Origin: a virus
DNA length: 64,000 bases
IMG/VR virus record: IMGVR_UViG_3300027754_005993
Location: 1-64,000 of that record
Reading direction: 5' to 3' (one strand)
Shown here: piece by piece, positions 1 through 64,000 of the stretch
How the letters are laid out: each line of letters opens with the position of its first letter
Numbering within the stretch: position 1 is the stretch's first letter
The notes under the pieces: model-generated
Databases searched by the model: none
The model's input: only the letters and a program-made list of their open reading frames with translations
What the model was told of the DNA's origin: nothing
Position numbers and translations under genes: made by a program

Positions 1-540
1 ATGAAATCCTTTAAGCAATTCATTACCGAAAATAAAAATCCATATTGGTTTCGTGGACCAAATAAAACGGTAGACTTGGCAGTCTTTCGGGATCATCCAG
101 AGCATGGTAAACAAGTTCTATTGATCCAAAGAAAAGAAGGAACAACTGAGGGTGGAAAATTTGCCCTTCCTGGTGGGTTTATCAATACATCTACTAAAAA
201 GGGAGAAGTCTGGGAAAATGATCATGACACAGAAACTCCACACGAAGCAGCATTAAGAGAAACTGCCGAAGAGACTGGACTTCAATTGAATATGAAGGAT
301 CACGGACATCTAATACACCATGTCGGAGTTTATGAAGGTGGTGGAAGAGATCCTAGAGATAACCCAGAGGGTTGGTCAAAATCTCACGCATTTACTATGA
401 CCATACCACATACACAAGGAAATGAAGTTCGTGGAATGGACGATGCTGTTGGAGCGTCTTGGCATAGTATAAATAAATTACCAGAATTAGCATTTGATCA
501 TGCTAAAATATTATCAGATGCAATGAGAGGCACAAAATGA
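1..540 (+). CDS. Capsid-targeted Nudix hydrolase, ADP-ribose pyrophosphatase-like
   Basis: 179 aa. Residues 1-10 (MKSFKQFITE) match the T4 capsid-targeting sequence form, ending in an I-x-E prohead-protease site. The rest is a Nudix fold: PGG at 57-59, first box Glu at E78, then REtaEEtGL at 86-94 (R86, E87, E90, E91, G93). About 13 extra residues separate the box Gly from E78. RDPR (116-119) and LAFDH (163-167) are hallmarks of the ADP-ribose pyrophosphatase/NrtR-type branch, so the likely reaction is ADP-ribose to AMP plus ribose-5-phosphate; the substrate is inferred. First gene of the CTS cassette; its stop overlaps the next start (ATGA). A mature enzyme starting at N11 would be packaged and injected. 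Confidence 0.88.
   Translation: MKSFKQFITENKNPYWFRGPNKTVDLAVFRDHPEHGKQVLLIQRKEGTTEGGKFALPGGFINTSTKKGEVWENDHDTETPHEAALRETAEETGLQLNMKDHGHLIHHVGVYEGGGRDPRDNPEGWSKSHAFTMTIPHTQGNEVRGMDDAVGASWHSINKLPELAFDHAKILSDAMRGTK
468..475 (+). promoter_or_regulatory. Candidate T4-type late promoter inside the Nudix gene
   Basis: Exact TATAAATA. With T4 geometry (-13 to -6) transcription would start near 481, giving a 56-nt leader before the gene at 537. The match is short and the region AT-rich, so it may be chance. Confidence 0.35.
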
Positions 541-1052
541 ATCTAAAACAATACTACAAACAAATATTAAAAGAAATGACAGAGTCTAATACAGATGAAA
601 GAATGGAAAGAGCAGCGGCAGATATTCATAAATCTTGGATGGAAAGACCTGGAAATGAAAAAAGTGACTGGAATGCTGCTCAACATAAGCCATATGAAGA
701 ACTTCCAGAATCAGAAAAAGATAAAGACAGAGCACACATTAGAATACTTCAAGGACTAATGTCAAATGATTCTTCTATCGGACATATGATATCATCACCT
801 GAGCATCATGAAAAAATTGCTGATGTTATGGGAGAAAAACTTCATAACGATTGGTGGTTAAATTGGAGATCAACTGCTCCACAAGAAGAATTAAATAAAC
901 CAAGAATGAGAGCAAGACTTGGACCTGATGGTGTTAAATCTATGGTAGATGTTAACCAACCATGGGAAAAATTAGGACCAGCAGGACAATATGATAATTA
1001 TCAAGCAGGCCTCGCCGCTGTAAAGGCATACAAAAAACATTTCTTATCATAA
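537..1052 (+). CDS. RyR-domain-like protein with variant capsid-targeting N-terminus
   Basis: 171 aa. Residues about 25-72 (AADIHKSWM ... PYEELPESEKDKDRAHIRIL) follow the bacterial/phage RyR repeat pattern: IHxxWM, then a [YW]xxLPExxKxxxR segment and a helix. RyR domains are thought to bind ligands and occur in nucleotide-based conflict systems; the ligand here is unknown. The N-terminus MNLKQYYKQILKE is a looser relative of the neighbouring CTS, with L-K-E as a possible cleavage site. The start overlaps the stop of the Nudix gene by ATGA, implying translational coupling. Pairing of an ADP-ribose Nudix with a RyR protein is suggestive but not proof of a shared pathway. Confidence 0.65.
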   Translation: MNLKQYYKQILKEMTESNTDERMERAAADIHKSWMERPGNEKSDWNAAQHKPYEELPESEKDKDRAHIRILQGLMSNDSSIGHMISSPEHHEKIADVMGEKLHNDWWLNWRSTAPQEELNKPRMRARLGPDGVKSMVDVNQPWEKLGPAGQYDNYQAGLAAVKAYKKHFLS

Positions 1053-1061
1053 ATCAATTTA

Positions 1062-1100
1062 ATGAAATCCTTTAAGCAATACATTACCGAAGATGATATA
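1062..1100 (+). repeat. 39-bp CTS-coding direct repeat, copy 1
   Basis: Identical over 39 nt to 3817-3855; both encode MKSFKQYITEDDI. Copies at 5777-5808 (32 nt identical) and 1-30 (one mismatch) share most of it. Similarity stops abruptly after the tag, while the downstream proteins differ. Confidence 0.9.
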
Positions 1101-1712
1101 GAACTTGTTTCAGTGCCACGCGGTGTACGCACAGCGTTGAAAAAAGCAGATGATGAATTCAAAGACACTCCCAAGAGGAACCTTGGCGAGATCACTCCAG
1201 GTTATTCCATTCACAAGGCTGGTGGAGACTTCTACATCACTCACGATTCAAGCAAGAAGGTAGTTGGGCATATTGCAAATGAGACTCCTCACAAGAGCAG
1301 AGATCTTTTGGTGCAAAAGATAATCATTCATCCCGAACATACCGCAAAGGTCATTGGATATTCTCTTCCAGTAGCAGCATACAAGCATCTTTGGGATCAT
1401 CATGGTTATGAGATCACAAGTGATTATGAGCATAGTTTAGGTGGTCTAAAGATATGGCATAATATCATTGCTGATCCTGATACCAGTAAGCATGTCCATG
1501 CTATACATCATCCATATGGCGGGAAGAAGACAGACCTTGGTCTAGCGAGTAAGTTGCCAACGAGCGACATATGGTTATCGGGTAGTGCGGGAATGAGACG
1601 CAAAGCGAGAAGGAAGGGCGTGCAAGTAGACAAGCTTGCAATGATTGGAGATACCCCTATTAATAAAGCAAGCAATGTTAAGCTTGTGTTGAAGAGAAAG
1701 ATAAAGAAATGA
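1062..1712 (+). CDS. Capsid-targeted GNAT-like protein
   Basis: 216 aa. Begins MKSFKQYITE (I-T-E cleavage predicted after residue 10). The central part, IIIHPEHTAKVIGYSLPVAAYKHLW (about 87-111) followed by S120-D-x-x-H124-S-x-G127-G128-x3-W132, resembles the second half of phage GNAT folds, where a long helix is followed by a strand with a SDxxxT/SxGGxxxW signature. The classical acetyl-CoA loop is not clear, so activity is uncertain. The same spaced motif recurs in the gene at 3817. The tail is Lys/Arg-rich (RRKARRKG; KRKIKK), which could bind nucleic acid. No good Shine-Dalgarno sequence is visible. The ATG codon overlaps nothing upstream (9-nt gap). Confidence 0.7.
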   Translation: MKSFKQYITEDDIELVSVPRGVRTALKKADDEFKDTPKRNLGEITPGYSIHKAGGDFYITHDSSKKVVGHIANETPHKSRDLLVQKIIIHPEHTAKVIGYSLPVAAYKHLWDHHGYEITSDYEHSLGGLKIWHNIIADPDTSKHVHAIHHPYGGKKTDLGLASKLPTSDIWLSGSAGMRRKARRKGVQVDKLAMIGDTPINKASNVKLVLKRKIKK

Positions 1713-3802
1713 AATCCTTTAAAAATATTATTTTGCAAACATTACTTGAGACTAAAAGAATCGTTATATCTGAAAGTGCAAAAGATGATGCATTTTTTTC
1801 CCGATATGCAAAAATACACGAGTCTCATCCATTAATTGCTGCAAATCCAACAGAAGCAAAAAAAAGAATATTGTATGTAAAACCATTCGCGGCAAATCAC
1901 GATGAAGCAACATACTTATCAAACGCTGCTTTACATAATCACTATAGAGTTGGAGAAGATGATCTTGCAATTACCAATACTTTAAAAAGATGGAGAAAGT
2001 CAAAGAAAGAGGGTAAAATTTCTGAAAATATGGCAGACTTTACTCATAATAAATTAAATGAAAGATTAAATGAAATTGATCCTCCAGATTATGATGTAAA
2101 TAATTCCTCTAAAACAGAGCAACCTGGAGGATCTGTTCCAGAGCTTCAAAAATTTCATATCGGAAATTTTTCAGATCCCAAACATGGAAATCTTTCTGTT
2201 TATCATCTTGGACCAGATCACTCCGCAAAAGAAGCAAAGATCTTTCGCACAAAACTAAAAACAAACTCTGCTCAGAATTGTAATTGGTGTGTATTGGATA
2301 GTCCAAGTTTTTTGCAGAAATATAGACAAGGACATGGATTTTTTGGATATGCAAATAATAAAGGAAGATTTGTGGTTGCACACGGAAACGGGGATCGTGG
2401 AATTGTAGACCCCTTTAATACTGTTATGACTGGAAAGTCCCGATCTCATATAGTTGATAATACAGAAAAATTATTAGACAAGTCTTATGGACCGAATCAT
2501 GCAATAACTAAGGACTATGAAACAGCAAATGGTACTGATTTGAAACGATTAACTCCAAGTGAAGCAATTCAAAGAATTGACACTCACTTAAGTAATTATA
2601 ATGACCTAAGTTATCATGATATAGTGGATGAGATCCCGACTGACCAAGAAAAATTTCATAATATATCTGACCATTTTGCTTCCAGTCCTGATACTCATCC
2701 AGAAATATTAAAAAAACTGTATGTAGCACATATGAGTATGGGCGATAGTGGAAAATATGAGTTTCCGTTCGTGAGTGATACTCCTCGTGAAGACAATGAG
2801 CAAAAAATTCATCAAATAATAAATCACAAAAATGCTCCATCAGATCTTATTCATCATTATTTAGGAATTCATCCAAATCCAGAATCTACAACACCCTCAA
2901 TTAATGATCGCGACCACGATGATGTTCATTGGGATACTGTTAACAAATTTATAGCAAAATCTCCAAAAATAACAAAACAAATGGCTCTAGATGTAGTAGA
3001 TAAAAGTGAGGATGGATATCATAACCCTGATAGTAATATGCATGAAATGGGTAGACAAATGATACAGCATCATGCAATTCGCGAACCAGAAATATCTAAA
3101 ATAGTATCAGATAGGATAAGAGATGATAATCTGATGAAGATCAGGCACGAAGAAGAACAATTCTCTAAGCACACGGGAGATTCCCAGTTTCCTTCACCAT
3201 TTGAACATGCTATGCATAGTAAATATTTTAAACCACATCACGCTAAACAAATAATTCAAGGTTTTCTTGACAAAAAAGTTACCCCAACCGATATGTCTCA
3301 TCTTTTACATTCGGATATACATGCAACTAATGAAGATTTACATAAAATATATGATAACTTCGAAGAAGTTCCAGATGAAAATGATGAAAATAGAACAAGT
3401 TATGTTTCTGCAATTAGAAGTTCTGTATTAGATCATCCAAATTTTATTCCATCAGAAAAGCAAAAAGAAAATATGTTTTTGCATAATGAACAACACTCAT
3501 TCCTTAAACATAAAGCTCTTAGTAAACCTTGGATAACACCAGATCATTTGGATCTTGCAATAATGGATTCTGATCCGAGTATAAGAGAAAAAGCATATTC
3601 TCATCCAAGAGCAACTCAACAGCACATGCAAGAATTAAAAAAAGAAGACTCAAGAGACTTTTTACATACGCAGTTTGATACTGGTTTTAACAATTTTAAC
3701 AAACGGAGAGAAAGTATAATATCAGATTTTAATTTAAGAAATAAAATAAAGGATGACATTACTACTGTCGTTCGTAAAAAAGCAATTCAAAGACCATCAT
3801 AA
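1709..3802 (+). CDS. Large capsid-targeted internal protein, alpha-helical repeats
   Basis: 697 aa, the largest cargo of the cassette. Starts MKSFKNIILQTLLE; L-L-E (12-14) or I-S-E (20-22) could be the protease site. Residues about 185-240 contain NCNWCVLDSPSFLQKY, then GFFGYANNKGRFVVAHG and DPFN, a WC...Y...G-hydrophobic pattern seen in other phage proteins of unknown function. From about 270 onward there are loosely repeated helical units built on HP motifs (for example SHPRATQQHMQEL and DHPNFIPSEKQ), reminiscent of variant leucine-rich/HEAT-like repeats. The start overlaps the upstream stop (ATGA). Codon use is strongly AT-rich. Function unknown; a large injected effector is an inference from the tag. 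Confidence 0.75.
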   Translation: MKSFKNIILQTLLETKRIVISESAKDDAFFSRYAKIHESHPLIAANPTEAKKRILYVKPFAANHDEATYLSNAALHNHYRVGEDDLAITNTLKRWRKSKKEGKISENMADFTHNKLNERLNEIDPPDYDVNNSSKTEQPGGSVPELQKFHIGNFSDPKHGNLSVYHLGPDHSAKEAKIFRTKLKTNSAQNCNWCVLDSPSFLQKYRQGHGFFGYANNKGRFVVAHGNGDRGIVDPFNTVMTGKSRSHIVDNTEKLLDKSYGPNHAITKDYETANGTDLKRLTPSEAIQRIDTHLSNYNDLSYHDIVDEIPTDQEKFHNISDHFASSPDTHPEILKKLYVAHMSMGDSGKYEFPFVSDTPREDNEQKIHQIINHKNAPSDLIHHYLGIHPNPESTTPSINDRDHDDVHWDTVNKFIAKSPKITKQMALDVVDKSEDGYHNPDSNMHEMGRQMIQHHAIREPEISKIVSDRIRDDNLMKIRHEEEQFSKHTGDSQFPSPFEHAMHSKYFKPHHAKQIIQGFLDKKVTPTDMSHLLHSDIHATNEDLHKIYDNFEEVPDENDENRTSYVSAIRSSVLDHPNFIPSEKQKENMFLHNEQHSFLKHKALSKPWITPDHLDLAIMDSDPSIREKAYSHPRATQQHMQELKKEDSRDFLHTQFDTGFNNFNKRRESIISDFNLRNKIKDDITTVVRKKAIQRPS

Positions 3803-3816
3803 TTTAAATTAAACAA

Positions 3817-3855
3817 ATGAAATCCTTTAAGCAATACATTACCGAAGATGATATA
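3817..3855 (+). repeat. 39-bp CTS-coding direct repeat, copy 2
   Basis: Second copy of the repeat at 1062-1100; the identity ends exactly at the codon after MKSFKQYITEDDI. Confidence 0.9.
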
Positions 3856-4587
3856 ATGGGTGGTCATGACCCCAATAGCACCATTAGTATTCATCGTAAA
3901 AAAGGATCATTAATCCCCAATCTGAACTCATTGGTTGCCAAGATAGGAAATGTATTTTCTCCAACCGAAACTACTCAAACATTGAAGTTGGATGATAATC
4001 ATCATATTCACATAGACCATGACAAAGAACGCAGTAGAATGTCAGTTCGTCTGATGTCCAGTAAACCTGGTCATGAAAAATCACCATTGATGACTTATCA
4101 CGCAAGTCATTGGGCCCAAGAAACTATTTCAACACCAGATGGCAAGAAGGTGGAAATGTATAGCGGGACTCCCCAAAAGGCGAGAACTGATGTTCGTCGA
4201 GGTGTTGTTAAAGTTCCTAAGAATTTCTTTCATGCTATTGTGAATGCTACTGGTGTTGGCATCATGTCTGGTGGAAGTCAAACTAAGGGTGGAGTCAACA
4301 TGTGGAGAAAAGCAGTTCGTCATGGACACGAAACAGGTCACTCTGTTGAATCTATACATGAAATAGGTCCAAGATTCGCCAGTTCATATCAGATGATTGG
4401 AAGAATCACTCCAAGAAATTTTCAGGATGCCTATAATCTTGATGTTAGCACAAGAAAAAAAGGAAACACATCCAGTGTTCCAAGAATGTTTAACCACATA
4501 GACCCCGAGAATCCCAAGCATCGACCTGGTGTCACTAGAGTCTTTACTCGTCTTGTGGTTCTTCCCAAGAAGGAAAGCATTCAATGA
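3817..4587 (+). CDS. Capsid-targeted protein with GNAT-like motif
   Basis: 256 aa. The first 13 residues (MKSFKQYITEDDI) are encoded by DNA identical to that of the gene at 1062. Residues 151-163 carry S-G-G-S-Q-T-K-G-G-V-N-M-W, the same spacing as S-D-Y-E-H-S-L-G-G-L-K-I-W in the 1062 protein; phage GNAT-like proteins often show this S-x3-[QH]-[ST]-x-G-G-x3-W signature. The rest is not recognisable. His-rich stretch NHHIHIDHDKE at 61-71. There is no clear ribosome binding site. It ends overlapping the next ATG by 4 nt. Probably packaged and injected; enzymatic activity not established. Confidence 0.68.
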   Translation: MKSFKQYITEDDIMGGHDPNSTISIHRKKGSLIPNLNSLVAKIGNVFSPTETTQTLKLDDNHHIHIDHDKERSRMSVRLMSSKPGHEKSPLMTYHASHWAQETISTPDGKKVEMYSGTPQKARTDVRRGVVKVPKNFFHAIVNATGVGIMSGGSQTKGGVNMWRKAVRHGHETGHSVESIHEIGPRFASSYQMIGRITPRNFQDAYNLDVSTRKKGNTSSVPRMFNHIDPENPKHRPGVTRVFTRLVVLPKKESIQ

Positions 4588-5771
4588 AATCCTTTAAACA
4601 AATATTGTGGGAGGCAGATTCTAGCGAACCTGATATTGATCGTGATCCACCACCAGCGCGTTTTCCAGGAAAAAAGACAACTCCACCTTCACCTCCAAAC
4701 TTAAATCATCTCGAATATAAAGATCGAATTGCTGTAGAACACAAAGCGGTGTTACATGAGATTGGGATGAGAAAAGACATAGCGAGTAAATCATGGATGG
4801 GAGCGAGGGGAGAATACAAAAAAGTTTCGTCTCCTGATCATCATATTCACACGATATTGAGCAACCCCGAATTCTTTGATACCACCCATACAGAATTAGA
4901 AGGCCTTGACCCTTTGGCAGCACATGGCAATTGGTCGAATAAAATAATGGAGCATATTGGCAAGAAGGGATTTCTTCGAGTTGCCAATAACTCAATTGCA
5001 TATCCTGATCCATCTCAACCAAACATCATGCATGTATATCATGTTTATAGCGTTTCTCATCATGGTTGGAATGGAGACAATTCATCCTTCGTGGAACCTC
5101 TTAAGCATATACGAAATAATATCACTAAGCACATGAATACACCAACTGATCGGGTAATGATTGATTTACATGGTGGAGCAGGAGGATTTGGATTATCATT
5201 TACCCCTCATACTAGACATATATTGAAATCGGTAGAGGATATAGATGATTTCATAGCATCCCCTCCCCCGAGATACGAAGAGTTTCAAAGAAAATCACGC
5301 GATAGAATTGGAACTCTTCCTGAAACACCACGCATTCCTAATTCCACAGAGATTCGGGACCTTATTCCAAAGACTCCACCAGCTGATTCTATAGTGCCAC
5401 AGGCTATATGGAATAATATGAGAAAACTTGGAGACTCCTACCAACCTCTACGATCCTTTTCATCCTTTATACAGGAAGAGAAAAAACAACAGACTCTTGG
5501 TAATCATGTCAGTATTAAATTGAATGATCCAGAGGCACATGTATGGGTCGCTCGAAGTGGGTCCACTAAATCAGTAGGAAGTGTCACTAAAGAATTCTCT
5601 CCTCATCACTTTGGAGTGACCGTGCGAAACACAGATACATTAGATCCAAAATATCTTTATTACATGCTACAACATGTACATGGGTCTAAATATTATGAAG
5701 GGTTGGCGAATGGCGCAACCAGTCTGGTTCATATCAAGAGAGAGCATATTGCCAATATACCAATAGGATGA
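4584..5771 (+). CDS. Capsid-targeted protein with HsdS-like recognition domain
   Basis: 395 aa. CTS variant MKSFKQILWE (L-W-E site). The middle (about 95-230) has an alpha/beta domain ending in SVEDIDDFI that looks related to the corresponding part of the protein at 7935. The last 90 residues (306-395) resemble half of a type I restriction specificity subunit: GNHVSIKL near the beginning, a central variable part, then LDPKYLYYMLQHV, LANGATSLVHIKREHIANIPIG, matching the HsdS pattern yLyYxL...G-x-T/A....I....l..ipIp. No methylase or translocase motifs are present. A lone TRD on an injected protein suggests a decoy or inhibitor of host restriction, which is inference. AAGGA 9-13 nt upstream, inside the previous gene, may serve as ribosome binding site. 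Confidence 0.7.
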   Translation: MKSFKQILWEADSSEPDIDRDPPPARFPGKKTTPPSPPNLNHLEYKDRIAVEHKAVLHEIGMRKDIASKSWMGARGEYKKVSSPDHHIHTILSNPEFFDTTHTELEGLDPLAAHGNWSNKIMEHIGKKGFLRVANNSIAYPDPSQPNIMHVYHVYSVSHHGWNGDNSSFVEPLKHIRNNITKHMNTPTDRVMIDLHGGAGGFGLSFTPHTRHILKSVEDIDDFIASPPPRYEEFQRKSRDRIGTLPETPRIPNSTEIRDLIPKTPPADSIVPQAIWNNMRKLGDSYQPLRSFSSFIQEEKKQQTLGNHVSIKLNDPEAHVWVARSGSTKSVGSVTKEFSPHHFGVTVRNTDTLDPKYLYYMLQHVHGSKYYEGLANGATSLVHIKREHIANIPIG

Positions 5772-5776
5772 GTTTC

Positions 5777-6484
5777 ATGAAATCCTTTAAGCAATACATT
5801 ACCGAAGAGGCAGATCCTGAAGGTGTTTTGATTCACGGAAATAAGATCATCGTCGGTGTAACACATGAGACTCCTATTCGTATTGCTGATTCACAATTAA
5901 AAACAAAGATTCAACAACACGGAATGAACCATGGATTTTACTACGAAGGTAAACCTGGTCCTGATATAAAACAATCTGATCTGGGACTACACGATGTAAG
6001 TGACTATAAGGGTGGGTTTGATGAAGTGAGACTTCAGCAACAAAAAAGATCTCAGGATATCAAACCACATAACCTTTCCCTGATATTTGGAAATGTCAAT
6101 ACAAACTGGGGTAATGGTATTTCGGATCATTTTAAGTCTGGTACTGTCTTTGACGGTATTCATTCCTGGGCAAGAAGTCACTTTGGAGACTTTGTGACTC
6201 CAGAACATGTTTCTGGCTTATTGAAAGCAGCAAGTGAAAATACAGATCATGATTTTTTATCTCTGGCGAAAAAGACTCCAGCTGCCAGTGGAAAAGAATT
6301 CTTAGGGAAGATAGAAAAAATTGCATGGCCTGACGATTGGGCAACGAAGAAAAGAACTGCTGGTCCTGAAAAATTGGTGGATGCCGAGACACAAGAACGC
6401 GACACACACCTAATCCATCATATGCCAGCAGGAGTCTATGTTATTGGGGGTGGGCATTTGAAATCAATAAATAAAGTTATATAA
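5777..6484 (+). CDS. Capsid-targeted protein of unknown function
   Basis: 235 aa from ATG 5777, chosen over the ATG at 5768 because it begins exactly with the tag MKSFKQYITE; AGGA sits 9-12 nt upstream. No known domain recognised. The body is mixed alpha/beta with short motifs HGNKIIVGVTHETPIRI (about 20-36) and a C-terminal HHMPAGVYVIGGGHLKS. The tag's DNA is identical to that at 1062 for 32 nt. Ends 8 nt before the next CTS gene. Cargo role inferred only from the tag and the context. Confidence 0.7.
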   Translation: MKSFKQYITEEADPEGVLIHGNKIIVGVTHETPIRIADSQLKTKIQQHGMNHGFYYEGKPGPDIKQSDLGLHDVSDYKGGFDEVRLQQQKRSQDIKPHNLSLIFGNVNTNWGNGISDHFKSGTVFDGIHSWARSHFGDFVTPEHVSGLLKAASENTDHDFLSLAKKTPAASGKEFLGKIEKIAWPDDWATKKRTAGPEKLVDAETQERDTHLIHHMPAGVYVIGGGHLKSINKVI

Positions 6485-6499
6485 GACGCATCATGAAAT
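6481..6499 (+). repeat. 19-bp junction repeat, copy 1
   Basis: The sequence ataagacgcatcatgaaat spans the stop of one gene and the start of the next. An exact copy occurs at 6948-6966, again bridging a stop and a start. It brackets the 6493 gene like a cassette boundary. Confidence 0.8.
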
Positions 6500-6951
6500 C
6501 CTTTAACCAATTCATTACCGAAGTAGTAAGTTTTAAAAATAATTCTTCATGGGCATTATCTCCATCGCATGGATTTGAAATAAAACCATCTGGTACTAAA
6601 GAACATCCAGATCTTTTTAGACATTTGGATTTTATGGGTAGAGAATCTAAAGTATCTTCGTTTTCGCGTGGTCCAAAAGAGCGTGCAACAGCATGGGGAA
6701 GAGTAGATCCTGATAATAAAGTTGTTCACATTATAACACAGAATGGAGGGCTGTCTCCTAATCGACTTTCTAGAGGATTAGAAAATGATGTATTTGCAAG
6801 ATTGGAAGCTATAGAACATCTTAAAGAACGATATCCAGACTATAGAGTTCATGTATCGGGTGGTTGGGATTTTGTAGGAAAACCTACAATTGTTACTCAT
6901 GGGTATTCAGAACACGAAAAACATTTGACAGGTATGCTAAGACAACCATAA
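6493..6951 (+). CDS. Capsid-targeted small protein, unknown function
   Basis: 152 aa. Starts MKSFNQFITE with an I-T-E site. The remainder (basic patches, RGPKERATAWGRVDPDNKVVHIITQ near 55-80, then a helix LEAIEHLKERYPDYRVHVSGGWDF) is not recognised; the pattern of a strand, a long helix and a strand fits a small alpha/beta fold. It is bracketed by two identical 19-bp junction sequences, suggesting it was gained or duplicated as a unit. Weak ribosome binding site only (AAGA). Confidence 0.65.
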   Translation: MKSFNQFITEVVSFKNNSSWALSPSHGFEIKPSGTKEHPDLFRHLDFMGRESKVSSFSRGPKERATAWGRVDPDNKVVHIITQNGGLSPNRLSRGLENDVFARLEAIEHLKERYPDYRVHVSGGWDFVGKPTIVTHGYSEHEKHLTGMLRQP

Positions 6952-6966
6952 GACGCATCATGAAAT
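6948..6966 (+). repeat. 19-bp junction repeat, copy 2
   Basis: Exact copy of 6481-6499. Here the ATG leads into a signal-peptide protein instead of a CTS protein, although both begin with ATGAAAT. Confidence 0.8.
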
Positions 6967-7250
6967 ACTTAATACTTGTTCTGGTTCTTTTGTTCACTCG
7001 TCCTTCTATGGGAGAGACTATAATTCTTCCCGTTCAAGACCTTCTATATGAGGTTCCTAACTTTACCAACGCTCCCAAGTTCAATCTTGGTGCAGCGATC
7101 AATGGTGAGGTTGTGTTAGAGACACCCAAGAAAATAACGAGAAAGTCCAAACGGGAAATAGAGAGAAATATTATAAATATATTATGGGAAGAATATCCCG
7201 ATGCTCAGAGCATACGAATCTGGCATGGAAATGTAATAATAAAAATATGA
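6960..7250 (+). CDS. Small predicted exported protein
   Basis: 96 aa from ATG 6960; an upstream in-frame ATG at 6864 lies inside the preceding gene and is unlikely. The N-terminus MKYLILVLVLLFTRPSMGET is a typical Sec signal peptide with cleavage likely after SMG. The mature part is short, with a basic helix KKITRKSKREIERNI and the end IRIWHGNVIIKI. It is the only cassette member with an export signal instead of a capsid tag. The role is unknown; it may act in the envelope. It overlaps the next start by ATGA. Confidence 0.6.
   Translation: MKYLILVLVLLFTRPSMGETIILPVQDLLYEVPNFTNAPKFNLGAAINGEVVLETPKKITRKSKREIERNIINILWEEYPDAQSIRIWHGNVIIKI
7172..7179 (+). promoter_or_regulatory. Candidate T4-type late promoter
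   Basis: Exact TATAAATA inside the exported-protein gene; predicted start near 7185, 62 nt before the CTS gene at 7247. The setting is AT-rich, so a chance match is possible. Confidence 0.35.
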
Positions 7251-7927
7251 AGTCATTTAAAAACTATCTAACCGAATTACGCGCGAATCCTCATCAGGAT
7301 GATTTTGGTGCTGAGCATCTTGCAGAATTTTATAATAAATTACAAGATAGAATGCATGAAACTCCATATTCGCACCCCGACACTCATGGGTCGTTTCAAT
7401 TTCCCAGTATGCTACATGCGCTTGAATCAATGCATTCCTCAATTGCATATGCATCAGTAATGGATGGTGCTCCTCCACATTTAGCAAATGTCAAAGAGGT
7501 TGGAAATAAACTAGCATCAAGTGCAGTAAATTTTTATGGTACTATAAAACCACATCTCAATTCTGTGCTTACCCAAGTTAAATCTGAATATCCTGCCACA
7601 CATCCAATACACAGTATGTCCAATAATATGTTATTAAATGGGTTCATGATAGCACATGGCAATGCTGCGCACGAAGATCTAAGGCACAATGCTAGTATAA
7701 TTGAAATAGCTGGTGGTTCACCAGAAGATGGGCAAGTAGAACACCATGTCATAAATCATATTCTTAGAAATTCCCGTGCCATTGGGACTGCTTTGGAAAA
7801 ACACCCACATCAATTTATTTTTAATGGAGCTGGAGATTCGTTAACACATCCTGATACGACTCCTCCCGCAAAGTTTGTTCCAAATATTCCTAGACCACAA
7901 GATCCTACTCCACCCAATAATAACTGA
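7247..7927 (+). CDS. Capsid-targeted helical protein, unknown function
   Basis: 226 aa from ATG 7247, which overlaps the previous stop and gives the tag MKSFKNYLTE (L-T-E site). An earlier in-frame ATG at 7184 would bury the tag. The body is largely helical and His-rich (HSMSNNMLLNGFMIAHGNAAHEDLRHN about 125-150). The C-terminus is Pro-rich (TPPAKFVPNIPRPQDPTPPNNN), suggesting an extended tail. No family recognised. Translation is probably coupled to the upstream gene since no ribosome binding site is visible. Confidence 0.68.
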   Translation: MKSFKNYLTELRANPHQDDFGAEHLAEFYNKLQDRMHETPYSHPDTHGSFQFPSMLHALESMHSSIAYASVMDGAPPHLANVKEVGNKLASSAVNFYGTIKPHLNSVLTQVKSEYPATHPIHSMSNNMLLNGFMIAHGNAAHEDLRHNASIIEIAGGSPEDGQVEHHVINHILRNSRAIGTALEKHPHQFIFNGAGDSLTHPDTTPPAKFVPNIPRPQDPTPPNNN

Positions 7928-7934
7928 TAAAAAT

Positions 7935-8894
7935 ATGAAATCTTTTAAGCAATGCATCTTAGAAACATCAGAGCAAAAACCTCTAAGTGATACTTTTTTC
8001 ATTCATAAAAGTGGAAAACTTATTGAAGCGACAAAAACGCCATTAGAGTCTCAATTTGCAGATCATGCTTATATTCCATTCACTCAACCACACGATTTTG
8101 GAATGACTGAAAACCAAATGGATGATTTGACAAACTTTAGCGATCAAGAAAAATTACATTTATATAAGACTGGAAGTGCTCCATATGAAGGTCGTATATT
8201 TCACCAATTATCTGAAAGAGGATTTCTAAAGGGAGTCCATTGGGATCAGTCGGATACTAAAACACATAAAATTAGATTGGAAGCTGCTACAGGTTCTCAT
8301 GATACTCGTCATGGTATTGAAGACATGAGTGAAGCAGTAAGAACATTGAGATCTAAAATTCCTGAAGGGCATAAGGCACAGATATTTATAGAAGGCCTTA
8401 GGTATCATACATCAGCGGATCTTGGTGAAAAACCAAGAACAAGATTAAGTGAAGACCACATAAAGGACTTAATTACTCACGGTAGAGTGCGCTTTCAAAA
8501 TGTCGAGGAGTTGGATAGATTTTTGGGTAACAGCACCAAAGTATCTAGAGATCCAGGATCTGGTGTAGATCAAATTCCATCTCCAGAGGAAGCGAGAAGA
8601 AAAGCAGGAGATACTGGTGAACCACCATCAATTCAACGAGGAAGATTCTTTAAAAGCGAGTCTTATAATCATATGAAGTCGTTCAAGGACTTTCTATCTG
8701 AAGATGAAATTGAACCAGTGAAACCAGTGGTTCCCATTCGACCAGACCCTCCCAAGAGAAAGCAACCGTATCCAAAACCAAAACCTGGGGAGAAGGAAAC
8801 TGAACTTCCTGTACTTCCTGAGAGAGAACCCGATAGATTTGATCCAACCAGGGACTTTCCAGAGTTCAAACCATATAAAAGAAATGCCAACTAA
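7935..8894 (+). CDS. Capsid-targeted protein with second internal CTS
   Basis: 319 aa from ATG 7935 (tag MKSFKQCILE, I-L-E site). The body has a domain similar in layout to the middle of the 4584 protein: RGFLKGVHW, a helix AVRTLRSKIPEGHKAQIFI and VEELDRFL. At residue 247 a complete second tag, MKSFKDFLSE, appears in frame. If gp21 cuts both sites the product is split into a 236-residue cargo and a 63-residue Pro-rich acidic tail (EPVKPVVPIRPDPPKRK and so on). Either this is a fusion of two CTS genes or the second start is used independently. Confidence 0.72.
   Translation: MKSFKQCILETSEQKPLSDTFFIHKSGKLIEATKTPLESQFADHAYIPFTQPHDFGMTENQMDDLTNFSDQEKLHLYKTGSAPYEGRIFHQLSERGFLKGVHWDQSDTKTHKIRLEAATGSHDTRHGIEDMSEAVRTLRSKIPEGHKAQIFIEGLRYHTSADLGEKPRTRLSEDHIKDLITHGRVRFQNVEELDRFLGNSTKVSRDPGSGVDQIPSPEEARRKAGDTGEPPSIQRGRFFKSESYNHMKSFKDFLSEDEIEPVKPVVPIRPDPPKRKQPYPKPKPGEKETELPVLPEREPDRFDPTRDFPEFKPYKRNAN
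8673..8894 (+). other. Possible internal in-frame gene starting at the second CTS
   Basis: ATG 8673 lies in the same frame as the 7935 gene and would give a 73-aa protein, MKSFKDFLSE plus a Pro/Lys/Glu-rich tail. No strong ribosome binding site lies at normal distance (GAGGAAG is about 25 nt away), so a fused protein processed by protease is equally likely. Confidence 0.4.
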
Positions 8895-8901
8895 ATAATA
8901 T

Positions 8902-8909
8902 TATAAATA
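8902..8909 (+). promoter_or_regulatory. T4-type late promoter
   Basis: Exact TATAAATA in the 34-nt gap between genes. Predicted start near 8915, then AAAGGGA as ribosome binding site before ATG 8929. One of the best placed late promoters in the window. Confidence 0.7.
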
Positions 8910-8928
8910 AGGTATAAAGGGACAATAA

Positions 8929-9582
8929 ATGAAAAACTATTCTAAAAATTATTTTAAGACAAAATTCACTCAAGATGTTCTGGGTGAAGAAGTTGACAAT
9001 TCAACAAAAATCTTGATTAATGACGCAATTACTAAACATAATAATATCAACGAGGGATATAATCCTTACGGTCGTGATCGTGGTTCAGTAACTACAGACG
9101 CGCGAGTTGAATATATTAAAGAATTTACTAATTTTATCCGAAAGGAAATAGGAGATTCTGATATATCATGGACAACTGCTAAATCCATTCATAACGAATT
9201 GCTTGAACAATCAAATCAAAATTTAGTGAATTCATCCTATGTTTTTAATTTTATGGATTTTATAAACTCAGAAACAACAAAAAATTTATTTGAAAATGAA
9301 CAACATGAAGAAAAGAAAGCTTCGTTTAAAGACGATTTAAACGAATCCATTGATATGGGTGTAAGAAAACCAGATGAAATTGTATTGACATCGCATGGTG
9401 ATAATTTTTCTAGAAGAGATATACTGCATAACGCAGCGAATAATCTTGAACATCATATGAATAAACCCATAAATCAAAGAAGTAAGACTGATACGCATAA
9501 GCTTATAGCAACAATGAAACGATATTTGCCATCCGATAATGTTGCTGCTCTGATCCACAAGCATTTTCCAAATCAGAACTAA
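8929..9582 (+). CDS. Unknown protein ending the CTS cassette
   Basis: 217 aa, own late promoter and a good ribosome binding site (AAAGGGA). The N-terminus MKNYSKNYFKTKFTQDVLGEE is not a close CTS match, but L-G-E at residues 18-20 would suit the prohead protease, so it could be an internal or core protein with a longer leader. Mostly helical, Asn/Lys-rich, with EHHMNKPINQRSKTDTHKLIATMKRYLPSDN near the end. No domain recognised. Transcription ends at the strong hairpin immediately downstream. Confidence 0.6.
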   Translation: MKNYSKNYFKTKFTQDVLGEEVDNSTKILINDAITKHNNINEGYNPYGRDRGSVTTDARVEYIKEFTNFIRKEIGDSDISWTTAKSIHNELLEQSNQNLVNSSYVFNFMDFINSETTKNLFENEQHEEKKASFKDDLNESIDMGVRKPDEIVLTSHGDNFSRRDILHNAANNLEHHMNKPINQRSKTDTHKLIATMKRYLPSDNVAALIHKHFPNQN

Positions 9583-9596
9583 AGAAAAATAACTAG

Positions 9597-10052
9597 TTAA
9601 CCGAAACACCCAAACTTAACAGGTTTGGGTGTTTTCTTTAAAGGCATGGTAGCTTCAGTCGGAGTCTTATCACCCTTTTTCCGATTGCACTTTAGGCAGC
9701 AAGTCACGACATTCTTCCACTCATGTTTTCCTCCACGGCAACGGGGAATAACATGATCTATTGTTGCTGTATCGGAATCTAACTTGACAGAACAATATTG
9801 GCAGGTATAATCATCACGCTTAAATACATTCTTGCGTGACGAACTTATTTCCTTATATGGAATATTCACATATTTTTTTAAAGCGAGGTGGAGCGGTAGT
9901 TTGAATATACCACTACTGGTACGGATCTCAGCAAACTCGTCTTCTGTGCAGGGGGAAACTTTTCCCTTGAGCAGCAAAACAACAGCGTGCTTCCAATCTA
10001 TTTCCAGTAATTTCTGGTACGATACATTATATAAAGAAATTGATTTTATCAT
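9597..10052 (-). CDS. HNH endonuclease
   Basis: 151 aa on the minus strand. The C-terminal half has the zinc-bound HNH form: YTCQYCSVKL, ATIDHVIPRCRGGKHEWKNVVTCCLKCNRKKGDKTPTEA, that is CxxC, DH(V)IP, GGxHxWxN and CxxCNxxKGD. These enzymes cut DNA; the phage ones act in genome packaging, homing or host DNA attack, and the role here is not determined. The N-terminal 80 residues are a separate domain often found with this HNH type. It faces opposite to its neighbours and is flanked by a terminator and a divergent promoter, like an inserted unit. Confidence 0.9.
   Translation of the reverse strand: MIKSISLYNVSYQKLLEIDWKHAVVLLLKGKVSPCTEDEFAEIRTSSGIFKLPLHLALKKYVNIPYKEISSSRKNVFKRDDYTCQYCSVKLDSDTATIDHVIPRCRGGKHEWKNVVTCCLKCNRKKGDKTPTEATMPLKKTPKPVKFGCFG
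9604..9639 (+). terminator. Bidirectional terminator
   Basis: Perfect 12-bp stem (9604-9615 with 9623-9634), 7-nt loop, followed by TTTTCTTT on the plus strand and a T-rich stretch on the minus strand. It ends the CTS cassette rightward and the HNH gene leftward; it overlaps the last codons of the HNH gene. Confidence 0.85.
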
Positions 10053-10058
10053 ACCTCA

Positions 10059-10066
10059 TATTTATA
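10059..10066 (-). promoter_or_regulatory. Candidate late promoter for the HNH gene
   Basis: TATAAATA on the minus strand. T4 spacing puts the start at about 10053, one base before the HNH ATG, so the transcript would be nearly leaderless; the GAGG next to the ATG would then lie upstream of the start site. Confidence 0.4.
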
Positions 10067-10068
10067 TG

Positions 10069-10097
10069 TTGACATACATACTGCTGTGTGGTATAAT
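10069..10097 (+). promoter_or_regulatory. Consensus sigma70 promoter
   Basis: TTGACA at 10069-10074, 17-bp spacer, TATAAT at 10092-10097: perfect host consensus, predicted early promoter for the acidic-protein operon. It is divergent from the HNH gene. Confidence 0.9.
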
Positions 10098-10115
10098 AGA
10101 AAAACTGGAGCAAAT

Positions 10116-10400
10116 ATGAACGACGAAAAATATGTTTATTATAAAGTAAATTTCAAATCTCCAAATATTTTATCCATCGACGATGATGAGGATTGGGAAG
10201 ATCTTGAAGAAGATACCCATTCCGATGATAATCTAGATGAAGAAGATGAAGATCTTGACGAAGATGACGACGACGATGAAGAAAATTGGGATGACGATCT
10301 AGACGACGACGAAGATGATTGGGATGATGAGGATGAGGATTGGGAAGATGATGAAGAAGACGAAGATGATGAAGATGATGAAGAAGATCCACTTGGATGA
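10116..10400 (+). CDS. Poly-acidic early protein, possible DNA mimic
   Basis: 94 aa from ATG 10116 (GGAG upstream). Residues about 20-91 are almost entirely Asp/Glu with regularly spaced Trp (DWEDLEED, ENWDDDL, DDWDDED, EDWEDDEED). The N-terminus (NDEKYVYYKVNFKSPNILSI) looks like a short folded strand region. It is the first gene after a perfect sigma70 promoter. Phage proteins with surface-wide acidity (for example T7 Ocr) mimic DNA and block restriction enzymes or nucleoid proteins; that function is inferred from composition alone. Low-complexity repeats of GAT/GAC/GAA make this region prone to slippage. Confidence 0.75.
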   Translation: MNDEKYVYYKVNFKSPNILSIDDDEDWEDLEEDTHSDDNLDEEDEDLDEDDDDDEENWDDDLDDDEDDWDDEDEDWEDDEEDEDDEDDEEDPLG

Positions 10401-10621
10401 AACCAAAGTTGACTGTCTCAGATCAAATTGCTGCATGTTATGACTATGTTGAACTTGCAGAGTTTTCTGCAACGAGTGGTGATTTGCAAAACAGCAATCA
10501 TCATTTTAAACGAGCAACAGACATAGCAATTTATTTGCTAGATACTTACAACTCTGGAACATTCTTGGACGAAGAATATAACTTTTTAAGACAAATCTCA
10601 AAACATTTTAAGGATTATTGA
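10397..10621 (+). CDS. Small early protein, unknown
   Basis: 74 aa; the start overlaps the acidic gene by ATGA. Predicted all-helical (DQIAACYDYVELAEFSATSGDLQNSNHHFKRATDIAIYLLDTY), resembling a TPR-like hairpin pair. No family assigned. Same operon as its neighbours. Confidence 0.6.
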   Translation: MKPKLTVSDQIAACYDYVELAEFSATSGDLQNSNHHFKRATDIAIYLLDTYNSGTFLDEEYNFLRQISKHFKDY

Positions 10622-11005
10622 ATGCGTGACAATACAATTGAAGTTTTTATCAATGAAGATTATGGATACCGCAAGCATATTTGGCATCCAAATATGACAG
10701 AAGAAGAATTTATCTCTTGGTGGGAGAATCTTGCAGATTCAGATATCATCAAGTATTTCTTCAACATCAACTCTCTTCCAGGAACCTTGAAGAAATATGT
10801 TGATAAGAATCCAGTTGGAAACTCTCTCCAACGAGAATTTGGAGATCCTAAGTCTCATCGTCCATATTACTATTGTCATTTCCATGATATACACGATTCG
10901 TATATCTCAATTGGAAATAATGTCTACAAGTTTCGCAGTCGTATGAGATACGACTGGAAGGAACATTGGTTAGATTATCAACTTAAGAAACCCGTTAAGG
11001 TTTAA
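10622..11005 (+). CDS. Early operon protein, unknown
   Basis: 127 aa; AAGGA ribosome binding site 8-12 nt upstream. Trp/Tyr-rich (EEEFISWWENLADSDIIKYFF, then SHRPYYYCHFHDIHDSYISI, and YDWKEHWLDYQL at the end). No recognised domain. Third gene of the early operon behind the consensus promoter. It converges with the minus-strand gene at 11002, overlapping its stop by 4 nt. Confidence 0.6.
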   Translation: MRDNTIEVFINEDYGYRKHIWHPNMTEEEFISWWENLADSDIIKYFFNINSLPGTLKKYVDKNPVGNSLQREFGDPKSHRPYYYCHFHDIHDSYISIGNNVYKFRSRMRYDWKEHWLDYQLKKPVKV

Positions 11006-11247
11006 GCTAAGAATCCAAGAACATTTCCACCAATTGGTGTGATTGAAGAACAACTTATTGGATAGATTGTTCCAGCAGCACCCACAGCAATCGTCAACGG
11101 CAATCCACCTGTAAATGGTGCAGTTGCTCCATAAACGAACGGAGAAGTAATAGTTGCACTGGTCGCGCTTATAACTTGAAATCCAATAAATCCACTAGAA
11201 CTACCAGTGGTTGTAATTAACTTTGCTTTCTTGTAGGCTTCAGCCAT
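11002..11247 (-). CDS. Small Gly/Thr/Ser-rich protein, possibly virion-associated
   Basis: 81 aa on the minus strand with GGAG upstream of ATG. After a charged start (MAEAYKKAK) the protein is small-residue rich and beta-prone (TTTGSSSGFIGFQVISATSATITSPFVYGATAPF). Composition resembles the minus-strand structural protein at 21970 and phage decoration or fibre proteins, but there is no clear homology. Lone minus-strand gene amid plus-strand early genes. TTATAAATGG, one base off the late consensus, lies upstream and would suit a virion protein. Confidence 0.5.
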   Translation of the reverse strand: MAEAYKKAKLITTTGSSSGFIGFQVISATSATITSPFVYGATAPFTGGLPLTIAVGAAGTIYPISCSSITPIGGNVLGFLA

Positions 11248-11262
11248 TATTTAATCTCCATT

Positions 11263-11270
11263 TATAAATA
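11263..11270 (+). promoter_or_regulatory. Candidate late promoter
   Basis: Exact TATAAATA. Predicted start at 11276, which is exactly an ATG of the next gene, so the transcript may be leaderless. Confidence 0.4.
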
Positions 11271-11275
11271 TGTAT

Positions 11276-11491
11276 ATGAAAAATAAGAATCTGGGTGGAA
11301 AACATTGGGCAGAACTTGATTTCAAGGTAGCAAGCGACTATACTTATGGTAGTCCTGAATACTATAGAACATTATTGCGGCAAATGTCAGGAATGTCAAA
11401 ACTTTTACCAGGAGAATCCAGTGAGAATACAAAACAAACAAGACCTCAACAGACCAGCTCTAATAAAGTTTCTAACAGAAGGTATATGTGA
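11276..11491 (+). CDS. Small unknown protein
   Basis: 71 aa from ATG 11276 (alternative in-frame ATG at 11270). MKNKNLGGKHWAELDFKVASDYTYGSPEYYRTLLRQMSG, then a polar Thr/Gln/Ser tail. No ribosome binding site for either start. It overlaps the next gene by 71 nt in another frame. Unknown function. Confidence 0.45.
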   Translation: MKNKNLGGKHWAELDFKVASDYTYGSPEYYRTLLRQMSGMSKLLPGESSENTKQTRPQQTSSNKVSNRRYM

Positions 11492-11876
11492 GATATCTTT
11501 TACTAAAGTGAAAGATGGTACTACTAGAATGATGTATTGCACATTACATCCAAATATTATACCTTCAAAATATACAATCACAACTCAAAAATTAATAACT
11601 GAAACTAATCCACCAGATTCAGATCTACTTCCAATTTGGGATGTTGTTGAAGGAAAATGGAAAAGTTTTAGAATTTCTAAAGCTGTTTATTTCTTAACAC
11701 ATGACGAGTTGACGGATGAAAATCCTAATGGGCAAAGCACCGAATCCAAAGATGCTAAAAATATAAAGAATAGAACAAAACAAGTCATGAAATCCTTTGA
11801 AGAACGAGTCAGTCTTCTTAAGGAAAAAGCAGCGCAGGCCAAACTTAATATTACTGGAGATAACAATGAAGATTAA
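11421..11876 (+). CDS. WYL_2 / Sm-like SH3 barrel protein
   Basis: 151 aa from GTG 11421, chosen because AGGAGA lies 5 nt before it; the longer ATG start at 11346 would put an unrelated Cys-rich segment in front and overlaps the previous gene further. Residues about 16-65 (LTEGICEISFTKVKDGTTRMMYCTLHP...) and IWDVVEGKWKSFRI (about 81-94) follow the phage WYL_2 (DUF2693) pattern: GxxxVxFTKxDGxxRxMxCTL ... vWD...WRSFR. Such proteins are common in T4-like phages; the molecular role is not known. The tail is a charged coiled-coil segment (MKSFEERVSLLKEKAAQAKL); its MKSF is internal and not a capsid tag. Confidence 0.75.
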   Translation: MRIQNKQDLNRPALIKFLTEGICEISFTKVKDGTTRMMYCTLHPNIIPSKYTITTQKLITETNPPDSDLLPIWDVVEGKWKSFRISKAVYFLTHDELTDENPNGQSTESKDAKNIKNRTKQVMKSFEERVSLLKEKAAQAKLNITGDNNED

Positions 11877-11985
11877 GCGCAATTTTAGTCACAGCGGAAA
11901 TCGTAAGTTTAAACAAGAACTGTATCAGAAGACGGTACATCGTAAACAGAACATCAAGGGTAATGCTAACAAAAAGGATTCATAA
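11866..11985 (+). CDS. Small basic protein
   Basis: 39 aa, ATG 11866 with GGAGA 7 nt upstream inside the previous gene. Very basic (MKIKRNFSHSGNRKFKQELY, KTVHRKQNIKGNANKK). Could bind nucleic acid; no family recognised. Stop overlaps the next start (TAATG). Confidence 0.5.
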   Translation: MKIKRNFSHSGNRKFKQELYQKTVHRKQNIKGNANKKDS

Positions 11986-12152
11986 TGGCAAATACAACTG
12001 ATCGTGAAGCAGCATACAAACATCGTGTCAAGAAGCGTAAGTGGACTGCAAAGAATCAATCAATGCTTGCCAACGCAAAGAAGAAGACTCTAGAAGAATT
12101 GTATAAGCAAGACCGTCTTCCGAAATTCCTCTATCACCGACTTGGACTATGA
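11985..12152 (+). CDS. Small basic protein
   Basis: 55 aa (begins MANTTDREAAYKHRVKKRKW, ends LYKQDRLPKFLYHRLGL). ATG overlaps the previous stop; its own stop overlaps the next ATG at 12149. Lys/Arg-rich helical protein of unknown function in a tight run of small genes. Confidence 0.55.
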   Translation: MANTTDREAAYKHRVKKRKWTAKNQSMLANAKKKTLEELYKQDRLPKFLYHRLGL

Positions 12153-12667
12153 ACATATTCATTCTTGATGAAGATCCGTGTATCTCCGCACAGATGATGT
12201 GCGATAAACATATAGTTAAGATGATTGTGGAGGGCTGTCAGATGCTCTCCACGAATCATCGTCTATCTGGCAGTCATAATGTCTATACCATTCCTGTAAA
12301 TCTATACAAGCAAGCATTTGCCAATCATCCTTGCACGGTATGGGCAAGGCAAACCAAAGAGAACTATATGTGGTTGGCAGATCATACACTTGAACTCTGC
12401 CATGAATACACACGAAGGTACAATAGAGTACATTCTTGTGAAGACATGTCTGTTTGGTTCTCCAAGTATTATCCGCTCAGGACTCCTGATGGAGACTTGA
12501 CCCCATTCGCACAGGCAATGCCAGATGAATTTAAAGTTCATGGGGATGGTGTATCTGCGTATCGTAAATATTATATTGGGGTAAAGTCCAAGTTTGCCAA
12601 ATGGAAATATACAAAAATTCCAGATTGGTACACAGAGGGCTTGACAAACGCTCCAGTTTTGGTATAA
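12149..12667 (+). CDS. Conserved phage protein, often called pyrimidine dimer glycosylase-like
   Basis: 172 aa. Shows a pattern I recognise from many T4-like phages: MNIFILDEDP, a CDKHIVKMIVEGCQML helix (18-31), NHPCTVWARQTKENYMWL (about 58-75), and FAQAMPDEFKVHGDGVSAYRKYY (near 119-141) followed by FAKWKYTKIPDWY. Members are often annotated as pyrimidine-dimer DNA glycosylase-like; the catalytic residues cannot be confirmed here. An early gene by position. A sigma70 promoter for the tRNA region lies in its last 27 nt. Confidence 0.65.
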   Translation: MNIFILDEDPCISAQMMCDKHIVKMIVEGCQMLSTNHRLSGSHNVYTIPVNLYKQAFANHPCTVWARQTKENYMWLADHTLELCHEYTRRYNRVHSCEDMSVWFSKYYPLRTPDGDLTPFAQAMPDEFKVHGDGVSAYRKYYIGVKSKFAKWKYTKIPDWYTEGLTNAPVLV

Positions 12668-12668
12668 T
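12641..12668 (+). promoter_or_regulatory. Sigma70 promoter for structured RNA and tRNAs
   Basis: TTGACA, 16-bp spacer, TATAAT at 12663-12668, located inside the 3' end of the preceding gene. It drives the gene-free region and the tRNA-Lys and tRNA-Gly genes. Confidence 0.85.
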
Positions 12669-12674
12669 ATGCGT

Positions 12675-12890
12675 ATGTACTGGAAGAGTTACTCTTCCCA
12701 AATAATATAAAGGATTTAAATTATGATAAATATTTAAAAATGTCAGGTTAGATTTTGTATATTATTATAATGTAATGAGTTTGATGATTTAGAGAAAATC
12801 ATCATTGCGCATCCTTATAGTTTCTAATACGCTCTTACATACGAAACTAGGCGTTAAACATACGGGGGACTCGCCACCCCCTGTTTCTTT
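12675..12890 (+). ncRNA. Candidate structured RNA upstream of tRNA-Lys
   Basis: 216-nt stretch without a credible gene, transcribed from the promoter at 12641. Hairpins seen: 12682-12698 (7-bp stem, 3-nt loop), 12783-12803 (8-bp), 12818-12824 with 12843-12849 (7-bp). At the end, GGCG (12850-12853) pairs with CGCC (12872-12875) and GGGGG (12864-12868) with CCCCC (12877-12881): the two stems interleave as in an H-type pseudoknot. A T-rich run TGTTTCTTTT follows just before tRNA-Lys. It could be a small RNA with its own terminator or a processed leader. Confidence 0.4.
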
Positions 12891-12891
12891 T

Positions 12892-12963
12892 GCCCCCATA
12901 ACTCAGCGGTAGAGTAGTAGCCTTTTAAGCTAACGGTCGTAGGTTCAATCCCTGCTGGGGGTA
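12892..12963 (+). tRNA. tRNA-Lys (anticodon TTT)
   Basis: Cloverleaf by eye: acceptor GCCCCCA with TGGGGGT (first pair G-U), D arm actcagcggtagagt, anticodon loop CTTTTAA, T arm with GGTTCAATCC. No CCA encoded. One mismatch at the top of the anticodon stem. Confidence 0.88.
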
Positions 12964-12964
12964 T

Positions 12965-12972
12965 TATAAATA
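12965..12972 (+). promoter_or_regulatory. Late promoter directly before tRNA-Gly
   Basis: TATAAATA in the 16-nt spacer between two tRNAs; predicted start at 12978, two bases before the mature 5' end of tRNA-Gly. Confidence 0.5.
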
Positions 12973-12979
12973 AGTATAT

Positions 12980-13050
12980 GCGGGATTAGCATATTGGTGA
13001 TGTCCTGGTTTTCCAAACCAGTTAAACGGGTTCGATTCCCGTATTCCGCT
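12980..13050 (+). tRNA. tRNA-Gly (anticodon TCC)
   Basis: Acceptor GCGGGAT with ATTCCGC, anticodon stem CTGGT/ACCAG around loop TTTCCAA, T arm CGGGTTCGATTCCCG. No CCA encoded. Confidence 0.9.
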
Positions 13051-13051
13051 T

Positions 13052-13228
13052 ATGAGTAATGACAGAAGACATTCAGCAGGAAAAGGCGATAGACCCAGAC
13101 CTATTGACTACCAAAAGTGGTCTGATAACTGGGATAATATCTTTGGTAAAAAAGGAGAATCCAATGGCAAGCGAAGCAGAAGTAAAGTTCTACATAGAAA
13201 GAAGAAACAAACTCCGAGAGATTCTTGA
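13052..13228 (+). CDS. Small conserved phage protein (RPxDYxKWSDNWDxIFGKK)
   Basis: 58 aa from ATG 13052, just after tRNA-Gly. The core KGDRPRPIDYQKWSDNWDNI plus FGKKGE (11-36) matches a short protein motif I recognise from many phages of unrelated type (KGDxPRPxxxxxFxxNWDxIFG). Function unknown. It overlaps the 13164 gene in a different frame. It is more convincing than the alternative frame starting at 13059. Confidence 0.65.
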   Translation: MSNDRRHSAGKGDRPRPIDYQKWSDNWDNIFGKKGESNGKRSRSKVLHRKKKQTPRDS

Positions 13229-13292
13229 TAATATTAACGATGAAAATGAATATCGCAAGTTGTTGGATTCTAATAAAAACGGAGCAGACTAG
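13164..13292 (+). CDS. Small helical protein
   Basis: 42 aa from ATG 13164 with AAAGGAG upstream; the longer reading from 13059 runs through the 13052 gene. MASEAEVKFYIERRNKLREI, then LDNINDENEYRKLLDSNKNGAD. Short helix pair, unknown function. Its stop overlaps the GTG start of the next gene. Confidence 0.5.
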   Translation: MASEAEVKFYIERRNKLREILDNINDENEYRKLLDSNKNGAD

Positions 13293-13432
13293 TGGAAGAC
13301 GATACCAATAAAATAATTCAAGATATGATCTATGAAGTAAGAATGCTTACTGGAATTGTATTTCTTAACTTTTTAGTGACTGTTGTAATTGCTGGTGGTA
13401 TTATTGGTGTGTATTGGTTCTCTTCTAAATAA
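13292..13432 (+). CDS. Small single-span membrane protein
   Basis: 46 aa, GTG start with GGAG 7 nt upstream. Charged N-terminus (EDDTNKIIQDMIYEVRM), then one long hydrophobic segment TGIVFLNFLVTVVIAGGIIG and VYWFSSK. Likely inner membrane, N-in. First of four consecutive small membrane proteins; a lysis or membrane-modifying role is possible. Confidence 0.6.
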   Translation: MEDDTNKIIQDMIYEVRMLTGIVFLNFLVTVVIAGGIIGVYWFSSK

Positions 13433-13448
13433 GTGTAGGAGATAAACA

Positions 13449-13628
13449 ATGAATGAGGTAAAACCAGGAACAAAAACAACTGAGTTTTGGATGGCCCTTG
13501 CTCCCGTATTCATGGGATTGATTGAGGGAAGAAACGATCCTGAAATTTTGAAATACATTATAGTATGCTCTTCCTGTCTTGGAGGATTGTATATCGTCAG
13601 CAGAACGCTGGTGAAATGGAAAAAGTAA
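13449..13628 (+). CDS. Holin-like two-span membrane protein
   Basis: 59 aa; AGGAGA 6 nt before ATG. Sequence: KPGTKTTEFWMALAPVFMG, then LIEGRNDPEILKYIIVCSSC and LGGLYIVSRTLVKWKK. Two hydrophobic segments joined by a short polar loop and a C-terminal basic tail match small phage holin-like proteins with the TKTTEFWxxLxAP...vYxxSRTxVK pattern. No endolysin gene is adjacent, so a holin role is provisional. Confidence 0.6.
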   Translation: MNEVKPGTKTTEFWMALAPVFMGLIEGRNDPEILKYIIVCSSCLGGLYIVSRTLVKWKK

Positions 13629-13771
13629 AACTGCTCGTTTTACTTTTTGTTATTTTAATCCCGTGGAATTCCACGGCATTGACCAGTCTTTTAATACCAC
13701 CCAGGATTCGCATAACTACTAATATACCTCATACGGCAATATGTAAAATGGAAATCCAAAATGGTAGATAA
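13616..13771 (+). CDS. Small exported or membrane-anchored protein
   Basis: 51 aa from ATG 13616, overlapping the holin-like gene by 13 nt in another frame. The N-terminus MEKVKLLVLLFVILIPWNST is a signal peptide or anchor. No lipobox Cys, which argues against an o-spanin. Unknown function; part of the small membrane-protein group. Confidence 0.5.
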   Translation: MEKVKLLVLLFVILIPWNSTALTSLLIPPRIRITTNIPHTAICKMEIQNGR

Positions 13772-13847
13772 ACTCATAATCGTGTTTGCTTTCATTATGT
13801 TGATGGTAGGAGTTTATAGAGTATATAAAGCACTATATGAGGATTGA
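13761..13847 (+). CDS. Very small membrane protein
   Basis: 28 aa (MVDKLIIVFAFIMLMVGVYR, then VYKALYED), overlapping the previous gene by 11 nt. One transmembrane helix. Short, so only moderately supported; kept because the gene spacing and the hydrophobic pattern fit the group. Confidence 0.4.
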   Translation: MVDKLIIVFAFIMLMVGVYRVYKALYED

Positions 13848-13852
13848 ATATA

Positions 13853-14080
13853 ATGGCAAAAACACGCAAGGTTAAGGCGACAAAAAAGAACACTGAGATA
13901 TATGAATTGCGTAACGAGATTTCTCAACTCAATCAAGAGAATTCTCAACTTAAGCGACAATTAATTGATATGACAAATGCTTGGAAATCGGTTAGATCAA
14001 TGTTGAATGCTTTGGAGAACTCAAATGATTCCAGAAGAAGAAATAACAATACGAATCAACAAGAAAAATTGGAAGATTAA
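13853..14080 (+). CDS. Coiled-coil protein
   Basis: 75 aa from ATG 13853. Basic N-terminus (AKTRKVKATKKNTE), then a heptad coiled coil (EIYELRNEISQLNQENSQLK) to about residue 60 and a polar Asn/Arg tail. Dimer expected. It overlaps the metallopeptidase-like gene by 56 nt in a different frame. Unknown role; it could be a scaffold or regulator. Confidence 0.6.
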   Translation: MAKTRKVKATKKNTEIYELRNEISQLNQENSQLKRQLIDMTNAWKSVRSMLNALENSNDSRRRNNNTNQQEKLED

Positions 14081-14321
14081 AATTGTAAAATCAACAGAAC
14101 TTTCCTCAACAACTTGTGGGGAATGTGATGATCCCAAATATGCTAAACCAGAGATTTGGGTTAAGAGAAGTCTCAAACCAATTGATCTCATGGATACAGT
14201 AATACATGAAGTGCTTCATGCTATTCGTCCAGAGTTATCTGAAGAAGCAGTTCTGGAAACAGGAACTACTATAGCAAAAGCATTGTGGAAGCTAAACTAT
14301 CGCAAGCAGCCTAAAGAGTGA
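14025..14321 (+). CDS. HExxH metallopeptidase-like phage protein
   Basis: 98 aa from ATG 14025 (GGAGA upstream). Contains VIHEVLHAIRPELSEEAVLE near residues 60-79: the HExxH zinc motif followed by E-E-A-V-L-E, typical of small SprT/ImmA-like phage proteins. A Cys pair CGECDD lies at about 31-36. A peptidase activity is possible but such short proteins are often of unknown function. The gene ends in the stem of the terminator that follows. Confidence 0.7.
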   Translation: MIPEEEITIRINKKNWKIKIVKSTELSSTTCGECDDPKYAKPEIWVKRSLKPIDLMDTVIHEVLHAIRPELSEEAVLETGTTIAKALWKLNYRKQPKE

Positions 14322-14347
14322 GCTAATAGCTCGCTCTTATTTTTTTG
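14314..14347 (+). terminator. Rho-independent terminator
   Basis: 11-bp stem (14314-14324 with 14328-14338, one T-G wobble), 3-nt loop, tail ATTTTTTT. Its left arm includes the stop codon of the preceding gene. Confidence 0.85.
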
Positions 14348-14399
14348 GGTCTGAACTTTTAAGAACTTTAAAAAACTTTAAATACATCGTCCCAAGGGC

Positions 14400-14427
14400 T
14401 TGACTTCCTTGCCAGACTTGTTATAAT
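14400..14427 (+). promoter_or_regulatory. Sigma70 promoter
   Basis: TTGACT, 16-bp spacer, TATAAT at 14422-14427, ahead of the structured leader and the HTH gene at 14509. Confidence 0.8.
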
Positions 14428-14439
14428 ATACACAGTTAA

Positions 14440-14483
14440 CCGAACAACAAGTGACTCAGGTAGTTCGGATGGTTCACGAGTCA
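14440..14483 (+). promoter_or_regulatory. Pseudoknot-capable 5' leader
   Basis: CCGAAC (14440-14445) pairs with GTTCGG (14463-14468), and TGACTC (14452-14457) with GAGTCA (14478-14483). The two 6-bp stems interleave, so they form either an H-type pseudoknot or two alternative hairpins. The element sits in an 80-nt leader, 16 nt before the AAAGGA of the HTH gene, and may control its translation. Confidence 0.5.
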
Positions 14484-14508
14484 AAGACAAGCAAAGGATT
14501 TTATCGTT

Positions 14509-14793
14509 ATGGCAAATACCAACACCCTCTCCAAGAAGCGTCAAGTCATCAATCATCTCTCCCGTGGTTGGGGTATCGACTCGCGCGAAGCAAAGACCAA
14601 GTACGGAGTGCAGAACCTCCGCGCTACCATGAGCGACATTCGTGAGCAGGTCGAGCAGTACGGGAATTGGGAGATTGAGTCTGTCGAGAACGGTAGCACC
14701 ACTCGCTACTTCATGCGCGATACTCACCCAGGTAGTCGTACCTATGGGTTCCGTAAGGACGGTTCGCGCTTCATGATCAGCAACAACGCTTGA
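14509..14793 (+). CDS. Small helix-turn-helix protein
   Basis: 94 aa with AAAGGA upstream. Residues about 8-50 (SKKRQVINHLSRGWGIDSRE, then AKTKYGVQNLRATMSDIREQ) form a helix-turn-helix resembling short phage DNA-binding proteins; the C-terminal half has beta strands (NWEIESVENGSTTRYFMRDT). GC content is visibly higher than in most neighbours (for example gcgcgaagcaaag), suggesting separate origin or strong expression. Monocistronic: own promoter, structured leader and terminator. Possible transcriptional regulator. Confidence 0.7.
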   Translation: MANTNTLSKKRQVINHLSRGWGIDSREAKTKYGVQNLRATMSDIREQVEQYGNWEIESVENGSTTRYFMRDTHPGSRTYGFRKDGSRFMISNNA

Positions 14794-14815
14794 TCGTAAC
14801 AACTTAATATTCGCG

Positions 14816-14847
14816 AAGGTGTGGCAGAAATGCCACACCTTTGTTTT
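14816..14847 (+). terminator. Strong rho-independent terminator
   Basis: Perfect 11-bp stem (14816-14826 with 14831-14841), GAAA tetraloop, tail TGTTTT. The next gene's ATG follows at once (14848). Confidence 0.9.
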
Positions 14848-15216
14848 ATGACAGACTCTGATACAATCTTAAATTTCGCCTACCCTCTGTGTCTTGAAAT
14901 CAAGAGACAGAAGAAGCATCTATCTCTCATCTTTCATAAGAAGAAACTACTCTCTATTGGAAGAAATTGTTTCAAGACACATCCAGAAGCAAAGAAGATT
15001 GGATATCCATATGAAGAGATGCATTCTGAATTAGATGCTTATCAAAAACTTCCAAAGAAATATCGTGGGTTGAAGTTGATTCTTGTAAATGTAAGATTCA
15101 ATCGGTTTCGTCAACTTCGTATGTCAAGACCATGTGAACTATGTACTCCGTGGTGTCGTGAAGTGTTTGATTCTATATACTATACAGACAATGAAGGCAT
15201 TCAAAGAATGGAATAA
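14848..15216 (+). CDS. Cytidine/dCMP deaminase-like zinc protein
   Basis: 122 aa from ATG 14848; the longer reading from 14821 runs through the terminator. Residues about 60-63 give MHSEL (the H-x-E zinc/catalytic pair) and R-P-C-E-L-C (about 96-101), the PCxxC pair, in the order and spacing of the cytidine-deaminase fold. A third Cys follows (PCELCTPWC). Upstream SIGRNCFKTHPEAKKIGYPYEEMHSE resembles small deaminase-like proteins of T4-like phages. The substrate, free nucleotide or nucleic acid, cannot be told. Confidence 0.72.
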   Translation: MTDSDTILNFAYPLCLEIKRQKKHLSLIFHKKKLLSIGRNCFKTHPEAKKIGYPYEEMHSELDAYQKLPKKYRGLKLILVNVRFNRFRQLRMSRPCELCTPWCREVFDSIYYTDNEGIQRME

Positions 15217-15219
15217 CTC

Positions 15220-15717
15220 ATGAAAACTTTTAAAACATTTATAAATGAAGAACACGAATCTCCTATAATGCTTAGAGATGATGGACATTATGATGCCCAT
15301 GGTATTACTAATGAACACATTAAATGGTTGTCAACCGTACCCGAAGTATTAGCAGCAAAAGGTCCAGTGACTTTACAGATACCCCAGCATCTTTCACCTG
15401 TACCAAACTCATTGATTGGTCCTTCCACGGGACATCCCGCAGTTGAAGAAAGCCAAGTTCATTATGCAAATAGAGGTGGTGGAAGACCATATGACTCTCG
15501 TATGATTCATGGAAAAGCAACTCCTTCCAGAATGCTTACAGTAATCGCCAGACCCCACAAAGATACTGGCAAGCCTTTTTTGATTACAGCTTTTGGCGGA
15601 ACTCTTTCACCAAAGGAAGTAGATGATCCAACTCATACTCCAGAATCAAAATTAGAAGCACAAAAATTTTGGGCAGACCATGCCCTTCTGACTGGATCTG
15701 AAAAGGGTAACTCATGA
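15220..15717 (+). CDS. Capsid-targeted protein outside the main cassette
   Basis: 165 aa. Begins MKTFKTFINE with an I-N-E site, so probably an internal head protein. Its C-terminal half (SRMIHGKATPSRMLTVIARP, then DTGKPFLITAFGGTLSPKEVDDP and FWADHALL) has the look of a compact enzyme or toxin-type domain (R...P.R.L.VIA...G...iTA..G....E...FW..HALL) but I cannot assign a family. Lies 3 nt after the deaminase-like gene and overlaps the next start by ATGA, so it sits in an otherwise early-type operon. Confidence 0.65.
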   Translation: MKTFKTFINEEHESPIMLRDDGHYDAHGITNEHIKWLSTVPEVLAAKGPVTLQIPQHLSPVPNSLIGPSTGHPAVEESQVHYANRGGGRPYDSRMIHGKATPSRMLTVIARPHKDTGKPFLITAFGGTLSPKEVDDPTHTPESKLEAQKFWADHALLTGSEKGNS

Positions 15718-15866
15718 AATATGTACTAAAAGAAACAAAAGAAACTTGCGTGATCGTTGAAACCTTTACCGATTTATTTGGCGATGAAATGTGTAAGATT
15801 CAGACTGAGTCTGGTCAAATCATGGATGTTGCCAAAGAAGATCTTGTTCATTTTTTACAGGAGTGA
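15714..15866 (+). CDS. Small acidic protein
   Basis: 50 aa (begins MKYVLKETKETCVIVETFTD, ends MDVAKEDLVHFLQE). ATGA overlap with the CTS gene. Strand-rich, SH3-like possibility. Unknown. Confidence 0.5.
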   Translation: MKYVLKETKETCVIVETFTDLFGDEMCKIQTESGQIMDVAKEDLVHFLQE

Positions 15867-15868
15867 CT

Positions 15869-16144
15869 ATGCCCTACAGACTACACATTGACATTCCACT
15901 CAACATGAGTGAGGATGAAGCACGAACCGCCTCCATGCAAATTCTAGGACTTCTCGCTGAAGAAGATACTCAGGCAATCATTCTCAATGCCATTGGTGTT
16001 GAGGAGATTAATTATCGTCTTGGTCACGATGATGATCGTCAGAAAAGCAACTACATGCACAAGAATGACAATGGGCATGTGAACAATAAGAAATCCAAGA
16101 TTGTTGTTCCAAAGGTCTTGACAGACGATTCAAATCTGGTATAA
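15869..16144 (+). CDS. Small conserved phage protein
   Basis: 91 aa from ATG 15869 (GGAG upstream; GTG 15863 is an alternative). MPYRLHIDIPLNMSEDEARTASMQILGLL resembles short conserved proteins of T4-like marine phages. The tail is charged and His/Asn-rich. The final 27 nt contain a sigma70 promoter for the tRNA cluster. Confidence 0.55.
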   Translation: MPYRLHIDIPLNMSEDEARTASMQILGLLAEEDTQAIILNAIGVEEINYRLGHDDDRQKSNYMHKNDNGHVNNKKSKIVVPKVLTDDSNLV

Positions 16145-16145
16145 T
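16118..16145 (+). promoter_or_regulatory. Sigma70 promoter for tRNA cluster
   Basis: TTGACA, 16-bp spacer, TATAAT at 16140-16145; 10 nt before tRNA-Ile. Overlaps the stop region of the preceding gene. Confidence 0.85.
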
Positions 16146-16154
16146 ATGTTTAAC

Positions 16155-16229
16155 GCGCCACGGGAGGTCTTGGTTATCTCAGCTCGACTTATAATCGAGT
16201 AAGACTTGGTTCGAATCCAAGGTGGCGTA
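16155..16229 (+). tRNA. tRNA-Ile (anticodon TAT)
   Basis: Acceptor GCGCCAC with GTGGCGT, anticodon stem CTCGA/TCGAG around loop CTTATAA, T arm CTTGGTTCGAATCCAAG. Reads AUA, a codon common in this AT-rich genome. The TAT anticodon is read directly; many phages use CAT modified to lysidine instead. Confidence 0.85.
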
Positions 16230-16233
16230 TTAC

Positions 16234-16307
16234 GGTCCCATAGATTAGCAGGTTAAATCGTCAGGCTTTCAACCTGAAGATCGAGGGTTCGACTCCCTCT
16301 GGGATCA
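16234..16307 (+). tRNA. tRNA-Glu (anticodon TTC)
   Basis: Acceptor GGTCCCA with TGGGATC, anticodon stem TCAGG/CCTGA around loop CTTTCAA, T arm GAGGGTTCGACTCCCTC. Confidence 0.9.
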
Positions 16308-16322
16308 CTATACATAAACTAT

Positions 16323-16395
16323 TCTCTGATAGCTCAGTTGGTAGAGCTGCGAGCTGTTAACTCGCATGTCACTGGTTCGAGTCCAGTTCAGAGAG
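16323..16395 (+). tRNA. tRNA-Asn (anticodon GTT)
   Basis: Acceptor TCTCTGA with TCAGAGA, D arm AGCTCAGTTGGTAGAGCT, anticodon stem GCGAG/CTCGC around loop CTGTTAA, T arm ACTGGTTCGAGTCCAGT. Confidence 0.92.
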
Positions 16396-16397
16396 TT

Positions 16398-16964
16398 TTA
16401 ATCGTCATATGGACCTTTAATGCCTTTACCAGAAAATATATGTTTAATATAATCCGTAGGTGTTTCTTTTTTAAAGTAAACTGATTTTCCTATTTTTCTT
16501 CTATTTTGTAATGCTTTCATTCCTGCCTGATCTGCCATTACTGCACCATCATCGTCTAGATCATATGCTAATCCAATATCAGTATCCCAAATTTTTTCAG
16601 CTGTCATTTGTTGACGAAGAGATGGAAATGATCCAGGTCCACCATTGGGAATAAATCCAGTTGCTATTGTTAGTGCTTGATCATGTCTATTAACCGTATG
16701 TCCATCGCTCCAACTTTCACCTGGACCTAATACTCTAGATTGAAGTTTTAAACTATTAGCTACCGAATTTCTTTCTAATTTATCTTTATTTTCTTGTTTT
16801 CTTTTTTCTTCAGTTTGCTTTGTGTTATCAGTTGCTTGTGTATTAGCTCCAAACTCTGCACCCGCTCTAATATTTTCTATGGAATCATAACTACGATCAC
16901 CCGTATCTGTTTCAGAACCGCGCAGTTTGGTCTGTTCTTCCAAATGTTGTTTAAAAGTTTTCAT
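16398..16964 (-). CDS. Capsid-targeted protein inserted in the tRNA cluster
   Basis: 188 aa on the minus strand. Starts MKTFKQHLEE (L-E-E site), a CTS variant. The body begins with a long polar, charged helix (QTEEKRKQENKDKLERNSVA about 50-69) followed by GPGESWSDGH and a globular-looking end with DIGLAYDLDDDGAVMADQ (about 129-146), which has an Asp cluster reminiscent of metal binding. Unknown function. It lies in reverse orientation exactly between tRNA-Asn and tRNA-Thr, as if inserted as a morphogenetic, late-expressed unit. Confidence 0.65.
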   Translation of the reverse strand: MKTFKQHLEEQTKLRGSETDTGDRSYDSIENIRAGAEFGANTQATDNTKQTEEKRKQENKDKLERNSVANSLKLQSRVLGPGESWSDGHTVNRHDQALTIATGFIPNGGPGSFPSLRQQMTAEKIWDTDIGLAYDLDDDGAVMADQAGMKALQNRRKIGKSVYFKKETPTDYIKHIFSGKGIKGPYDD

Positions 16965-16979
16965 ATATCTATATAGAAT

Positions 16980-17051
16980 GCCATCTTAGCTCAGCGGTAG
17001 AGCAACGCTTTTGTAAAGCGTAGGTCGTGAGTTCAAATCTCATATATGGCT
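16980..17051 (+). tRNA. tRNA-Thr (anticodon TGT)
   Basis: Acceptor GCCATCT with ATATGGC (one mismatch), D arm AGCTCAGCGGTAGAGC, anticodon stem ACGCT/AGCGT around loop TTTGTAA, T arm GTGAGTTCAAATCTCAT. Confidence 0.85.
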
Positions 17052-17062
17052 TGGATTATATT

Positions 17063-17392
17063 ATGACATTACCTAATGAAATGTTCACATCTTTACGCGC
17101 AGCAAGATCCTTTATGTTGGATTTGCTTGATCCCTCTGTATACCCAAAACTGCCAAAACAGGTTCGTATTGCAGCGAGAGCTCGTCTGAAGCATTTTCCA
17201 AATGAACATGATATTAATAAATTGGAAGAAATGTTCAACAATGCACACCAAGACAAGAATATCATTATTGGTGAAACTAATAAGCAACTTCAAAAAGTTG
17301 CCAACGAAATTCTCATAGCACAGTCAACCCTAAGTAAGTTGACGGGTGCGTTACAAAACTTTATAAATCACAAGGAAAACACTAATGAATGA
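17063..17392 (+). CDS. BPSL0761-like small protein
   Basis: 109 aa from ATG 17063 (earlier in-frame start would lie inside the tRNA). MTLPNEMFTSLRAARSFMLD, LLDP and then LPKQVRIAARARLKHFPNEHDINKLEE match the BPSL0761-type pattern (MTxPxERxxALxxaxxfLxxL....P..vR..Ar.lLrHyP...). The role is not known. The C-terminal half is a coiled coil. It overlaps the cpn10 gene by 8 nt. Confidence 0.65.
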   Translation: MTLPNEMFTSLRAARSFMLDLLDPSVYPKLPKQVRIAARARLKHFPNEHDINKLEEMFNNAHQDKNIIIGETNKQLQKVANEILIAQSTLSKLTGALQNFINHKENTNE

Positions 17393-17648
17393 TCTACAAC
17401 CAATTGGTAAGACTGTCATGCTTGAACGAGATTTTGGTGGTCGAAAGACAACTGATGCAGGAATCATCTATGATGATAAAGTGACTAACAAAATGGTTTG
17501 GTCTAAAGTTCTCGCTGTTGGTAATGCCATCACAGAAGACATCAAAGTCGGTGATCGCATTTTGTGGGATATCACCAAGATTAAGGGAATCCATAATGGA
17601 TATGATATAGTACATCAAGATTCCCTTTATATGGTTTCTAGGGATTGA
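17385..17648 (+). CDS. GroES-like co-chaperonin (T4 gp31 analogue)
   Basis: 87 aa. Follows the Cpn10 pattern: LQPIGKTVMLERDF, KTTDAGIIYDD (mobile-loop position, about 21-31), VWSKVLAVGNA (38-48), VGDRILWDI (54-62), then YDIVHQDSLYMVSRD. Forms a heptameric lid for host GroEL; in T4 the analogue gp31 is needed to fold the capsid protein gp23. Shorter than bacterial GroES (about 95 aa), lacking the roof hairpin length. It overlaps the previous gene and contains a promoter at its stop. Confidence 0.8.
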   Translation: MNDLQPIGKTVMLERDFGGRKTTDAGIIYDDKVTNKMVWSKVLAVGNAITEDIKVGDRILWDITKIKGIHNGYDIVHQDSLYMVSRD

Positions 17649-17672
17649 CATTATACCTAAATATGATATAAT
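17645..17672 (+). promoter_or_regulatory. Sigma70 promoter, near-leaderless transcript
   Basis: TTGACA, 16-bp spacer, TATAAT at 17667-17672. Start expected around 17679, only about 6 nt before ATG 17685; the GGAG at 17673-17676 would lie upstream of it. Confidence 0.75.
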
Positions 17673-17684
17673 GGAGTCTCAAGT

Positions 17685-17921
17685 ATGCCAAAAGAAATTA
17701 ACAGATCAGATTTAGTCTTTATTCAAGCAACCAGAGATGGTCGTTGCATTGATATGTTGTTGCCCATGAAAGAAATAGAAAAGGGTGTATCTAGAGCAAT
17801 TGATCCAAAGAATACGGATTTGATTCCTGATAACTGTTGCACCTGTTGGCCTATTGAGAAACCCCCAAATTGTACATTTTGGGATCGTCTATTATTTAAT
17901 TGCCCTAAAGAGAATGGATAA
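17685..17921 (+). CDS. Small Cys-containing early protein
   Basis: 78 aa (MPKEINRSDLVFIQATRDGR at the start; CCTCWPIEKPPNCTFWDRLL near 51-70; ends NCPKENG). Five Cys in the C-terminal third could bind zinc. No family recognised. Followed within 17 nt by the sugar nucleotide genes. Confidence 0.55.
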   Translation: MPKEINRSDLVFIQATRDGRCIDMLLPMKEIEKGVSRAIDPKNTDLIPDNCCTCWPIEKPPNCTFWDRLLFNCPKENG

Positions 17922-17938
17922 CATATGAGATTTATATT

Positions 17939-18640
17939 ATGAAGGGCGTAATACTTGCTGGTGGAACGGGAACAAGACTGTATCCATTGACCATTTCGGT
18001 CAACAAACATCTGTTACCCATTGGTGAGAAACCAATGGTTCTTCATTGCGTGGATAGACTCGTAGAAGCAGGAGTGACTGACATAATGATTGTCACTAAT
18101 CCCGAGTATGTCGGTGACTTTTCAATGTTGCTCAAGAGTGGCAAACAGTTCGGTTGCAATATTACCTACAAGACTCAGGATAAACCAGATGGAGTCGCTG
18201 GGGCCTTGGCATGTGCGCGTGAGTTCGTTGGAAACGACAACTGCGTAGTCCTGCTTGGAGACAACATGTTTGATTTCAGTATCAAAGATGTTGTGCAGTC
18301 GTTCGTGGGTGGGTGTGGCATCTTCTTCAAGATAGTTCCTGATGGACATCGTTACGGAATCGGCCGATTTCGAGATGGAAAGTTGATCAGTATAGATGAG
18401 AAACCAAGCGATGTTACAAAGGCTCATGCTTGTATAGGAATCTACCTGTTTGACAACAATGCATTCAATACTATTCGTACATTGGTTCCATCTGATCGTG
18501 GTGAATATGAAATATGCGATGTGATCAACGACTATCTTAAGCGGGGTTTAGTTGTTCATACTTTCGTGGATGGTTGGTGGACTGATGCTGGAACTATGAC
18601 TTCCTACAAAATGGCAAACGAGAAGATGAACAATGGATGA
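17939..18640 (+). CDS. rmlA: Glucose-1-phosphate thymidylyltransferase
   Basis: 233 aa. Nucleotidyltransferase family 2: KGVILAGGTGTRLYPLT (2-18, the G-x-G-T-R-L signature and catalytic R), NKHLLPIGEKPMV (22-34, key Lys), LLGDNMFDF (about 99-107, metal Asp), GIGRF and DEKPSD further on. Converts glucose-1-phosphate and dTTP to dTDP-glucose. Shorter than housekeeping RmlA (about 290 aa), missing the C-terminal allosteric helical part, as in compact forms. GC is raised versus neighbouring genes. It overlaps the dehydratase gene by 8 nt; product feeds RmlB. Confidence 0.9.
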   Translation: MKGVILAGGTGTRLYPLTISVNKHLLPIGEKPMVLHCVDRLVEAGVTDIMIVTNPEYVGDFSMLLKSGKQFGCNITYKTQDKPDGVAGALACAREFVGNDNCVVLLGDNMFDFSIKDVVQSFVGGCGIFFKIVPDGHRYGIGRFRDGKLISIDEKPSDVTKAHACIGIYLFDNNAFNTIRTLVPSDRGEYEICDVINDYLKRGLVVHTFVDGWWTDAGTMTSYKMANEKMNNG

Positions 18641-19565
18641 AACTATAGTAATAACTGGCTGCGCTGGATTCATCGGTAGCCATGTGACTGATCACTTCCT
18701 TGCTAACGGATATACCGTAGTTGGATATGATGCATTCACATATGCTGGCAAGGTGGAGAACCTCAAGTTTGCCACAAACCATCCTAGATTCACTTTGGTC
18801 GAAGGTTCGATCAATGACACGAAACTCCTTGAGGAGTCCGTGAGAAAGCATGATGCCAAGTGGATTTTGAACCTTGCAGCCGAGACTCATGTGGATAACT
18901 CTATCAAGTCCTGTGATGTGTTCCTACAGACGAATGTACTTGGTACTAAATCCGTTCTGGATGTCTGTAGGAACACAAGTACCAAGTTGCTGCACTTCTC
19001 GACCGATGAAGTCTATGGAGTACCTCATGGGGAAATCTCTTTCGTGGAGGAATCCCCACTTAATCCTAAGAATCCGTATTCTGCAAGCAAGGCTGCTGCG
19101 GATCATCTCATCATGGCATATGCAAATACTTACGGTTTGCAGTACATCATGGTTAGACCATCGAACAACTTCGGACCAAGGCAGCATGAGGAAAAGTTTC
19201 TTCCAAAGATGATCAAGAACTTGCTTGCAGGAAAGAAGATTCCCGTGTATGGTGATGGATCGCAGATCCGTGAGTGGACATTCGTGAAGACCACGGCTGC
19301 TGCGACTAGGTTCATTCTTGAGAACTCCAAGATGAACGAGATATACAACATTACGACAGGAGAGTTCATGCGGAACATCGATGTGGTGAATCGGGTTTGC
19401 GAGATGGTTCAACTCCATGCACCAGACTTCATCGAATATGTTCCTGACAGGCTAGGTCACGACTTTCGCTATTCGATCAATGCGGACAAACTCAAGAAGT
19501 TAGGGGTTGAGTTCTGTGATGAGTTCAAGAAGAGGCTTTGGGAAACCATACAGGAAACTCAATGA
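18633..19565 (+). CDS. rmlB: dTDP-glucose 4,6-dehydratase
   Basis: 310 aa, extended short-chain dehydrogenase: TGCAGFIGSHV (8-18, NAD-binding GxxGFIGS), TDEVYG (catalytic T-D-E), YSASKAAADH (YxxxK with Tyr and Lys), RPSNNFGPRQ. The T-D-E triad distinguishes 4,6-dehydratases from epimerases. Makes dTDP-4-keto-6-deoxyglucose from the RmlA product. Codon use and GC resemble rmlA and differ from the AT-rich virion genes, suggesting joint acquisition. The pathway could modify phage or host glycans; final steps are absent. Confidence 0.92.
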   Translation: MDETIVITGCAGFIGSHVTDHFLANGYTVVGYDAFTYAGKVENLKFATNHPRFTLVEGSINDTKLLEESVRKHDAKWILNLAAETHVDNSIKSCDVFLQTNVLGTKSVLDVCRNTSTKLLHFSTDEVYGVPHGEISFVEESPLNPKNPYSASKAAADHLIMAYANTYGLQYIMVRPSNNFGPRQHEEKFLPKMIKNLLAGKKIPVYGDGSQIREWTFVKTTAAATRFILENSKMNEIYNITTGEFMRNIDVVNRVCEMVQLHAPDFIEYVPDRLGHDFRYSINADKLKKLGVEFCDEFKKRLWETIQETQ

Positions 19566-19741
19566 ATATAACAATATTGGGAAATGGATATGTTGGAAAA
19601 CATTTATATGAAACATTATCCAAACATTATAATGTAAGTATACATTCAAAAATTAATCTAAATTATCATGATAAAAATAATCCAATGATTAATGCACTTT
19701 CTGAATTGGAAGCATTACAAAACTGTTTAAAAAGTAATTGA
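19562..19741 (+). pseudogene. N-terminal fragment of a Rossmann sugar-nucleotide enzyme (RmlD-like)
   Basis: 59 aa starting at ATG 19562, overlapping the rmlB stop. MNITILGNGYVGKHLYETLS (1-20) is the N-terminal NAD(P)-binding strand-loop-helix of RmlD or epimerase-type enzymes, but the reading frame ends after 59 residues with no catalytic part. AT-rich unlike rmlAB. Either a decayed third pathway gene or a small protein that reuses the motif. Confidence 0.55.
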
Positions 19742-19765
19742 CAAGTAACATCGTTGTGTTACAAT
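19738..19765 (+). promoter_or_regulatory. Sigma70 promoter
   Basis: TTGACA, 16-bp spacer, TACAAT at 19760-19765; one base off consensus. Overlaps the stop of the previous frame and drives the gene at 19788 (AAGGAG present). Confidence 0.75.
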
Positions 19766-19787
19766 ATAACTAACCAAGGAGTATATC

Positions 19788-20105
19788 ATGAATGTGAAGA
19801 TTGTTCGTTTGACTAGTGGAGAAGAACTTATTTCAAATGTTACCGATAACGGAGAGACTATTACTCTCAAGGATGCATCGGTACTTATCCCATCACCAGA
19901 AGGTAAATTGCTTCTGGCACGATGGTTGCCATACGCAGATACCAAGGAAGGCATTACGCTTGAGAAGCGTCATCTTGTCTTTACCATTGATCCGCAGAAG
20001 GAACTTGCCGATCATTACACAAATGTTGTAGTGAACGGACTTGTAATTCCTGGTAAGAAGATCATTGATCCTCTTGCAGGATCGGGTCTTAAACTGACAG
20101 TCTAA
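19788..20105 (+). CDS. Sm/Hfq-like phage protein
   Basis: 105 aa, strong AAGGAG ribosome binding site. MNVKIVRLTSGEELISNVTD, then ETITLKDASVLIPSPEGKLL form a small five-strand barrel pattern (vkIVRLtSGEEvIg.v....v.lk.p..l) known from Sm-like proteins of T4-type marine phages. Host Hfq-like RNA binding is possible; no direct proof. Monocistronic early gene. Confidence 0.65.
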   Translation: MNVKIVRLTSGEELISNVTDNGETITLKDASVLIPSPEGKLLLARWLPYADTKEGITLEKRHLVFTIDPQKELADHYTNVVVNGLVIPGKKIIDPLAGSGLKLTV

Positions 20106-20108
20106 AGC

Positions 20109-20137
20109 TTGACAAGTAGTGGTTTCTATGGTATAAT
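20109..20137 (+). promoter_or_regulatory. Sigma70 promoter for tRNA-Arg
   Basis: TTGACA, 17-bp spacer, TATAAT at 20132-20137; consensus. tRNA-Arg begins 9 nt downstream. Confidence 0.9.
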
Positions 20138-20145
20138 AGGAACAT

Positions 20146-20219
20146 ATTCCTGTAACTCAGTTGGATAGAGTAACGGATTTCTAATCCGTTGGTCGGAGGT
20201 TCGAGTCCTCCCAGGAATG
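20146..20219 (+). tRNA. tRNA-Arg (anticodon TCT)
   Basis: Acceptor ATTCCTG with CAGGAAT, anticodon stem ACGGA/TCCGT around loop TTTCTAA, T arm GGAGGTTCGAGTCCTCC. Reads AGA, the preferred Arg codon in the virion genes. Confidence 0.92.
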
Positions 20220-20225
20220 TTTATT

Positions 20226-20693
20226 ATGAACAGACACAATACATCAATTCGTAGAGTTTCAAACCAACTCTTGTGGGAACTCAGGATCAAAGGCAATAAA
20301 TGGGAGTGGTATCCATCTCACCATCGTGCGGTGAACAATTATTATCATTTCAAATCGAAAGGAACTAAAATTATGAAGAATCGTAGTGTTATTATCGGAC
20401 TTGCATTTGTAGGACTCGCAACGCAAGTATTCCCCCTAATTTGTGCAGGTGCGCTCAAGCAGAATTACATTGAGGCATTCAATGCTGCTTCAGTTATCAC
20501 TCTCTTCTGCGCATTCATTCTCAATGTGTGGTCACAACCATGCACAAAGGATAAGGATTATGAGCGCGATGCAATTCATCGTGACTTTGATGCGGTCTAT
20601 CGTCACATTGACGATAGTGCGCGGGATCTTCGCGATGATATTCGTGATGCTGAGTCTAACAAGTGCTGCAAGATGCCTTGTGGAAAGAAGTGA
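20226..20693 (+). CDS. Two-span membrane protein
   Basis: 155 aa from ATG 20226, six nt after the tRNA; an alternative start at 20373 (106 aa) has an AAAGGA upstream and begins directly before the first membrane segment. Segments: SVIIGLAFVGLATQVFPLIC and AASVITLFCAFILNVW. The C-terminal tail is acidic (RDFDAVYRHIDDSARDLRDD) and ends with CCKMPCGKK. The basic, Trp-rich N-terminal part between the two starts looks coding, so which start is used is open. Function unknown; membrane localised. Confidence 0.6.
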   Translation: MNRHNTSIRRVSNQLLWELRIKGNKWEWYPSHHRAVNNYYHFKSKGTKIMKNRSVIIGLAFVGLATQVFPLICAGALKQNYIEAFNAASVITLFCAFILNVWSQPCTKDKDYERDAIHRDFDAVYRHIDDSARDLRDDIRDAESNKCCKMPCGKK

Positions 20694-20711
20694 TTCCATA
20701 AATATGGGTAC

Positions 20712-20930
20712 ATGCTAAAAGCAACATATACTTACTCATTTCTTGAGTTAAGTGGAAATCCCAAAAGATTTATAGAATCAAAACTTGAGTGTTCAATCAA
20801 GGGTTACGGTGTCTCAACAGATGCCGTAACCCTTTGTGTTTTATATGAATCTGTGGATGCTTTCAATACTATCAACAAAACAATGCTGGATAAGTTTAAA
20901 CTTACTCCAATTAATATTAATATGATTTAG
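20712..20930 (+). CDS. Small unknown protein
   Basis: 72 aa (starts MLKATYTYSFLELSGNPKRF). CATAAATA, one base from the late consensus, lies just upstream at 20699. It converges with the minus-strand gene at 20927 (4-nt overlap). No family recognised. Confidence 0.5.
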   Translation: MLKATYTYSFLELSGNPKRFIESKLECSIKGYGVSTDAVTLCVLYESVDAFNTINKTMLDKFKLTPININMI

Positions 20931-21970
20931 AATGGTCTTCCGTAGAAACTATTCGTTATGTTGCCGCTTTTATTGATTACACCAGAAAGTTTTGACGACA
21001 TGTTCATTGAAGATGCTATTGCACTTGTCGTTTGTATAAGAGTGTCATTGAAGCTTCTTTGTGTTGCGGTATCTGTTTCAGGTGTGGCACAGAATCTATT
21101 CAGAGTTATTTCTGACACAATTCGCCGTGATGGACTTGATCTGAATCTACATTGGGATATTGTGTGATTATCAGCGCAAGATATAACTACGCCATTAAAA
21201 TATTGAACACACGCTCCAGTTATTGTTTCTGTCACATTTGGTGGAGCAATAAATGGATCAATCACGGGCAGATATATGTCTATCTTTGTCTTTGAATTTG
21301 TAAGATCTACAGGATCTAGATCTTTGTCTACAACAATATATTCATTTCCATCTGAATCTGTATTGATGTCCAACACTTTAACTTGTGATGAAATATCTGT
21401 TATCTTAATATAATCTCCAGCTCTAATACCAAGATAATTAAATGAATTCTTTGTGTTTTTACCAAGTTTATTTTTAATTATTGTTTTTATTTCTATTGGA
21501 GTGGATAGTGTCTTTGCAATAATGTATGGAATTTCATCAAATCTAGTTTTATCATATCTGTTTATTTTAGGGGATAATGATTCCACTGATGTTACATCTG
21601 CTTCAATTATTCCATTGTAATAACTGCGAAATACATAATCGCCTCCAAGATCGGCTGTCGAATTTGAATTTGTATCCGTGTATGTGCCATTAAATAAAGT
21701 CAATCCAGTACCAGTTTGAATCTGAGAAAAATACTCCTCAATTTTTGTAGGTATATCTGAATTTGTCTGATTTGAATAATCAATCAGACATTTTGTATTA
21801 TTTGAATAATACACAATGGATGGAGTGGAAACTATTCCCCGATTAATGGATGCTGTATCTTGCTTTGATTTCTCAATCACCAAACCATAAAGAACACCTT
21901 CACGAACAAAGACTAATTTCTCTTTGTTATTTTGTTTTGCTGAAGTAGTTGTTGATCTATATGATCTCAT
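20927..21970 (-). CDS. Probable virion protein, unknown
   Basis: 347 aa. Asn/Thr/Ser-rich, beta-dominated (IVYYSNNTKCLIDYSNQTNS; IRAGDYIKITDISSQVKVL near 180) with a C-terminal polar helix region (TLIQTTSAIASSMNMSSKLS). Style and the 1-nt start/stop overlap with the adhesin-like gene upstream suggest both are virion components expressed together. No domain identified. Confidence 0.6.
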   Translation of the reverse strand: MRSYRSTTTSAKQNNKEKLVFVREGVLYGLVIEKSKQDTASINRGIVSTPSIVYYSNNTKCLIDYSNQTNSDIPTKIEEYFSQIQTGTGLTLFNGTYTDTNSNSTADLGGDYVFRSYYNGIIEADVTSVESLSPKINRYDKTRFDEIPYIIAKTLSTPIEIKTIIKNKLGKNTKNSFNYLGIRAGDYIKITDISSQVKVLDINTDSDGNEYIVVDKDLDPVDLTNSKTKIDIYLPVIDPFIAPPNVTETITGACVQYFNGVVISCADNHTISQCRFRSSPSRRIVSEITLNRFCATPETDTATQRSFNDTLIQTTSAIASSMNMSSKLSGVINKSGNITNSFYGRPF

Positions 21971-23220
21971 TAGGTTCCAATATAAACGAGTGTAGCAGTT
22001 CCAGTAGCAGTTCTAGCAAACAATGATCCAAGAGTAGAGACTTCAAGATAAATTGATTCACCTGGACTTAAGATATAACCAGTCGTAGATGATACGGTTA
22101 CGGAACTACCAATGTAAACATCAACAGAATTGTTATTTGGTGATTTCACAGTAACTCCAGTTCTAAGACTATTGGTTCCCATGATTGCTGGAGATGTAGT
22201 TATAGACTTCTGACCGTGTACAATCTTGCTTGGTCTATTGATTGAATTTACTACAACCTTAGCACCATTTCCAGAAGAATTTATCAGATTTAATATATCA
22301 AGAGCATATCCAGCATTTGTGGCAACAGCACCGATATTTGTTTTCAATGAATCTATTTCTGCGATTAGATCATCATCATTGATTGATACAGTGCCAGATA
22401 TTCCAACGGGAACCGCTGTAAATGCTCCAATTTCTACAGCACCACCAGCAAGACTACCTTTGATTGTCAGAGGATTTCCTGTACCAGTGAATCCTTGTAT
22501 TTGTAGTGGACCTCCAGAATTTGTTACACCAGTTGTTGCAGATACTGTAACACTGAAGGTGAATCCTGCGTTAGTGACTGCAACTTTAATTGCATCTCCA
22601 GACATGCCCACTGCGGTATTTCCAGCGTAAATGTTTGCGTGAATCCATGTAGATCCAGCTGGACCAAATACAGATATTGAATTGGTTCCTGCTGCCAAAG
22701 CAAGACCACCACTTATACCAACATTTCCAAAAACACTGATGCTGTCGGTTGTGGAAGATAGTCTTCTACCACCAGTTACGGCAATTGCTGTTGCACCACT
22801 GATACCATATATTGCAACTTGATTTATAATGCTGACAACACCAGTAACACCAACTGCAACACCATTAGCTACACCTTGTATTGAACCTGTAATTGCTACT
22901 GGGGCATCTGTGGTGAAGGTTGAACCTCGAATTATAAGTGGTATTGTTGGATTTGTTCTAACAAAGAAATCTCCAGTTCCAGTTATTGTTCCACTGATTG
23001 GAAGTGTTGAACCAGTTATGCCATAAATCTTAATTGGCATTGGGTAGGCTTCGGAAACACGATATGTGTTACTAGCATCGCCCCAAGTTAATTTGGAAAT
23101 TTGAGCATGTGATGCAGTAAATCCATCTCCACTTGTACCGTAGTCGGTGGCAATTACTGCTGTACCAGTAGCAATTGTTATTTCAATGTTGTCTGCGGAA
23201 TACCCTGATGGAGTTGGCAT
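21970..23220 (-). CDS. Repetitive beta-rich virion protein (adhesin or decoration-like)
   Basis: 416 aa. Residues about 60-290 are Gly/Thr/Val/Ile-rich imperfect repeats (PVAITGSIQGVANGVAVGVT; VFGNVGISGGLALAAGTNSI) typical of beta-helical fibre shafts. Then a short helix (DDDLIAEIDSLKTNIGAVAT) and a C-terminal jelly-roll-like domain (about 325-416: SLRTGVTVKSP..NSVDVYIGSS..GYILSPGESIYLEV) matching phage domains of the type GVxVkA...N...vyvG...tGy.L.PGesv.l. Likely a fibre or decoration protein. The Gly-rich repeats of its DNA may be unstable. Confidence 0.65.
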   Translation of the reverse strand: MPTPSGYSADNIEITIATGTAVIATDYGTSGDGFTASHAQISKLTWGDASNTYRVSEAYPMPIKIYGITGSTLPISGTITGTGDFFVRTNPTIPLIIRGSTFTTDAPVAITGSIQGVANGVAVGVTGVVSIINQVAIYGISGATAIAVTGGRRLSSTTDSISVFGNVGISGGLALAAGTNSISVFGPAGSTWIHANIYAGNTAVGMSGDAIKVAVTNAGFTFSVTVSATTGVTNSGGPLQIQGFTGTGNPLTIKGSLAGGAVEIGAFTAVPVGISGTVSINDDDLIAEIDSLKTNIGAVATNAGYALDILNLINSSGNGAKVVVNSINRPSKIVHGQKSITTSPAIMGTNSLRTGVTVKSPNNNSVDVYIGSSVTVSSTTGYILSPGESIYLEVSTLGSLFARTATGTATLVYIGT

Positions 23221-23253
23221 ATCTAAATCCTTTTATAATTATATATACTAACG

Positions 23254-23282
23254 CTTGACTATTATTTTTTATAGGGTATACT
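23254..23282 (+). promoter_or_regulatory. Sigma70-like promoter, near-leaderless gp33-like gene
   Basis: TTGACT, 17-bp spacer, TATACT at 23277-23282. Start predicted around 23289, immediately before ATG 23290; no ribosome binding site visible. Confidence 0.6.
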
Positions 23283-23289
23283 AATCAAC

Positions 23290-23517
23290 ATGATATTCAA
23301 AGTAACCAAAGAAGATTTCTCAAAACGAATTGAGAATTATGTACTAGAAACGAATTCTTCATATATTGATGCGGTTGTTCATTATTTTGAAGAATATTGT
23401 TACGATTTTTCCCTTGCTCCAAAACTTTTAACTCAACCTTTATTGGAAAAGTTAGAACAGGAAGGAAGAGAATTAAACCTTTTACCAAAGGTTAAAAACA
23501 AACTACCCTTTGCTTGA
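23290..23517 (+). CDS. gp33-like late transcription accessory protein
   Basis: 75 aa. Pattern FSKRIENYVLETNSSYIDAV, VHYFEEYCYDF, then LLTQPLLEKLEQEGRELNLL matches short T4-type marine phage proteins called gp33-like (sYldAvvhyceE....a..lit.pLkeKl..Ea.eLn.Lpk). gp33 links RNA polymerase to the sliding clamp at late promoters. T4 also places gene 33 just ahead of the gene 32 region, as here. Assignment rests on this pattern, size and synteny. Confidence 0.6.
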   Translation: MIFKVTKEDFSKRIENYVLETNSSYIDAVVHYFEEYCYDFSLAPKLLTQPLLEKLEQEGRELNLLPKVKNKLPFA

Positions 23518-23541
23518 CATTGGGTATATTTATGGTATAAT
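23514..23541 (+). promoter_or_regulatory. Sigma70 promoter of gene 32
   Basis: TTGACA, 16-bp spacer, TATAAT at 23536-23541; overlaps the stop of the gp33-like gene. Confidence 0.85.
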
Positions 23542-23547
23542 ACAGAA

Positions 23548-23606
23548 GTGGGGAGTTCCCACCTAGTAATTTAGTCCAAGGTAGATCCTTGGGGAAAGTT
23601 AGGTTA
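23548..23606 (+). promoter_or_regulatory. Structured leader of gene 32, candidate autoregulatory site
   Basis: Two hairpins, GTGGG/CCCAC (23548-23562) and CCAAGG/CCTTGG (23576-23592), plus ACCTA (23561-23565) that can pair with TAGGT (23600-23604) just before the ATG, enclosing the second hairpin. T4 gp32 represses its own mRNA through a leader pseudoknot; an analogous site is plausible but unproven. Confidence 0.4.
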
Positions 23607-23607
23607 T

Positions 23608-24501
23608 ATGGGTTTTAATGATCTGAAGAAGAAGTCTAAGTCTGGTATTGATGAACTAATTAAGAAGATGGATGACCAGACAAAGGCGAAGGACGGGTTT
23701 AAGGATGATCGGTTGTGGAGGCCAGAACAGGATAAGTCGGGTAACGGATTTGCAATCATTCGTTTTCTTCCGACAGCAGATGGTGAAGATGTTCCTTGGG
23801 CAAAGGTTTATAACCATGCATTTCAAGGACCAGGTGGATGGTACATTGAGAATTCTCTGACAACCATCGGTCAGAAAGATCCAGTTGGTGAACTGAATAA
23901 CCAACTTTGGAACTCAGGACTTGAGTCGGATAAGGATCTCGCGCGTGTTCGTAAGCGCAAGTTGACTTATATCTCAAATGTTTATATTGTATCGGATCCA
24001 TCAAATCCTCAGAATGAGGGTAAGGTGTTTCTTTACAAGTATGGTGTCAAGATTTACGAGAAGATTCAGGAAGCGATGAAACCTGAATTTAATGATGAAG
24101 AACCAATCAATCCGTTTGATTTCTGGAAGGGTGCAAACTTCCGAATCAAGATCCGTAAGGTTGGTGGATTCACAAATTACGACAAGTCTGAGTTTGATTC
24201 TCAGTCAGTCTTGTTTGATGATGATGCCAAGTTGGAGAAGATTTGGAAGTCTGAGTATCCTCTGCTTCCATTCCTTGATGCTTCAAACTTTAAGTCGTAT
24301 GACGAACTTAAGACGAGAATGCAAGAAGTGCTTGGTGGCGATGTTCGTGCTACAGCACCCAATGCGGCGAAGACTGCGGAAGATGTGGCAGAGGAGATGG
24401 TTGAGAAGAAACCCTCTCTGAAGTCAAAGAAACCCGTTGAACAGGATGTAGATGACGAGTCCGATGCTCTGAGTTATTTTCAGAAGCTTGCAGAAAACTA
24501 A
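23608..24501 (+). CDS. 32: Single-stranded DNA-binding protein gp32
   Basis: 297 aa. T4 gp32 layout: basic N-terminal cooperativity segment (MGFNDLKKKSKSGIDELIKK), OB-fold core (GFAIIRFLPTADGEDVPWAK; HAFQGPGGWYIENSLTTIGQ; PVGELNNQLW), and an acidic C-terminal tail (VDDESDALSYF). The T4 zinc-binding Cys are absent, as in related marine phages. It coats ssDNA in replication, recombination and repair. Codon use is more GC-rich than the virion genes, consistent with high expression. Own promoter and terminator. Confidence 0.95.
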   Translation: MGFNDLKKKSKSGIDELIKKMDDQTKAKDGFKDDRLWRPEQDKSGNGFAIIRFLPTADGEDVPWAKVYNHAFQGPGGWYIENSLTTIGQKDPVGELNNQLWNSGLESDKDLARVRKRKLTYISNVYIVSDPSNPQNEGKVFLYKYGVKIYEKIQEAMKPEFNDEEPINPFDFWKGANFRIKIRKVGGFTNYDKSEFDSQSVLFDDDAKLEKIWKSEYPLLPFLDASNFKSYDELKTRMQEVLGGDVRATAPNAAKTAEDVAEEMVEKKPSLKSKKPVEQDVDDESDALSYFQKLAEN

Positions 24502-24516
24502 GCACATTTTTCTCCA

Positions 24517-25470
24517 TTATCCTATAACAACCCTCCAACTAGGAGGGTTGTTTTTATTTGCAAAAAAATAATGAGGATCTGGTACTTCATTTATATGATC
24601 AATTTCTCTTGGTTGGTCCTTTGCGGTATACGATCCCATTTCAGTGTCTTGAAATAACGGTGTTGTTCCCTCAATAAAATCTTCTTCTTGAATTTGTTGG
24701 AGATTATCCGCAGCTGCCATGTGTTCAATTCTCTCGTAATCTCTTTTAGATTCTAGTCTAGACGCAGATGCAGTTTGAGTTAAAAGTTCATTCAGAGTCT
24801 GAGTTGTTGATTGATTCATTGTAGAATTATCAATCATTACATTTCCACCCTGAATTGTCGTATTGGTCGTTTTGTCTATTGAGCTCTGTGGCGACATATT
24901 TGATATAGTTGAATTCATATTCATAGAAACATTTGAAATATTTTTTAATACTTCATACCTTTCTGCCACTTGGGGATTTCTATCCTTAAGCGAAGATTGG
25001 GTATATGTGTAGTTTCCTTGAGTTGGTGTAGTGAATGTTTCCAATTTTAATGCAGTGAAAGGTTTTGGACTTGAAGCAGCGGAAAAATTCATATCATTGC
25101 GTGCTTCAAACTTGGTTTTTTCATTCTCCCTTTCAAGATAATTGAAATGACTAATATAGTTACCTGAAGTATCGTAATGCTCCCTGCCTGAGTTTTTTTT
25201 TATTGTTTCTGGAGAAGTACTCGACAAGGCATTCTGAACTACTGACTTTGCTTTGTTTTCAATATTCCTACCAGCACCCCCACCTCCAGCGACATTCACA
25301 TTCAAATTGAAATTATTGACAACATTGCCTGGGTCTGTTGTAGAAGTATCAGTAATAGGACTTGGTAGTGTGACATAGTTTTCGGGAACAGTATTCTCAA
25401 GCGAAAGAATCCCCGCTCCTAAAGTATCTCCCAATGCTTGGTTTGCTAGTTCTCTTTTATTATCTGCCAT
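24517..25470 (-). CDS. Virion or tail assembly protein, unknown
   Basis: 317 aa, minus strand. Ser/Thr/Asn-rich, low hydrophobicity (NVVNNFNLNVNVAGGGGAGR near 49-68; SMNMNSTISNMSPQSSIDKT about 182-201), ending HYFFANKNNPPSWRVVIG. Its position directly after the frameshifted tail-chaperone pair is where a tape measure gene would be, but length and composition do not look like a classical helical tape measure. The start overlaps the stop of the -1 frame at 25460. It is more likely a baseplate or tail component. Confidence 0.5.
   Translation of the reverse strand: MADNKRELANQALGDTLGAGILSLENTVPENYVTLPSPITDTSTTDPGNVVNNFNLNVNVAGGGGAGRNIENKAKSVVQNALSSTSPETIKKNSGREHYDTSGNYISHFNYLERENEKTKFEARNDMNFSAASSPKPFTALKLETFTTPTQGNYTYTQSSLKDRNPQVAERYEVLKNISNVSMNMNSTISNMSPQSSIDKTTNTTIQGGNVMIDNSTMNQSTTQTLNELLTQTASASRLESKRDYERIEHMAAADNLQQIQEEDFIEGTTPLFQDTEMGSYTAKDQPREIDHINEVPDPHYFFANKNNPPSWRVVIG
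24527..24557 (+). terminator. Bidirectional terminator between gene 32 and tail genes
   Basis: 10-bp stem (24527-24536 with 24542-24551), 5-nt loop, tail TTTTATTT. It overlaps the last codons of the convergent minus-strand gene. Confidence 0.88.
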
Positions 25471-25618
25471 AGATTTCTGCTCTCGACTGCATAGTCTTAA
25501 GATTTTGTTCTTCTATATACTGCCTCATTTGGTCCACATATATGTCTCGTTCCCAGGGTATCATGTTTTCGATTTCCGCTAGGTTTTGTTTTTGAACATA
25601 CATCAGATTAAAGTTCAT
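25460..25618 (-). CDS. Downstream frame of tail assembly chaperone
   Basis: 52 aa if started at ATG 25618: MNFNLMYVQKQNLAEIENMI, PWERDIYVDQMRQYIEEQNL and so on. The IPWERDIYV...EE core is typical of the small proteins that follow gp26-like genes in T4-type phages and of the T part of phage tail chaperones. The frame is open back to the T7 run at 25660-25666, so it can also be made as a C-terminal extension (about 299-aa fusion) of the 25654 gene by -1 frameshift. The stop overlaps the start of the next gene. Confidence 0.7.
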   Translation of the reverse strand: MNFNLMYVQKQNLAEIENMIPWERDIYVDQMRQYIEEQNLKTMQSRAEIYGR

Positions 25619-25653
25619 CTGTAGAATATTGTTCAAATTAGTGTGGCTGAGGC

Positions 25654-26358
25654 TTATTGAAAAAAATCTCGGAGTCCCTTTAACATTAGAACTCTGTCTG
25701 TTCCATCTGAGGTTGTATATTTTACTTCGGTTTCCAGACGGGGACTTGTCTTGAAGAAGTCAATTAATTTTTTGTATTGTGCTGATGTTAGAAGTTCTAC
25801 AAATTCTTTTAGGTACTCTTGCGATACTGTTGATGCTTCTATTAATTCGTTTGGAGTTTGAATAGAGTAAATAGACTCAATCAATAGATCAAAGTAGTCC
25901 AAATCTTTATTTTTGTTATAAATTAAAGATTCAAGAGATGGGTATTTCATCTTGACTAATATTTCGTTGGATATTTTGAATTCGTTTGAGTGGGATGATT
26001 CAAAGATAGGTTCAATTTGATCTATATTGAGGTTTATTTTTATGGATTCTTTGGTTTCTGGACATATTATTACTGGTTCAACGACTTCACCTACCGACTT
26101 ACTTCTAAGTTTAAGAAAAAAGTATTCAATATCAAACAGTGGAAGTTTCTTTGATGGTGTTGGCAAGTCAAAGCAATTGTCTATAATGTCAGCAAGAGTG
26201 CTTAGAAAATCCTCATAGGAACCTGTCTGATTTGCTATAAGTAATGTTTTCTCGTCTTTTACTGTGAATGGTTTGAATGTTATCAATTTTCCAGTTGAAG
26301 GCTGGACAATATTATATCTTGGCATTGACTGTCGCATAGTATTGAGTAATTCTTTCAT
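25654..26358 (-). CDS. gp26-like baseplate hub / tail assembly protein
   Basis: 234 aa. Matches the layout of the T4 baseplate (gp26/gp51) family: PRYNIVQPSTGKLITFKPFT, VKDEKTLLIA, DIIDNCFD, DIEYFFLKLRSKSVGEVVEP near 98-117, then a helical C-terminal half. Needed for hub assembly; acts in the cytoplasm on tail parts. It ends with a slippery sequence that can feed into the 25460-25618 frame, as in tail chaperones of other long-tailed phages. Starts 2 nt after the upstream gene's stop. Confidence 0.75.
   Translation of the reverse strand: MKELLNTMRQSMPRYNIVQPSTGKLITFKPFTVKDEKTLLIANQTGSYEDFLSTLADIIDNCFDLPTPSKKLPLFDIEYFFLKLRSKSVGEVVEPVIICPETKESIKINLNIDQIEPIFESSHSNEFKISNEILVKMKYPSLESLIYNKNKDLDYFDLLIESIYSIQTPNELIEASTVSQEYLKEFVELLTSAQYKKLIDFFKTSPRLETEVKYTTSDGTDRVLMLKGLRDFFQ
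25660..25666 (-). promoter_or_regulatory. Candidate -1 ribosomal slippery site
   Basis: Reading the minus strand, the zero frame is GAT TTT TTT CAA TAA: a T_TTT_TTT heptamer two codons before the stop. A -1 slip continues as TCA ATA AGC ... in an open frame for 66 codons. Confidence 0.6.
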
Positions 26359-26360
26359 TT

Positions 26361-27119
26361 TTATCCTTGTAAATATACATAATCTTTGAATTGGAATGTG
26401 GCATTGAATGTTGGATATCCTGATCCATCAGACGCAATGCTCATTTGACTTATTGCTGCTGGATATGCTTCCTTTAAAGTTATTTCCAAGTTGTTTTTTG
26501 ATTTATCTTGTGAATTTATACATCTTATGACTACTCTTCCAATACCAGATGCGTAATTGACATAATCCTCGTAGTCGGATAAATTAAATGCCGCATCTCC
26601 TTTTCCTCCAAATAAATTCCTCACATCTCCGAGAACGGCTGCAAGGGCCCCGCCGACGCGCTCATCTGCTCCACCTGTTATAGTAGTATCGGTGTTAGTA
26701 TTGTTGAAGTTATCCAACCACTTCTTTATGCTACCTAGCTCTGTTGGATTATCTATAAAATTTTGACTATTAGATTCACTTGGACTAAATCCAACTCCAG
26801 AAACATTTTGATGTTTTATTATTGTGTTCATCCATGTTTCAATGTAACTTCTTTCCGCCCAATCCTGATATATCATAAATGACATATGACACTGGGTATA
26901 ACCTCTTTTGTATGGTATTTTTCTGGATGGTCCCCACAAATCATGCTCATAATAGACATACTGTCTACCAGGAATAATAATATTCAGAGGATAGCATGTT
27001 ATGGTTCCTGCGGGTGAGGAGAAAACAACCTCATAGAAACTTGCTATTTGCGGACCACCGCGTTTGAGTGCGTTTTCTCTAAATTCTTGAACGGTTTTGC
27101 TTATATTACCTATTGCCAT
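26361..27119 (-). CDS. Tail-tube-like baseplate protein (gp54-like)
   Basis: 252 aa. The tail-tube fold pattern: FYEVVFSSPAGTITCYPLNI, IIPGRQYVYYEHDLWGPSRK, YTQCHMSFMIYQDWAERSYI, ETWMNTII, and a C-terminal YPAAISQMSIASDGSGYPTF then NATFQFKDYVY, as in gp19-related proteins. T4 gp54 and gp48 sit on the hub and start tube growth; since gp48 is better matched by the gene at 27573, I call this gp54-like. It overlaps the gp4 gene by 14 nt. Confidence 0.6.
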   Translation of the reverse strand: MAIGNISKTVQEFRENALKRGGPQIASFYEVVFSSPAGTITCYPLNIIIPGRQYVYYEHDLWGPSRKIPYKRGYTQCHMSFMIYQDWAERSYIETWMNTIIKHQNVSGVGFSPSESNSQNFIDNPTELGSIKKWLDNFNNTNTDTTITGGADERVGGALAAVLGDVRNLFGGKGDAAFNLSDYEDYVNYASGIGRVVIRCINSQDKSKNNLEITLKEAYPAAISQMSIASDGSGYPTFNATFQFKDYVYLQG

Positions 27120-27552
27120 CGAATAACTCTTTTTCTGTTAAAATTACAAATTTCCAAGAATGTTTATCGCAAAACTCTTTAGCAGCTCGCCACTTTGTAG
27201 TATTTATAGCATAAGTTATATTTTCATTTATGAGAGACTTTTTAGACTTCCGTTTGCCGACTTTTGGTTCTTTTGTCTGTTTATATGGTTTAATCTCTAC
27301 AACCAATGTTTCTATAGTCCCCATTTTGTTTTTCTTTTCTACTATAAAGTCTGGAAGATATATGTGGACTTCATTATCTATCGGACTTAGATAGGGTATT
27401 CTTAGGGTTTCAAACGACCATTTGATAATATTTACATTTTCATCTAAAAATTTACAAAATTTTCGTTCCCATAATGAGCGACAAATTATTTTATCGTGGT
27501 CACCTATATATTTTGTAGGCTTTTTTGGTAAAAATTTGGTTTTATAAGGCAT
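27106..27552 (-). CDS. 4: Head completion protein gp4
   Basis: 148 aa. Matches T4 gp4 head-completion proteins, which have a TnsA/nuclease-like fold: RSLWERKFCKFLDENVNIIK (25-44), W-x-F-E near 45-48, IYLPDFIVEKK (about 64-74, D-F-x-V), VVEIKPYKQT (catalytic-type E-x-K), and WRAAKEFCDKHSWKFVILTE. gp4 acts on filled heads before tail joining. PDF...EIK residues of the nuclease core are intact. Confidence 0.85.
   Translation of the reverse strand: MPYKTKFLPKKPTKYIGDHDKIICRSLWERKFCKFLDENVNIIKWSFETLRIPYLSPIDNEVHIYLPDFIVEKKNKMGTIETLVVEIKPYKQTKEPKVGKRKSKKSLINENITYAINTTKWRAAKEFCDKHSWKFVILTEKELFDGNR
27201..27208 (-). promoter_or_regulatory. Late promoter for minus-strand tail genes
   Basis: TATAAATA on the minus strand inside the gp4 gene; start near 27195, 76 nt before the gp54-like ATG. 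Confidence 0.5.
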
Positions 27553-27572
27553 AAAATTATTTAGGGATACAA

Positions 27573-28538
27573 ATGGGACAGTTTATTTTAGAAAACAAAT
27601 TTTCACTCTTGGAGAACAATAAGAGACTGGTATATCCTATTGAGGAATCTGTTCGCCAGGCAATTCCTCTTTGGATGAAGTTTTATTGCTATGAATATTC
27701 AAATACTGTTTTGGGTAGAGCTGGAATGAAAAAATCATCAAACGGTGACGGTTCCGCAATACCAGGGTTGATGGCGAAAGAAAAAGCACAAATATTTCTT
27801 CCAGCACCTGTTAATTTTCAAACTCAGACATTACATAATTATGTTCCAGGACAAACTGATGCTAGGAATGTAATTCCAGATAATTTTTTAGTATCTGCAG
27901 CCAATAATGGTTTGGACCTGCTTTTGGACTATCTTGGCATTGATAAAGACAAGGGCTTGGCGCGGTTGGCCCGAATAAGGGAGATCCAAAAAAATCTAGA
28001 GAAGAATTTGAGTATTAGTGGATTTGCTTCTGATATGAGCTTTGATACTCTTGATGCTATATATGTTGGTAATGGTCCTTCTAGAAGTTATGAAATAAGA
28101 ATGACTCTTCCCTGTTTTACTACTGCCGATTCTAAAGCAGCAGGAGCAATTATACGAGCATTTGAAGCATTATCCTTGCCAACCGCTAGAGGATTGGGAT
28201 TTACAGTATTATCAAAATCTTATCATCCACCGTTATGGATATTTGGAATAGGTCCAGGAGATGAGTATAAATTTGATCCAGAATGGTCTGGTCAACCTCA
28301 AGTTTGTGTTCTCAAAGGTGTAGCACATAAGAAAACAGCATTTGAAACAAATTCTCTAGCGGCGGTTGGTAGTGGAACTGATTTAAAACCTGTCGCATAC
28401 TCACTTACTCTGTCATTCCAGGAATTAGAACCAGCATTCAGATTTACAACTCCTGGATCTGAAACATCAACACAAATTACAAATCGTTCTGGTATTCTTA
28501 TGACTACAGGATCAAATGTAGGTGTAAGGAAATCTTAA
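27573..28538 (+). CDS. 48: Baseplate tail-tube cap gp48-like
   Basis: 321 aa. Position next to gp53 and overall pattern (IFLPAPVNFQTQTLHNYVPG, helix LARLARIREIQKNLEKNLSI, YEIRMTLPCFTTADSKAAGA, FGIGPGDEYKFDPEWSGQPQ, AVAY-like SLTLSFQELEP) match the gp48 tail-tube cap family of T4-like phages. It links the hub to the first tube ring. Starts the rightward late structural operon, 20 nt from the divergent gp4 gene. No clear TATAAATA ahead. Confidence 0.7.
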   Translation: MGQFILENKFSLLENNKRLVYPIEESVRQAIPLWMKFYCYEYSNTVLGRAGMKKSSNGDGSAIPGLMAKEKAQIFLPAPVNFQTQTLHNYVPGQTDARNVIPDNFLVSAANNGLDLLLDYLGIDKDKGLARLARIREIQKNLEKNLSISGFASDMSFDTLDAIYVGNGPSRSYEIRMTLPCFTTADSKAAGAIIRAFEALSLPTARGLGFTVLSKSYHPPLWIFGIGPGDEYKFDPEWSGQPQVCVLKGVAHKKTAFETNSLAAVGSGTDLKPVAYSLTLSFQELEPAFRFTTPGSETSTQITNRSGILMTTGSNVGVRKS

Positions 28539-28539
28539 T

Positions 28540-29487
28540 ATGTTATTTAACAAATATCCTCAACTGACATACAAGTTTGGAAATAAAGATATTCAGGTAG
28601 TGGATATATTTAAAAACATATCATTTTCAAATGTGGATACAAGTTATGCGTTTCGCGACTATTACATTGAAGATGGAGAAACTCCAGAATCGGTAGCAAT
28701 CAAACTTTATGGATCTTCCAATTTATCCTGGTTGATCCTGCTTGTAAATAACTTTACAAGATTACAGGACGACTGGTTTGTTTCTCAATTAGAATATCTT
28801 GGTCAACAAGAATCAAAATTTGGTGGTAACGCATATTATGTACCAGCACTTCCAGATCTAAAGATAGGAGATATCTTGGTAAGAGTAACTGGAACCGCAG
28901 GAACTGCTGCGACATCTGTTGACTCAACATCATATTTCCATGTAGCAGACTATGATCCATATTTTAGAAAAATAAGAGGAATATGTGGTGGCACTGGAAG
29001 CATATCCAAAGGGGATCTTGTACTGATTGCTAGACAAAATCCAGAAAATGGAACAGTAGCTCCCATATACTTCAACAATCAAGGCGATCCTTCACAACTT
29101 ACTAACTATACAAATATTCTTTATAAGGAATCATATAATAAAAGTGTTCTTTATTTTTACGATTCATACAGTGTCATACTAGATCCGTATAGATTTTCTA
29201 TATCTGGTAGAACATCCATTAATTCTAATACAACATATTTGAATACAACAGATACCACCACTGAGAATAACTTTGCTTTGTGTTTATTATATCGTTATGG
29301 TATATGTGGAGGAACAATGCCTGTAGGTGTTTTAAAGAAAACCTTGGGTGAAGACGAATTTGCTAAATACATTAACAAGCAAAAAATAAAGGTATTAAAT
29401 CCAGAGCATGTTGCAAATGTTCTGAGTGTCATAGAAAGTGCTATAGAAACTGACACCGTGTCTAAAACATTCATAATAGAAATATAA
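28540..29487 (+). CDS. 53: Baseplate wedge protein gp53
   Basis: 315 aa. N-terminal part gives the gp53 signature: YAFRDYYIEDGETPESVAIK, LYGSSNLSWLILLVNN, then DDWF. LysM-like segment characteristic of gp53, which joins wedges to the hub. Longer than T4 gp53 (196 aa), with an inserted beta domain at about 95-150 and a C-terminal extension (KTLGEDEFAKYINKQKIKVL). Follows gp48 by 1 nt. Confidence 0.85.
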   Translation: MLFNKYPQLTYKFGNKDIQVVDIFKNISFSNVDTSYAFRDYYIEDGETPESVAIKLYGSSNLSWLILLVNNFTRLQDDWFVSQLEYLGQQESKFGGNAYYVPALPDLKIGDILVRVTGTAGTAATSVDSTSYFHVADYDPYFRKIRGICGGTGSISKGDLVLIARQNPENGTVAPIYFNNQGDPSQLTNYTNILYKESYNKSVLYFYDSYSVILDPYRFSISGRTSINSNTTYLNTTDTTTENNFALCLLYRYGICGGTMPVGVLKKTLGEDEFAKYINKQKIKVLNPEHVANVLSVIESAIETDTVSKTFIIEI

Positions 29488-29490
29488 AAT

Positions 29491-32400
29491 ATGCCAAGTT
29501 TTCCTAAAGATCTAGAAAATCAAACAAATACAGCGCAGATGTCACCATATACATCTGCACAAGATTCCATTTTACATCCAAATGAATCTAGAATAGAATC
29601 CTTAGTACTTTCCAAAAAAGATAAAAGTGGTAAAGACATTGAGTTTCAACTATTACCATGGCCTGGTTCTAAGGTGGTTCTTCGTCCTCCATTGTCTCAT
29701 ATTTCATTCACAGAATCAATACCAAATAATTGTATATTTGGAAGTATGGTTGTATATGATGATAGAAATTGGATTGATGAGTTTAGATTTACTGGAAGCG
29801 AACAAGTTGAAATTAAATTCAAGATTGGTCCAAAAAAAGAAAATGATGAATCTAAGGATTCCGATAAACTTATAACTCTTAAGTTTCAGATCTACAACGC
29901 CAAATCAATATCAGACGAAACAGATTTTACTCAGACAAATACACTAGATGAAAGATTAAGTGTTTGGAAACTTGAATTTGTAAGTTCTGATGTGTTCTAT
30001 AACACATATTTTTCTAAAATTCAAGATCAGTATAATGATACCACATTTGTTGGTCGTATATCTACTGGATATACGGGGGACATTAGTGCTAGTCCAAATA
30101 TAGAGGATAGAGTAGAAAAAATAGGATATATTGATACCTTATTTAAACAGTTGAAGTTTAAAGTCAATTCAGTTGATTCATCAACCAATTATATTTGGTT
30201 AAAACCGCACAATTTATCATACCCCTTCATGAAGTCCCAGGGAAGATTAAAGTTGTTACCTCTTTTGAATTATATTGCTAATTTTAGTTGTAACGATAAA
30301 GATAAAACTGTGGATTATGTTGTATGGGAAGATAGAGATGGCTGGAATTTTAGATCCATCTATACAATGGTAAAAGATGAAAAGGCAGTAGATGGATTTA
30401 CAATAACATCAGATTTGACAAATCCTAATAGAATACTTGGATTTCAGGTGGTCAGTGAATATAATATTGAAAATCTTTTAGAAAATGGTGGATTATTTTC
30501 TAACTATATGAGAGAAAATCCATTTTATTCTCCTCATGCCAGCAAGTCACAATTTACCAACTATAATGGATTTGTACAGAGATATGAAAATACAGGATTT
30601 GAAAGTCCAATTTTTAATATGGATGTAGGCCTTCAGTTTCCTCAACATGACATTTTATATAATTATTTTCATGGTAAAGACTCAAAACCTTTAACAAAAA
30701 TTGAAAACTATCCTCTAGTTTCTAAATCCAATTTAGACAACATTTTCACAGAAGTAACTCAATATACCCCAGATGGTGCTGGAGATGATGCATCATCTTT
30801 TTTATCCTTTGAAGTAGGTAATAATGTTTATGGATTTATGGATAAATCCATTAGATTGAATAATCCATATCCAGCAAATTCGTGGAACCAATATGGAGAT
30901 AATTATATTCCAGATTTGCCATTCAGCGATATCGCTTATGTTCCACAGTTTGACATAACCAATTCGTATGAAACGGGAGATGGCAAAGACTTAATCAACT
31001 ATTATCATTATGTTAGAAAACCACTATTAGAGAAAAGATCAGAGTATAAAAGACTAAAAGATATTAAACGCAAATGGGAAGTATATCGTTGTACCATTTG
31101 TTGCCATGAAAATGGTGCTTTAGGTTCAACTGCTGACATTGCGATTCTACAAAATCCAGGAGGCGCAACAGGAATTACATATTCCTTATTGTTTGGTCCA
31201 ACTGGAATCTACGCATCAAAGGATGACACTTATAAGGTTATTGCTGCTGGATCCTTTACCGATACTCTAAATTATCAAGCAGGAAATACCTTCTACCAGA
31301 GAGGATTGACATATTCATACGATCTCACTAAAGCACCGTACAATGAAACTCTGGGTCAGTTCTTTAATCTAACTGGACCAACTGCTCCAGAAGCATATAC
31401 TAAATTTGTAATTGATAGAGCAACTCAACAATATGATATTATAATTTCAAAATTTGAAGAACGCAAGACTGATCTTGAGGCGTTTGTTAATACAAATGTT
31501 GATCGCTATAAGAAAACTGCCGATGATATATTTGCTTCGGTACAAATCACCAAAGTGGGAGATCCACAACGAGATCTCGTCGCTCCTCAACCACGACCAA
31601 TAGATTTACTACAAGGAATCTCAAACCGATTCATGGGAGATGCCATAATCGGAGAACAACTTACTGATTGGCCAATCACTTCATATGAATTTGGAATGGT
31701 TCCACATTCCAAGGTTGGAGTGAACACAGGAATTGCTCAAGTAGCATTTGGCGTTGATCCAACTCCCGCACTACGATCAACGATAACATTTAGAAGTCTT
31801 GATGGTGGACCAGTCGGTGGTAATAACAATTGTAATGGAACTGAAAGATGGTGTAATTGTTGTTCTGGAGGAATCCTAACTAATGATTTTATTTGTATTG
31901 AATTTGGAGATGATTTCGAAGAACGAATCAATGCAGCAACACAAGAATGCAAAGATAGAGATCCATGTAACTGTCGGCTGATTCAGGTGGTGGATGGAAC
32001 CGTCCCCAGTGGTCCCTTTGTTGGTCCGTGTACGGTACAAGTACCTCATGTACCAGTACCTAGTGATCTCCGTGACTGTATTCCTATACCACCAAATGAG
32101 AATGGATGTCAAGATAATACTGTTCCTTGTTGTTTCACTGCGGACAATGAACCTGGATCGTTTTGTTTCTGTCTGGATCCTGTTATATGCGAAACAATAC
32201 AAGGATCTCAAGTAGATAATTGTTCCCTTTGTTTGGAAGGTGGACCTAGTGGTGGACCTAGTGGTGGACCTAGCGGACCTGGCGGACCTAGTGGTGGTGG
32301 CGACAATGATATTATTGTAATTATCATTCAGGGAAATACTGGTCCAACTGGTCCAACTGGTCCAACTGGTCCAAGTGCTCTTCCAACAGAAAAAGATGTA

Positions 32401-35229
32401 ATTTACATTCCAGTAGATTCTTTACAAGAATGCTCTAATGATAAAATCATTCGTGGATTTATCAAGCACACAACAAAGGAAGCAGTTGGGCAATATAATC
32501 AAATATATGTCTATGCTGCGCCATACCTCTGGGATGTAGAAGTCAGCGATTGGTCATTCTACGATTATGGTACAGAATCTGGGTTGATTCCTGGTGTTGT
32601 AGATCCCATAATTAAAGAAAATACACAAAATTGTCTTTTATCCTCAGGTTGCTATAATACCACATGCTTGAGTTCTGTCGCACTTGAAGTGTTGAGAAGA
32701 ACATGCGTAGCAGAAATACAATTATTGAGTGTAGAACTTGAAATAATGAAACAACTTAAGGAAAAAATTCAAAATGAATATAAGAGTGCATGGATCAAGA
32801 ACTACGCAGAATGGCATACAAGAAATTCATTCTTCTTCTCCAAGAATCCTGGTTCCTCTATCTTCAAATCAGAAGTAAAGGAAACTGTTTCTTCTCCACT
32901 TTCGCTTCAAAATATAAAATCCATAACTCGTAAGGAAATTCGTGGAAGTAGATATGAACTTCTTTCTAATAAGATTGGCATAACTGGAGCATCTGCTGGT
33001 CAATGGTTATATAAGATTTTCTTTGGTGGACAAACTGGATCCACTGCTCATCCCTATTATAGTCAAAAATATAAGGAAGAGTCATTCATAACATCTAGAA
33101 AACCACATTCTTGGTTTGGATTTACTGACGCAGATGGAACTGATGATAAAACTTTCTTTATTGATGGTGGAAAATTTACATACGAAGGACAACCTGTAGA
33201 TTCTAGTCCAGATTATCGTGGAGAGGAATATCGCGAACAGGGAGCAATTCATATTGGATCAAATGATTTACAAGATCTGACAACAATAACTTCAGAGGCA
33301 AATCCAATTTTTGATTATGGTTATGCGCAATCAGATTTGAGCAAGCAAGATGGAGCAGCATCAATACTTTCTATTGAAGATCTCAAGAAGTATAGAAATA
33401 CATTCAACTTCTACCAAACTGGAGCAACAAGCACACCACCCAATATAAAGAAGGAACAAATTTCTTCTTATGTTAGAATCGAATTCGCAACTCCAATTGG
33501 ATTGGATAGAATCAAAGATTTTCCAAATGGATTTGTACGAGATGCTGGTGTTGAATATTTCTTACCATATCTTGTAAGTTTGACGGTTGGACCATTAGGA
33601 AGACAAGCACCAAAATATAATGTTGCTGTAATTGGAATGGATCCTTTTGGATTTGATGTTGCGGTAAAGAAGATTAAAGATGATCTTCCAACAAATAGAA
33701 AACTACAAGGAATAGATAAAGGTAATTATTATGATTGGTGGAATCATGATACTGGATCCGTACTATCAAAAGCAAATTACTTAACATCAGATTATAATGG
33801 AATGGATCTATGGCCAGAAGCAGGATTTGAAACAGAATTCCCATATTATTCATTTGATCCAACCGAAGACGATTTGCATAGTGGTGGACCAGATATGGAT
33901 TTTCATATGGGTGGTGGATATAACTTTGAAAATGGTTCCCAAAACTGGATGGAATCTTTATATCATTATGGAATGAGTAGCGGTAAACAATTTGATCCAT
34001 TGTATAGAACTTCTGTTGTTGGATCATATATTCTTCCAAACAGTTATAGAAAATTAAAACCACATCGTTCTTGGTGGTCATTGTTTGTTCCTAGAAATCT
34101 GTTTATTCCAATACGCTTTGCCAATATTCTCAAATCTCCAAATACAAAAGCAAGAGACATGTTTGGTGGAAGAGGAATATTTACAATTTCGCCAAATTAT
34201 TGGAGAACTTGGTATGGAAATGAATTTGCAAGTTGGATAAATCCAGATAAGATAAATTTAGAATCTTTAGTAGCTGAGAAGGCTCCAGATTTGAATTTCC
34301 TTGTAGATGACCACGATGAATATGCGGGTGAAGTTCAAAAAACCTATATTTCTGCCCACAAAGATCCAAATGTACATGGTTCTGGTTATTTTAGAGATTC
34401 GTTGATGTATTATCTGGCAGGAAATTATAATCTATACAGACCAGGATTAGTCAAGACTGAACTATGGCAATGGGATTTGAGTGGAGAAAGTGATTATGGA
34501 TTGATCACTCCACCAGTGGATACTGAATATGAACCATTTGACCGAAACTTCTCTGTACAGTTTGTGGTTCATGGTAAGGGAATCCGAACATGTAAGGATA
34601 TTGGATTGGAATGCGTGAATCCAAGTGCCATTCAAAATGGTCCTGTTCTTTCTGCTAGTGGATGCACTGCAAGTCCATATTGTAATTGCCCAGCGCAGTA
34701 TAATATACCAATAGAAGCAGAACCAACATATCTTGAAATTCAAAAATTATATAATGAAATAAATGAATGCGCCTTGATAGAAAATGTAATGGGTAAAGAT
34801 TACTTAGGTTGCGATTATAAAGATCCAAATTTACATTGTAGTTGTAATTGCCCAGAGCAAGGAAAACTCTATAATTCCTTTAATGCTATGACCAAAACAT
34901 ATGCGACTTTCTGGAACACTCCCCCAGGAGTTCCTCTACAACGAAATGCGGAAATGGTACAATTAGAATCGCAAAAGTTAAGACTAAAGATATATCCAAA
35001 TCCAAAGGTTAAAATTGGAAAGATTGTGGAGATATTTGATATAAACGACATACCAGAAAATACCAAATACAAATATAAAGCAATTTCTGGAAGATGGATG
35101 GTATATGAAATTTTCCACAGAATGACTCCTTCTTCATATTCTATGGAAATTATATTGGTTAGAGATTCACTACCGTTTGATCCAGAGCAAGCACAAGTAC
35201 CTACAAAAATATTGGACGCTAATAATTAA
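29491..35229 (+). CDS. Giant baseplate hub protein (gp27-like ends, collagen-like insertion)
   Basis: 1912 aa. The N-terminal about 400 residues (PPLSHISFTESIPNNCIFGS; QVEIKFKI; WKLEFVSSDVFYNTYFSKIQ; PLLNYIANFSC) fit the hub barrel domains of gp27/gpD-type proteins, and the last about 90 residues (NPKVKIGKIVEIFDINDIPE; SGRWMVYEIFHRMTPSSYSM; EIILVRDSLPF) fit the C-terminal hub barrel. Between them lie about 1400 residues: Cys-rich parts (CTICCHENG; CNCCSGG; PCNCRLIQ), GGPSGGPSGGPSGPGG and GPTGPTGPTGPS collagen-like runs at about 918-965, and a further large region (about 970-1700). It occupies the gp5/gp27 position between gp53 and gp25. Possibly the hub carries an external spike or fibre built from the insertion. 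Confidence 0.72.
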   Translation: MPSFPKDLENQTNTAQMSPYTSAQDSILHPNESRIESLVLSKKDKSGKDIEFQLLPWPGSKVVLRPPLSHISFTESIPNNCIFGSMVVYDDRNWIDEFRFTGSEQVEIKFKIGPKKENDESKDSDKLITLKFQIYNAKSISDETDFTQTNTLDERLSVWKLEFVSSDVFYNTYFSKIQDQYNDTTFVGRISTGYTGDISASPNIEDRVEKIGYIDTLFKQLKFKVNSVDSSTNYIWLKPHNLSYPFMKSQGRLKLLPLLNYIANFSCNDKDKTVDYVVWEDRDGWNFRSIYTMVKDEKAVDGFTITSDLTNPNRILGFQVVSEYNIENLLENGGLFSNYMRENPFYSPHASKSQFTNYNGFVQRYENTGFESPIFNMDVGLQFPQHDILYNYFHGKDSKPLTKIENYPLVSKSNLDNIFTEVTQYTPDGAGDDASSFLSFEVGNNVYGFMDKSIRLNNPYPANSWNQYGDNYIPDLPFSDIAYVPQFDITNSYETGDGKDLINYYHYVRKPLLEKRSEYKRLKDIKRKWEVYRCTICCHENGALGSTADIAILQNPGGATGITYSLLFGPTGIYASKDDTYKVIAAGSFTDTLNYQAGNTFYQRGLTYSYDLTKAPYNETLGQFFNLTGPTAPEAYTKFVIDRATQQYDIIISKFEERKTDLEAFVNTNVDRYKKTADDIFASVQITKVGDPQRDLVAPQPRPIDLLQGISNRFMGDAIIGEQLTDWPITSYEFGMVPHSKVGVNTGIAQVAFGVDPTPALRSTITFRSLDGGPVGGNNNCNGTERWCNCCSGGILTNDFICIEFGDDFEERINAATQECKDRDPCNCRLIQVVDGTVPSGPFVGPCTVQVPHVPVPSDLRDCIPIPPNENGCQDNTVPCCFTADNEPGSFCFCLDPVICETIQGSQVDNCSLCLEGGPSGGPSGGPSGPGGPSGGGDNDIIVIIIQGNTGPTGPTGPTGPSALPTEKDVIYIPVDSLQECSNDKIIRGFIKHTTKEAVGQYNQIYVYAAPYLWDVEVSDWSFYDYGTESGLIPGVVDPIIKENTQNCLLSSGCYNTTCLSSVALEVLRRTCVAEIQLLSVELEIMKQLKEKIQNEYKSAWIKNYAEWHTRNSFFFSKNPGSSIFKSEVKETVSSPLSLQNIKSITRKEIRGSRYELLSNKIGITGASAGQWLYKIFFGGQTGSTAHPYYSQKYKEESFITSRKPHSWFGFTDADGTDDKTFFIDGGKFTYEGQPVDSSPDYRGEEYREQGAIHIGSNDLQDLTTITSEANPIFDYGYAQSDLSKQDGAASILSIEDLKKYRNTFNFYQTGATSTPPNIKKEQISSYVRIEFATPIGLDRIKDFPNGFVRDAGVEYFLPYLVSLTVGPLGRQAPKYNVAVIGMDPFGFDVAVKKIKDDLPTNRKLQGIDKGNYYDWWNHDTGSVLSKANYLTSDYNGMDLWPEAGFETEFPYYSFDPTEDDLHSGGPDMDFHMGGGYNFENGSQNWMESLYHYGMSSGKQFDPLYRTSVVGSYILPNSYRKLKPHRSWWSLFVPRNLFIPIRFANILKSPNTKARDMFGGRGIFTISPNYWRTWYGNEFASWINPDKINLESLVAEKAPDLNFLVDDHDEYAGEVQKTYISAHKDPNVHGSGYFRDSLMYYLAGNYNLYRPGLVKTELWQWDLSGESDYGLITPPVDTEYEPFDRNFSVQFVVHGKGIRTCKDIGLECVNPSAIQNGPVLSASGCTASPYCNCPAQYNIPIEAEPTYLEIQKLYNEINECALIENVMGKDYLGCDYKDPNLHCSCNCPEQGKLYNSFNAMTKTYATFWNTPPGVPLQRNAEMVQLESQKLRLKIYPNPKVKIGKIVEIFDINDIPENTKYKYKAISGRWMVYEIFHRMTPSSYSMEIILVRDSLPFDPEQAQVPTKILDANN

Positions 35230-35240
35230 TAAATAATAAT

Positions 35241-35633
35241 ATGATTAGTAACAGACCAAATTATACAGATTTACCATTTTTTCTTTCAAAAAATGCATTT
35301 ACTGGAGACTTAAATACAGTAAAGGATCTTTCCGCAATTCGGCAAGCTCTTAAGAATTTGGTTATGAGTGATAATGGAGAAAGACCATTTAATTATGATT
35401 TTGGTTGTGGATTTTATAAAACTATTTTTGAAAACTATACAATGGAACTTATGATGGATATTCAACAGAAAGTATCCAGCAATATACGAATGTTTGAGCA
35501 AAGAGTGATTATTAATAATATAAGAGTTGTTGATGCCCCAAAGCAAAATGCAATAAATGTTTATATTGATTTTGGTCTGCCAGATGTTAATATTCAAGAC
35601 ACAATAAGTATAGCACTAACAAGGACAAGATAA
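35241..35633 (+). CDS. 25: Baseplate wedge protein gp25
   Basis: 130 aa. DLSAIRQALKNLVMSDNGER, PFNYDFGCGFYKTIFENYT is the gp25 (lysozyme-like wedge) signature; gp25 forms the wedge core with gp6 and nucleates sheath assembly. One of the best conserved contractile-tail proteins. Stop overlaps the gp6 ATG. Confidence 0.93.
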   Translation: MISNRPNYTDLPFFLSKNAFTGDLNTVKDLSAIRQALKNLVMSDNGERPFNYDFGCGFYKTIFENYTMELMMDIQQKVSSNIRMFEQRVIINNIRVVDAPKQNAINVYIDFGLPDVNIQDTISIALTRTR

Positions 35634-37399
35634 TGGCAACAAATAGCAATACACCAACAACACTTGGAAGTCTTGAGTTTTCCGAGATTAAGAGAAATCT
35701 AACAAGTTATTTGAAGAACCAATCTGTATTTTCTGGATATAATTTTGAAGGAAGTGCGTTACAGTCTGTAATTGATTTATTGGCATATAATACTTTTTAT
35801 TATGCGTATTACGCCAATATGATTAATGCGGAAGCATTTTTAGACAGTGCTCAAAAAGAAGATTCTATAATTTCTCTTTGTAAGCCTCTCGGATATACAG
35901 TTCCTGCTAGAACTTCCTCACGCGCATCTATACTTGTTTCTGGATTGTCTGGAGTAAATACAATTGCATCAGGAACTGTATTCCGTTCTTCAGATTCTAA
36001 TGGAACTTCATATAACTTCTACACCTTAGAGGATATTCCAGTAGTAGATGGTCTTGCTTCTGCTTTTAATGTTTATGAAGGAATAAATTATATTTCATTT
36101 GATGCTCTTCCAAATTTTGACTATGAAAATCAAAAAATAGCAATTGCTGCTACAACTGTAGATCTTGATACTGTTCAAGTTACAACAACAGATGATGCGG
36201 GAGATGTTCGGGTCTGGAGCAAAGTAGGAAATATTGGATATACTTCCAGAATAGATGAAAATATCTACTTTATAGAAAGAACAAGTACTGGATTTGCGAT
36301 TCTATTTGGATCTGTGAATTCAGTTGGAAAATCAATAGATTCTACCATAGAAAAATTAAATGTTCGTTACTTGACCTGTAATGGTTCTGCTCCGAATAGT
36401 CTTTCTGCATTTTCTTCACCAACACTCAATGGTGTTGTTCAAGCGGTAAGTCAATCTTTTGGTGGTAAATCAAATCCAGATCTTGATGAAGTTCGTTTTA
36501 TTGCTCCAAAATGGTTTGCTGCTCAAGAACGAGCAGTCACAGTCAATGACTATAAAGCATTGCTTCTGCAATCTGGTTATTTTCAATCTGATCAACAATT
36601 TAATGTATTTGGTGGTCAAGATCTGATACCACCAAAATATGGAAGAGTATTTGTTAGCGCAAATCTACAAGTTGGAAATGAAGGCGATGACGCAAAAATA
36701 AGAGACATTATGAATTTTCTCAAGGATCGTAGCGTAATTACAATCTTCCCTGAATATGTAATAACTGAAGCATTAAATGTATATACTGATTTTTTCTTTG
36801 GATTGGGACCAAGTACAACAAACGACGCAAAGACACGAACCAGTTTATTGGGATCGGTTAAATCTTTATTCAAAGCAAATTACAGTGTAACTGGAAAATT
36901 CAATGTTTCATTTAGTGCATCCGATTTCATCTCTTTATTGAGAGGAAACTCAAGTACAGATATAAGCACCATTATTATTTCTCCTGATAATTTTACAAAT
37001 TATGTCAGAGAGACTTTAGTTGCAGATAAAGAATATCTGTTTAACTTGGGAAATGAATTATATCTTCAACCATTTACTTCGGTGAATATCACGGAACCAT
37101 TTGATACAGCACTGAACGCAGTTGGAACTAAATCCGTGCTAAGAATGTCAGTAAGTTCAAATTCATCCAAAAACAATAAAACAAATCTTCAGTTATATCA
37201 CATAAATCAAACAACTGGAGAAGAAACTTTTGTTCCTGGAGATTATGGATATTTTATAGCAAACCAAGGTGTTATATCAATCAATAAAGGTTTGATATCA
37301 ACAACAGCAATAATGAATGTTGTATTCGCGAAAAAGAGTTTTAATATAAAGTTCAATAACTTAGTAACTTTTGATTATAATACGGTAGCAATAGTCTAA
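35633..37399 (+). CDS. 6: Baseplate wedge protein gp6
   Basis: 588 aa. N-terminal YNFEGSALQSVIDLLAYNTF, YYAYYANMINAEAFLDSAQK, then LCKPLGYTVPARTSSRA is diagnostic for gp6-type wedge proteins (J-like). It forms the wedge ring with gp25 and gp7. TVNDYKALLLQ and the GKFNVSFSASDFISLL region are also family-typical. Its start and stop both overlap neighbouring genes. Confidence 0.92.
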   Translation: MATNSNTPTTLGSLEFSEIKRNLTSYLKNQSVFSGYNFEGSALQSVIDLLAYNTFYYAYYANMINAEAFLDSAQKEDSIISLCKPLGYTVPARTSSRASILVSGLSGVNTIASGTVFRSSDSNGTSYNFYTLEDIPVVDGLASAFNVYEGINYISFDALPNFDYENQKIAIAATTVDLDTVQVTTTDDAGDVRVWSKVGNIGYTSRIDENIYFIERTSTGFAILFGSVNSVGKSIDSTIEKLNVRYLTCNGSAPNSLSAFSSPTLNGVVQAVSQSFGGKSNPDLDEVRFIAPKWFAAQERAVTVNDYKALLLQSGYFQSDQQFNVFGGQDLIPPKYGRVFVSANLQVGNEGDDAKIRDIMNFLKDRSVITIFPEYVITEALNVYTDFFFGLGPSTTNDAKTRTSLLGSVKSLFKANYSVTGKFNVSFSASDFISLLRGNSSTDISTIIISPDNFTNYVRETLVADKEYLFNLGNELYLQPFTSVNITEPFDTALNAVGTKSVLRMSVSSNSSKNNKTNLQLYHINQTTGEETFVPGDYGYFIANQGVISINKGLISTTAIMNVVFAKKSFNIKFNNLVTFDYNTVAIV

Positions 37400-38538
37400 T
37401 GTTATCATCTTCACTAAACAAAAAAGTAGTAACTGTAGATAATAGTCTTGCTAGATTGTATGACACAATCAGTGAACTAAATTCTACTTTATTTAATAGT
37501 GTTTGTCCAACGAATCATGATATAACTAATCAAATACCATTGTGGGTTATATTTGAAAAGGAAGATAGAATATCTAATGGCAATAGTGGATTAAATCTCT
37601 ATGATTTCCTTCAAAAATATTATGATTGGTTATATTGTGATGAAACTGCTGGAGCACAATATGAATTGTCCAAAAGATTATTAGATATAGTTGATGTTGA
37701 AAAAACTAGAAGTAAGTTTCTAGAGCGTTTAGCAGGTATATACGCAACTGGATTTGATGTAAATTCTCTAGAATCGTATGGTGGTCTGGTTCGCGAAGAA
37801 AACTTAAGAAAATTCATAAAAGGAATCAGAAGAACATTCTATCACAAGAAAACGACTGAAGATGGTATTCGTTATTTCTTTCAGACTCTATATGGAGTTG
37901 ATGAAGAAGACATACAGATACAGGTTCCAAAAGAATTTATACTCAGACTGAATGGTGGAAAATTCTCAGATCCTAATTTCCTTTTCTCTGGTCAAACTGG
38001 AGGGTATACTGCTACAAATGCCTTAAGTGGAAGTTATCTCAATGGATCGCGATTACAGGATGGAAATTGGATTCAGGATTGGTCATATCTGCTGAAGGTT
38101 GGAATTTCTTCCTCCAAGTATAAACAAAACTATCTTGATATCGCACATCCTGCTGGATTGAAAGTAGTTTTTGAAAAAACACTCGCAGATTATCAAGGCC
38201 CAACATTTGACGATACTGTTGCTACAATTTGCGATTCTGCGTATCTTAGAAATTATACTCCATATGGAATTTCTTTCAATTATTCCTCATCTGGAGCAAC
38301 ATCATCAAATACTTACTGGTCTACTGTCTCTGGATTGACACTCATAGGTCTTGCTAGAAATACGGGTTGCTGTGGGGCAAGTTATTCTGGGTTCACTGGA
38401 ACTACCCATGTATTTCCAAACTGGTCTGGGCAATATTCTACAAGTAATTTTAAGGACATATATATCAGCACAATGTTTGAATTGTGCTATCCGACAGAAT
38501 CTGGAGGATCTCCGAATTCTGGGTATGTTTGTATTTAA
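37399..38538 (+). CDS. 7: Baseplate wedge protein gp7-like
   Basis: 379 aa. LYDFLQKYYDWLYCDETAGA, QYELSKRLLDIVDVEKTRSK, then ENLRKFIKGIRRTFYHKKTT, EDGIRYFFQTLYGVDEEDIQ follow the pattern of gp7-position wedge proteins in T4-like marine phages. Much shorter than T4 gp7 (1032 aa). Located between gp6 and gp8 as expected. The C-terminal part is unrelated, Gly/Ser/Cys-rich (GCCGASYSGFTGTTHVFPNW). Confidence 0.75.
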   Translation: MLSSSLNKKVVTVDNSLARLYDTISELNSTLFNSVCPTNHDITNQIPLWVIFEKEDRISNGNSGLNLYDFLQKYYDWLYCDETAGAQYELSKRLLDIVDVEKTRSKFLERLAGIYATGFDVNSLESYGGLVREENLRKFIKGIRRTFYHKKTTEDGIRYFFQTLYGVDEEDIQIQVPKEFILRLNGGKFSDPNFLFSGQTGGYTATNALSGSYLNGSRLQDGNWIQDWSYLLKVGISSSKYKQNYLDIAHPAGLKVVFEKTLADYQGPTFDDTVATICDSAYLRNYTPYGISFNYSSSGATSSNTYWSTVSGLTLIGLARNTGCCGASYSGFTGTTHVFPNWSGQYSTSNFKDIYISTMFELCYPTESGGSPNSGYVCI

Positions 38539-38550
38539 TTAGGAATTAAA

Positions 38551-40305
38551 ATGAGCACTAAAAGCATAAATGTTAAAAACTTTGTAAAAGACGCTGGAGT
38601 AAAGAACCAACTCTTTGTCTTTGCTGGATATAATCCAAATGTTGCAATTTCTGAAACAAATCAAAGTTCTATTGATATTTGGAATTATTCTGATTTTTCT
38701 GTTCGTATTGGTAAACCAAATATAATGCCCGTTGTGCCAAATGTAAAATGGAATCAATCAAAACCATATACGCCATGGTCATCAGTCACCCCAAACTCTG
38801 GCAATTTTTATGCTCTAAATGAACAAAATGGATATGTTTATCTGTGTGTCAGTGATAATTTAGCAAATCGTACAGATCATAATGGAACTATGGTTTCTAA
38901 TATAAGACCAACTCACTCAGCAGGAATTGAAAGATATTCTGATGGATTTGCTTGGAAACCATTATATAAGATCACTCCTTCTTTGGAAAAATTTGTATCA
39001 AATTCGTGGTTGCCAGTTGTGTCTTTTGAATTTTTTGATTCATCAACTCAGGAAACATTTGGAAGATTGACAAAGGCATTTTGCAGTCCTGCTACACCTA
39101 GCAATATAGGTCAATGCGCTTTATATGCGAAGATCGCTTTAAATCAAGATGACGATACAACAGTCACGGAATATGAAAAGGGAGACTTATTTTGTACGGC
39201 AAACGATTTGTCATGTTCGCAATGTTATTATTTAACGGTAAATGACGATAAATATGAATCTGTATACTACGAAGATGGCGAAACAGTCCCACAAACGAAA
39301 CAAATACTTGATAATTATGATTTAATTTCATCGTATATTGATACGGGGGAAATAAGTCCATCTTCTCCTTATTATTATTTGTATCAAATAAATGCTAATG
39401 ATAATTTAAATGAAGGTGGTGTTGTATCTGCCTTCATTGATCTTTCTGGATTCAGTACATCTCAATTGATTACATCATCTTCAAATCCAGAATTTACAAT
39501 TACTAGTAATAGTGGGTATGGCGCACGCATTAGATTACTCACCACCATCAATAATAATTCATATATCATATCTGGAATTGAAGTATTGGAAGGTGGATCT
39601 TACTATAAAGATATTACTTTAGAAATGGATCCAAATAGCATTTCAATTGATTCTGATATGTTGGTTTCTGCTATACAAGTTAATCTAGACGCAATAGATG
39701 GTTTAGGATTTGATCCAGTTGATGTATTGAATGCACAGCATGTAATGGTAGATGCTAGAATAGAAAAGAAAACAATAAATGATACAACAAGTATTATACT
39801 TCCAGATAAATTGAATTTTTTTGGTCTTGTTCAAAATCCATCATCTACAGTTGGAACAAATATAATCACATCTGGATCTAATAAAAATCAAAAGTTAGAT
39901 ATTGTCTACAGAACAACTATATTGGCAGAAGTATCTACAGACACATTAAATTCCCTTCCAACAACAGATAACATATACAACACACAGGGAGTAAATTCAA
40001 CAAATTCCAGTGTAACCTCAAGTACAACAAATGGTGTTTTTATTGGTGGTGTAGGAAATATAGGTGAAGGTGGAGCGGCATCTTTTTATATTGCAAGTGA
40101 ATTAAAAAATGTAGCATATGCTAAAGCAAATTCATTGGTTGGAGTCACACTGGCAAATAATGTAACTATTACGGCAGTATACCAACAACCAGAATTTATT
40201 CAATATACTGGTAAAGTTCTGTCAGTTAAGAAACTAAATACAGATCTGCCAATAAGTGATGTGGATTCTGTAATTATTCGTATAAATATGATAAAGGGAA
40301 TGTAA
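38551..40305 (+). CDS. 8: Baseplate wedge protein gp8
   Basis: 584 aa. YTPWSSVTPNSGNFYALNEQ, NGYVYLCVSDN, IERYSDGFAWKPLYKITPSL are the gp8 signatures (VYLCisdN ... DGYxWkyLY). Longer than T4 gp8 (334 aa) owing to beta-rich central repeats (SGYGARIRLLTTINNNSYII; GIEVLEGGSYYKDITLEM). gp8 dimers sit in the wedge and contact gp10. A late promoter for the next gene lies in its last 25 nt. Confidence 0.85.
   Translation: MSTKSINVKNFVKDAGVKNQLFVFAGYNPNVAISETNQSSIDIWNYSDFSVRIGKPNIMPVVPNVKWNQSKPYTPWSSVTPNSGNFYALNEQNGYVYLCVSDNLANRTDHNGTMVSNIRPTHSAGIERYSDGFAWKPLYKITPSLEKFVSNSWLPVVSFEFFDSSTQETFGRLTKAFCSPATPSNIGQCALYAKIALNQDDDTTVTEYEKGDLFCTANDLSCSQCYYLTVNDDKYESVYYEDGETVPQTKQILDNYDLISSYIDTGEISPSSPYYYLYQINANDNLNEGGVVSAFIDLSGFSTSQLITSSSNPEFTITSNSGYGARIRLLTTINNNSYIISGIEVLEGGSYYKDITLEMDPNSISIDSDMLVSAIQVNLDAIDGLGFDPVDVLNAQHVMVDARIEKKTINDTTSIILPDKLNFFGLVQNPSSTVGTNIITSGSNKNQKLDIVYRTTILAEVSTDTLNSLPTTDNIYNTQGVNSTNSSVTSSTTNGVFIGGVGNIGEGGAASFYIASELKNVAYAKANSLVGVTLANNVTITAVYQQPEFIQYTGKVLSVKKLNTDLPISDVDSVIIRINMIKGM
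40281..40288 (+). promoter_or_regulatory. Late promoter for fibre genes
   Basis: Exact TATAAATA; start near 40294, then AAAGGGA-type ribosome binding site and ATG 40307. Inside the gp8 gene. Confidence 0.55.
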
Positions 40306-40306
40306 C

Positions 40307-41041
40307 ATGCCACAAAGTCCTCTAGGTTCAGATTTACCCCTAAGCGGTTCACCATACCACAGTAGAGTATCTTCACACTATGGAAGTGAAGATAAGAATT
40401 ACTATATGGTGGCATTTACCCCTGGATATGCTTTACAAGCATCAGAACTTAATGAATTTCAAGAATTATTCTTTTTGAATCAAAGTCTAACGCAAAGAAT
40501 GAATAGTAATTGGTCAGCAACTGCTTACAGTACTCCATTTTGGGAAGGGTTGATTCCACTACAATCAAATGGATGTACAGCATCTACTCCAATTATCGCT
40601 GCCGATATAGGCACTAATTTTAATCAGGCAAGCACAAGTGTAACTTTTAATGCTGGTTGGTATCTTTGGACGGAATATTCAAGCAAATTGAGTTTTTGGA
40701 TATATTTAAGTAGTACATTACGAAGAACAGTACAAACTACTGCTGTGGGTGGAGTAGGCACATTTTATATTGGTCTTGATGGATCAACCAATCAAATAAA
40801 TTGCTGTCCATCAGCAGAATGTTCAGATACTCAAGATCCAACACTTAGAGACAATTCTAGAGATGGAAGCACCAGTAATTCTTACTTTACTTGTGGTGCT
40901 GCAAGATTGGGAATAACTTTTGGATCAACTCCAGAAATACGAAATGCGATTGCTTCTAATTTTTATCCAATATTTAAATTTAGCATAAATGGTGCTACGG
41001 CAACAGTCAAATTCATGGACGATCAACAAGTTTCAACCTAA
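40307..41041 (+). CDS. Baseplate-fibre connector protein
   Basis: 244 aa. YYMVAFTPGYALQASELNEF, QELFFLNQSLTQRMNSNW is the conserved start (f.PGyaLQAaELNElQ) of gp9/gp10-position proteins in T4-like marine phages and of DUF4815-like fibre adaptors. The rest is beta-rich (WTEYSSKLSFWIYLSSTLRR). It likely anchors the fibre proteins that follow. In the T4 gp9/gp10 position by order. Confidence 0.65.
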   Translation: MPQSPLGSDLPLSGSPYHSRVSSHYGSEDKNYYMVAFTPGYALQASELNEFQELFFLNQSLTQRMNSNWSATAYSTPFWEGLIPLQSNGCTASTPIIAADIGTNFNQASTSVTFNAGWYLWTEYSSKLSFWIYLSSTLRRTVQTTAVGGVGTFYIGLDGSTNQINCCPSAECSDTQDPTLRDNSRDGSTSNSYFTCGAARLGITFGSTPEIRNAIASNFYPIFKFSINGATATVKFMDDQQVST

Positions 41042-41056
41042 GCGGATTAACTACAA

Positions 41057-43447
41057 ATGGCATTTAATACTAGTATTTCAAATTTAACGGGAACTTCTAC
41101 CTTTTACGATTGGTATCAAAAAGAAAATAATGAAATTATTTCAAAATTAAATCTCGCCCAAATTTCAAGTATTACTGGTGGAGATGGTATTCTTGTTGGG
41201 TTAAGCGCATCTAGTGGTCTTGCTACTCTTTCCATTGGTGGAACATCTGGAAATATAGCAGCAGGATTAACTTTTAGTGGTTCAATTTCTTTCTTAGGTG
41301 AAACAGTATTTCCAAATATTTCCTATAAGATTACAGGAGTTACTACGGGAACTTCTGGATATACTTTTGGTAGTGTAGTTAGAATTACATCAACTGGTTA
41401 TACTCTCGCACAGGCAAATGGTGCGGACAGTGCTGAAGTTATAGGTGTGATTTCTTCAATGAAGTCTTCATATTCTGTGGTTTCTCTTTCTGGTAAGATA
41501 GATGGAAACTTTACCACGGTTGCTGGTGGAACTCTATCCCCAGGTTGTGTATATTTCTTGGATGGTCAAACTGCTGGATTCTTGACAACCACAGAACCAA
41601 ATACAATTGGATATGTTTCAAAACCAGTCATGATTGGTATCGGCGAAACAGCAGGAATGATTGTTCAGTATCGTGGAAACTTTTTAAATTCAACATCTTC
41701 TGGATCTGGTCTTTCTGGTTCAAATATCATTTATGTTGCATTTCCAAAAAGTCCAGATCCAAGACTTCTTGGATTTACATTAGGTACTTTCCTCTCATAT
41801 GCTCCACATGTCGCAGGAGCATCTGCATCTGTAAATGGTGCAACATTCTTTAACCAAGTATTAGCAGATACTGGCAGAACTGCATTAAATAAAGGTTGGT
41901 TTATTAGCGGAAGTAAGAACTTTATCAGTAGATTATATACTCCAGGAGCCCCATTCTATAATTTACCATGGGAAGATGATTTTGTTGTTGGAATGATTCA
42001 GGGTATGGTAACAACTGGTAGTGCATTCGTTTATGAAATTGTAACTAAAGGATATTCAACTGTAATTCCTCTTGGAGTTAGTTCACGCAATCCAAACGAT
42101 GGTGTATATTATCTTGCTGGAACCACATATACAGTTGCTGCTCTAGGCGTTACTGGACAACTAACATTAGGTGCTACATCTAGTAATTCTGCATATCAAC
42201 CAGTTTATCAACTTGGTCGTAACTTTACATCTTCAACACGACCTTCAAATTTCTTTGTAGATATTCGTCCACTGATGAATAGTCCAATTACAAGTTCATA
42301 TAGATCCACTGCGGTTCCAGAAACTCTTACCAATGGATCAAATACGACATACAATGGAGATTTCTCTATATGGCAAAGAGATGCTGGAAATAAATCTGGA
42401 GTATATACGACATATGGTGATGTTTACTTTGCCGATGGATGGATTCGTAGACAATCTGGATTTGTATCAACTACTACAAGTTCACAAAATTTACAAAAAC
42501 AAACATTTGCCAAGACAGATACAAGTGTTGAAGGAACTCCGACAAATTATATTGATATTAAATGCTTAGAAAGTCTTGCAAGCACATTAAGCACAACAAC
42601 ATCAAATCCTGTATATTCTATTGGTCATGTTGTTGATGGAATCAATACTTTTAGTAATACTGCAATAACGGTAAGTTTCTATGCCAAGACAGCAGTATTT
42701 GATAACAACTACAAAGTAAATGTGTATTTTGCACGATATGGAAATGGTGCTCTTGTTGAGAAGAATATCATTGGACAGATAACTCCACAATCAAATTGGA
42801 CTAAGCATACACTCAATTATAATGTTCCAGCATATACAGATGTGACAAGTTATTCAAATGATTATGTTGAAATTGGTTTGGATTTGAATCCATTGATTCG
42901 CACTGCGTTTACCAGTTTAGTCGCATCTAGCACAAATGTAACTATTAGTGTTGCTTCAATGTGTGTATATCCAGGAACATTTACTGCTCCTCCACATATG
43001 TTCATGACAACTACAGAGAAATTAAAAGTAGCACAGAAATATTACTACACAACATATTCTGATTCACAGACTGTTGGATCTCAAACAATGTCAAGTCCAA
43101 GTGAACCCGAATTGAATACTTATAGTTTTACAGTACTCCCAAATGCTCAATTTTCTATATTTAAGTTACCAACTAAAATGAGAGCAAATCCAACTGTAAC
43201 TGTATATTCACCATCTAGCGGGACAGCGAATGAAATGTTTAATTATACTTTTGGAAATGACTTAAGAAATGCTGCGGGGTCAAGAGGGTACAATGGATCA
43301 GTTCGTACAGCACCTCTGGGAACACAAACAACATCCACATCATCCGATAATCCCGCAACAAATGTTAGATTGAATGTAAATTCTGGTGCGGTGTTTTACG
43401 ATGTAGTCAATTGTAATTTAGTAGTAGATTCAAGTTATCCAATTTAA
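41057..43447 (+). CDS. Tail fibre / adhesin with carbohydrate-binding-type tail
   Basis: 796 aa. N-terminal TSTFYDWYQKENNEIISKLN is a fibre attachment motif; about 85-215 forms a repeat domain (SSYSVVSLSGKIDGNF, LSPGCVYFLDGQTAGFLTTT, KPVMIGIGETAGMIVQYRGN) shared with the gene at 43459. From about 425, NGDFSIWQRDAG..YFADGWIRRQ..VSFYAK.. is the carbohydrate-binding-like module (GnFdiWQRG ... aDrW) seen in receptor-binding tips; ends in a short beta domain. Host glycan binding is the likely job. Confidence 0.72.
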   Translation: MAFNTSISNLTGTSTFYDWYQKENNEIISKLNLAQISSITGGDGILVGLSASSGLATLSIGGTSGNIAAGLTFSGSISFLGETVFPNISYKITGVTTGTSGYTFGSVVRITSTGYTLAQANGADSAEVIGVISSMKSSYSVVSLSGKIDGNFTTVAGGTLSPGCVYFLDGQTAGFLTTTEPNTIGYVSKPVMIGIGETAGMIVQYRGNFLNSTSSGSGLSGSNIIYVAFPKSPDPRLLGFTLGTFLSYAPHVAGASASVNGATFFNQVLADTGRTALNKGWFISGSKNFISRLYTPGAPFYNLPWEDDFVVGMIQGMVTTGSAFVYEIVTKGYSTVIPLGVSSRNPNDGVYYLAGTTYTVAALGVTGQLTLGATSSNSAYQPVYQLGRNFTSSTRPSNFFVDIRPLMNSPITSSYRSTAVPETLTNGSNTTYNGDFSIWQRDAGNKSGVYTTYGDVYFADGWIRRQSGFVSTTTSSQNLQKQTFAKTDTSVEGTPTNYIDIKCLESLASTLSTTTSNPVYSIGHVVDGINTFSNTAITVSFYAKTAVFDNNYKVNVYFARYGNGALVEKNIIGQITPQSNWTKHTLNYNVPAYTDVTSYSNDYVEIGLDLNPLIRTAFTSLVASSTNVTISVASMCVYPGTFTAPPHMFMTTTEKLKVAQKYYYTTYSDSQTVGSQTMSSPSEPELNTYSFTVLPNAQFSIFKLPTKMRANPTVTVYSPSSGTANEMFNYTFGNDLRNAAGSRGYNGSVRTAPLGTQTTSTSSDNPATNVRLNVNSGAVFYDVVNCNLVVDSSYPI

Positions 43448-43458
43448 TGGAGAAATAA

Positions 43459-44583
43459 ATGGCAAGTTGTAGCAACAGTTCAAATATCCAATCGTCATTG
43501 ACTTCCCTAAGTGTTGTTCAGGGGGGATCGCGACTAGTTACTGACATCACACGAATTTCTGGTCTTACAATTGGAAATGTGATTCGTTATGATGTTGCAA
43601 CTACTGGGTTTACTGCTTCTAAGGCGAATGATGCTCCAAGTTCAGAAGTATTTGGTGTAATTGAATCTCAGAATGTTTCCACAAATACATTTAGTGTTGT
43701 CATATATGGTTCAATTAATCTTGGAGCATCTTATCTCGCAGATATGGGAAGCGGTGGGGGATCTGGTGGAAATGACATTTACTTCGTAAGTGGAATTACT
43801 GCTGGAACTCTTCAAAATCTTGCACCCACAAGTTTGAATCATATAATCAAACCAGTATATCAAGCAGCACCACATGGATCATTTTCTGGAATTGTAATGA
43901 ATTATCTTGGATATAAGATAGGTGGAGATATAGAATCTGTTCTTGAAGATACAGAATTGGGAAATATTCTAATAGTTCTTGGCACAAATGAATTTACAGA
44001 AGGTTATGTTGATGCTTCAATTTCACACGAACTTGCAATAGCAGATTATGGCGAGTTTTATTCTAAATTTGGAACACAATACGGATATGTTGAAAAGATA
44101 GTTGTTAATGAAGCTATAGGTGGTACTATACAAGTTGGAATGAAAGCAAGACAACCATCATCTGGATATGTGGGAACTATTGTAAGAACAGATAGTGCAA
44201 ATGCAACTTTATATCTTTATAAATCACCAACTTCAAGTCTAGCAAGCACTTCTAAAAATTTGATTGTTGATACAAGCAGTAATACAACTCAGACATTCAC
44301 TATCGTTTCTACAGAGATATATGCTGTACAATCGCCAGTGATTACTTTATCACAACCGTTGAATATTAGTGGTAAAGATGGAACAAATGTTGTAACCCAA
44401 AAGGTAAATACTGCAATAAAGGTAAAACCCCAGGGAATAAAAGTAAATGTTCCAAGGTCAGTGACAGTCACATCTTTAACGGCATCTAATATTGCTCTTG
44501 GCATTACATGGGCAGATGTTGGAACTACATTAACAAGTTATGATACAAGATTAAGAGCACTTGAGGCAATAGTTAAACCATAA
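43459..44583 (+). CDS. Fibre protein sharing the 41057 repeat domain
   Basis: 374 aa, GGAG upstream of ATG. VIRYDVATTGFTASKANDAP, SSEVFGVIES..., DIYFVSGITAGTLQNLAPTS, HIIKPVYQAAPHGSFSGIVM, NYLGYKIGG parallel the domain in the previous protein. The C-terminal part (ITWADVGTTLTSYDTRLRAL) is a short coiled-coil-like end. Probably a fibre shaft or adaptor. Its stop overlaps the start of the collagen-like gene. Confidence 0.65.
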   Translation: MASCSNSSNIQSSLTSLSVVQGGSRLVTDITRISGLTIGNVIRYDVATTGFTASKANDAPSSEVFGVIESQNVSTNTFSVVIYGSINLGASYLADMGSGGGSGGNDIYFVSGITAGTLQNLAPTSLNHIIKPVYQAAPHGSFSGIVMNYLGYKIGGDIESVLEDTELGNILIVLGTNEFTEGYVDASISHELAIADYGEFYSKFGTQYGYVEKIVVNEAIGGTIQVGMKARQPSSGYVGTIVRTDSANATLYLYKSPTSSLASTSKNLIVDTSSNTTQTFTIVSTEIYAVQSPVITLSQPLNISGKDGTNVVTQKVNTAIKVKPQGIKVNVPRSVTVTSLTASNIALGITWADVGTTLTSYDTRLRALEAIVKP

Positions 44584-47500
44584 TGTTTTACGGAAGCAGT
44601 CCATATCTTCAACGAAAACTTCTAGGAATTCTTGGAGCAACTGGTGCTACTGGAGCAACTGGTGCTACTGGCGCAACTGGTGCTACTGGTTCTCAAGGAT
44701 CAATTGGAAATACTGGTCCTGGTTTAACAGGAATGACTTATTCAAACGGAGCAATAATCCACACATATACTGATGGATCAAGCATTAGTGTTGAATCTCC
44801 AAATGGAATACAAGGATCTGATGGTGATTATTATATCTTTGCTGATGGTGAGAATATTGTAGCAGGAACTCCAGGAATATTTTCTGGATTATCTTTGAAT
44901 ACATCTCTACCTCAAGATAGAGATGGTATCTTCACAATATCAAGATTGAATATTCGTGGAATAACAACAAGTTCACAAAATAGTAATCTTACATTAATTG
45001 GAATTAGTAGTTCTGTAGAATCCAGGATGATAAATGTTCAATATAATTTATCAGGTCTTCCATATCTTGGATTGTGTGGTGGATCGGAAGGACAACTGGT
45101 TGTATTTCAGAGTGGAACCAGATTTGTTGGATTGACTGGCACAAAGTATAATATAGATGCAAAAACGGTTGACCTACAATCTCTAAATTATGGAGAAAGA
45201 GTTCAATTTGTAAGACCAATACTAAAAACATTATCCTCAACAACAGGAACAGATCAAAGGTATTTCTACTGGCCAATAGATTGCCAAAATGCCAATACAT
45301 TTGTTTTAAATTCGTTTCAAGATCAACTTATAGTTGGAACTAAAACAGTTGCTCAGGTAGTTTTAATTAAGAATCCACCAACTGCTAATATAGCAAAAGC
45401 AATCACTATAGTTGTACCATCAGGAATCACTGGTGGATTGGTAACTAAATTTGCTGTTGCCGATGATGTATCTGGATTTACACTAAACGATGCCGATTTC
45501 TCTGTATCTTGGCCATTGACATATCCTCCATGCTTCACTAGTGGAATAGATGTGATAAATTCTGTACATTTTGATGGAATTTGGTATTCTAATTATGGAC
45601 TATACAATTCAGGAACAAGTTCTGTTTCATGGAATACATCATATAGCGATTGCCCAGGATCATATAATATACCAGATCCAGACTATCCAGCCTATGATCC
45701 AGTTGGTCTTTGCTGTGTTGGTTGTAGTGGTGCATCCGCTTCATTTGTTGGCACACAATCATCTTGTCAATTGTTAATATCTCAAGGATTGGCACAATTC
45801 TTTGAAGGAAAAGATGGAACATATAGTGGATGCACATTCAATGATGCTCCTGTTGGAATTTGTTGTTATAAAAATGGAAATAATTCCACAATCAAACATC
45901 CAAATCTACTTAGATTGTGTGATTGTTTAAGACTGTCTAGAAATTCAAATGAACAACCATGGTCATATTGGCAACAAATAGATAGTTGTTGCAAGAATAT
46001 AAATTGTGTAGATTGTGATGCTGCGTTTAACGATACTGGTGCTTGCTGCAATGGTGTTGGTGGATGTGAAAACAATACATCTCGCGCTTCGTGTGCTGAC
46101 AGTGGAAAATATTGGCAAGGAAAAGGAACAGTGTGTCAATATTTTCCACCTAATCCACCAGATTTTCCTGCACCTATAGAGATCTGTAAAACAGGAACTG
46201 CTGGGTGTTGTGTGACAGGAACATGCTCAGATGTTTCTAGACAATCTTCTTGCTCTGGATTATATTATGGATGTGGTCATACATGCGGATCATTTGATTG
46301 CGTGGATAATCCACAAGTTATATGTCCTTCATGTCTTGATTCAAATCAAATATTCCAAGTTAAAAAATATAATTCTACTGGCAGTTTTATTGGATTTACT
46401 GAAGTCAAAATTGGTGATTTCTTTGCAGGTGGAATTGTTGCTGGTGTATTTAGTCCAAATGGAGCAACATGCTTAGGAAATAGATCTGCATTTGGTGGAT
46501 TGTATGATGGATTACCTCTTGGTTCTTATACCGATGATGCGCTTAGAAATTCAATCACTGGACCATTAGTATTTAATGAATTAAATTCTGGAACTGAAAA
46601 AACATCAAGCGCATATAGAAGTGTGTATGATCCAATGGGATATGGATTTACTTTGCCAGAAGCACATCAATCCAACTGCGATTCATGGTTAATGATTGTT
46701 TCTCCGTGGCCTGCTAGAATACGAGAAGATTGGGATATAACTACTCATCAATTCACAGCAACACCATTTGTAGATTCTACTGTTTCACCAGATACAAGTA
46801 TATTGCCAGCTGCAGACTTCGTACTAAATGAAATTGGCGAAAATCTAGTATACTCCAGAATAATTAATTTATTCACATGGAGTCATGGTGGAACATCACA
46901 TTGCTTCACACTCGATGATAATTTAAATTCAATTTTTGATGGACAAGTATTATCTGAATCATGTGCATTCATTGGAACAGGGATTCGATCCGATGGTGCA
47001 TATGGAACATTGCCTATACTAAAAAATGGAACTATGGGCAATACTTATTGGGGAAATGCTACAAGTTTTGATACATGTCCAGATGTAAATCTGTGTGTTG
47101 ATTGTGAAGATTCCCCATTAGCAAGAACTAGTTTAGGAAGACCTTTCATATTTACCAGAAATACTGGATGGTGGTCAAGAAATTGGGGTCTATACAATTC
47201 TTGTAGATTGTTCGGTTCTGATGTTGCTGAATATTATCTCAGATCTGGAAATGGTATTGGTGGGCCACAATTTGCCAATCTTAAAACAATATTTGGTGCT
47301 ACAGGATATGCTGGATTTACAGCAAATTTCTTTCATACAGGAACACCTACAGCAAAGACAACTATTGCTGAAGGAACTAGCGTATATAACAGATATTATT
47401 ATTCTTCAGAACAAATGAAATCTGAAGGATATCCACAAGTATCAAGATGGTATGTTCCCAGCATAGACGAACTTTCATTCTTAGCAAAACAATGCGTAGA

Positions 47501-48065
47501 TATAAATCTTCAAGAAAAACTATACAATTATGGAATAACTTATGGAATTCCTATTGGAAGTTCTTCCATAGGAGCAAATGGATATGTTTGGTCATCTACT
47601 GGAACATTTGATGAAGGTGTCACACGACAATACATTCAAGCAACTGGTGGATCGCCATGGCCAAATTCTGGAGAAAATGGATCAGAGGTAATATTACCAT
47701 CCGATTCAAGATATGGGCAGATATTAACAAACCAATTTACCAAGGCGTGGGTATTGAAATTTCCAGAACATGATATTGACACACAATTACCACCATCTCC
47801 AAATTCGTTTAAAGTTAAAAAAGCACACGACTTTGACGATAAATATGAATTGAGATTGGTAAGACTTATTCGTTGTGATCAAAGATATTATGATAATAAT
47901 TCACCTGAATTTTTAAGAAATAGAACATGGATGGTTCCCAGACTAACTGATGCTGCGGTATGCAATGGAACAAATCAAGAGATAGATGGAATCAATCCGC
48001 AGTACAGTTCTGCCAATTTTACTCTAGATCCACAGACATCCACTATATTCAGAAACGCAACATAA
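44583..48065 (+). CDS. Collagen-like, Cys-rich tail fibre with DUF1566-like C-terminus (1)
   Basis: 1160 aa. N-terminal MFYGSSPYLQRKLLGI is followed by a collagen-like run (GATGATGATGATGATGATGS, 18-37). A beta domain follows, then Cys-rich repeats at about 375-580 with CC pairs (GLCCVGCSGA; GICCYKNG; GACCNGVGGCE; GCCVTGTCS). The C-terminal 500 residues end in a FGly/C-lectin-like DUF1566 pattern: RWYVPSIDELSFLA near 955 and YVWSST near 1000. Probably a trimeric host-binding fibre stabilised by disulphides. First of a related series (48067; 51141 plus 53858). Confidence 0.75.
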   Translation: MFYGSSPYLQRKLLGILGATGATGATGATGATGATGSQGSIGNTGPGLTGMTYSNGAIIHTYTDGSSISVESPNGIQGSDGDYYIFADGENIVAGTPGIFSGLSLNTSLPQDRDGIFTISRLNIRGITTSSQNSNLTLIGISSSVESRMINVQYNLSGLPYLGLCGGSEGQLVVFQSGTRFVGLTGTKYNIDAKTVDLQSLNYGERVQFVRPILKTLSSTTGTDQRYFYWPIDCQNANTFVLNSFQDQLIVGTKTVAQVVLIKNPPTANIAKAITIVVPSGITGGLVTKFAVADDVSGFTLNDADFSVSWPLTYPPCFTSGIDVINSVHFDGIWYSNYGLYNSGTSSVSWNTSYSDCPGSYNIPDPDYPAYDPVGLCCVGCSGASASFVGTQSSCQLLISQGLAQFFEGKDGTYSGCTFNDAPVGICCYKNGNNSTIKHPNLLRLCDCLRLSRNSNEQPWSYWQQIDSCCKNINCVDCDAAFNDTGACCNGVGGCENNTSRASCADSGKYWQGKGTVCQYFPPNPPDFPAPIEICKTGTAGCCVTGTCSDVSRQSSCSGLYYGCGHTCGSFDCVDNPQVICPSCLDSNQIFQVKKYNSTGSFIGFTEVKIGDFFAGGIVAGVFSPNGATCLGNRSAFGGLYDGLPLGSYTDDALRNSITGPLVFNELNSGTEKTSSAYRSVYDPMGYGFTLPEAHQSNCDSWLMIVSPWPARIREDWDITTHQFTATPFVDSTVSPDTSILPAADFVLNEIGENLVYSRIINLFTWSHGGTSHCFTLDDNLNSIFDGQVLSESCAFIGTGIRSDGAYGTLPILKNGTMGNTYWGNATSFDTCPDVNLCVDCEDSPLARTSLGRPFIFTRNTGWWSRNWGLYNSCRLFGSDVAEYYLRSGNGIGGPQFANLKTIFGATGYAGFTANFFHTGTPTAKTTIAEGTSVYNRYYYSSEQMKSEGYPQVSRWYVPSIDELSFLAKQCVDINLQEKLYNYGITYGIPIGSSSIGANGYVWSSTGTFDEGVTRQYIQATGGSPWPNSGENGSEVILPSDSRYGQILTNQFTKAWVLKFPEHDIDTQLPPSPNSFKVKKAHDFDDKYELRLVRLIRCDQRYYDNNSPEFLRNRTWMVPRLTDAAVCNGTNQEIDGINPQYSSANFTLDPQTSTIFRNAT

Positions 48066-48066
48066 T

Positions 48067-51000
48067 ATGATTTACGGGTCATCCAGAATTGTACAAGTAG
48101 TATCGGGAAATGTTCCAGGGGCAACTCAAGGACCAACTGGTCCTACTGGGTTTACTGGTCCTACTGGTCCTACAGGGTCAACTGGGTCTACTGGAGTTCA
48201 AGGACCAATTGGTGCGGGAATTACTGGAGCAACTGCGATAGGTTCCAATGTTGTATTCTTTGGTAATGGACTCTCATTCTCATTTTTCGCCAGAGGAAAT
48301 ACTGGAGTTTCAACGGGAGATGAATATTATAAAGTGAACGGTTTAGGTGTCAATACCGAAAACAAATCAACAAACATAATATACACATCTCAAGAAGATT
48401 ATTATCCAGCAAATAATGATATTGTTAATTTTAAATCATTTAGACTATCTGGTGGACTTGGTGCGACATTTGTTGGAATGAGTGCGGATGCTGGAACTGT
48501 ATTTTTGTTTGGAGCAACGGTTTCAGATTCTCAGATACCATTTGGAAATACAGGAGAAATTCTGTATATAAACAGCAATGCTGGATTTGGAACAGGAACA
48601 CTAAAAGCAGCTGCTGCTCCAAATACAAGTTTCACTCCAAGCACCCAACAATTAATAATTGATCAAGTATTTTCAAGAGAATCTATATTTAAAAATAAAA
48701 ACTGGTCAACAATTGGAACTATTCCATTTAGATTCAACAATAGTATTCCATTTTCATATTATGGTGGATTGACTACTGATACATTTGGTAAATCTGTTGT
48801 AGAAAATAATATTTTACCAAAATTTATATTTGAAGTTGGTTCCAGATATAAACTCGCAAGTCCAGTTGATAGTATCTCGCTTGGTCAGAAAATATTCTTA
48901 GGATTTACCAGTGGATCTACATTTGATACAATCACTTTCATTAATTCCACAGGAATATCATACACCAATACATATCTTCCACAAAATGTGACTAGAGATA
49001 AAATAGGATCTTGTTGTTACTGTAAGACGAATGTGACAGGTCAGGTTTGTTTAGATTATGTTTCTCAAGATTATTGCAATGCTATTTCTGGTGTATTTGG
49101 AGCAAGTGCTTGTGTTGAGAGATCCACAAGTTCAGATTGCTATTCTGAAGGTGCTTGTTGTGTATATGATCCAGAAACAGAAAGCGTTCGTTGCCTCAAC
49201 ACAACCGCTGCGCGATGTGAACAGTTTGGTGGAGTATTCAATGAAGCAAAGACATGTAGTTCTGTATGGGTAAATGGGCAATTATTCACATGTCCAACAA
49301 ATTTATGTAATAGTGGTGGAGCACAAATAGGAAAATGCTGTGTTAATGGAAGATGTTACAATCTATCTAGCGGAGATTGTGCGTCTATTGCAGGATCTGT
49401 ATTTGTTGCTGGACAATTATGCACATCTGAAGAAGGTGATTCTGTTTGTTGTTCTGTAAGTTATGATCTAAAGGGTGCTTGCTGCACGGGTAGCAATTGT
49501 ATAGATGATGTTCTGCCTCAAAATTGCAATGGAATCTATCAAGGTGCTGGAACAAAATGTAAAGAGGTCAATTGCTGCGGGTATTCATTCTCCGATGATT
49601 ATTTCAAGGGAGCATCTGGAACTAAAAATGCATGTAAAGCATTAGGAGCAGATCAAATTTATTCGTGTCTTCAACCAGGAGATAAACTTGGTGGTGGATA
49701 TTTTGTAGGATTCGTAGGTATGCCAAATCCTTGCGATTCATTCCTTTCGCCATCCTTGGCATTTGGTGAACCACTTGAATGTATGATCTATCCAAGAGGT
49801 AGATTGGAAAATGTTCCAAGTTGGTATCTCAAGACATGCAAGGGAATAACAGGAAATGATAATACAGGATCTATTGAATACTTTGCACGAACATATCCAA
49901 AGATTCTTCCAAAGAATGCATTGGATTCTCGCTGTATGCTCAAGGCAGGAGCACCATTTGTTCAACAAGCATATGCATTGAATGGAGTTGTTTGGCCATC
50001 AGAATTGATGTTTGAGGGTGGAACAAATTATTCCGCAAATCGTGGAGCATTCTCGTATTCATTAGTTGGTTCAGGTCTAGCAGTAGAATACTTAGATCAG
50101 AATAATGAAACATTATACAAATATCTCTCACAAAGAGTCTATGGAGAATCAGATATTCATATTCTTTGGGCATTGATAATTGGACCAGAGGATGTTGAAG
50201 TTTCTACAACACCAAATGGAACAGATGGTGGATCTAGACTTCTCAGTTGGGGAATGATGCAAGGAGCACATAAACCTGGAGTGACTGGTGTTCCATTGGA
50301 TATAGTGCTGGAAGAAATTCCAACCTATCCAGTAGATGGATTACTCAATACAAGAATTCACGATTCGTCTTCAAAGAATAAACCAGAATATTGGTTCAGA
50401 GGAACTGGAACTACAGATGCAAAAGCATATATGCGCTTCTCATTTGGAAATGGTCCAGCATGGACATCAAGTGTTAGAGAATCTCAAATTACAACAAACA
50501 TAAATTCATTTAAAGAAGCATATACTGAAATGTGGAATAATAAAAATCCACTATCCTCTGCTATAAGACAAATTTCTAATATAAATGAATCTGGTCTTTA
50601 TGGACATAATGATTGGTACATTCCTAGCATCATTGAATTGAACTACATCTACAATAATCTTCCACAACTAAATGCCGCATTTGCGGTCAATGGCGATCAA
50701 CTATTGTCGGGAAGCGAATATTGGAGCTCAACAAGTGTTACTCGTCTCAAGAGTTGGAGTCCTTTTGTTCCTCTTGATAAAGATCAATATGTTTTAGAAA
50801 ATATTGATCCCCAAATAGAACCATATCTTTCTGACAATAGGTTAACAAGTAATAATATTAATTTCTTCGCCAATGAAGATGAAGCATATAAATTCACAAT
50901 GGCAGTTGCTAATGGACAGAAAATGCTCACGCAGGTATTTGATGGCAATTCTACTACTGAAGGTATGATCAAATCCCAAAATAGAAATGCTAGAGTTGCT

Positions 51001-51144
51001 AATCTAAGACCAGTTAGACGAATTCCTTTAGTGGTTACTTGTAATAATTTCTACTATAGTGCATCTATTCTAAATAATTATTGGTCATCAGGATCTACAG
51101 GATGTGCGTCTTGTCTTGACATTGTAGAAGGAATGTGTACATGA
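48067..51144 (+). CDS. Collagen-like, Cys-rich tail fibre with DUF1566-like C-terminus (2)
   Basis: 1025 aa. Same plan as the preceding protein: MIYGSSRIVQVVSG, collagen-like GPTGPTGFTGPTGPTGSTGS (about 22-41), beta domain, then five CC repeats at about 315-510 (GSCCYCKTN; GACCVYDPE; GKCCVNGRCYNLSSGDCASI; GACCTGSNCIDDVLPQNCNG), then NDWYIPSIIELNYIYN near 848 and YWSSTSV near 888. The repeats follow GaCC..g.C.....C....G.f.g.g..C, a bacterial extracellular repeat. Paralogue of the 44583 product. Confidence 0.75.
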   Translation: MIYGSSRIVQVVSGNVPGATQGPTGPTGFTGPTGPTGSTGSTGVQGPIGAGITGATAIGSNVVFFGNGLSFSFFARGNTGVSTGDEYYKVNGLGVNTENKSTNIIYTSQEDYYPANNDIVNFKSFRLSGGLGATFVGMSADAGTVFLFGATVSDSQIPFGNTGEILYINSNAGFGTGTLKAAAAPNTSFTPSTQQLIIDQVFSRESIFKNKNWSTIGTIPFRFNNSIPFSYYGGLTTDTFGKSVVENNILPKFIFEVGSRYKLASPVDSISLGQKIFLGFTSGSTFDTITFINSTGISYTNTYLPQNVTRDKIGSCCYCKTNVTGQVCLDYVSQDYCNAISGVFGASACVERSTSSDCYSEGACCVYDPETESVRCLNTTAARCEQFGGVFNEAKTCSSVWVNGQLFTCPTNLCNSGGAQIGKCCVNGRCYNLSSGDCASIAGSVFVAGQLCTSEEGDSVCCSVSYDLKGACCTGSNCIDDVLPQNCNGIYQGAGTKCKEVNCCGYSFSDDYFKGASGTKNACKALGADQIYSCLQPGDKLGGGYFVGFVGMPNPCDSFLSPSLAFGEPLECMIYPRGRLENVPSWYLKTCKGITGNDNTGSIEYFARTYPKILPKNALDSRCMLKAGAPFVQQAYALNGVVWPSELMFEGGTNYSANRGAFSYSLVGSGLAVEYLDQNNETLYKYLSQRVYGESDIHILWALIIGPEDVEVSTTPNGTDGGSRLLSWGMMQGAHKPGVTGVPLDIVLEEIPTYPVDGLLNTRIHDSSSKNKPEYWFRGTGTTDAKAYMRFSFGNGPAWTSSVRESQITTNINSFKEAYTEMWNNKNPLSSAIRQISNINESGLYGHNDWYIPSIIELNYIYNNLPQLNAAFAVNGDQLLSGSEYWSSTSVTRLKSWSPFVPLDKDQYVLENIDPQIEPYLSDNRLTSNNINFFANEDEAYKFTMAVANGQKMLTQVFDGNSTTEGMIKSQNRNARVANLRPVRRIPLVVTCNNFYYSASILNNYWSSGSTGCASCLDIVEGMCT

Positions 51145-53858
51145 GTAATAGTCCAATAACTAATATAATATCTGTAGGAAAAACTGGATCAGTAGGACCA
51201 GTTGGTTCTACTGGTGCTACTGGTAATAGAGGAAATACTGGTAATGGTGGTATTACTGGAGAACGAGGAATACACTTTTTAAGTTCTCGCGGATTTGCGA
51301 ACGGAATAACATTAACATTCTCTGATTTAAGTACAATTGCTGTAAATGGGGCTTTCAGAGGAACAACATTTATTGATAAGACTTCTGGATTAGTTCAAGG
51401 ATCAAATACAGCATCAAGTTCCTTCCTTACACAATATGGATTATTTTCCGCTGTAAATGGTGGAACATTTCAATTTAAAGGATTGTGTGCTTATGGTTCA
51501 CTAAGAGCATCTTTAACTGGACCAGCAAATGAATATATTTCCATTGATACGATCTATTGGGGTAAAGATCTTATAGGAAATTATGATGCTGGTACAATGA
51601 CTCCTGGAAGATTAACATTTCTAGGAACTCCAACAGTAGTTAATGGTTCTGGAATCACACATACTCAATTAAATAGCGATAATATTAGTTTTGGTCATAC
51701 TGGTACATTTAATTTTCAAAACACATTTTTTAGTTCTGGAACATCAGATGATACAAGTTACAACTTAAATGCTGGAGCAAAAGTATCTACTATTGGACCA
51801 ATTCGTAAAGGAGCATTTTCAGGATTAACTGGAAATAATCCAATTGGTGGAGTTGGGACCACGCAGGGAATATACATTGACGCAAATTCTGCTGGCGCAT
51901 TCATTCTTCATACACCAATTGGAATACGAGGAATCAGCGGAAATTTCAATTCAAATGAAGTTGATTCAATAACACTAGTAATTGATTCTGATGATGTGTG
52001 GAAATTTCCAGAAAATATTTACTTTGAACCAGATGAAAACTATCTTTCTTGTGGTAAGAATATAATTGGACTCATGACATATGATGGTGGTGAAACCTGG
52101 TTGGCAACTGTATCGCATCGTGGTCATGGTGTGGCAGATGTAAACAGAGCATGTATTCCAGGATATTTATTTGGTTCTTGCTGTTATAATAATCCAGATG
52201 GTACTCTTGAATGTTTGGATTATACTTCTCGTTCAACATGTGATAAATTATTTGGAAATTTTAGTCCAGCGAAGTCGTGTGAAGATTCATGTGGTGGCGA
52301 AAACGGAATTTGTTGCTCAAATGGTAAATGTTTAGGTGAAATTACTGTTGCTTTATGTGATCAATTTGGTGGTCAGTATTGGAGTGGACTCAATTGTACA
52401 GACTACACTGGAAATTTGAATTACCCAATTGGCGAACTAAGTTCAGATCAACTAAAAGAGCAAGGAAGTTTTTGTTATAATAACTGTAATGATACTCCAG
52501 TTGTTTGCTGTAAGGATGGTCAATGTTTAGGAAACTATACAAGAGTTCAATGTGAATTGATTCTTGGTGGTAGATCATTGACCGCTGCGTCTTGCTCTGA
52601 AGCAGATTGCTGCGATTATGGGACAATTAAGGGTGCTTGTTGTAAATGTAATTCTGTTAATGGAATTATACAATACGAATGTATACCCGATTTATCTCCA
52701 TCAGCTTGTAAATCTCTTGGTGGGTCTTTCATGGGTCCAGGAAAACAATGCAATGAGGTAAGTTGTGGTTGTGTTTGTGGACCAATTGGACCCTCTGGAC
52801 CATCTGGACCCTCTGGACCATCTGGACCCTCTGGACCTAATGACGCTATTGGAATTTGTTGCAAAAATGGAACATGCCTACCAAATATTGGAAGCAAAGC
52901 AGAATGTTCTGCCGCATGTGGAAATTGGTTAGATAAAATTTATTATGATCAACAAGTACCCACCCCAGGTAGTTATCAGTTTGGATCAGACCCAAACGAC
53001 TGTGAATTCTGTGCGTTACACCGACCTGTTATGGTTTTATCGCAATTTTTAATCCCTGGCGATTGCAGTCCTTTTATTCAATTTCTAAGATTTTCTATGT
53101 CTATTGGCGATAGCAGTTGTGCAGTGTACCCCGAGTTAGATTTATTCATCGCTGACCCTGGTGACCAAAGACCTCCAATAACTACTATTAATACACCTAG
53201 TGATGATCTTAATATGACAGGTGCTAACATAGCCTTGATTTCTGATCTATTCTTCAACATATATGGTGTTACAATTCCCTTAAGGTCGGCAGTAGGTGTA
53301 AGACAACAACTAATTGATTTAATGTCTTGTCCTCTCTCAACTGAAAATTTAGAGATTATAATTGAACTTGGAGATAGAATGTTGAAGGCCTGGCTCGAAG
53401 CTGAGTGGATTATAAATGGATGGACTCCTTGCTCACAGAAGTGTTGTACATGTGAGGGTGAGAACCCTACGGCGCCTGGTTTACCTTTTTGTCTACCAAT
53501 TGGTGACGACCGAATGACTGTTCGCAACCTTTGTCAATACAGAGACATATGTCTTGATCTAGGGATTGCCAATGACGCGATGGGTAATCCAGGTTGTCAG
53601 TGCGGTGGTCCTGAGAATACTGGAGATTCACCTTGTGGAAAGCCAATTGCTGAAAGACTGAATTGTCCTTCATTGGACCACCCTGATTCTGAATATTGTA
53701 ATTGGTCCGAAATCAATACTTGTCAGTGTTCAAATTCAGGTCTTACTGATGATCTAATTAAGAGTGTAAAGATGTATCTAAATAGTACAGATTATGTTTG
53801 TGTTCCTGTTTCATATACAGATTTCTCAGGTTACGAACTCTGCGACGGGGAATCCTAA
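51141..53858 (+). CDS. Collagen-like, Cys-rich fibre protein lacking the C-terminal lectin
   Basis: 905 aa from ATG 51141 (ATGA overlap with the previous gene; an in-frame GTG lies 6 nt earlier). Collagen-like GSTGATGNRGNTGNGGITGE near 14-33; beta domain to about 340; CC repeats about 345-600 (GSCCYNNPDG; GICCSNGKCLGEITVALCDQ; GACCKCNS); a second collagen-like run GPSGPSGPSGPSGPSGPN near 548-565. The C-terminal 300 residues are new, with CQCGGPEN and CQCSNS. The lectin part is instead encoded in the following overlapping gene, so the pair looks like a split version of the larger fibres. Confidence 0.68.
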   Translation: MSNSPITNIISVGKTGSVGPVGSTGATGNRGNTGNGGITGERGIHFLSSRGFANGITLTFSDLSTIAVNGAFRGTTFIDKTSGLVQGSNTASSSFLTQYGLFSAVNGGTFQFKGLCAYGSLRASLTGPANEYISIDTIYWGKDLIGNYDAGTMTPGRLTFLGTPTVVNGSGITHTQLNSDNISFGHTGTFNFQNTFFSSGTSDDTSYNLNAGAKVSTIGPIRKGAFSGLTGNNPIGGVGTTQGIYIDANSAGAFILHTPIGIRGISGNFNSNEVDSITLVIDSDDVWKFPENIYFEPDENYLSCGKNIIGLMTYDGGETWLATVSHRGHGVADVNRACIPGYLFGSCCYNNPDGTLECLDYTSRSTCDKLFGNFSPAKSCEDSCGGENGICCSNGKCLGEITVALCDQFGGQYWSGLNCTDYTGNLNYPIGELSSDQLKEQGSFCYNNCNDTPVVCCKDGQCLGNYTRVQCELILGGRSLTAASCSEADCCDYGTIKGACCKCNSVNGIIQYECIPDLSPSACKSLGGSFMGPGKQCNEVSCGCVCGPIGPSGPSGPSGPSGPSGPNDAIGICCKNGTCLPNIGSKAECSAACGNWLDKIYYDQQVPTPGSYQFGSDPNDCEFCALHRPVMVLSQFLIPGDCSPFIQFLRFSMSIGDSSCAVYPELDLFIADPGDQRPPITTINTPSDDLNMTGANIALISDLFFNIYGVTIPLRSAVGVRQQLIDLMSCPLSTENLEIIIELGDRMLKAWLEAEWIINGWTPCSQKCCTCEGENPTAPGLPFCLPIGDDRMTVRNLCQYRDICLDLGIANDAMGNPGCQCGGPENTGDSPCGKPIAERLNCPSLDHPDSEYCNWSEINTCQCSNSGLTDDLIKSVKMYLNSTDYVCVPVSYTDFSGYELCDGES

Positions 53859-55366
53859 TGTCTTCAGTACAGTTTAGATCAAGAATAAAACCAGCATTTG
53901 ACTACTCAGATAAACTGAATAGTTATGGTGTTTGTTGTGGGACTACAGGTGCAGACAATAAAACAATAAAATCGTTTACTGAATGTTTTAATGAAGGTGG
54001 ATATTTTATTCCTACACTAGATGGAAACGCTGACAGTGTTTCATGTCCAGATAGAGATACTCGTCTTGGATGTTGTTGTGCGTGTTCGTATGTAACTCCA
54101 GGAGAATTAAATCAAGTACCTACTTTGGATAGCGAGGGAAACACATCAACTCCATATCTTGCATCGGGAACAACAAGTAATGTTTCTAAATGCGAATGTG
54201 ACCGAGTGAATGGAAAATGGACAGAAGGAACTTGTCCAATATTGACAGCAGATACTTGGCAAACTCAATGTTTAAACTCAAGCAGATTAGATGCTAGAGC
54301 ACCAAGATCTTGTTGTCATTTAGAATTTGATGAAGATACAGGTTGGCCAACTTCTATTACATGTAAAGATGTTTGTTCTAGTAGAGATTGTGCGCTTTTG
54401 GGAACTGAAACATATCCATCGGTGTTTGGAGACAATAGATGTACTACACCGCTCCGAGAAGGCGATCAAACTACAACATGTATTGATTCACCGTATTATT
54501 CATATATGCTTACAAGGTCTTCATTATATGAAGGATTTGTAATGGGGTCTTGTTATATCTTGGAAGATAACAATGGATCTTTAGAATATTCGTGTTCTAT
54601 AACACCACAAGCATCGTGTGCTGGATATTGGATCGAAGATCAGGATGAAAACAATTCTTTCTGTACTTCAAGTTTTCAACCAATCAATCCACAAAAAATA
54701 TCAGGAAAATATCAAGTCCAAACGATGGGTCTTACAGCATTTAATAATTTAGGATTGACTTCTGGAGACACATTTCAAGGTGGAATTTATATTGGAATAT
54801 TCAAACCACCAGTATTAAATGGTAAAAGCAGTGAATTATATGGAAATTTAAGTTTTGCAAATCCAACATTGACAAACATGTATGCCGATTCTGTCGGAGG
54901 TACTGCTTCACAGTGGGCATTGATTGTAAATGAAACTAAATATTCTGTACCATTTATAACAGCAAATGAAATTGATGTAGACTATACCACTTCACTGTGG
55001 GATGGATATTACAATACTTATGGAGATGGAGTATTCAATGGAATTAATAATGCTCTGACCAATACAATTAGATACGCTGATAGGGGAGGATTTATTGATT
55101 ATTATCTACCATCAATATATGAATTGTATTTCTACAATGCCTATCTTTATAGAAATACTAAAAATATATCTGGAAATGTAATGTCGTCTTCCATATTCAA
55201 TACTAAATACTTAAACAAGACCACACAGAAATCAAAGATATCTGGAAAAGGATTTGTGTATGGAGTGGGTATGAGTATCAATTATAGTGTAAATTATAAA
55301 ACTTTACTTATAGAAAAAACAAATACAGAGAGTGCTTTATTTTTTAGAAGAATCGTATTACAATAA
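53858..55366 (+). CDS. Cys-rich fibre protein with DUF1566-like C-terminus
   Basis: 502 aa from ATG 53858 (TAATG overlap; the longer reading from 53798 lies inside the previous gene). N-terminal half Cys-rich (GVCCGTTGA; GCCCACSYV; SCCHLEFDE; CKDVCSSRDCALL). C-terminal half: FQGGIYIGIFKPP near 308, IDYYLPSIYELYFYNAYLYR near 411, FLRRIVL-type end. No collagen-like run. Equivalent to the C-terminal half of the 44583 and 48067 fibres. Confidence 0.68.
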   Translation: MSSVQFRSRIKPAFDYSDKLNSYGVCCGTTGADNKTIKSFTECFNEGGYFIPTLDGNADSVSCPDRDTRLGCCCACSYVTPGELNQVPTLDSEGNTSTPYLASGTTSNVSKCECDRVNGKWTEGTCPILTADTWQTQCLNSSRLDARAPRSCCHLEFDEDTGWPTSITCKDVCSSRDCALLGTETYPSVFGDNRCTTPLREGDQTTTCIDSPYYSYMLTRSSLYEGFVMGSCYILEDNNGSLEYSCSITPQASCAGYWIEDQDENNSFCTSSFQPINPQKISGKYQVQTMGLTAFNNLGLTSGDTFQGGIYIGIFKPPVLNGKSSELYGNLSFANPTLTNMYADSVGGTASQWALIVNETKYSVPFITANEIDVDYTTSLWDGYYNTYGDGVFNGINNALTNTIRYADRGGFIDYYLPSIYELYFYNAYLYRNTKNISGNVMSSSIFNTKYLNKTTQKSKISGKGFVYGVGMSINYSVNYKTLLIEKTNTESALFFRRIVLQ

Positions 55367-55378
55367 GGATTTTTTATC

Positions 55379-55948
55379 ATGGGATGTAATTGTAAAAACA
55401 AGAATACTGGTGGGGAACAACCACCCCAAGAACCCGCTCGCGCAGCAGCACCTGCGGATATCGTTTTCCGTTCAGAACAAGCAATTCCTCAGGGGGGATT
55501 AAAACAAAAATTGACCATGATGCAAAGCTTTGCCATGGCGATTACCTCTCGTGGAATGAACAACGAAAAGGTCACAAAACCAATCAAACAACTTCGGGTT
55601 TTAAGTTGCTTTGGCAATCAGGGTCAGGGTGGGGTACTACCACAATGTGAACATCTAAAGAAAAGTACAACAGACGGTAAGTTTTTCTGTGGTGGATGCG
55701 GATGTGGTGACCGTAAAGGTACATGGTTGACTCCAGATGATCCAGAATACAGTAAACTGGATTATCCAAAGTTAAACTGCCCATTACAGATGCCTGGATT
55801 TACAAATTATGAAAAGGCAAAACCAGATGAATCTGCATCTCCAATAACAAGAAGATATTACATTGAACAGTTGCCATATAGAGATATAGAACACATAAAA
55901 GTAACTACGCACGAAGTGCCTATACAACCACCAGAAGTTTTAAAATAA
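55379..55948 (+). CDS. Conserved Cys-rich protein, zinc-binding likely
   Basis: 189 aa. MGCNCKNKNTGG start, then RVLSCFGNQGQGGVLPQCEH, FFCGGCGCGDRKGTWL and a C-terminal LNCPLQMPGF. The pattern (LSCFG...C..L..S...g.fyCGgCGCGd..gTWL) is one I know from T4-like marine phages at this place before gp13; role unknown. The Cys set suggests a zinc or iron-sulphur site, and the protein may be a virion component. Last gene before the terminator/promoter element. Confidence 0.6.
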   Translation: MGCNCKNKNTGGEQPPQEPARAAAPADIVFRSEQAIPQGGLKQKLTMMQSFAMAITSRGMNNEKVTKPIKQLRVLSCFGNQGQGGVLPQCEHLKKSTTDGKFFCGGCGCGDRKGTWLTPDDPEYSKLDYPKLNCPLQMPGFTNYEKAKPDESASPITRRYYIEQLPYRDIEHIKVTTHEVPIQPPEVLK

Positions 55949-55956
55949 ACAAAAAA

Positions 55957-55990
55957 ACTCTCCTTATAAATAAAGTAAGGAGAGTGTTTT
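55957..55990 (+). terminator. Terminator hairpin that contains a late promoter and the gp13 ribosome binding site
   Basis: 10-bp stem, 55957-55966 (ACTCTCCTTA) with 55976-55985 (TAAGGAGAGT), then GTTTT. The right arm contains AAGGAG, the gp13 ribosome binding site, and the loop holds most of a TATAAATA late promoter. Confidence 0.8.
55965..55972 (+). promoter_or_regulatory. Late promoter nested in the hairpin
   Basis: Exact TATAAATA; predicted start 55978, so late transcripts begin AGGAGAG... within the right arm and leave the ribosome binding site unpaired, 14 nt before ATG 55992. Confidence 0.8.
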
Positions 55991-55991
55991 A

Positions 55992-56801
55992 ATGTCTTCA
56001 GTAAACGCACCAAATTCAAGAGAAACGCTTATAGAACATGCTCTTCGTGCTCTCGGGCATCCCGTAATCCAAATAAATGTAGATCAGCAACAATGCGAGG
56101 ATCGTCTTGATGAAGCATTGCAATATTTTACCACCAGACACTATGATGGTGTTATAAAAATGTTTTTCAAGTATCAAGTAACTCAGACGGATCTGGATCG
56201 CGGGTTTATAAATGTTTCGGATATTCAAAACCCAGCTAGCGATCCCAATGGACCCGATGGCACTAATATTGTGTCTGTTGTTAAGATATTCAGATTCGGC
56301 ACTCTTTCTGGTGTTAATATGTTTGATGTCAGATATCAGTTGGCATTGACCGATTACTTTGGAATCAATCGTGGGTTGAACGGAAGTTCATCAACTCCTC
56401 TTGCTGGGTATCAAGCGACTATGTCTTACATCAGTCTTCTTGAACAATTTTTTAGTCCAGAGAAGTCATTAAGATTCAATAAAGTAACAAATAAAATCTA
56501 TGTGGATGCTTTTAGTCAAGATATAGATGCTGGTGGATATTTAATAATTGAATCATATGCAGAACTAGACCCAGATGTGTATACTAAAATTTATGATGAT
56601 CGCATGGTGAAGAAGTATGTCATTGCTTTGATTAAAAAGCAATGGGGTGCAAACATGTTGAAGTATGATGGTGTTCAACTTCCAGGCGGCATCACTTTCA
56701 AGGGACAACAGATATATCAGGATGCCATGGCAGAGATTGTTGCGATAGAACAAGAGTTTGAAAGATCATACGAACTACCGATAGATTTCATGATTGGATA
56801 A
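55992..56801 (+). CDS. 13: Neck protein gp13
   Basis: 269 aa. RETLIEHALRALGHPVIQIN, VDQQQCEDRLDEALQYFTTR, HYDG is the gp13 signature of T4-like phages (LxxyaLRxLGaPVIeINv...Q..DRIDEAL..f...H). gp13 forms the neck with gp14 after DNA packaging. Near T4 length (309 aa). Translation uses the AAGGAG inside the hairpin just upstream. Confidence 0.92.
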   Translation: MSSVNAPNSRETLIEHALRALGHPVIQINVDQQQCEDRLDEALQYFTTRHYDGVIKMFFKYQVTQTDLDRGFINVSDIQNPASDPNGPDGTNIVSVVKIFRFGTLSGVNMFDVRYQLALTDYFGINRGLNGSSSTPLAGYQATMSYISLLEQFFSPEKSLRFNKVTNKIYVDAFSQDIDAGGYLIIESYAELDPDVYTKIYDDRMVKKYVIALIKKQWGANMLKYDGVQLPGGITFKGQQIYQDAMAEIVAIEQEFERSYELPIDFMIG

Positions 56802-56804
56802 AAA

Positions 56805-57728
56805 ATGGCAACAAATCCATATTTCAACGAATATATCGGAGAACAAGATCTACTCATTGACTTGACGGTTGAAACCATCAAGGCTACGGGTAGAGATATG
56901 ATTTATATACCTAGAGAATATGTCAATAAAGATGTTATCTTTGGAGAGGATGTGCTATCGCAATTTAAGGACTCTTATACAATTGAAATGTACATTCAGT
57001 CTGTTACATCTTTCGGTGGACAGATGAACATCATCAATAAATTTGGTATCAACATTACTGATAAAGTAACTCTACAAGTAGCAAAAAGAAGATTTGATGA
57101 AGAAGTGGTTGCTAGAGACTCAACCATCACACATCCACGCGAAGGCGATTTAATCTATTTTCCATTCAATAAAAGTTTGTTTGAAATAAATTATGTTGAA
57201 GATAAAATGCCATTTTTCCAATTTGGAATTCTGACAACCTATACACTCACATGCGAACTCTTCACTTATTCTTATGAAACAATAAACACTGGTATTGCTA
57301 CTGTAGATGAAGTAGAAGAAAAGAGAAAATACAATATGTACGAATTCCAAATTTCAGGAGCTCCAATTACGGGATCTATAGTATTTAAACGAGGAGATAC
57401 TGTTTATCAAGTTTATGGAGTAACTGGTGCTGGAGTCACATACTCTAATGCTACAGCGGAAGCAACACTTGTTGAAATTACAGGAGCATATGCGTATATG
57501 AAAGGTATAAGTGGAATATTTGCAACAGGTCCAAGTGGTATACAATCTGTCAAGAATACAACTACAGGAACAGAATATTACCTACTGAATTACAATACAA
57601 CAAATGTGAATCTTTCAGTTGACCCAATTGCTGGAGTTAATGAGATTGAAAATGATATCTACGCAGAAGCAGCGGACAACGAACTTAATTTTAGCAGAGA
57701 TAATCCATTCTCAGAGGAATGCTCATAA
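56805..57728 (+). CDS. 14: Neck protein gp14
   Basis: 307 aa. NPYFNEYIGEQDLLIDLTVE, TIKATGRDMIYIPREYVNKD, then FGEDVLSQFKDSYTIEMYIQ match gp14 (YxnQDlYddLtvE.IkiyG.dv.YlPR....D.i.gEd..s.F...y.iE.Y). It joins head and tail with gp13. Contains a Gly/Thr-rich beta insertion at about 180-260. Overlaps the gp15 start by 1 nt. Confidence 0.92.
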   Translation: MATNPYFNEYIGEQDLLIDLTVETIKATGRDMIYIPREYVNKDVIFGEDVLSQFKDSYTIEMYIQSVTSFGGQMNIINKFGINITDKVTLQVAKRRFDEEVVARDSTITHPREGDLIYFPFNKSLFEINYVEDKMPFFQFGILTTYTLTCELFTYSYETINTGIATVDEVEEKRKYNMYEFQISGAPITGSIVFKRGDTVYQVYGVTGAGVTYSNATAEATLVEITGAYAYMKGISGIFATGPSGIQSVKNTTTGTEYYLLNYNTTNVNLSVDPIAGVNEIENDIYAEAADNELNFSRDNPFSEECS

Positions 57729-58477
57729 TGTTTAAGGTAGGTCAATCATATTATAATGAATCCATTAGAAAGGTAGTTTTAACCTTTGGTTCTATATTTG
57801 AATCTGTGTATATTACTCGTTATAATGTAGATGGTACAGAAAAAGAAAAAATACGAGTTCCTTTGAGTTATGGAAGCAAGGAAAAATTCTTCTGGAGACT
57901 GTCGCAAGAGAGCAGTCTGTCAAAGAATAGTAGAGTTGAAATTGTTCTTCCAAAAATGGGATTTGAAATTACAACATTGATTTATGATCCAAGTAGAAAA
58001 TTAAATAGAACTTTACAACGAACAAATATTGTTGATGGAAGTGTTTTGAAAGCATATGCTGAAGTTCCTTATATTATAAATTTTGCTCTCTATGTTTTTA
58101 CCAGAAACATGGATGATATGTTACAAGTCATTGAACAAATAGTTCCATATTTTGCTCCAGACTACACAGTAACTGTAAAGATGAATAATTTGAATGAAAC
58201 TGTTGATATTCCATTCGTATTAAATAGTGTAAATATAGATGAAAATTATGAAGGAACTTTTGATACAAGACGATCTCTTATAAGTTCATTTGATTTTTCA
58301 GCAAAAACTTACATCTACCCAAATATTTGTGGTGGAACTGGTGGACTGATCTTGAGAACTGATATAAACATGTATGATGGTGAAGAAGTTGCTGGAAGTG
58401 AATACTGGGGTGATGTTGGATATACTGGTGATTATATTACAGGTTCAAGTACTGCTGTGCCTGGAGAGTGGCCATGA
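57728..58477 (+). CDS. 15: Tail sheath stabiliser / completion protein gp15
   Basis: 249 aa from ATG 57728 (in-frame ATG 57719 lies in gp14). YYNESIRKVVLTFGSIFESV, YGSKEKFFWRLSQ, LPKMGFEITTLIYDPSRKLN (about 77-96), then DDMLQVIEQIVPYFAPDYTV are diagnostic. Caps the tail and binds the neck. Normal length (T4 272 aa). Overlaps gp16 by ATGA. Confidence 0.92.
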   Translation: MFKVGQSYYNESIRKVVLTFGSIFESVYITRYNVDGTEKEKIRVPLSYGSKEKFFWRLSQESSLSKNSRVEIVLPKMGFEITTLIYDPSRKLNRTLQRTNIVDGSVLKAYAEVPYIINFALYVFTRNMDDMLQVIEQIVPYFAPDYTVTVKMNNLNETVDIPFVLNSVNIDENYEGTFDTRRSLISSFDFSAKTYIYPNICGGTGGLILRTDINMYDGEEVAGSEYWGDVGYTGDYITGSSTAVPGEWP

Positions 58478-58950
58478 GTGACGAAAAACTAACAGCAGAA
58501 GAAAAGTTATCTGAGGTTCTGGACATAGAAATTTTGCCCAAGGAAGAACCAAAGACTATAGTTCAATCTGAAATCTTCATAAAAGAAGTAAAGATAAAAC
58601 GAAAAGACCAAGTGCGACAGGATTATGATTCTGCTCGTAAAAATATGAAAGAACTCATAAATCGTGGATTTGAAGCTCTAGATGGAGTTATGAGGGTAGC
58701 AGAGGCGGGCGATTCTCCTAGAGCATATGAGGTCGCCTCTATTCTTATGAAAACTGTAAGTGAGATTAACACCGATCTAATGGGTATTCACAAAACTACT
58801 GCGGAAGCATTAGGCGTAAATAAAGTCGTAAAGACCACCACAAATAATTCAATATTTGTTGGATCTACTCGCGATCTTCAAAATATTATTAATCAGTCTC
58901 GTAGTCAATTGAAGGCGATACCAACCGAAGAAGTGGAATATGACAGCTAA
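58474..58950 (+). CDS. 16: Terminase small subunit gp16
   Basis: 158 aa from ATG 58474. DYDSARKNMKELINRGFEAL, DGVMRVAEAGDSPRAYEVAS, ILMKTVSEINTDLMGIHK is the conserved helical core of T4-like gp16. Regulates gp17 and starts packaging. Similar to T4 (164 aa). Overlaps gp17 by 11 nt. Confidence 0.9.
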   Translation: MSDEKLTAEEKLSEVLDIEILPKEEPKTIVQSEIFIKEVKIKRKDQVRQDYDSARKNMKELINRGFEALDGVMRVAEAGDSPRAYEVASILMKTVSEINTDLMGIHKTTAEALGVNKVVKTTTNNSIFVGSTRDLQNIINQSRSQLKAIPTEEVEYDS

Positions 58951-60667
58951 AAAAGATGGTTATCTTGGTAATCCAAATTTAAAACCCGTAGGTGTGCAAC
59001 AACAATTCACACCAAATCAGGTAAAAGAATATATTAAGTGTGCAGCAGAACCTGCCTACTTTGTGGAAAAATATGTAAAGATTGTAGCAGTAGATAAGGG
59101 TCTTGTTCCTTTTGCAATGTATAACTTTCAGAAAGACCTTATTGATATACTACATCATAATAGATTCGTAATAGGAAAGTTACCTCGTCAGGTAGGTAAG
59201 ACTACCACCGTAGGTGCTTACCTTTTACATTATGTTCTATTCAATCAAAATATGAATGTTGCAATTCTTGCAAACAAACAATCTACTGCCATTGAAATTT
59301 TAGGCAGAATTAAGATGGCATATGAATATTTGCCTAAGTGGTTGCAGCAAGGCGTAATTGAATGGAATAAGGGTTCTATTGTTCTGGAAAACGGATCAAA
59401 GATTCTAGCAAGTGCCACCTCTTCGTCTGCAATCCGTGGCGGTTCATTTAATTGCATCCTGCTCGACGAATTTGCCCACATTCCTACCCAAATTGCTGAA
59501 GAGTTCTTCACCTCAGTGTATCCAACCATCACTTCTGGTCAATCTACCAAGATGTTCATCATCTCCACCCCAAACGGTCTTAATATGTTTTATTATTACT
59601 GGAAGGGTGCTATAAACAATCAAAATGGTTATGTGCCATTTGAAGTTCATTGGAGTCAGGTTCCAAAATATCCAGGTGGTCCACTCAGAGATGATAAGTG
59701 GAAAGAGGATATGATAATCAAGACTTCCGAGAAACAGTTTGAACAAGAGTTCGAATGTGACTTCTTGGGCAGTTCCAATACTTTGATATCATCTGCTAAA
59801 TTACACACTTTGGTATATAACAAACCAATTTTAAGAACCAAAGATGGAATGTGTGTATATCAGGAACCACAGAGAAAAGACCCCGATGTGGAAAAATCTC
59901 AGGATCATCTTTATTTTATAACTGCCGATGTCGCAGAAGGTCAAGGCAAAGACTATACCGCTATGACCGTAATAGATGTAACTGAATTCCCATACAGGGT
60001 AATTGCCACCTATAAAAACAATACAGTATCACCCCTTCTATTCGCATCAGTTCTTAGAACAGTTGCCAAGAAGTATAATAACGCATATGTTCTAGTTGAG
60101 ATTAATAGCATAGGCACGGAAGTTGCCAATATATTACACACCGATCTAGAATATGAAAATATAGTTAAAACCACCATGATGGGTAGAAAGGGTCAAATTA
60201 TTACAGAGGGATTTGGTCCTGGAAAAAAGATACAGATGGGTGTTAAAACTTCAGTATTGACTAAAAAGGTTGGATGTCAAGTACTAAAGAACATGATTGA
60301 AGAAGATAAACTCATTGTTGAAGATGCCGACATTATCTCAGAATTTACAACATTTATCTCCAAAAAACAAAGTTTTGGAGCAGATGAAGGACATAATGAC
60401 GACTTAGTGATGTGTTTAGTTTTATTTTCATGGGCGACTCGTCAACAGTATTTCAAGAATTTGACCGATATGGATGTTAGACTTGCGATGTATCAGCAAG
60501 ATATTGAGAAAATTGAAGAAGATATGTTACCTTTTGGTTATTTTCTTGACGGAATCGAAGATTTTGAAGATGAGGCAGAAGACAAAAAATGGGGTATGTC
60601 TTCAGAAAATTGGCTTATAACAGATAAAAAAAATTATAACTTGCCATGGGATTCGTATAAAAAATAG
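58940..60667 (+). CDS. 17: Terminase large subunit gp17
   Basis: 575 aa. N-terminal ATPase: LPRQVGKTTT (81-90, Walker A), CILLDEFAHI (172-181, Walker B with catalytic Glu), ISTPNG (motif III-like). C-terminal nuclease: FITADVAEGQGKDYTAM near 330, VEINSIG near 395, HNDDLVMCLVLFSWA near 490. Pumps and cuts DNA at the portal. T4 length 610 aa; no intein. Followed by 74 nt with a late promoter. Confidence 0.95.
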   Translation: MTAKKDGYLGNPNLKPVGVQQQFTPNQVKEYIKCAAEPAYFVEKYVKIVAVDKGLVPFAMYNFQKDLIDILHHNRFVIGKLPRQVGKTTTVGAYLLHYVLFNQNMNVAILANKQSTAIEILGRIKMAYEYLPKWLQQGVIEWNKGSIVLENGSKILASATSSSAIRGGSFNCILLDEFAHIPTQIAEEFFTSVYPTITSGQSTKMFIISTPNGLNMFYYYWKGAINNQNGYVPFEVHWSQVPKYPGGPLRDDKWKEDMIIKTSEKQFEQEFECDFLGSSNTLISSAKLHTLVYNKPILRTKDGMCVYQEPQRKDPDVEKSQDHLYFITADVAEGQGKDYTAMTVIDVTEFPYRVIATYKNNTVSPLLFASVLRTVAKKYNNAYVLVEINSIGTEVANILHTDLEYENIVKTTMMGRKGQIITEGFGPGKKIQMGVKTSVLTKKVGCQVLKNMIEEDKLIVEDADIISEFTTFISKKQSFGADEGHNDDLVMCLVLFSWATRQQYFKNLTDMDVRLAMYQQDIEKIEEDMLPFGYFLDGIEDFEDEAEDKKWGMSSENWLITDKKNYNLPWDSYKK

Positions 60668-60707
60668 TTTAGGGCATTTAAAATATTAAAAGTAGAATTT
60701 AACTACA

Positions 60708-60715
60708 TATAAATA
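60708..60715 (+). promoter_or_regulatory. Late promoter for sheath and tube genes
   Basis: Exact TATAAATA in the only non-coding gap of this region; start near 60721; AAGGAG ribosome binding site before ATG 60742. Confidence 0.8.
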
Positions 60716-60741
60716 GCAACTTAAACCAAGGAGAGAAGAAC

Positions 60742-61953
60742 ATGCCAAGACCAAATATAAGTTTTAGAGTAAATGATGAATCTATGGTGGTTCCGATCAC
60801 TGAAGGATTTTCCACAACTATTGGTGCTGTATACAACCCAACACTCAGTATGAAATCGTTAGCAGGAAACACAAATGAAAGAGATCTAGGATACTATTTA
60901 GTACCTAATATTTCTGACTGGTATGGTCGGTTAACTGACTTTATCATCAGAACAGACGGTGGACTTTCAGCATCATCAGGAATCACATTTTATAGTCCTG
61001 GATATTGTGCTTCCACTTATCTAAATGGATTATATGCTGGCACTGGAATTTGTGGAGGATTCTCTGCGGAATGGTGGGCAATAAACAACTTTCTTCAATA
61101 CGGATCAGCCTGCTATGTTGGATTCGGAAATGGATTGGCAGGAGTAACAGCATTCTATAATATAGGATTTGATGTTATGTTTCAAGGAGCACCAGGAGGA
61201 CTTTATCCAACAGCAGTGACAACTGTAATTGATGTTAAGTCTAGCACAGATCAACCAGCAATTGGTGTTCTTGGCCTAACTTCTTCTGCTAACGCATTTA
61301 CTACAGCTCCAACTAAACCAGCAACAAATAAAGATTACACCATAGTCTATGGTGAAAAATTACATTTAGACACTACAGGGTTGTATACAATTGAAACTTC
61401 GCTTGCTCCAGATGTTGCTGGGTGTATAGTTCGCACAGATAGAGATTTTTATCCATGGTTCTCACCAGCTGGTGCTAGAAGAGGAAGAATCCTCAATGTT
61501 CTTCGTTTAAAGAGAGCACTTTCTCCAATTGAACAAGATATTCTCTACGATGCTGGAATTAATCCAGTTGTAACTTTTGCGGGAGAAGGAACAATTCTCT
61601 TTGGAGATAAGACAGGAGAACCTGCAACATCTTCGCTGTCGAGAATAAATGTTTCAAGACTGTACATGTACATCAAAAAGGCACTAGCACCAGTTGCTCG
61701 CTCTATACTTTTTGAGCAAAATGATGCTGTAACTCGCTCTGGGTTTAAGATTGCTGCCGAAGGATTCTTAGATAGAATTGTTGGACAACGAGGTATTACA
61801 GAGTATAGAGTAATTTGTGATCAGTCCAACAACACACCAGCAGTAGTTCAAGCAAATTACTTTGTTGCTGATATTTTAGTTAAACCAATTACTTCTATTA
61901 ATTATGTCAGAATAACCCTAACAAATAAAGATCTGTCAGCAGTATTACCATAA
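60742..61953 (+). CDS. 18: Tail sheath protein gp18
   Basis: 403 aa, well below T4 gp18 (659 aa): mainly the C-terminal contractile core plus a short, Gly-rich N-terminal part. Signatures: APDVAGCIVRTDRDFYPWFS, PAGARRGRILNVLRLKRALS, INVSRLYMYIKKALAPVARS, FEQND, and a C-terminal strand TSINYVRITLTNK, the donated arm of sheath subunits. Strong ribosome binding site and own late promoter suit a high-copy protein. CATAAATAG at its end may add a promoter for gp19. Confidence 0.88.
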   Translation: MPRPNISFRVNDESMVVPITEGFSTTIGAVYNPTLSMKSLAGNTNERDLGYYLVPNISDWYGRLTDFIIRTDGGLSASSGITFYSPGYCASTYLNGLYAGTGICGGFSAEWWAINNFLQYGSACYVGFGNGLAGVTAFYNIGFDVMFQGAPGGLYPTAVTTVIDVKSSTDQPAIGVLGLTSSANAFTTAPTKPATNKDYTIVYGEKLHLDTTGLYTIETSLAPDVAGCIVRTDRDFYPWFSPAGARRGRILNVLRLKRALSPIEQDILYDAGINPVVTFAGEGTILFGDKTGEPATSSLSRINVSRLYMYIKKALAPVARSILFEQNDAVTRSGFKIAAEGFLDRIVGQRGITEYRVICDQSNNTPAVVQANYFVADILVKPITSINYVRITLTNKDLSAVLP

Positions 61954-61975
61954 ATAGAAAAAGAGGTAAATTAGA

Positions 61976-62530
61976 ATGGCAAGTTTAAACGAATTCAGAA
62001 GTAACTTTTTTGGTGTAAGACCAAATCGTTTTATGGTCCAAGCGAATTGGCCATCGGGGGTTCCATCACCTCCAAATGTTAATGACCTCTTCATTTATGT
62101 TAAAGGTGCGGATTTACCAGGTTCTACCATAGGAACCATAAATGTCGCTTGGCAAGGCAGAGTAATTAAGTTCTCAGGTGAACGAAATTATTCCGATTGG
62201 GTTATAAATGTTTACGATTCCAATGTGCCAACAAAGGATCTAAGAACGGGATTTGAGCGTTGGATGGAAGTAATGGATGGTAGAAATACTCACCAAATTA
62301 ATTATAACTTGGTAAGTGACTGGATCATTCGTTATAGCGATGTAACAATTGGTGAACAATCTACTCCGTCAAACACTCAAAGTCCAAATAATTTTAATAA
62401 AGCAGTTAAATTGAAGAATTGTTTCCCAACAGATATTGGTCCAATTACATTGAACTATGATGTTGCCGATACATTCAGTGAATTTACAGTACAACTTGCG
62501 TATGATTATTGGGAACCAGTGGATTCGTGA
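61976..62530 (+). CDS. 19: Tail tube protein gp19
   Basis: 184 aa. EFRSNFFGVRPNRFMVQANW, FIYVKGADLPGSTIGTINVA, WQGRVIKFSGERNYSDWVIN, VYDSN and the C-terminal DIGPITLNYDVADTFSEFTV, QLAYDYWEP are the T4-like tube signatures. T4 gp19 is 163 aa. AGAGG upstream of ATG. Forms hexameric rings of the inner tail tube. Confidence 0.93.
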   Translation: MASLNEFRSNFFGVRPNRFMVQANWPSGVPSPPNVNDLFIYVKGADLPGSTIGTINVAWQGRVIKFSGERNYSDWVINVYDSNVPTKDLRTGFERWMEVMDGRNTHQINYNLVSDWIIRYSDVTIGEQSTPSNTQSPNNFNKAVKLKNCFPTDIGPITLNYDVADTFSEFTVQLAYDYWEPVDS

Positions 62531-62547
62531 TTTATAAGGATTAATAA

Positions 62548-64000
62548 ATGGCATTTGATATTTTTGGTTTTTCTTTTGGCAGAAAAGATGAGGGATTATT
62601 CCCAGATGGTGGGTTGACGGGTTCATCTCCGTCAACCCTATCTTTTACTGCACCTGAAAATTATGATGGAACGCAAGTACTTGAAACAGGTGGATTTATG
62701 TCCTCTGTTTATGACTTTGGCGGTTCTTTCATAGATGAAAATTCTTTGGTACGGCAATACCGTGGTATGTCGCTTTATCCAGAAGTTGATATGGCAATTG
62801 AAGATATAGTAACTCAAGCAATAACTTATGATAAGCAAAACATATCACTTAGATTAGATTTGAACAATACTGAATTGTCTGATAATATTAAATCCAAGAT
62901 TAATTTAGAATTTATCAATATTTTGAAACTGTTAGATTTTAAGAACAGAGGATATGATATTTTTAGAAGATGGTATGTGGATGGACGAGTATATTTTCAA
63001 AATATTATTGATATGGAACATCCAGAAAAAGGCATCCTTGAACTTAGAGCAATAGATCCTATAAAGATCAGAAAAATCAGAAAAGTTCAAAAGGAAATAA
63101 AAAGAGTAAACAATACTACTGTTCCTATTGTTAAGAAAGTGGAAGAATATTTTGTATATACTGATTTTGAAATGAGTTCTGTAGCAACTTCAGCAACATC
63201 AAATGTTGGTGTTAAGATTGAAGTTGATGCAATCACATACGCACATTCAGGATTGGTTGACCAGACCTCTAAGAGAATCGTAGGATTCTTACACAAGGCA
63301 ATTCGTCCATTGAACATGCTTCGTCAGACCGAAGATGCGATGGTCGTATATCGCCTCGCTCGCGCTCCAGAGCGTAGAGTGTTTTATATTGATGTAGGAA
63401 ATCTGCCTAAACAAAAGGCAGAAGAATACATTAAGACTCTGATGACTCGCTATCGTAATAAACTTACATACGATTCTGCTACAGGAGACATCAAGGATCA
63501 AAAAAACCATATGTCAATGTTAGAAGACTATTGGTTGCCTCGTAGAGAAGGTGGTAAGGGAACTGAGATTCAGACTCTTCCAGGTGGACAAAATCTTGGA
63601 GCAATGGAAGATGTTGAATATCTTCTGCGTAAGGTATACCGAGCACTCAATGTTCCACTGACCCGAATGGAAGTTCAAAGCGGATTCAATCTTGGTCGCA
63701 GCAGCGAAATCACAAGAGATGAAGTTAAATTCTATAAGTTCATAGAGCGTCTTCAGAATAAATTTAGCAATATGTTCATAGACATTCTCAAGAAGCAATG
63801 TATTCTTCGTGGAATTCTAACTCCAGAAGATTGGAAGAATATATATCAAGATATCAACATAGTTTATAGCAAGGATTCATATTTTACCGAACTCAAGGAA
63901 AATGAAATTCTTAATGAACGAGTTAATATGTTGAATGTCCTTGGAAATTATAATGGCATGTTCTTCTCAACGAATTATATTAGAAGAAACATTCTAAAGC
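62548..64000 (+). CDS. 20: Portal protein gp20, 5' part (runs off the window)
   Basis: Open frame from ATG 62548 to the window end (484 codons, no stop). MAFDIFGFSFGRKDEGLFPD, then LVRQYRGMSLYPEVDMAIED, IVTQAI; LDFKNRGYDIFRRWYVDGRV, YFQ; and from about 250 RRVFYIDVGNLPKQKAEEYI, KTLMTRYRNKLTYDSATGDI, SMLEDYWLPRREGGKGTEI are conserved gp20 motifs. Forms the dodecameric portal through which DNA enters and leaves. Window ends before its stop; gp21 protease, scaffold and capsid genes should follow. Confidence 0.95.
   Translation, partial: MAFDIFGFSFGRKDEGLFPDGGLTGSSPSTLSFTAPENYDGTQVLETGGFMSSVYDFGGSFIDENSLVRQYRGMSLYPEVDMAIEDIVTQAITYDKQNISLRLDLNNTELSDNIKSKINLEFINILKLLDFKNRGYDIFRRWYVDGRVYFQNIIDMEHPEKGILELRAIDPIKIRKIRKVQKEIKRVNNTTVPIVKKVEEYFVYTDFEMSSVATSATSNVGVKIEVDAITYAHSGLVDQTSKRIVGFLHKAIRPLNMLRQTEDAMVVYRLARAPERRVFYIDVGNLPKQKAEEYIKTLMTRYRNKLTYDSATGDIKDQKNHMSMLEDYWLPRREGGKGTEIQTLPGGQNLGAMEDVEYLLRKVYRALNVPLTRMEVQSGFNLGRSSEITRDEVKFYKFIERLQNKFSNMFIDILKKQCILRGILTPEDWKNIYQDINIVYSKDSYFTELKENEILNERVNMLNVLGNYNGMFFSTNYIRRNILK
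62611..62638 (+). promoter_or_regulatory. Perfect hairpin inside the start of gp20
   Basis: 10-bp perfect stem (GGGTTGACGG with CCGTCAACCC), 8-nt loop, then TATCTTTT, 64 nt into the coding region. Looks like an intragenic terminator or attenuator reducing portal mRNA relative to the sheath and tube genes. Confidence 0.5.

Follow-up and report, generated by a model that had tools for sequence, protein, structure and literature searches.

Introduction

In type I restriction enzymes, each recognition domain (TRD) of the specificity subunit (S, HsdS) associates with one M subunit (HsdM), and neither S nor M by itself binds DNA (PMC3874165). Dimers can also form from truncated S genes (PMC3874165, PMC6158711). 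In bacteriophage T4, the capsid-targeting sequence (CTS) is a 10-residue signal in which positions 4, 7, 8 and 10 are those that matter, and the protease gp21 cleaves after [L/I]xE; the propeptide of T4 gp23 comprises 65 residues, and the internal protein IPI is an injected inhibitor of restriction (PMC9026906). DarB of phage P1 also has an N-terminal packaging signal (PMC9024508).

Here we describe a gene that brings these two subjects together. The DNA analysed, called the window below, comprises 64,000 nucleotides, i.e., positions 1 to 64,000 of the IMG/VR record IMGVR_UViG_3300027754_005993, a T4-like virus of 117,772 bases whose structural genes include gp21 and gp23. A preliminary description of the window had proposed that the gene at 4584-5771 encodes a capsid-targeted half of an HsdS TRD, lacking methylase and nuclease parts, which either competes with host HsdS for HsdM/HsdR or shields sites on entering DNA.

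A compact HsdS-type TRD at the C-terminus

The gene is an open reading frame of 395 codons on the forward strand at 4584-5771, the start of which shares 4 bases with its upstream neighbour (Table 1). As judged by sequence profiles and structural models, the C-terminal domain of its product is an HsdS-type TRD of about 95 residues. PADLOC profiles, AlphaFold and Foldseek all agree on the HsdS resemblance proposed earlier for the C-terminal ~90 residues: the window domain matched Specificity_I best (E 3.7e-7), along with mad5 (E 5.6e-7), and the 38 family members searched matched 57 PADLOC families, of which the 25 listed were all specificity subunits or MAD5. These matches mostly covered the final ~95 residues of one TRD. 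Structure prediction, for which the lack of a TRD fold had been named beforehand as the refuting outcome, yielded a TRD fold (pLDDT 91.3, pTM 0.81). In a Foldseek search of the PDB, the top match of this model was the Mycoplasma genitalium S subunit 1ydx (E 3.5e-4, TMq 0.70), followed by the S subunits 7eew, 8w0p, 7vru and 1yf2, with the CamA methyltransferase further down; among viral models, the top match beyond the family was an adenine-specific DNA methyltransferase. The fold was also matched by Esub1 in PDB entry 8vsr, crystallised with the phage protein Prx (TMq up to 0.68), for which our literature search found no paper.

The HsdS signals in the sequence itself are modest. Pfam Methylase_S (PF01420) matched neither the window protein nor any of the 38 family members, and single-sequence hhalign comparison with six host HsdS proteins gave weak alignments in the expected register. 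No Pfam family matched the 395-residue protein, Pfam and NCBIfam offered no usable family across the 38 members, and a sequence search of the PDB did not find an S subunit. DUF6943 was discarded as a family assignment, being weak (E 0.003 in 11 of the 38 members). One PHROG that has no assigned function matched residues 326-394 (E 2.8e-5).

The best alignment spread 95 residues over 129 columns, which indicates a compact TRD with deletions. The resemblance to a TRD therefore stands, and "half a TRD" is better replaced by a compact one that lacks, on the N-terminal side, about 45 of the ~150 residues of a TRD; we call it a mini-TRD. The window protein carries only one TRD (residues 299-395), unlike HsdS with two per chain, and its reading frame stops at the last TRD strand, so that the conserved alpha-helical (dimerisation) regions of HsdS are absent.

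Table 1. Parts of the TRD gene and the CTS cassettes surrounding it, in window coordinates
Feature	Position	Strand	Evidence
CTS cassette, NUDIX hydrolase cargo	1..540	+	Pfam NUDIX E 1.4e-14; CTS
CTS cassette, cargo unnamed	1062..1712	+	CTS
CTS cassette, cargo unnamed, overlaps TRD gene start	3817..4587	+	CTS
CDS, 395 aa: CTS, middle region, internal CTS-like motif, mini-TRD	4584..5771	+	ORF; 94% homologue L003
N-terminal CTS MKSFKQILW-E, gp21 cut predicted after Glu10	4584..4613	+	CTS matrix score 28.6; predicted helix 4-10
Middle region, residues 11-288	4614..5447	+	alpha/beta core about 130-240, partly low-confidence (AlphaFold)
Second, internal CTS-like motif LRSFSSFIQ-E (residues 289-298), gp21 cut predicted after Glu298	5448..5477	+	
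Mini-TRD, residues 299-395	5478..5768	+	profiles, AlphaFold, Foldseek
CTS cassette, cargo unnamed, in stretch missing from L003	5777..6484	+	CTS
CTS cassette, cargo unnamed, in stretch missing from L003	6493..6951	+	CTS
CTS cassette, cargo unnamed	7247..7927	+	CTS
CTS cassette with second complete in-frame internal CTS MKSFKDFLSE	7935..8894	+	CTS

Predicted capsid targeting and release of the TRD

The first ten residues of the protein, MKSFKQILWE, fit the T4 pattern and end in L-W-E (residues 8-10), a gp21 motif, as expected of the CTS variant suggested previously. A gp21 protease is encoded in the same record (Peptidase_S77, E 4.9e-32, record position 64687-65331), as is gp23, in which LFE occurs at residue 63, close to the length of the T4 propeptide. 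A second CTS-like sequence, LRSFSSFIQE, adjoins the TRD within the protein. It is like the N-terminal CTS at positions 4, 7, 8 and 10, and a position-specific CTS matrix scores it 26th among the 37,291 windows of the record; AlphaFold places a short helix (292-298) beside a low-confidence linker, as at the N-terminal CTS. The nearest tree neighbour of the window TRD (L019; support 96/90), found in another phage with MKSFK-type starts, is a plain CTS-proline linker-TRD protein. Given this sister and the internal motif before the TRD, two cassettes appear to be fused in the window gene, and because the motif lies directly before the TRD, gp21 could release the domain as a product of 97 amino acids (predicted 10.8 kDa, pI 9.3). 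If correct, this arrangement points to an ability of gp21 to release several cargoes from a single polypeptide.

Similar signals accompany the domain in other phages. CTS-like starts such as MRANEFITES, MRFTEIISES and MKINEVLTES precede it elsewhere, and the density of CTS-like gene starts is 25 times higher at viral TRD loci than at bacterial and plasmid control loci. Peptidase_S77 was present in 8 of 14 TRD-bearing phage records, in 7 of them above the cut-off. A hydrophobic-x-Glu site lay within 20 residues after the domain in all 22 fused copies with a tail, and before it in 27 of 35 internal or N-terminal copies (11 of 17 for internal copies alone), against a background of 0.38 in each case, counts that come from related sequences and whose binomials ignore relatedness. 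Read from their sequences, phage mini-TRDs sit behind capsid-targeting peptides and are bracketed by protease-type motifs. The window gene thus appears to load a TRD into the virus head, and the TRD probably enters the host together with the phage genome; the earlier proposal of a capsid-targeted lone TRD is backed by the sequence and the fold, by the architecture of the family and by the gp21 protease in the record. Packaging is deduced here from sequence, and the alternative is a protein that stays unpackaged and whose N-terminal motif is incidental. We consider this alternative very unlikely in view of the tandem genes with near-identical CTSs described below, the presence of gp21 together with the gp23 cleavage-type site, and the high density of CTS-like starts around viral TRD loci.

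A variable array of CTS cassettes

The TRD gene lies in an array (window 1-8894) of tandem genes that start with MKSFKQ(Y/F)ITE or variants of it and whose start DNA is nearly identical. Since the NUDIX hydrolase at its beginning bears a CTS, this enzyme is possibly packaged in the virion as well, and the last gene of the array (7935-8894) is likely another fused cassette encoding a two-cargo chain. The window showed no clear enrichment of late promoters of the T4 type (TATAAATA). Just beyond the array, a CTS-like motif (KASFKDDLNE) occurs internally near residue ~130 of the product of 8929-9582; an HNH-like motif, CQYC...DHVIPRCRGG...CLKCN, possibly of a homing endonuclease, is encoded on the reverse strand at 9597-10052, beside the array; and 10086-10400 is an extremely acidic reading frame with long Asp/Glu runs.

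Apart from its own sequence (L002, 100%), the 395-residue protein has a single full-length relative in IMG/VR, L003 (94% identical), which also holds the only full-length relative of the middle region. Two cassettes of the window (5788-6957) have no counterpart in L003 (L003:3447-3459), which indicates that the array gains and loses cassettes, and the cassettes seem, from sequence comparison, to recombine at the near-identical CTS DNA. Between the window and L003, dS was 0.213 in the TRD and 0.048 in the middle region (Fisher test on synonymous differences, p about 0.001-0.003), a difference that suggests exchange of the TRD module. The dN/dS of the TRD was 0.33, i.e., purifying selection. Positive selection on the TRD was not supported, given a dN/dS below 1 and a higher dS that suggests exchange instead.

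These values also bear on the idea that the protein mainly serves head morphogenesis or fills the head, with the TRD fold as a leftover. T4 IPIII offers a precedent, being a CTS protein that affects head assembly (PMC9026906). However, the TRD is under purifying selection, single-copy and conserved across very different fusions, and the domain is also found on plasmids, which have no capsids; we therefore regard such a role as quite unlikely.

The mini-TRD family in viruses, plasmids and prophages

In IMG/VR, residues 305-395 on their own matched further contigs, and an alignment-based search found at least 113 uncultured-virus stretches that encode the domain, from which we conclude that the domain stands by itself. 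No credible match was found among 50,697 isolate phage records. Each of 14 phage records contained one copy, and a repertoire of many TRDs per phage was rejected on this ground. The family, whose conservation extends from plasmids of Pseudomonas to giant phages, has its own conserved motif, N-FPDADFW-R. Its members are mildly basic (median pI 8.8; 9.3 for the window copy), and a role as a DNA mimic was rejected because they are not strongly acidic.

Outside phages, the mini-TRD alone constitutes an unnamed gene of 95 amino acids, present in 268 plasmid records, on 11 E. coli plasmids and on bacterial contigs of several phyla. Of 32 standalone loci (some near-duplicates), 29 had a partner gene of ~136-146 amino acids, mostly 40-80 bases downstream; this partner was lacking at the window and giant-phage loci. 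The N-terminus of the partner (PSIEEQQRI) matches the junction between TRD and helix in HsdS (one of four members tested; best PADLOC match 7.3e-5), and its C-terminus is, judged by eye, HTH-like. The TRD gene ends where the HsdS match of the partner begins, and the pair reads like a split HsdS with an HTH-like tail. In the standalone operon (L103:5925-6753 and matching stretches of L092-L121), a palindrome, for example TAGGCGCAATGCGCCTA, surrounds the promoter and is followed by a conserved leader hairpin before the ATG (GGUGGCA-CAGAAAGCCACUCG-CGAG-GGCUAG-UGCCACC), the TRD gene and then the partner. Rfam at gathering thresholds contained no family for this leader RNA. Antirestriction or anti-CRISPR genes lay within ~7 kb of the operon in 5 of the 15 contexts viewed, a number that has no control count; on one Pseudomonas aeruginosa plasmid (L113:9106-9761), acrF and acrF3 occur ~3 kb from the operon. 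Methylase_S was present in 4 of 7 host genomes that bear a plasmid or prophage mini-TRD. On sequence grounds, stand-alone mini-TRDs represent an undescribed family derived from type I specificity subunits and present in phages, prophages and plasmids.

Possible targets of the putatively injected TRD

The record contains no HsdM-type family (N6_Mtase, PF02384), in accordance with the earlier remark that methylase parts are missing, with the proviso that such records may be incomplete. Among the 14 TRD-bearing phage records, a single marginal N6_Mtase match was seen. This one match is what could speak for a TRD that gives specificity to a phage-encoded methyltransferase; the window's record and 13 of the 14 gave none, within the same limit of completeness, and we rejected a methyltransferase partner of the phage's own, giving it hardly any credence. 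Because HsdM is rare in these phages and each has one TRD copy, the expected targets of the TRD are host factors or DNA.

If the TRD acted on DNA, it might shield restriction sites of the entering genome, as had been suggested. Its fold would suit this role, and it would come in with the DNA. Yet one conserved TRD could fit one half-site only, type I sites vary from strain to strain, and the strong conservation of the motif across very different hosts, from Pseudomonas plasmids to giant phages, is difficult to reconcile with such variable sites. In addition, S subunits require HsdM to bind DNA (PMC3874165). Shielding is therefore disfavoured, and we hold it to be highly improbable.

The main rival to docking on HsdM-type complexes is plain DNA binding, in which the injected protein would bind a conserved short sequence or DNA in general, and would steer early transcription or organise DNA, with no relation to restriction. 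TRDs recognise DNA, the family is mildly basic, and the strongly conserved N-FPDADFW-R motif suggests one conserved target; the HTH-like C-terminus of the plasmid partner and the palindromic promoter element in the operon point in the same direction. On the other hand, DNA binding by known S subunits depends on HsdM (PMC3874165), the net charge is small, and the phage copies have no partner. Overall, we regard this explanation as unlikely.

Docking on HsdM-type complexes is preferred over site shielding in light of the association of TRDs with M subunits, the inability of S or M alone to bind DNA, the spread of the domain on mobile elements and the virion-borne antirestriction of T4 IPI and P1 Dar. 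According to this proposal, the gene product would be a T4-type internal head protein that its N-terminal CTS carries into the prohead, where gp21 would cut after Glu10 and probably also after Glu298. These cuts would release a folded, mildly basic TRD of 97 residues to be ejected along with the DNA. In the host cell, the TRD may dock on HsdM-type subunits as a look-alike of one S-subunit TRD, and block or alter the host type I or a related methyltransferase/restriction complex, either as a decoy or by Ral-like switching, so that the incoming phage DNA would be protected. That a packaged, gp21-freed and injected TRD protects DNA by docking on host HsdM-type complexes is our main reading, to which sequence, structural models and analogy together lead us to assign a probability of roughly 0.42. 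The decoy for HsdM/HsdR envisaged at the outset is plausible by analogy, being consistent with the plasmid and prophage spread and with published virion antirestriction (T4 IPI, P1 Dar). What counts against docking is that the mini-TRD is without the conserved helices that hold S subunits together, that its sequence resemblance to HsdS is modest, and that no more than the 4 of 7 host genomes mentioned above have Methylase_S.

A broader proposal is that mobile elements share an undescribed anti-restriction class consisting of a TRD detached from HsdS. Phages would deliver it pre-made, released by gp21 from cassette polyproteins, and plasmids and prophages would produce it from an operon that also encodes the HsdS-helix/HTH-like partner and that has a structured leader RNA; both would jam or hijack host HsdM-type complexes. 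In this full form, the proposal is doubtful.

Comparison with known systems

The mini-TRD shares the TRD fold and the late-TRD sequence motifs with HsdS and with MAD5 of MADS. It differs from both in being a single TRD that has no conserved helices and lacks the N-terminal TRD residues mentioned above, in having no adjacent HsdM/HsdR, in its position behind a capsid-targeting peptide, and in its own N-FPDADFW-R motif. Half-HsdS subunits likewise consist of a single TRD as a separate chain; they keep a conserved helix, whereas in the plasmid mini-TRD operon the start of the helix is encoded by another gene, fused to an HTH-like domain.

With T4 IPI, IPII, IPIII and Alt, the window locus shares the 10-residue CTS, the [L/I]xE site, a gp21-type protease and an array of unrelated cargoes. 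In contrast to the T4 internal proteins, the cargo fold here is a TRD, which a second, internal CTS-like site could free; IPI targets enzymes of type IV, and no derivation of it from HsdS is known. The Dar proteins of P1 (DarA, DarB, DdrA, DdrB, Hdf and Ulx) are a virion-packaged defence against type I restriction, with sizes very different from that of the mini-TRD, and the likeness drawn here is one of description. Lambda Ral and Ocr/ArdA are small mobile-element proteins that act on type I complexes (PMC3874165), as is proposed for the mini-TRD; Ocr and ArdA mimic DNA, whereas the mini-TRD is basic and S-like rather than DNA-like.

Whatever its function, a conserved family that has no Pfam model and is encoded by 113 or more viral stretches and by 268 plasmid records merits naming. 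If the proposed role is true, T4-like and giant phages inject a piece of bacterial restriction machinery that is also a widespread gene of plasmids, still unnamed and present on clinical conjugative plasmids among others, and the mini-TRD offers a small, specific target for the question of what CTS cargoes of T4-like phages do. CTS cargoes and HsdS-derived domains are each known kinds, of which the capsid-targeted mini-TRD would be a variant.
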